10,693 nucleotides of DNA from Candidatus Nitrosopumilus sp. GTDB lineage: Archaea > Thermoproteota > Nitrososphaeria > Nitrososphaerales > Nitrosopumilaceae. Where the stretch lies: assembly GCA_030637455.1 (NCBI GenBank), contig DAOWGL010000187.1, positions 1 to 10,693 of the forward strand, given 5' to 3'. The notes below the pieces were generated by a model. It had not been told where the DNA came from, ran no database searches, and saw nothing but the letters and a program-made list of their open reading frames with translations. Below, piece by piece: positions 1 through 10,693 of this stretch. The translations under genes were made by a program, and so were the position numbers. How positions within the stretch are numbered: position 1 is the first letter of the stretch; every line of letters begins with the position of its first letter.

Positions 1-689
1 TGATGGGCTGGATGCCTACTGCAATTGATCTATCCAGCTGGAATAGCTTGTGGACTATAGAGAGAATGAAACAAACAAACTACAAGCCAAAATTAAAAGA
101 AACACTACTAGAGTTTAGATTAGCTTATTTGATTACTGGAATTCTTGCTGTAATGTTTGTAGTACTTGGTTCATTCATATTTTATGGGTCTGGTGAAGAA
201 CTACCCAACAATAATTCTGATTTTGCAAACAAGATTGTTACCCTGTATACTAATACAATTGGGGACTGGAGTTACATCATAATTGCAGCTTCGGCATTTA
301 CTGTAATGTTTGGAACAATCATTGCAGTATTTGATGGATATTCAAGGTCATTACAAAGAACTGTAGAGTTGATTTTTACTAAAAAAGAGGACAAAATACG
401 CACAAAATTCCGTACATTTTATGTTATTTTTTTAATTATTCTAGCATCTGGATCATTTGTAATTATTTCACAATTTCAAGATAACTTGAAAGAGTTAGTT
501 GACTTTGCAACTGTTTTGTCATTTGTAATTGCGCCTGTTATTGCAATTTTTAATTTCAGACTTGTAACTGGTAAATTTTTAGATAAAGAGCATCAACCAT
601 CTGTTTTGTTGAAAATTCTGAGTTTTACAGGAATTGTTTTCCTAATTGGCTTTGCCGCTTTCTTTTTAATTACCAAATTTTTACTATAA
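1..689 (+). CDS. Nramp-like divalent metal transporter, C-terminal part (cut by left edge)
   Basis: This is the C-terminal half of a polytopic membrane protein whose 5' end lies outside the window; the frame is open to base 1, so the ATG at position 3 is probably internal. The visible 228 residues begin with GWMPTAIDLSSW. I align this with helix 6 of Nramp-type transporters, where a Met-Pro pair contributes the metal-binding methionine. The His that normally follows Met-Pro is Thr here. Five more hydrophobic segments follow at about residues 39-61, 89-111, 139-157, 167-188 and 203-227, matching helices 7-11 of an 11-helix Nramp fold. The stretch GDWSYIIIAASAF and then FDGYSRS resembles the GDWAY...LD.SPRA region I recall from bacterial relatives. 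The likely role is proton-linked uptake of Mn2+ or Fe2+ across the cytoplasmic membrane. A ferritin gene lies downstream on the same strand. The family call is by motif memory, and the substrate is not established. Confidence 0.72.
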   Translation, partial: MGWMPTAIDLSSWNSLWTIERMKQTNYKPKLKETLLEFRLAYLITGILAVMFVVLGSFIFYGSGEELPNNNSDFANKIVTLYTNTIGDWSYIIIAASAFTVMFGTIIAVFDGYSRSLQRTVELIFTKKEDKIRTKFRTFYVIFLIILASGSFVIISQFQDNLKELVDFATVLSFVIAPVIAIFNFRLVTGKFLDKEHQPSVLLKILSFTGIVFLIGFAAFFLITKFLL

Positions 690-691
690 TT

Positions 692-817
692 GTGGACAAA
701 CTTTATTGGCTTTTGATTGCATCTGTAGCGATTGTAATTTCTGGTTCAGCAGCTTGTGTAAAACCATTTACAGCAGAAAAACTTCAAAATCTGGGATGGG
801 GGATACTTGTTAACTGA
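692..817 (+). CDS. Small secreted or membrane-anchored peptide with CV-x3-TA-x6-G motif (41 aa)
   Basis: A GTG-started ORF begins two bases after the stop of the transporter gene and encodes 41 residues. Residues 5-17 (YWLLIASVAIVIS) form a hydrophobic segment preceded by Lys3, as in a signal peptide or membrane anchor. The rest contains ACVKPFTAEKLQNLGWGI. That motif (CV, three residues, TA, six residues, G) is one I recall from many thaumarchaeal secreted proteins, and it recurs with identical spacing near the N-terminus of the next gene (ICVYDITAQNWVRMGI). The tight junction to the gene upstream suggests co-transcription. The ORF lies in a different frame from both neighbours, so it is not simply an extension of either. 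Function is unknown. The Cys22 that follows SGSAA could be a lipid-modified or disulfide-forming residue, but this is inference. Alternatively it could be the remnant of a longer secreted protein. Confidence 0.6.
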   Translation: MDKLYWLLIASVAIVISGSAACVKPFTAEKLQNLGWGILVN

Positions 818-833
818 TTTACATTTAGATAAA

Positions 834-2657
834 TTGAAATTACAATATCTGATTTTACCATTAATTTTTCTGACCTTTGTTTCTAGCTATGCATATGCGA
901 TAGATTATGATTTAGAATGTCCTGAAAATAAAGTCGTTATTGTTAGAACAACTAATCCTAATCCAATTTGTGTTTATGATATTACTGCACAAAATTGGGT
1001 TAGAATGGGAATAGCTGAATTTGTCGATACAACACCTGAAGAAACTGTTGATACAACAACTGAAGAAACTGTTGATACAACACTTGAAGAACCCGTAGAA
1101 ACTTTACCTGAAGATAGTGGAGATAACTTGGCTGATGTTTTAGGTTTTTTCTCTTCATTAATTTCAGAATTTCATTATGATAATGTCCCTGATGAACTCT
1201 CACGCGCCCAATCTTATCTAGTTACATTTTCAAATGGAGAATTCACCGAACCCCTAACAATTCAAACATTCAACAAGGTCCAACCTGGTGATGGGGAACA
1301 TCTCATTCCATCATTACAGCAATCAGGATTTGACACCTTCTTTTCTTTATCCTCAACTCCAAGCAAAGACAAGATTGAATTTTACAACCTTATTGCACAA
1401 ACCATCAATGCTGGAAAAGATCCTGAACTATTTGATGTAGGTATAGATGTTTTAGCTGGTGATAATTCAACAATTCTTACAATAAACTATACAAATTGTG
1501 AAATCACAGATTATCTGCCTTTTACACAAGATTTCCTTCTCTTCTATCAATTCTCAGAAACAATCGGTCGTGAAATTAGAGATAATGCAACTATCTACTG
1601 TGCTGGTATAGACTTGGAAGTTTACAATGAAGAACACCAAAAAATTATTTCTAAAGAACAATTACCATACTTGCCCACTTCTGATGAAAGTATCACAGGA
1701 TATGTAGTTCATTTTAACGGTCCTGATTTTGATGGCTTGCAAACTTTTGAAACATTTTCTGATTTTTCACCATCCATCAATCTTATTGAGACTGAATATG
1801 ATGCAATAACAATACCTGGAAATCCATTGGGTTCAAAACCTCAATTCTTTTTAGAATCTCTTCCAAGTGTTGACAAATTGACACTGTACAAGTATTATGC
1901 AATGTACATAAATCCAGGTCAGCCTCCAAAATCAGTTGATGTAAGTATTGATTTGATTACTGGCGATAAAACCATTTTACAAAGATGGAATTATGCTGAT
2001 TGTTATTTCTATGAACATAATACATTTCTAGAAGACAGCTTTCTAAAATTCCAATATTCAGAAAAACCTGGACCTGAGATTAGAGATAGAAGTGAATTTA
2101 CTTGTGCAGGAAATAATATAGAAATTCATGGAGATGAACCGATACCCACATTTCCAATAAGAGATTTAAAAAACAATGAACAAAAATCTGCCATCGTCCC
2201 AAATATTGCTAAACTAGGGGATAGAGTTGACTCTTTTCGAATTTTTGCTTTTGAGGGAGAACTTACACAAATTCATTCTACAGAAAACTTGCAAAAATTT
2301 GAAACAATTCGAAAAGATCGTGGTTCCTTAACTCCTGTAAATCATGTAAAACAATTTGATCATGGATTTATGATTGAGTCCTTACCTGAAAAAAATAAAG
2401 CATCTTTCTACGAATTTATATCTAGATATGTTAATCCTGGAAAGTCTCCTGAGCCTTTTGATGTTTCACTTGATCTGGTAACTGGAGATGACGACGTTCT
2501 TTATAGCGTACAATATGTCAATTGTGGTGCCATTGATTTCATGTGGTATCTTCAACAGGGTTCTTGGTATTACCAGTTCTCTGAAGCAGAAGCTGGTGAA
2601 ATCCGTGAGCGATATATCTTTTATTGTGAAGGATTTGGCTTGGATTTCCCTGAATAA
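834..2657 (+). CDS. Secreted protein with Thr/Glu linker and three copies of a two-cysteine domain
   Basis: The product has about 607 residues. The TTG at 834 gives MKLQYLILPLIFLTFVSSYAYA, a textbook Sec signal peptide with likely cleavage after AYA. A longer frame from TTG 807 adds nine residues with two Asp and is less convincing, although a G-run precedes it. Mature residues 24-60 contain Cys29 and Cys46 with the motif ICVYDITAQNWVRMG. Residues 64-95 are an acidic Thr/Glu repeat linker. Three homologous domains follow at about residues 127-264, 289-433 and 467-605. Each has a pattern like SLPS.DK...Y, then NPG or NAG, then (V/L)D(V/L).(A/T)GD, then a Tyr-x2-Cys, then YQFSE...EIR and a final Cys-x-G. 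The cysteines fall at 222/256, 390/424 and 564/598, always 34 apart, which implies one disulfide per domain. No C-terminal membrane anchor is seen. I do not recognise the domain. An extracellular binding or cell-surface role is inference. Confidence 0.85.
   Translation: MKLQYLILPLIFLTFVSSYAYAIDYDLECPENKVVIVRTTNPNPICVYDITAQNWVRMGIAEFVDTTPEETVDTTTEETVDTTLEEPVETLPEDSGDNLADVLGFFSSLISEFHYDNVPDELSRAQSYLVTFSNGEFTEPLTIQTFNKVQPGDGEHLIPSLQQSGFDTFFSLSSTPSKDKIEFYNLIAQTINAGKDPELFDVGIDVLAGDNSTILTINYTNCEITDYLPFTQDFLLFYQFSETIGREIRDNATIYCAGIDLEVYNEEHQKIISKEQLPYLPTSDESITGYVVHFNGPDFDGLQTFETFSDFSPSINLIETEYDAITIPGNPLGSKPQFFLESLPSVDKLTLYKYYAMYINPGQPPKSVDVSIDLITGDKTILQRWNYADCYFYEHNTFLEDSFLKFQYSEKPGPEIRDRSEFTCAGNNIEIHGDEPIPTFPIRDLKNNEQKSAIVPNIAKLGDRVDSFRIFAFEGELTQIHSTENLQKFETIRKDRGSLTPVNHVKQFDHGFMIESLPEKNKASFYEFISRYVNPGKSPEPFDVSLDLVTGDDDVLYSVQYVNCGAIDFMWYLQQGSWYYQFSEAEAGEIRERYIFYCEGFGLDFPE
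1023..1118 (+). repeat. 24-bp tandem repeat encoding Thr/Glu linker
   Basis: Four in-frame 24-base units at 1023, 1047, 1071 and 1095 encode VDTTPEET, VDTTTEET, VDTTLEEP and VETLPEDS. The first three are close at the DNA level and the fourth is diverged. This is an acidic, Thr-rich, probably disordered spacer between the N-terminal motif region and the triplicated domains. The threonines could be glycosylated outside the cell, which is inference. Confidence 0.85.
1212..2648 (+). repeat. Three diverged copies of a ~140-residue protein domain
   Basis: The copies lie at about 1212-1625, 1698-2132 and 2232-2648 within the secreted-protein gene. They are recognised at the protein level, not as DNA repeats. 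Shared blocks in order are SLPS/E.DK or SS.PS.DK, FY or YKYY, (I/V)N(P/A)GK.PE.FDV, D(L/V).(T/A)GD, Y.(N/D)C, YQFSE...(R)EIR(D/E) and (Y/T)C(A/E)G. Cysteine spacing is exactly 34 residues in all three. The second copy has a longer insertion after its first strand. Confidence 0.85.
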
Positions 2658-2663
2658 TCTTGA

Positions 2664-2677
2664 GAAACTATTTTAAG
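2664..2677 (+). promoter_or_regulatory. Predicted BRE/TATA box for ferritin
   Basis: The sequence gaaactattttaag has a purine-rich BRE-like start followed by a TATA-like core (tattttaa) centred about 25 bases before the ferritin ATG. That spacing predicts transcription starting at or next to the start codon, giving a leaderless mRNA. No separate iron-regulator operator was identified around it. Confidence 0.5.
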
Positions 2678-2697
2678 AATAATTTCCAAGTATCTTT

Positions 2698-3210
2698 ATG
2701 AAAATTTCCCCTAAAATGAAAAAAGCTCTTAATGATCAAGTTACCCTTGAAGCCTCTGCATCAAACAGTTACTTGGCAATGGCATCATGGTGTGAAGTTA
2801 TTGGATATCAAGGAGCTGCAGACTATTTCTATGTGCAATCAGATGAGGAGAGAACTCATATGCTAAAAATTGTTCATTATCTAAACGATATGGGGGCAAC
2901 TGCAAGTATCCCTGCAACAAAAGCACCTCTAAGCTCTTACAAATCACTTGAGGGATTAATCAAAACTGCTCTAAAAAATGAACAGACAGTTACAAAAGCA
3001 ATTCACAAAATGGTAGAGATTACACAAAAAGAAAAAGATCATTCCACATATGCATTTCTAGAATGGTTTGTAAACGAACAAGTTCAAGAAGAAACAAAGT
3101 TTGAAACAATTTTACAAAAGTTTGATTTGTTAGGACGAGACAAGTTAGCAATCCATGAAATTGACAAGATTCTTGCAACAGATGCCGCATCTCCTGAAAC
3201 TGCTGCCTAG
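2698..3210 (+). CDS. ftn: Ferritin (non-haem, FtnA-like)
   Basis: The 170-residue product has the length of a ferritin subunit, a cytoplasmic 24-mer that oxidises Fe2+ and stores it as a ferric mineral core. Using E. coli FtnA as guide with a one-residue offset, all ferroxidase ligands are present: Glu18, Glu51, His54, Glu95, Gln128 and Glu131. Tyr25 is also conserved, and Glu50 and Glu127 match residues of the third iron site. The pattern DEERTHM carries the Glu-x2-His pair. There is no C-terminal bacterioferritin-type extension and no haem-ligand pattern. The C-terminal tail (TDAASPETAA) is short and disordered-looking. It has its own predicted promoter and stands alone between a secreted-protein gene and a 110-residue unknown. 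Its location downstream of an Nramp-like transporter fits a local theme of iron or manganese handling. Confidence 0.93.
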   Translation: MKISPKMKKALNDQVTLEASASNSYLAMASWCEVIGYQGAADYFYVQSDEERTHMLKIVHYLNDMGATASIPATKAPLSSYKSLEGLIKTALKNEQTVTKAIHKMVEITQKEKDHSTYAFLEWFVNEQVQEETKFETILQKFDLLGRDKLAIHEIDKILATDAASPETAA

Positions 3211-3211
3211 A

Positions 3212-3231
3212 AATTATTTTCTAAAATAATT
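3212..3231. promoter_or_regulatory. Inverted repeat after ferritin stop, next to the following promoter
   Basis: Two perfect 9-base arms, AATTATTTT and AAAATAATT, are separated by CT, starting two bases after the ferritin stop codon. The right arm runs into the TATA-like box of the next gene. It could be a dimeric-regulator operator for the downstream gene or part of ferritin transcript termination. All-A/T arms also arise easily by chance in this base composition. Confidence 0.35.
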
Positions 3232-3236
3232 AATAC
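3229..3236 (+). promoter_or_regulatory. Predicted TATA box for the 110-residue protein
   Basis: An attaata-like core lies about 22-29 bases ahead of the ATG at 3258, the spacing expected for a leaderless archaeal transcript. It abuts the inverted repeat at 3212-3231. Confidence 0.4.
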
Positions 3237-3257
3237 TGCATTATTTTCACTCATACC

Positions 3258-3590
3258 ATGACAGTTACTGTAACAAGAAAGCCAGGCGGTATTACTCAAC
3301 TATTCAATACTGAAACTGGTAGAGTCACCTACAAGTGTAGGGCAGAATCTGCATTCATGCTAATTGAAGCATTTGGAGGAATTGTGAAATTTAATCAAAA
3401 AAATGCAATAGCCACTGTCACTGGGCACATTACTGAGATTGAATCCTGTGATGTCTTAAAGAAAGGGCATCCAGAATACAAAGAAGCATTGACTGCTATT
3501 GTTACAGCACACAAAGAATTTGCACAAAGTGTTTCTGATTCATATCAAAAAGAAATTCAGGAACTTGAAAATAAATTATCTGCCCTTTAA
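3258..3590 (+). CDS. Conserved-looking hypothetical protein (110 aa)
   Basis: I do not recognise this protein. It is a soluble 110-residue product without a signal peptide or membrane segment. The first 60 residues look beta-rich (TVTVTRKPGG, RVTYKCRAESAFMLIEAFGG, NAIATVTGHI). The C-terminal half (about residues 68-110) is predicted helical and ends in a short amphipathic stretch, SYQKEIQELENKLSAL, that could form a coiled coil and dimerise. There are two cysteines (27 and 64) but no metal-binding pattern. The ATG start fits the upstream TATA-like box. It ends 30 bases from a converging small gene. Its proximity to ferritin may be only positional. Confidence 0.8.
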   Translation: MTVTVTRKPGGITQLFNTETGRVTYKCRAESAFMLIEAFGGIVKFNQKNAIATVTGHITEIESCDVLKKGHPEYKEALTAIVTAHKEFAQSVSDSYQKEIQELENKLSAL

Positions 3591-3620
3591 TCTTAATAAA
3601 TTAAAAATTCTGAATACCTT

Positions 3621-3794
3621 TTAACCGTAAATCATACAGTGTTCGCATTCACAAACTTCTTGTTCTTTTGATTTCTTTAGGCATTTTTTATGTTGACCTG
3701 CTTGGCATTGTACACAAATCTCTTCAATGTTCTCAACACTTGTGTATTTTTTAGATTGATCAAATCCAAATCCGCCATCTTGTGGTCCAACCAT
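3621..3794 (-). CDS. Small Cys-rich probable zinc-binding protein (57 aa)
   Basis: This 57-codon ORF starts at ATG 3794 and ends at TAA. Its composition is not what a chance ORF would give. Six cysteines are arranged as Cys27-x2-Cys30, Cys38, then Cys48-x-Cys50-x2-Cys53, with His35 and His52 among them. This is the layout of a small treble-clef or zinc-ribbon-like protein that binds one or two zinc ions. The N-terminus (MVGPQDGGFGFDQSKKYTS) is Gly-rich and probably flexible. The middle is basic (HKKCLKKSK). It sits 34 bases downstream of the 99-residue gene on the same strand and may be co-transcribed with it. No membrane segment is present. Function is unknown. RNA or protein binding is a guess from the fold type. 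Confidence 0.75.
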   Translation of the reverse strand: MVGPQDGGFGFDQSKKYTSVENIEEICVQCQAGQHKKCLKKSKEQEVCECEHCMIYG

Positions 3795-3828
3795 ATATTT
3801 ACTAAATTAATGCTCTATTTCTACTTCA

Positions 3829-4128
3829 CTAATTGATTGCTGATTTTATTGCTTTTTGTAAATCTATTTTATGGGTTTCAATTATTCCTCGTATTTCAAA
3901 AGTATCTACATATCCTCCAGCTGATGCTCTAGTTGCTTTGAGGAGATAATGCAGAGAACCCTCCTCAATTTTTCCTACATAATACCCGTAGAGAAAATCT
4001 GCTTCATCTTTACATTTCCAAATTTGTTTGATTGCTGGGAATGTTTGTTTAATTTCAGTGGGAATTTCTTGAATTCTTCTTTGAATGTATTGATCTAATG
4101 ATTTTCTAATTGTTGAATCTTGAAACAA
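3829..4128 (-). CDS. Hypothetical protein (99 aa), TTG start
   Basis: I do not recognise this protein. TTG 4128 is the only common start codon between the upstream in-frame TAA and the body of the protein, and no internal Met exists. The product is soluble and mixed alpha/beta. Residues 8-36 look helical and basic, a core follows with KCKDEADFLYGYYVGKIEEG, and the final segment (about 80-99) is helical and Lys-rich. There is no signal peptide, membrane helix or metal motif. It lies 28 bases after the 48-residue membrane protein gene and 34 bases before the Cys-rich gene, all on the minus strand, which suggests a three-gene unit. A TATA-like ctaaaatg lies about 25-32 bases before its start, overlapping the stop codon of the gene ahead, so it may also have its own promoter. 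Confidence 0.75.
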   Translation of the reverse strand: MFQDSTIRKSLDQYIQRRIQEIPTEIKQTFPAIKQIWKCKDEADFLYGYYVGKIEEGSLHYLLKATRASAGGYVDTFEIRGIIETHKIDLQKAIKSAIN

Positions 4129-4156
4129 CTCTAAATCTTATTGGTAACCTTGCATT

Positions 4157-4303
4157 TTAGTCCTTTTTCTTTTTGTCTTTAACTTCGTCTGGCTTGTCCC
4201 ACATGTGCATTGTACCTCTAACCATGAAAGACCCTACAATTATGGCAACTAATCCTGTAACTATGAATAAAAAGAATTTTCCAATATCTTTGATACTTGC
4301 CAC
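4157..4303 (-). CDS. Single-pass small membrane protein (48 aa)
   Basis: A GTG-started ORF encodes MASIKDIGKFFLFIVTG followed by LVAIIVGSFMV, giving one membrane helix at about residues 9-28. After it comes RGTMHMWDKPDEVKDKKKKD, a strongly charged tail with a final Lys run. The membrane-helix-plus-charged-tail pattern, an upstream stop that limits the frame, and a TATA-like AATTATAATT 23-32 bases ahead of the GTG together support a real gene. By the positive-inside tendency the Lys-rich tail would face the cytoplasm. It is divergent from a second micro-membrane protein at 4387-4485, with an 83-base shared intergenic region. Function is unknown. Accessory subunits of membrane complexes often look like this, but nothing nearby names a partner. 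Confidence 0.65.
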   Translation of the reverse strand: MASIKDIGKFFLFIVTGLVAIIVGSFMVRGTMHMWDKPDEVKDKKKKD

Positions 4304-4325
4304 ATCATATTCAGTTAATCTATCT

Positions 4326-4335
4326 AATTATAATT
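4326..4335 (-). promoter_or_regulatory. Predicted TATA box for the 48-residue membrane protein
   Basis: AATTATAATT, itself palindromic, lies 23-32 bases ahead of the GTG at 4303. That spacing predicts a leaderless minus-strand transcript. Confidence 0.45.
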
Positions 4336-4357
4336 GTCTGAGATGGGCAATTAGATT

Positions 4358-4365
4358 CAATAAAG
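4358..4365 (+). promoter_or_regulatory. Predicted TATA box for the 32-residue membrane protein
   Basis: The sequence caataaag lies 22-29 bases ahead of the ATG at 4387, consistent with a leaderless plus-strand transcript diverging from the minus-strand promoter at 4326-4335. Confidence 0.4.
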
Positions 4366-4386
4366 AGTCTGAATAATTTTTCTTAA

Positions 4387-4485
4387 ATGTCTAAAATTAA
4401 ACAGGTTGCCGCCTGGATAGCAATTATTGGTAGTGTAATTGGATTTTTCTTCTTCTCAATTGAGATGGCTGAATTCATGCGATAA
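4387..4485 (+). CDS. Micro-membrane protein (32 aa)
   Basis: An ATG-to-TAA ORF encodes MSKIKQVAAW, IAIIGSVIGFFFFS and IEMAEFMR in sequence. Two Lys residues at the N-terminus precede one uninterrupted membrane helix at about residues 7-24, and a short acidic/Met-containing tail follows. The Lys-rich start predicts an N-in orientation. A TATA-like box is correctly placed upstream, and the next gene has its own box starting just after this stop. Single-helix proteins of this size are typically small subunits or regulators of membrane complexes, but the partner cannot be read from the sequence. The frame is short enough that chance is possible. The coherent helix, polar flanks and promoter spacing argue for a real gene. 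Confidence 0.55.
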   Translation: MSKIKQVAAWIAIIGSVIGFFFFSIEMAEFMR

Positions 4486-4490
4486 TATGA

Positions 4491-4500
4491 AAACTAAATA
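4491..4500 (+). promoter_or_regulatory. Predicted BRE/TATA box for the PNPOx-like gene
   Basis: The sequence aaactaaata lies 24-33 bases ahead of the GTG at 4524. A BRE-like aaac leads into a taaata core. Its position supports GTG 4524 as the start of a leaderless message. Confidence 0.45.
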
Positions 4501-4523
4501 CGTTCAATTTTAAAATATTATTT

Positions 4524-4964
4524 GTGATAACTAACGAAATTAAAGATTTTCTAAATTTGCAAAAACTTGGATATGTTGCAACTGTCTCCTCTGATGGAAA
4601 ACCAAACATCTCTCCAAAGGGCACTATTATTGGATGGTCCTCTGAGAGACTTGCTTTTGCAGATATTCGTTCACCTGACACCATGAAAAATCTAATTGAT
4701 AATCCTAATGTGGAAATCAATGTAATTGATACTCTTCTTCGTAAAGGATACTTGTTTCAAGGTAAGGCTAGAATTCTACAAGATGGTACACTATACCAAG
4801 AAATTCTAAATCATTATAGACAAAATGGGGTTAAGAGTCCCATAAACTCAATCGTACTAGTAGATGTTTCCTGTATCTCTGATGTAATTTCACCTTTATA
4901 TGATCTTGGAATTTCTGAGGATGAAATAAAATCAAAATGGCAAAAGCATTTTTCCACTCTATGA
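4524..4964 (+). CDS. Pyridoxamine 5'-phosphate oxidase-like split-barrel flavoprotein
   Basis: The 146-residue product has the opening of the FMN-binding split-barrel superfamily: an N-terminal helix (EIKDFLNLQ), then LGYVATVSSDGKPNISPKGT at about residues 15-34. Next come LAFADIRSPDTMKNLIDNPNVEINVID (43-69) and GYLFQGKARIL (75-85). These are the barrel strands that normally line the flavin phosphate site. Members of this size are usually cytosolic homodimers. The superfamily includes pyridoxamine phosphate oxidases, F420-dependent reductases and haem-handling proteins. This protein is too short and lacks the C-terminal domain of a true PdxH, so cofactor (FMN or F420) and substrate are undetermined. 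GTG start with a promoter box at the expected distance. Its last six bases overlap the convergent coiled-coil gene. Confidence 0.85.
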   Translation: MITNEIKDFLNLQKLGYVATVSSDGKPNISPKGTIIGWSSERLAFADIRSPDTMKNLIDNPNVEINVIDTLLRKGYLFQGKARILQDGTLYQEILNHYRQNGVKSPINSIVLVDVSCISDVISPLYDLGISEDEIKSKWQKHFSTL

Positions 4965-5735
4965 TTTATCAAGTGATTGTGTAGTTTGTTTAAGATTTTC
5001 TAAATCTTTTTTTGTTTTTTCATGTTCTGCTCTTTCTTTTTCTAATAATGATTGAACAGTCTCTAATTCTTTCAGTGTTGTGTTGAGTTTTGATTTTAAA
5101 GAGCCTACTACTGCACTTGCAGCCTCGATAATCCCTGCAGAACTTTTCTGACTTTTATTATCTACTCCGATGAATTCTTTTTCAGATGTTGTGAGAACAC
5201 TGGTATCCTCAAAAGTATCTTTTTTATCCAATTCTTGTTTTGCATTGTATAATCTAGAGTTTGCCTCCTCTAATTCCTTTTCAACTTCTACTTGTTGTTT
5301 TTTAATATTGTGTAATGTTGCCTGCTCTTTTTCAAGTTGCTCTTTAATTTCATCATGTTTTTTTGTAAATCCATCCAACTCTTCCTTTATTTTTGAATGA
5401 TCCCCCTCTGTCTTGTTGAATTTTTCTACTGATTTTGAATCTTTGATTAATTCTGTTTTTTTGGCTTTCTCTCTTGTTTCTCTGTATTCTCGCTGAATGA
5501 TATCTAGTTCCATCTTTTTTTGATTAAGTTCTTTTTTTACTAACATTAAACTGCCAACTGTTGAACCGTATTCTTCTTTGACAGTGGTAATCCTTTGAGT
5601 GATTTCATCTAACTCTGTTTGTTTTTCTCTGAATTCTTTTTGTAATTTTTCAACTTCCTCTTCAAGTTCTGTTTTCAGGGTTGTCTCTGCACTGAAATCT
5701 TGCGTATCTTCTTTCTTTTTACCAAAAAATCCCAT
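4959..5735 (-). CDS. Long coiled-coil protein (258 aa)
   Basis: After an N-terminal MGFFGKKKEDTQDF, residues of about 16-170 are almost entirely charged heptad sequence rich in Glu, Lys, Leu and Gln. A break at about 171-205 contains TFEDTSVLTTSEKEFIGVDNKSQKSS, with a short Ala/Val/Gly-rich helix SAGIIEAASAVVGSL at about 199-213. A second coiled coil covers about 214-250. There is no membrane segment, ATP-binding motif or SMC hinge/head, so it is not an SMC or Rad50 fragment. A structural, scaffold or chromosome/cell-division role is possible but unproven. It is the last gene of the minus-strand run elp3-lysS-small membrane protein, 36 bases after the preceding stop, and converges tail-to-tail with the PNPOx-like gene, with overlapping stop codons. 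Coiled-coil composition makes homology searches noisy. Confidence 0.85.
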   Translation of the reverse strand: MGFFGKKKEDTQDFSAETTLKTELEEEVEKLQKEFREKQTELDEITQRITTVKEEYGSTVGSLMLVKKELNQKKMELDIIQREYRETREKAKKTELIKDSKSVEKFNKTEGDHSKIKEELDGFTKKHDEIKEQLEKEQATLHNIKKQQVEVEKELEEANSRLYNAKQELDKKDTFEDTSVLTTSEKEFIGVDNKSQKSSAGIIEAASAVVGSLKSKLNTTLKELETVQSLLEKERAEHEKTKKDLENLKQTTQSLDKS

Positions 5736-5771
5736 ATCTGTATCTGCTTTTTTCCAAAAGATGAACCTTTC

Positions 5772-5972
5772 TTATTCTTTTTTGACTCGCCATCTAAAGA
5801 ATTTCAGATAAAATCCGATACTCCCTATGGCAATTCCTGCAATCCATGCAATTGGGCCCAACCCTGTCTTGGCTGTAGCCTCTTGTGGGGCAAGAAATAG
5901 CAATAATGCCCCTAGAATGATTAATGCAAACCCTCCACTGTTCTTTGATCTGTTATGTTCTCCGTGAACCAT
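5772..5972 (-). CDS. Small two-helix membrane protein (66 aa)
   Basis: The product starts with a polar MVHGEHNRSKNSGG. Two membrane helices follow at about residues 15-29 (FALIILGALLLFLAP) and 39-58 (GPIAWIAGIAIGSIGFYLKF), and the protein ends in a basic RWRVKKE. The helical hairpin with a basic end predicts N and C termini both inside. Its ATG lies two bases after the lysS stop codon, so translation is probably coupled to lysS and the genes form one operon. I do not recognise a family. The arrangement looks like thaumarchaeal small membrane proteins of unknown role. Confidence 0.82.
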   Translation of the reverse strand: MVHGEHNRSKNSGGFALIILGALLLFLAPQEATAKTGLGPIAWIAGIAIGSIGFYLKFFRWRVKKE

Positions 5973-5974
5973 GA

Positions 5975-7564
5975 TTAAACATACTCTGAAAGTGTCTTTG
6001 CCACTTGCTTTCGTCCAATGTCTGAAATGAATGGGCCTATTTTTGGTCCTCTTGAGGTTCCAAGTATGATTTGATATAATATTTTAAAGAAATCTTTTGG
6101 TTGAACATCATTTGCTTTTGCAATTTGGTAAATTGTATTTTGAATATCTTCTAGTTCTTCCTCACCGTTTAATGCCTCTACAAGTAATTTCAATGCCTTT
6201 TTTGCAGTATCATCCAAATCAACTTGAATTTTTTCTTGTACATCAAATTCATTTGAATAGTTTCCTGCAAGTTCAATGAGTTTTTCTATTTCTGGTTCTG
6301 GATTTTTAATCACGCCATAATCTAATAATTTTTTCATGACTCGCTCACTTCTATTTTCTTTGAAAATTTTTGCTAATTCCATTAACAGTCTATAGTTAAC
6401 ATGTGTGCTTGATTGTTTTGGAGGGTTTAAGAGATTTACATATTCATACAATCCTTTATTTTTTATCAACTTTGCTTGGTTGTCTACTTTGATTCGTCCA
6501 AAGTAGATATCCTCTAATTCATTATATTCACTCATCAATCCTGGAATATCATCAAATCCTAATTCTCTTGCACCTGTAATTCTCTTGTAAAGTAACAATA
6601 GGATTGATTTTGGACTGCCAAACTCTAGCCATTTCTGTGCCGTGATTACATTTCCTAAAGATTTTGAAATCTTTTTTCCACCTTTATCTAAAAACATCTC
6701 ATACTTTACATGGTGAGGGTGTGGACATTGTAAAATTTCATCTGCAACCCAATCATTTACTTTAACTGAATCCATGATATCTTTTCCATACGCTTCAAAT
6801 CTGATATCAAATGCTGTCCATCTTGCTGCAAATTCTACTTTCCAGGCTAATTTTCCAAGGTCTTTACCGATATCAGCCTCGCCAACATGACCGCATCCTT
6901 TGACCATCTTTGAGCCAATCTCTGTATCGTGACAAGAATATTTTACTTTCTTTTCATCAGCAATGTATTCAGAAGCTTCTGCTGTGTAGAGACGATTACA
7001 GTTAACACAAACCGGAAAATATGGTAAATATTTTTGATATTTTTCTTGTCCTACCAATTCTGAAATTTTATCTCCAATCTTTGCACTGTTTTGTAGAATT
7101 GTGTGGATTTGATCTTTTAGTAATCCTTGTTTGTAAGTGTCAACTGCTCTTCTAAATTCATATTTTATTCCCACTTTGTCTAATCCATCTAATAGGATAC
7201 TGCTCATGTGCATTCCGTAAGAATCATGACATCCATAAGGATCTGGGATTAACGATACTGGTTTTGCAATATGTTCTTCTAAACCAAACTCTTGCATTCC
7301 TTCAGGAATTTTTCTTAATCCATCAAGATCATCTGAATATGCAATTAGTTCTGATTTGTATCCTAAATTCTCTAATGCAAGTTTAACTCCGTATGCTCTT
7401 ACTGCATCTCCCAAACTTCCAATGTGTGGGATTCCAGAAGCGCCTAACCCACTTTCAACTCTAAGTAGATCTGTGTTTCTTCCTAGGGCTTTTTCTCGTT
7501 CGAGTAATTCAGAAGCTAATTTGTCAATCCAAGTTCCTTTTCCGATAATTTTTTGTTCTACCAT
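5975..7564 (-). CDS. lysS: Lysyl-tRNA synthetase, class I
   Basis: The 529-residue product charges tRNA-Lys with lysine using ATP in the cytoplasm. It is the class I LysRS found in most archaea and a few bacteria, unrelated to the class II bacterial/eukaryotic enzyme. The Rossmann catalytic domain has the HIGH signature as HIGS (residues 47-50, in GIPHIGSLGDAVR), and the KMSKS loop appears as KISKS (298-302). Between them, Cys186-x2-Cys189, Cys211 and Cys224 form the zinc-binding insertion typical of the family. Residues from about 350 on are the helical anticodon-binding region, ending in a conserved GTSRGPKIGPFI. Length is normal and no key motif is missing. The ATG lies 9 bases after the elp3 stop, so it is the second gene of a probable operon with elp3 in front and the 66-residue membrane protein behind. 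Confidence 0.97.
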   Translation of the reverse strand: MVEQKIIGKGTWIDKLASELLEREKALGRNTDLLRVESGLGASGIPHIGSLGDAVRAYGVKLALENLGYKSELIAYSDDLDGLRKIPEGMQEFGLEEHIAKPVSLIPDPYGCHDSYGMHMSSILLDGLDKVGIKYEFRRAVDTYKQGLLKDQIHTILQNSAKIGDKISELVGQEKYQKYLPYFPVCVNCNRLYTAEASEYIADEKKVKYSCHDTEIGSKMVKGCGHVGEADIGKDLGKLAWKVEFAARWTAFDIRFEAYGKDIMDSVKVNDWVADEILQCPHPHHVKYEMFLDKGGKKISKSLGNVITAQKWLEFGSPKSILLLLYKRITGARELGFDDIPGLMSEYNELEDIYFGRIKVDNQAKLIKNKGLYEYVNLLNPPKQSSTHVNYRLLMELAKIFKENRSERVMKKLLDYGVIKNPEPEIEKLIELAGNYSNEFDVQEKIQVDLDDTAKKALKLLVEALNGEEELEDIQNTIYQIAKANDVQPKDFFKILYQIILGTSRGPKIGPFISDIGRKQVAKTLSEYV

Positions 7565-7573
7565 GTCTTTTCA

Positions 7574-9160
7574 CTAATTCAATGTCTTGGACATGTATGG
7601 CCCATATAACGAATACCCTAATTTTTGATAATACTCTCTTGTACCAACTGCACTGATCACTAGAAGTTTTTTGGCATCAAACTCTTCTTTAGATATTTTT
7701 TCAGCTTCTTTCATCAAATTCTTTCCTAACCCTGAATGCTGAATTTCATCTTCTTCTTTTTCTCCTAGTTTCAATGACTTTCCATACACGTGGATTTCTC
7801 TTACTATGCATGTATCTTGATTAATTTCATCTCTGTGTGCATCAACACTCGGTTTTCTCAATCTCAAAAACCCGTAAATTGATTCATTCTTGTCCTCATA
7901 TGACAAGAATACTTCTTTTCCGCCAGATGAATCATAATCAATTCGGTTTAATTTTACATCGCCCCCATCTGCTTTGTTGTTAGATAGTCCTGCTTCTCTG
8001 CATCTGATACATTTGCAAGAAAGTCCTTGTTTTGCAAGATTCTGGTGCACGATTTGCCTTAAATTCCCTGATTTTGGACCTGCGATGATTTCTTTTGAAG
8101 AAATCTCTCTTTGAATTCTCATAATTCTTACCCATTTTGGAACGTTTCTTTTAGCTTCTGTTAGAACTTTGATCATATCTTCATCAGAATATGGTGTGTA
8201 TTTTCCCTGCTTGTATTCTTCGTATAGTGGAGTATTCTCAATAACTAATGATGGATAAATTTTCAACATGTCTGGACGTAATTGTGGGTCTGAAAACAAT
8301 TTTTTGAAATCTGCAATGTCTCCTTCTGGTGTCATTGTAGGCAAACCTGGCATCATGTGTGCAACTAGTTTGTAACCTGCATCTTTTGAAATTTGAAATG
8401 ATTCTACTACATCATTGTAATCATGTCCTCTGTTGACTATTTTGTAAACTCGCTCTTGTAATGATTGAACTCCAATTTCAATTCTAGTAATCCCATAACT
8501 TAACATCAAATCTACATGTTCTTGTTTACAATAATCTGGCTTTGTTTCAATTGTGAAACCTACATTTCTTATTGCTGCATGTTCGTTGTTTGATTTTGCT
8601 TCCTCTAAATCTTTTGAATCTGTTCCGTTTAATGCATCATAACATGATTTGATAAAATCTTTTTGATAGTCTTTTGGCATGAATAGAAATGTTCCACCTA
8701 CAATGACAATTTCCATTTTAGATGGGTCATGTCCAAATGCAATTAATTTTTCAATCTTTGATGTGATTTGTAATTTAGGATCAAATTCATTTGCAATTGC
8801 ATTTAATGATGATGGTTCTTTTCCTGTATAGCTATTAGGAGAGTTAAATTCAATTCCTCCTGGACAATATGTGCATCTTCCATGAGGACATGCATATGGT
8901 TTTGGCATTAATGCAACCACTGACACTCCTGATGCTGTTTTAGCTGGTTTTCGTATTAACACTTTTTTTAGTTTATCAAAATCTGAATCTTTTACCATTG
9001 ATAATATTTCATAATTTTTTGGAATTCTTTCTAGTGCGTATTTGGTACAAATTTTTATGATCTCTTCTTTTACCTGCTTTTTGCTTGGCTCTTGTATTGT
9101 TAGAAGATTCTGAGTGATCTCATCACATGCTTTGGATACGATGGGGTCAAGCTTATTCAT
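7574..9160 (-). CDS. elp3: Elp3: radical SAM tRNA uridine-34 carboxymethyltransferase/acetyltransferase
   Basis: The 528-residue product is the archaeal single-subunit form of the Elongator catalytic protein. It uses acetyl-CoA and S-adenosylmethionine to place a carboxymethyl group on C5 of wobble U34 in certain tRNAs. The radical SAM cluster motif is Cys91-x4-Cys96-x2-Cys99 (ACPHGRCTYCPGG). Downstream are the barrel segments VIVGGTF (153-159), IEIGVQS (227-233) and HMMPGLPT (268-275). A cysteine group Cys382-x-Cys384-x2-Cys387 fits the zinc site between the two domains. The C-terminal GNAT acetyl-CoA-binding domain shows QHSGLGKNLM (474-483) and the YYQKLGY motif (510-516). The N-terminal helical segment (about 1-60) corresponds to the tRNA-binding region. 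It is the first gene of the run with lysS and has a TATA-like box 22-29 bases before its ATG. Confidence 0.96.
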   Translation of the reverse strand: MNKLDPIVSKACDEITQNLLTIQEPSKKQVKEEIIKICTKYALERIPKNYEILSMVKDSDFDKLKKVLIRKPAKTASGVSVVALMPKPYACPHGRCTYCPGGIEFNSPNSYTGKEPSSLNAIANEFDPKLQITSKIEKLIAFGHDPSKMEIVIVGGTFLFMPKDYQKDFIKSCYDALNGTDSKDLEEAKSNNEHAAIRNVGFTIETKPDYCKQEHVDLMLSYGITRIEIGVQSLQERVYKIVNRGHDYNDVVESFQISKDAGYKLVAHMMPGLPTMTPEGDIADFKKLFSDPQLRPDMLKIYPSLVIENTPLYEEYKQGKYTPYSDEDMIKVLTEAKRNVPKWVRIMRIQREISSKEIIAGPKSGNLRQIVHQNLAKQGLSCKCIRCREAGLSNNKADGGDVKLNRIDYDSSGGKEVFLSYEDKNESIYGFLRLRKPSVDAHRDEINQDTCIVREIHVYGKSLKLGEKEEDEIQHSGLGKNLMKEAEKISKEEFDAKKLLVISAVGTREYYQKLGYSLYGPYMSKTLN

Positions 9161-9181
9161 AAATGATCATTTTGATTTGGA

Positions 9182-9189
9182 CATAAATT
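9182..9189 (-). promoter_or_regulatory. Predicted TATA box for elp3
   Basis: Read on the minus strand, aatttatg lies 22-29 bases ahead of the elp3 ATG at 9160. This suggests that the elp3-lysS run has its own promoter, separate from the basic-protein gene ahead of it. Confidence 0.45.
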
Positions 9190-9193
9190 CGTT

Positions 9194-9199
9194 AAAAAA
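9194..9199 (-). terminator. Possible T-run terminator of the H1-like gene
   Basis: Six consecutive T residues on the minus strand, 18 bases after the stop of the H1-like gene. Archaeal polymerase can terminate at T-runs without a hairpin. The run also lies just upstream of the elp3 TATA box, so it may simply be part of that promoter. Confidence 0.3.
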
Positions 9200-9216
9200 T
9201 TTGGCATATTTGATAT

Positions 9217-9417
9217 CTATTTACGCCTAGTTGTCTTTCTTTTAGCCGTCTTTCTAGCTGGTTTTCTCTTCACTGCCTTTTTCTTTGCTGCACTCTTTCT
9301 AGCTGGTTTTCTCTCAATATTTTTTTTAATATTTTTTAATTTGTTTAACTCTGTTTGAATTCTTTTAATTTCAGCAATCATTTCTGTTTTGAATAAATCA
9401 TTATTTATTTCTGACAT
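9217..9417 (-). CDS. Small protein with histone-H1-like Lys/Arg-rich tail (66 aa)
   Basis: Residues 1-34 (MSEINNDLFKTEMIAEIKRI, then a Leu/Lys/Asn segment) form a likely amphipathic helix that may dimerise as a coiled coil. Residues 36-66 contain 18 Lys/Arg out of 31, no acidic residue, and Ala, Pro, Ser and Thr as the rest. The motif RKPARK occurs twice, 15 residues apart. This resembles the tails of eukaryotic linker histone H1 and of bacterial HU/H1-like proteins that bind DNA or RNA without sequence specificity. A nucleoid-associated role is therefore plausible but inferred. Binding ribosomal or transfer RNA is the alternative. It is an independent gene with its own TATA-like box, followed by the elp3 promoter 56 bases later. 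The ATG start is well placed. Confidence 0.8.
   Translation of the reverse strand: MSEINNDLFKTEMIAEIKRIQTELNKLKNIKKNIERKPARKSAAKKKAVKRKPARKTAKRKTTRRK
9249..9314. repeat. Pair of identical 21-bp direct repeats in the H1-like gene
   Basis: The same 21 bases occur at 9249-9269 and 9294-9314, a period of 45 bases or exactly 15 codons, and encode the two RKPARK blocks. Identity at synonymous positions suggests recent in-frame duplication rather than selection on the protein alone. Confidence 0.8.
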
Positions 9418-9437
9418 GAGTTGACCTGAAGAATTTT

Positions 9438-9444
9438 CTATATG
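9438..9444 (-). promoter_or_regulatory. Predicted TATA box for the H1-like gene
   Basis: On the minus strand, catatag lies 21-27 bases ahead of the ATG at 9417, preceded by an A/T-rich stretch. The spacing fits a leaderless transcript. Confidence 0.4.
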
Positions 9445-9464
9445 ATTTAAGATTTGTTAATAAT

Positions 9465-10693
9465 TTATTCTGGTTTTTGCTCTATGCTTTTTCCAGATAC
9501 AACATCATCACCATTGCCTTTTTTTTGCTCTTTTCTATATTCCATCTTTAACCATATTGGTGTGATGATTGTAGTAACTGCAACCATGATTACAATAGTT
9601 GAATATACTTCAGATGTGAGAATTCCTGCTGTAATTCCAACTCCTGCAACAATCAATCCAACTTCTCCTCTTGAAATCATTCCAATTCCAACTCTCATTC
9701 CTTGTTGTTTGTTTTTCAAAAAGAACATTGCTGGTAATCCACAACCAAAGAACTTTGTTACAACTGCAACTACAATTATCACAGCACTTAACATTAAAAT
9801 TTCCAAATTAACTGCTCTAAAATCTACCTGTGCACCGATGATGGCAAAAAATAATGGTGCAAAAATCAACCCTATCTTGCCAATATAATTTTCTATTTTA
9901 TCAAACACTTTGCTTGTTGATAATGCCATTCCTACTGCAAACGCTCCAACAATTGGGGATAGTCCAATTGATCCTGCAAGCGCCGCCGCACCAAAGAACG
10001 ACGCAGTCGCAATTCCCTCAACACTTCCCTTTGCTTTCCATAGTCTTGGTGTGATAATTTTTGGTATGATTACTACTGCCACGATTAACATTATTGCAAA
10101 GAATCCTAATACTTTCAAAATTGTAATTGTAACGTCTGTAATGTCGATGTTGTCTATTCCTCCATCTGAACCTGCAATTGATGAAACAACTGATAATACT
10201 GCAATTGCTAAAATGTCGTCTACCACTGCTGCACCAATGATTAATCTAGCTTCTGGAGTTTTGATTTTACCAAATTCACTTAATACTTGAATTGAAATTG
10301 CAATACTTGTAGCAGTAAGTGCTGTTGCAATTAACATTGATTGTAATGCATCAAATCCAAACATTTGGAATACTATAAGACCTGCAAAGAATGGGACTAC
10401 TACCCCTAATGTTCCAACTGTAAATGATGCCTTCCCCCCTTTGAGGAATTCTTTTGGTGTCATCTCTAAACCTGCCATGAATAAAATTACAATTGCTCCA
10501 ATCTCTCCTAGTATTCTGATTTCACTGTTGATCTGAAGTAGTTGTTTCCCATCTACTACAAAAAATGTCCCTAATGCAAATGGCCCTACAATCATTCCAG
10601 CTAATAATTCACCTAAAACAATTGGAAGTTTTAATCTGAGGAAAAGTTCTGCCATTAATTTGGCTGCAAAAAGTAGTATTCCTACCCCGATAA
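9465..10693 (-). CDS. CPA2-type cation/proton antiporter (5' end cut by right edge)
   Basis: The frame stays open to the window edge. The 12 codons ahead of the ATG at 10655 read IGVGILLFAAKL, which is the first membrane helix of this family, so that ATG is internal and the true start lies outside. About 408 residues are visible. The segments ELLAGMIVGPFALG and FMAGLEM are typical of Kef/Nap-type monovalent cation:proton antiporters. Numbering from Met 10655, the unwound-helix motif TALTATSIAI lies at 111-120 and the two-Asp motif VVDD has its aspartates at 146-147. The DD pair is the signature of electrogenic CPA2 members. A conserved Arg occurs in SRGEVGLIVAG (328-338). The protein ends in a short charged tail with no TrkA/RCK nucleotide-binding domain, so it is not a full-length Kef channel. 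Likely role: Na+ or K+ extrusion and pH/salt balance. Confidence 0.9.
   Translation of the reverse strand, partial: IGVGILLFAAKLMAELFLRLKLPIVLGELLAGMIVGPFALGTFFVVDGKQLLQINSEIRILGEIGAIVILFMAGLEMTPKEFLKGGKASFTVGTLGVVVPFFAGLIVFQMFGFDALQSMLIATALTATSIAISIQVLSEFGKIKTPEARLIIGAAVVDDILAIAVLSVVSSIAGSDGGIDNIDITDVTITILKVLGFFAIMLIVAVVIIPKIITPRLWKAKGSVEGIATASFFGAAALAGSIGLSPIVGAFAVGMALSTSKVFDKIENYIGKIGLIFAPLFFAIIGAQVDFRAVNLEILMLSAVIIVVAVVTKFFGCGLPAMFFLKNKQQGMRVGIGMISRGEVGLIVAGVGITAGILTSEVYSTIVIMVAVTTIITPIWLKMEYRKEQKKGNGDDVVSGKSIEQKPE

Follow-up and report, generated by a model that had tools for sequence, protein, structure and literature searches.

The window analysed here, a stretch of 10,693 nucleotides, contains on its forward strand a gene for a secreted three-domain protein (807..2657, from the open reading frame list). 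TTG 807 is the preferred start, with an ATG at the aligned position in G063, and replaces TTG 834, which was used in the initial annotation and from which residues are counted throughout. Hydropathy and sequence suggest a signal peptide (807..899, +) that would end in SSYAYA immediately before ID, and judged from this N-terminus the protein is likely exported. A WING-49-like motif (residues 26-61; 909..1016, +), which includes cysteines 29 and 46, is followed by a variable acidic linker (residues 64-97; 1023..1124, +), which has a pLDDT of 30-49 over residues 71-100 and 43% gaps among relatives. Beyond it lie three domains, delimited on the forward strand by AF2 (strands and helix in domain 1) and VIA-align: domain 1 (residues 123-265; 1200..1628; cysteines 222/256), domain 2 (residues 285-434; 1686..2135; cysteines 390/424) and domain 3 (residues 461-606; 2214..2651; cysteines 564/598). 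The three repeat domains and their cysteine pairs had been noticed in the initial annotation, and that observation is confirmed.

Against WING-49 (NCBIfam NF058652, cut-off 22), the window protein scored 20.8 bits, just under the cut-off, and the six-domain relative L016 scored 52.1 bits. A 41-codon open reading frame with a GTG start and a hydrophobic beginning (692-817, +) overlaps the preferred start of the gene; it contains the latter half of the WING-49 motif and scores 30.0 bits against the cut-off of 22. By eye, the counterpart of this frame in G063 can be read as one that lacks the hydrophobic stretch and has about 29 codons. A WING-like motif also stands at the start of a 636-aa secreted protein (L020:12449-14359) with a THGHLDH motif, which we take to be metallo-beta-lactamase-like.

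The neighbours of the gene are those for a membrane protein, a ferritin-like protein and a PNPOx-like protein and conserved housekeeping genes, together with what are presumably lysyl-tRNA synthetase-like and Elp3-like genes. In G058 the corresponding position, flanked by the membrane protein and ferritin genes, is taken by a single-domain relative, and at the syntenic place of a complete relative genome (L021:5684-6373) a single-domain relative of 229 aa, with the motif IPDWVKNNAKWWSEG in its N-terminal part, stands instead of the three-domain gene. An iron link, considered for the ferritin and membrane protein next door, was dropped because a close relative in G063 has different neighbours. 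Elsewhere in the window, a small protein (9217-9417, -) has a very basic KKPARK-like tail, and a 297-aa protein of G063 (L020:3969-4862) ends in many repeats similar to it. Close to the six-domain gene, two genera have a gene for a patatin-like phospholipase (L016:12128-13618 and L017:288-1757).

In the AF2 model, strand 212-232, a long one, contains cysteine 222, and strand 247-256 ends with cysteine 256. When a hairpin is assumed, the AF2 strand limits place 222 opposite approximately 257, 390 opposite approximately 425 and 564 opposite approximately 599; each pair is at most one residue off the hairpin register, and a disulphide is therefore plausible. One probably forms within each domain, linking neighbouring antiparallel strands. 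Both cysteines are present in 1154 of 1162 domain envelopes, and in six-domain proteins all 12 domain cysteines are invariant across 48 sequences.

The initial annotation had read the gene as encoding an exported, cysteine-paired and possibly lineage-limited repeat of no assignable fold; the first part of this reading is supported and the second does not hold. In the model of the window protein (60 sequences; pLDDT 79.3, pTM 0.75), the order of elements is much alike in each domain: a run of three strands leads to a long loop, one strand, a helix and another strand follow, and the domain closes with a long strand (in two pieces in domain 3), a further strand and a short one. The beta-sandwich with one flanking helix and a long inter-strand loop that marks the tail-tube superfamily is present in this model. 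Its top Foldseek matches were phage tail tubes and tail-tip proteins, in loose superpositions (rmsd 11-19 Å and target TM 0.38-0.52 in the seven best rows). With VIA-align, 50 of the 50 entries listed were tail, tube, baseplate or Hcp chains, single chains among them matching domain 1, domain 2 and domain 3, such that all three copies match solved phage tail-tube or Hcp structures. Domains 1 and 2 of the predicted model also superposed jointly on the two-domain tube proteins of T5, DT57C, P74-26 and SH-Ab15497 (248-260 residues at 4.3-4.6 Å). Probability-1.00 rows from a viral fold library include two-domain-sized and single-domain-sized chains, and some longer alignments there (500-630 columns) have target TM-scores of 0.21-0.35. 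As far as predicted structure goes, the tail-tube/Hcp fold is firmly assigned; the strong match to a characterised family that the initial annotation had named as counting against its reading was found by structure, and was absent by sequence for the window protein. Foldseek of a six-domain model also gave alignments to unrelated large beta proteins, long but of low probability, which were taken as noise.

The window protein is like T5 pb6 and the P74-26 tube protein in its fused tail-tube domains, of which domains 1 and 2 superpose jointly on both, but differs from them in having three (or, in relatives, six) domains rather than two, in being exported, in its cysteine pair per domain and in the absence of recognised virus genes nearby. 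The same fold occurs as a single domain in Hcp of type VI secretion and in the PVC, AFP and AlgoCIS tubes. All of these proteins consist of one domain, are not known to carry a signal peptide, and are encoded along with sheath and baseplate genes.

Three protein searches, with three-, one- and six-domain queries, were taken to the best 120 of 168, 320 and 134 matches and gave 357 distinct relatives with one (120), two (4), three (114), four (8), five (6) or six (105) domains. A strict filter, demanding a signal-like start and a complete last domain, kept 236 of the 357 listed (one domain, 38; two, 1; three, 103; five, 1; six, 93) and rejected 121, 82 of them single-domain. Fourteen of the 18 listed relatives with two, four or five domains lack a signal-like start, and the last domain is cut in P0354 and P0357; the two that pass the filter, P0052 (two domains) and P0321 (five), end in letters outside any domain and look frame-shifted near the end. 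At the fetched loci, all 38 frames closed at both ends (at least 120 codons) have one (19), three (14) or six (5) domains, one of the five six-domain frames (L017) starting inside its first domain, and eight frames cut by the end of a contig or locus have 2 to 6. The sole closed-frame exception in a further locus set was G162, with 4 + 2 domains in two frames, the four-domain frame running into unread bases. Because these counts rest on the best 120 per search and the loci fetched, rarer architectures were possibly missed.

A six-part ring is the best reading for an exported triple tail-tube-fold protein, and we think it rather probable. Under this proposal, the exported protein would consist of three tandem domains of the phage tail-tube/Hcp fold, each stabilised outside the cell by a disulphide between neighbouring antiparallel strands, and neighbouring domains of one chain would occupy neighbouring places in a six-membered ring, as in T5 and P74-26. 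Passages of PMC5717097 and PMC10034513 describe T5 pb6 and the P74-26 tube protein as having two fused tube domains and forming three-chain pseudo-hexameric rings; the placing of tandem tube domains as ring neighbours, a trait of both, is found on the predicted model. We infer a ring of two window chains, because three domains per chain would fill six places in pairs of chains; completion would take six chains of a single-domain protein and one of a six-domain protein.

The observations bearing on ring membership are the domain counts of 1, 3 and 6 and the adjacency of domains 1 and 6, taken from alignment ranges of a single-chain model. This model, of a six-domain relative with 1104 residues, has a pLDDT of 86.3 and a pTM of 0.84. 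In 10 of the 50 VIA-align rows listed for it, the match to one Hcp or tube chain begins in domain 1 and ends at residues 1033-1037 in domain 6, at an rmsd of 2.7-4.3 Å in eight rows and of 5.5 and 8.3 Å in two. A chain spanning domains 1 and 6 is hard to explain unless part of domain 6 adjoins domain 1, and from the ends of the alignment ranges the two domains appear to adjoin as in a closed ring. This evidence is indirect, as each range gives no more than its first and last residues.

Long loops may bear on how such rings would be arranged. The domain 2 loop (residues 313-336; 1770..1841, +) is conserved and lies at the position of the tail-tube inter-ring loop, with a pLDDT of 44-56 (residues 311-330), an entropy of 1.36 and no gaps; the domain 3 loop is like it (residues 492-509; 2307..2360, +), with a pLDDT of 51-63 (residues 491-510), an entropy of 1.13 and no gaps. 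Both are as conserved as the core, two linkers have an entropy of 2.3-2.4, and the domain 1 loop is only moderately conserved (1.74). In the gene transfer agent tail tube of R. capsulatus, according to a passage of a review (PMC8718954), the corresponding loop contacts the next ring. The conserved long loops hint at ring stacking; through them rings might stack into a tube at or outside the S-layer, and we speculate that such tubes could serve as an extracellular conduit, collar or fibre.

In a tree of 154 domains, T1, T2 and T3 form one clade each with full bootstrap support, S6 is a single clade adjoining most S3, and S1 and S4 mostly belong, along with T1 and T3, to one larger group. A second secreted three-domain family of 530-540 aa (L015:3303-4913, L022:3685-5277, L052 and others) occurs in Nitrosopumilus-type genomes, with a match in the window's own genome (G000:C173, near 7476) and in many genomes of the genus. 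It resembles the window protein in its three domains with a cysteine pair in each, but a tree of 145 domains places its domains, unlike those of the window's family, with single-domain proteins (100/100; 96/71 for their unity against the single-domain proteins). Lying apart from the window's family, this family was probably tripled independently, and tripling therefore probably occurred at least twice. In one six-domain group, domains 1-5 fall outside their counterparts and domain 6 among them, as if the array had been rebuilt with the number six kept; supports around it are mixed (84-87% bootstrap at some forks of the 145-domain tree, 96-98% in the 154-domain tree). The trees have some weak forks, and long branches were flagged. 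By these trees, the number of independent duplication events is small, and because so few underlie the 1/3/6 pattern it may be due to chance.

That the tail-tube fold is real and ring-making was lost, the domains now serving as independent surface modules (adhesion, binding, matrix) and the numbers 1, 3 and 6 being accidental, is an unlikely account, though one for which the duplication history offers something. The independent duplications are few, S3 pairs with S6, and most S1 and S4 lie with T1 and T3, a pattern that could come from a doubled triplet; the six-domain array may indeed be a doubled three-domain array. Because T1, T2 and T3 each form a separate clade the copies may have specialised, and no sheath was matched above cut-off in the window's own genome, nor any in 21 of 23 carriers. 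However, the pTM of 0.75 for three domains and 0.84 for six argues against loose beads, domains 1 and 2 superpose on two fused phage-tube domains, domains 1 and 6 seem adjacent, and the long loops are conserved.

That the protein belongs to the tube of a contractile injection system or provirus in this genome, as the fold and the true gp19-like genes of some relatives might suggest, is disfavoured and very improbable. The N-terminus looks like that of an exported protein, and the neighbouring ferritin-like and PNPOx-like genes are cellular. No PF04984 sheath was found above cut-off in the window's own genome (80% complete), where there was one sub-cut-off fragment, and the sheath was unmatched in 21 of 23 carrier genomes and matched in two; probably, therefore, the window protein is not part of a known injection system. 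A sheath protein of Nitrososphaera evergladensis is named in a passage of PMC9230969. True gp19-like genes occur in G086, G074, G085, G136, G138 and G170; the sheath test can miss, because G086 has two of them and no PF04984 match. A search of 50,697 phage records gave no match, and none of seven candidate stretches in IMG/VR contigs was a relative; with its cellular neighbours, the gene thus does not appear as part of a phage genome.

By sequence, the link to tail-tube families is weak for the window protein and visible among its relatives. The window protein had no hits in the Pfam scan, matching neither PF06841 (Phage_T4_gp19) nor TIGR02241 (phage tail region protein), both of which relatives match; against PHROGs nothing was convincing, NCBIfam gave only the WING-49 near miss, and no solved structure in the PDB was matched by sequence or by profile. 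Among 31 single domains, PF06841 was matched in two (best E 0.085) and PHROGs gave one weak "tail tube protein" match (E 0.083). PF06841 is absent from the 25 families listed for a Pfam scan of 60 relatives, in which the commonest match was a weak one to DUF6291 (31/60, best E 0.0002). It was sub-cut-off in three of eight relatives (best P0104, 26.8 bits) and above cut-off in two of nine scanned (P0335 and P0343). In six-domain relatives the matches span approximately positions 61-111 of 134 in PF06841 and 66-116 of 141 in TIGR02241 (L016, E 1.5e-9, 37.7 bits, cut-off 62.4); one single-domain relative matches PF06841 over 4-110 of 134, sub-cut-off, and sub-cut-off PF06841 matches lie at six loci also found with the window protein as query. 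Profile comparison with true gp19 gave weak support (29 columns only, E 1.5e-4, probability 52%), as it did with three single-domain relatives (E 0.0035). Separately, L029, L030 and L032 encode large, apparently secreted proteins of relatives with PF06841 stretches above cut-off, in one case after Ig-like-looking repeats and in two near WW motifs. That the likeness is merely a common arrangement of beta-sandwich and helix in an unrelated lineage-specific fold, as the identity of about 10% to solved tubes (Foldseek and VIA-align), the modest Foldseek TM-scores and the lack of a PDB profile match might suggest, is very improbable.

Where organism labels were given, relatives belong to Nitrosopumilus, Nitrosarchaeum, Nitrosotalea, other Nitrosopumilaceae, Thaumarchaeota or Nitrososphaeria; the two exceptions listed, P0250 and P0316, are labelled as a Verrucomicrobiae MAG, probably through a binning error. 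All 11 loci in named genomes come from MAGs with a Nitrosopumilus, Nitrosopumilaceae, Thaumarchaeota or Nitrososphaerota label. Among 200 genomes of the class, 37 had a match to the window protein, and among 300 genomes of the phylum, 33 had one to a 31-domain profile; in both surveys every matching genome belonged to the window's own family, which supports the lineage restriction suggested initially. In the phylum search, at least 11 members of that family gave no profile match. Among the matches listed from the open-licence literature, no paper dealt with the export of tail-tube proteins by these archaea.

We tentatively propose that domesticated tail-tube proteins are exported by ammonia-oxidising archaea and assemble outside the cell into six-part rings stitched by disulphides, and probably into tubes, without a virus or injection machine, and that domain number evolved only via divisors of six, up to a full one-chain ring. 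If true, a virus-type tube protein would have turned into an exported cellular structure in an abundant marine archaeal group, and in the six-domain relatives a single chain would make up a whole tube ring. These proteins are named candidates for surface structures of Nitrosopumilaceae, and the family would, if the proposal holds, be a case of ring symmetry constraining gene duplication.
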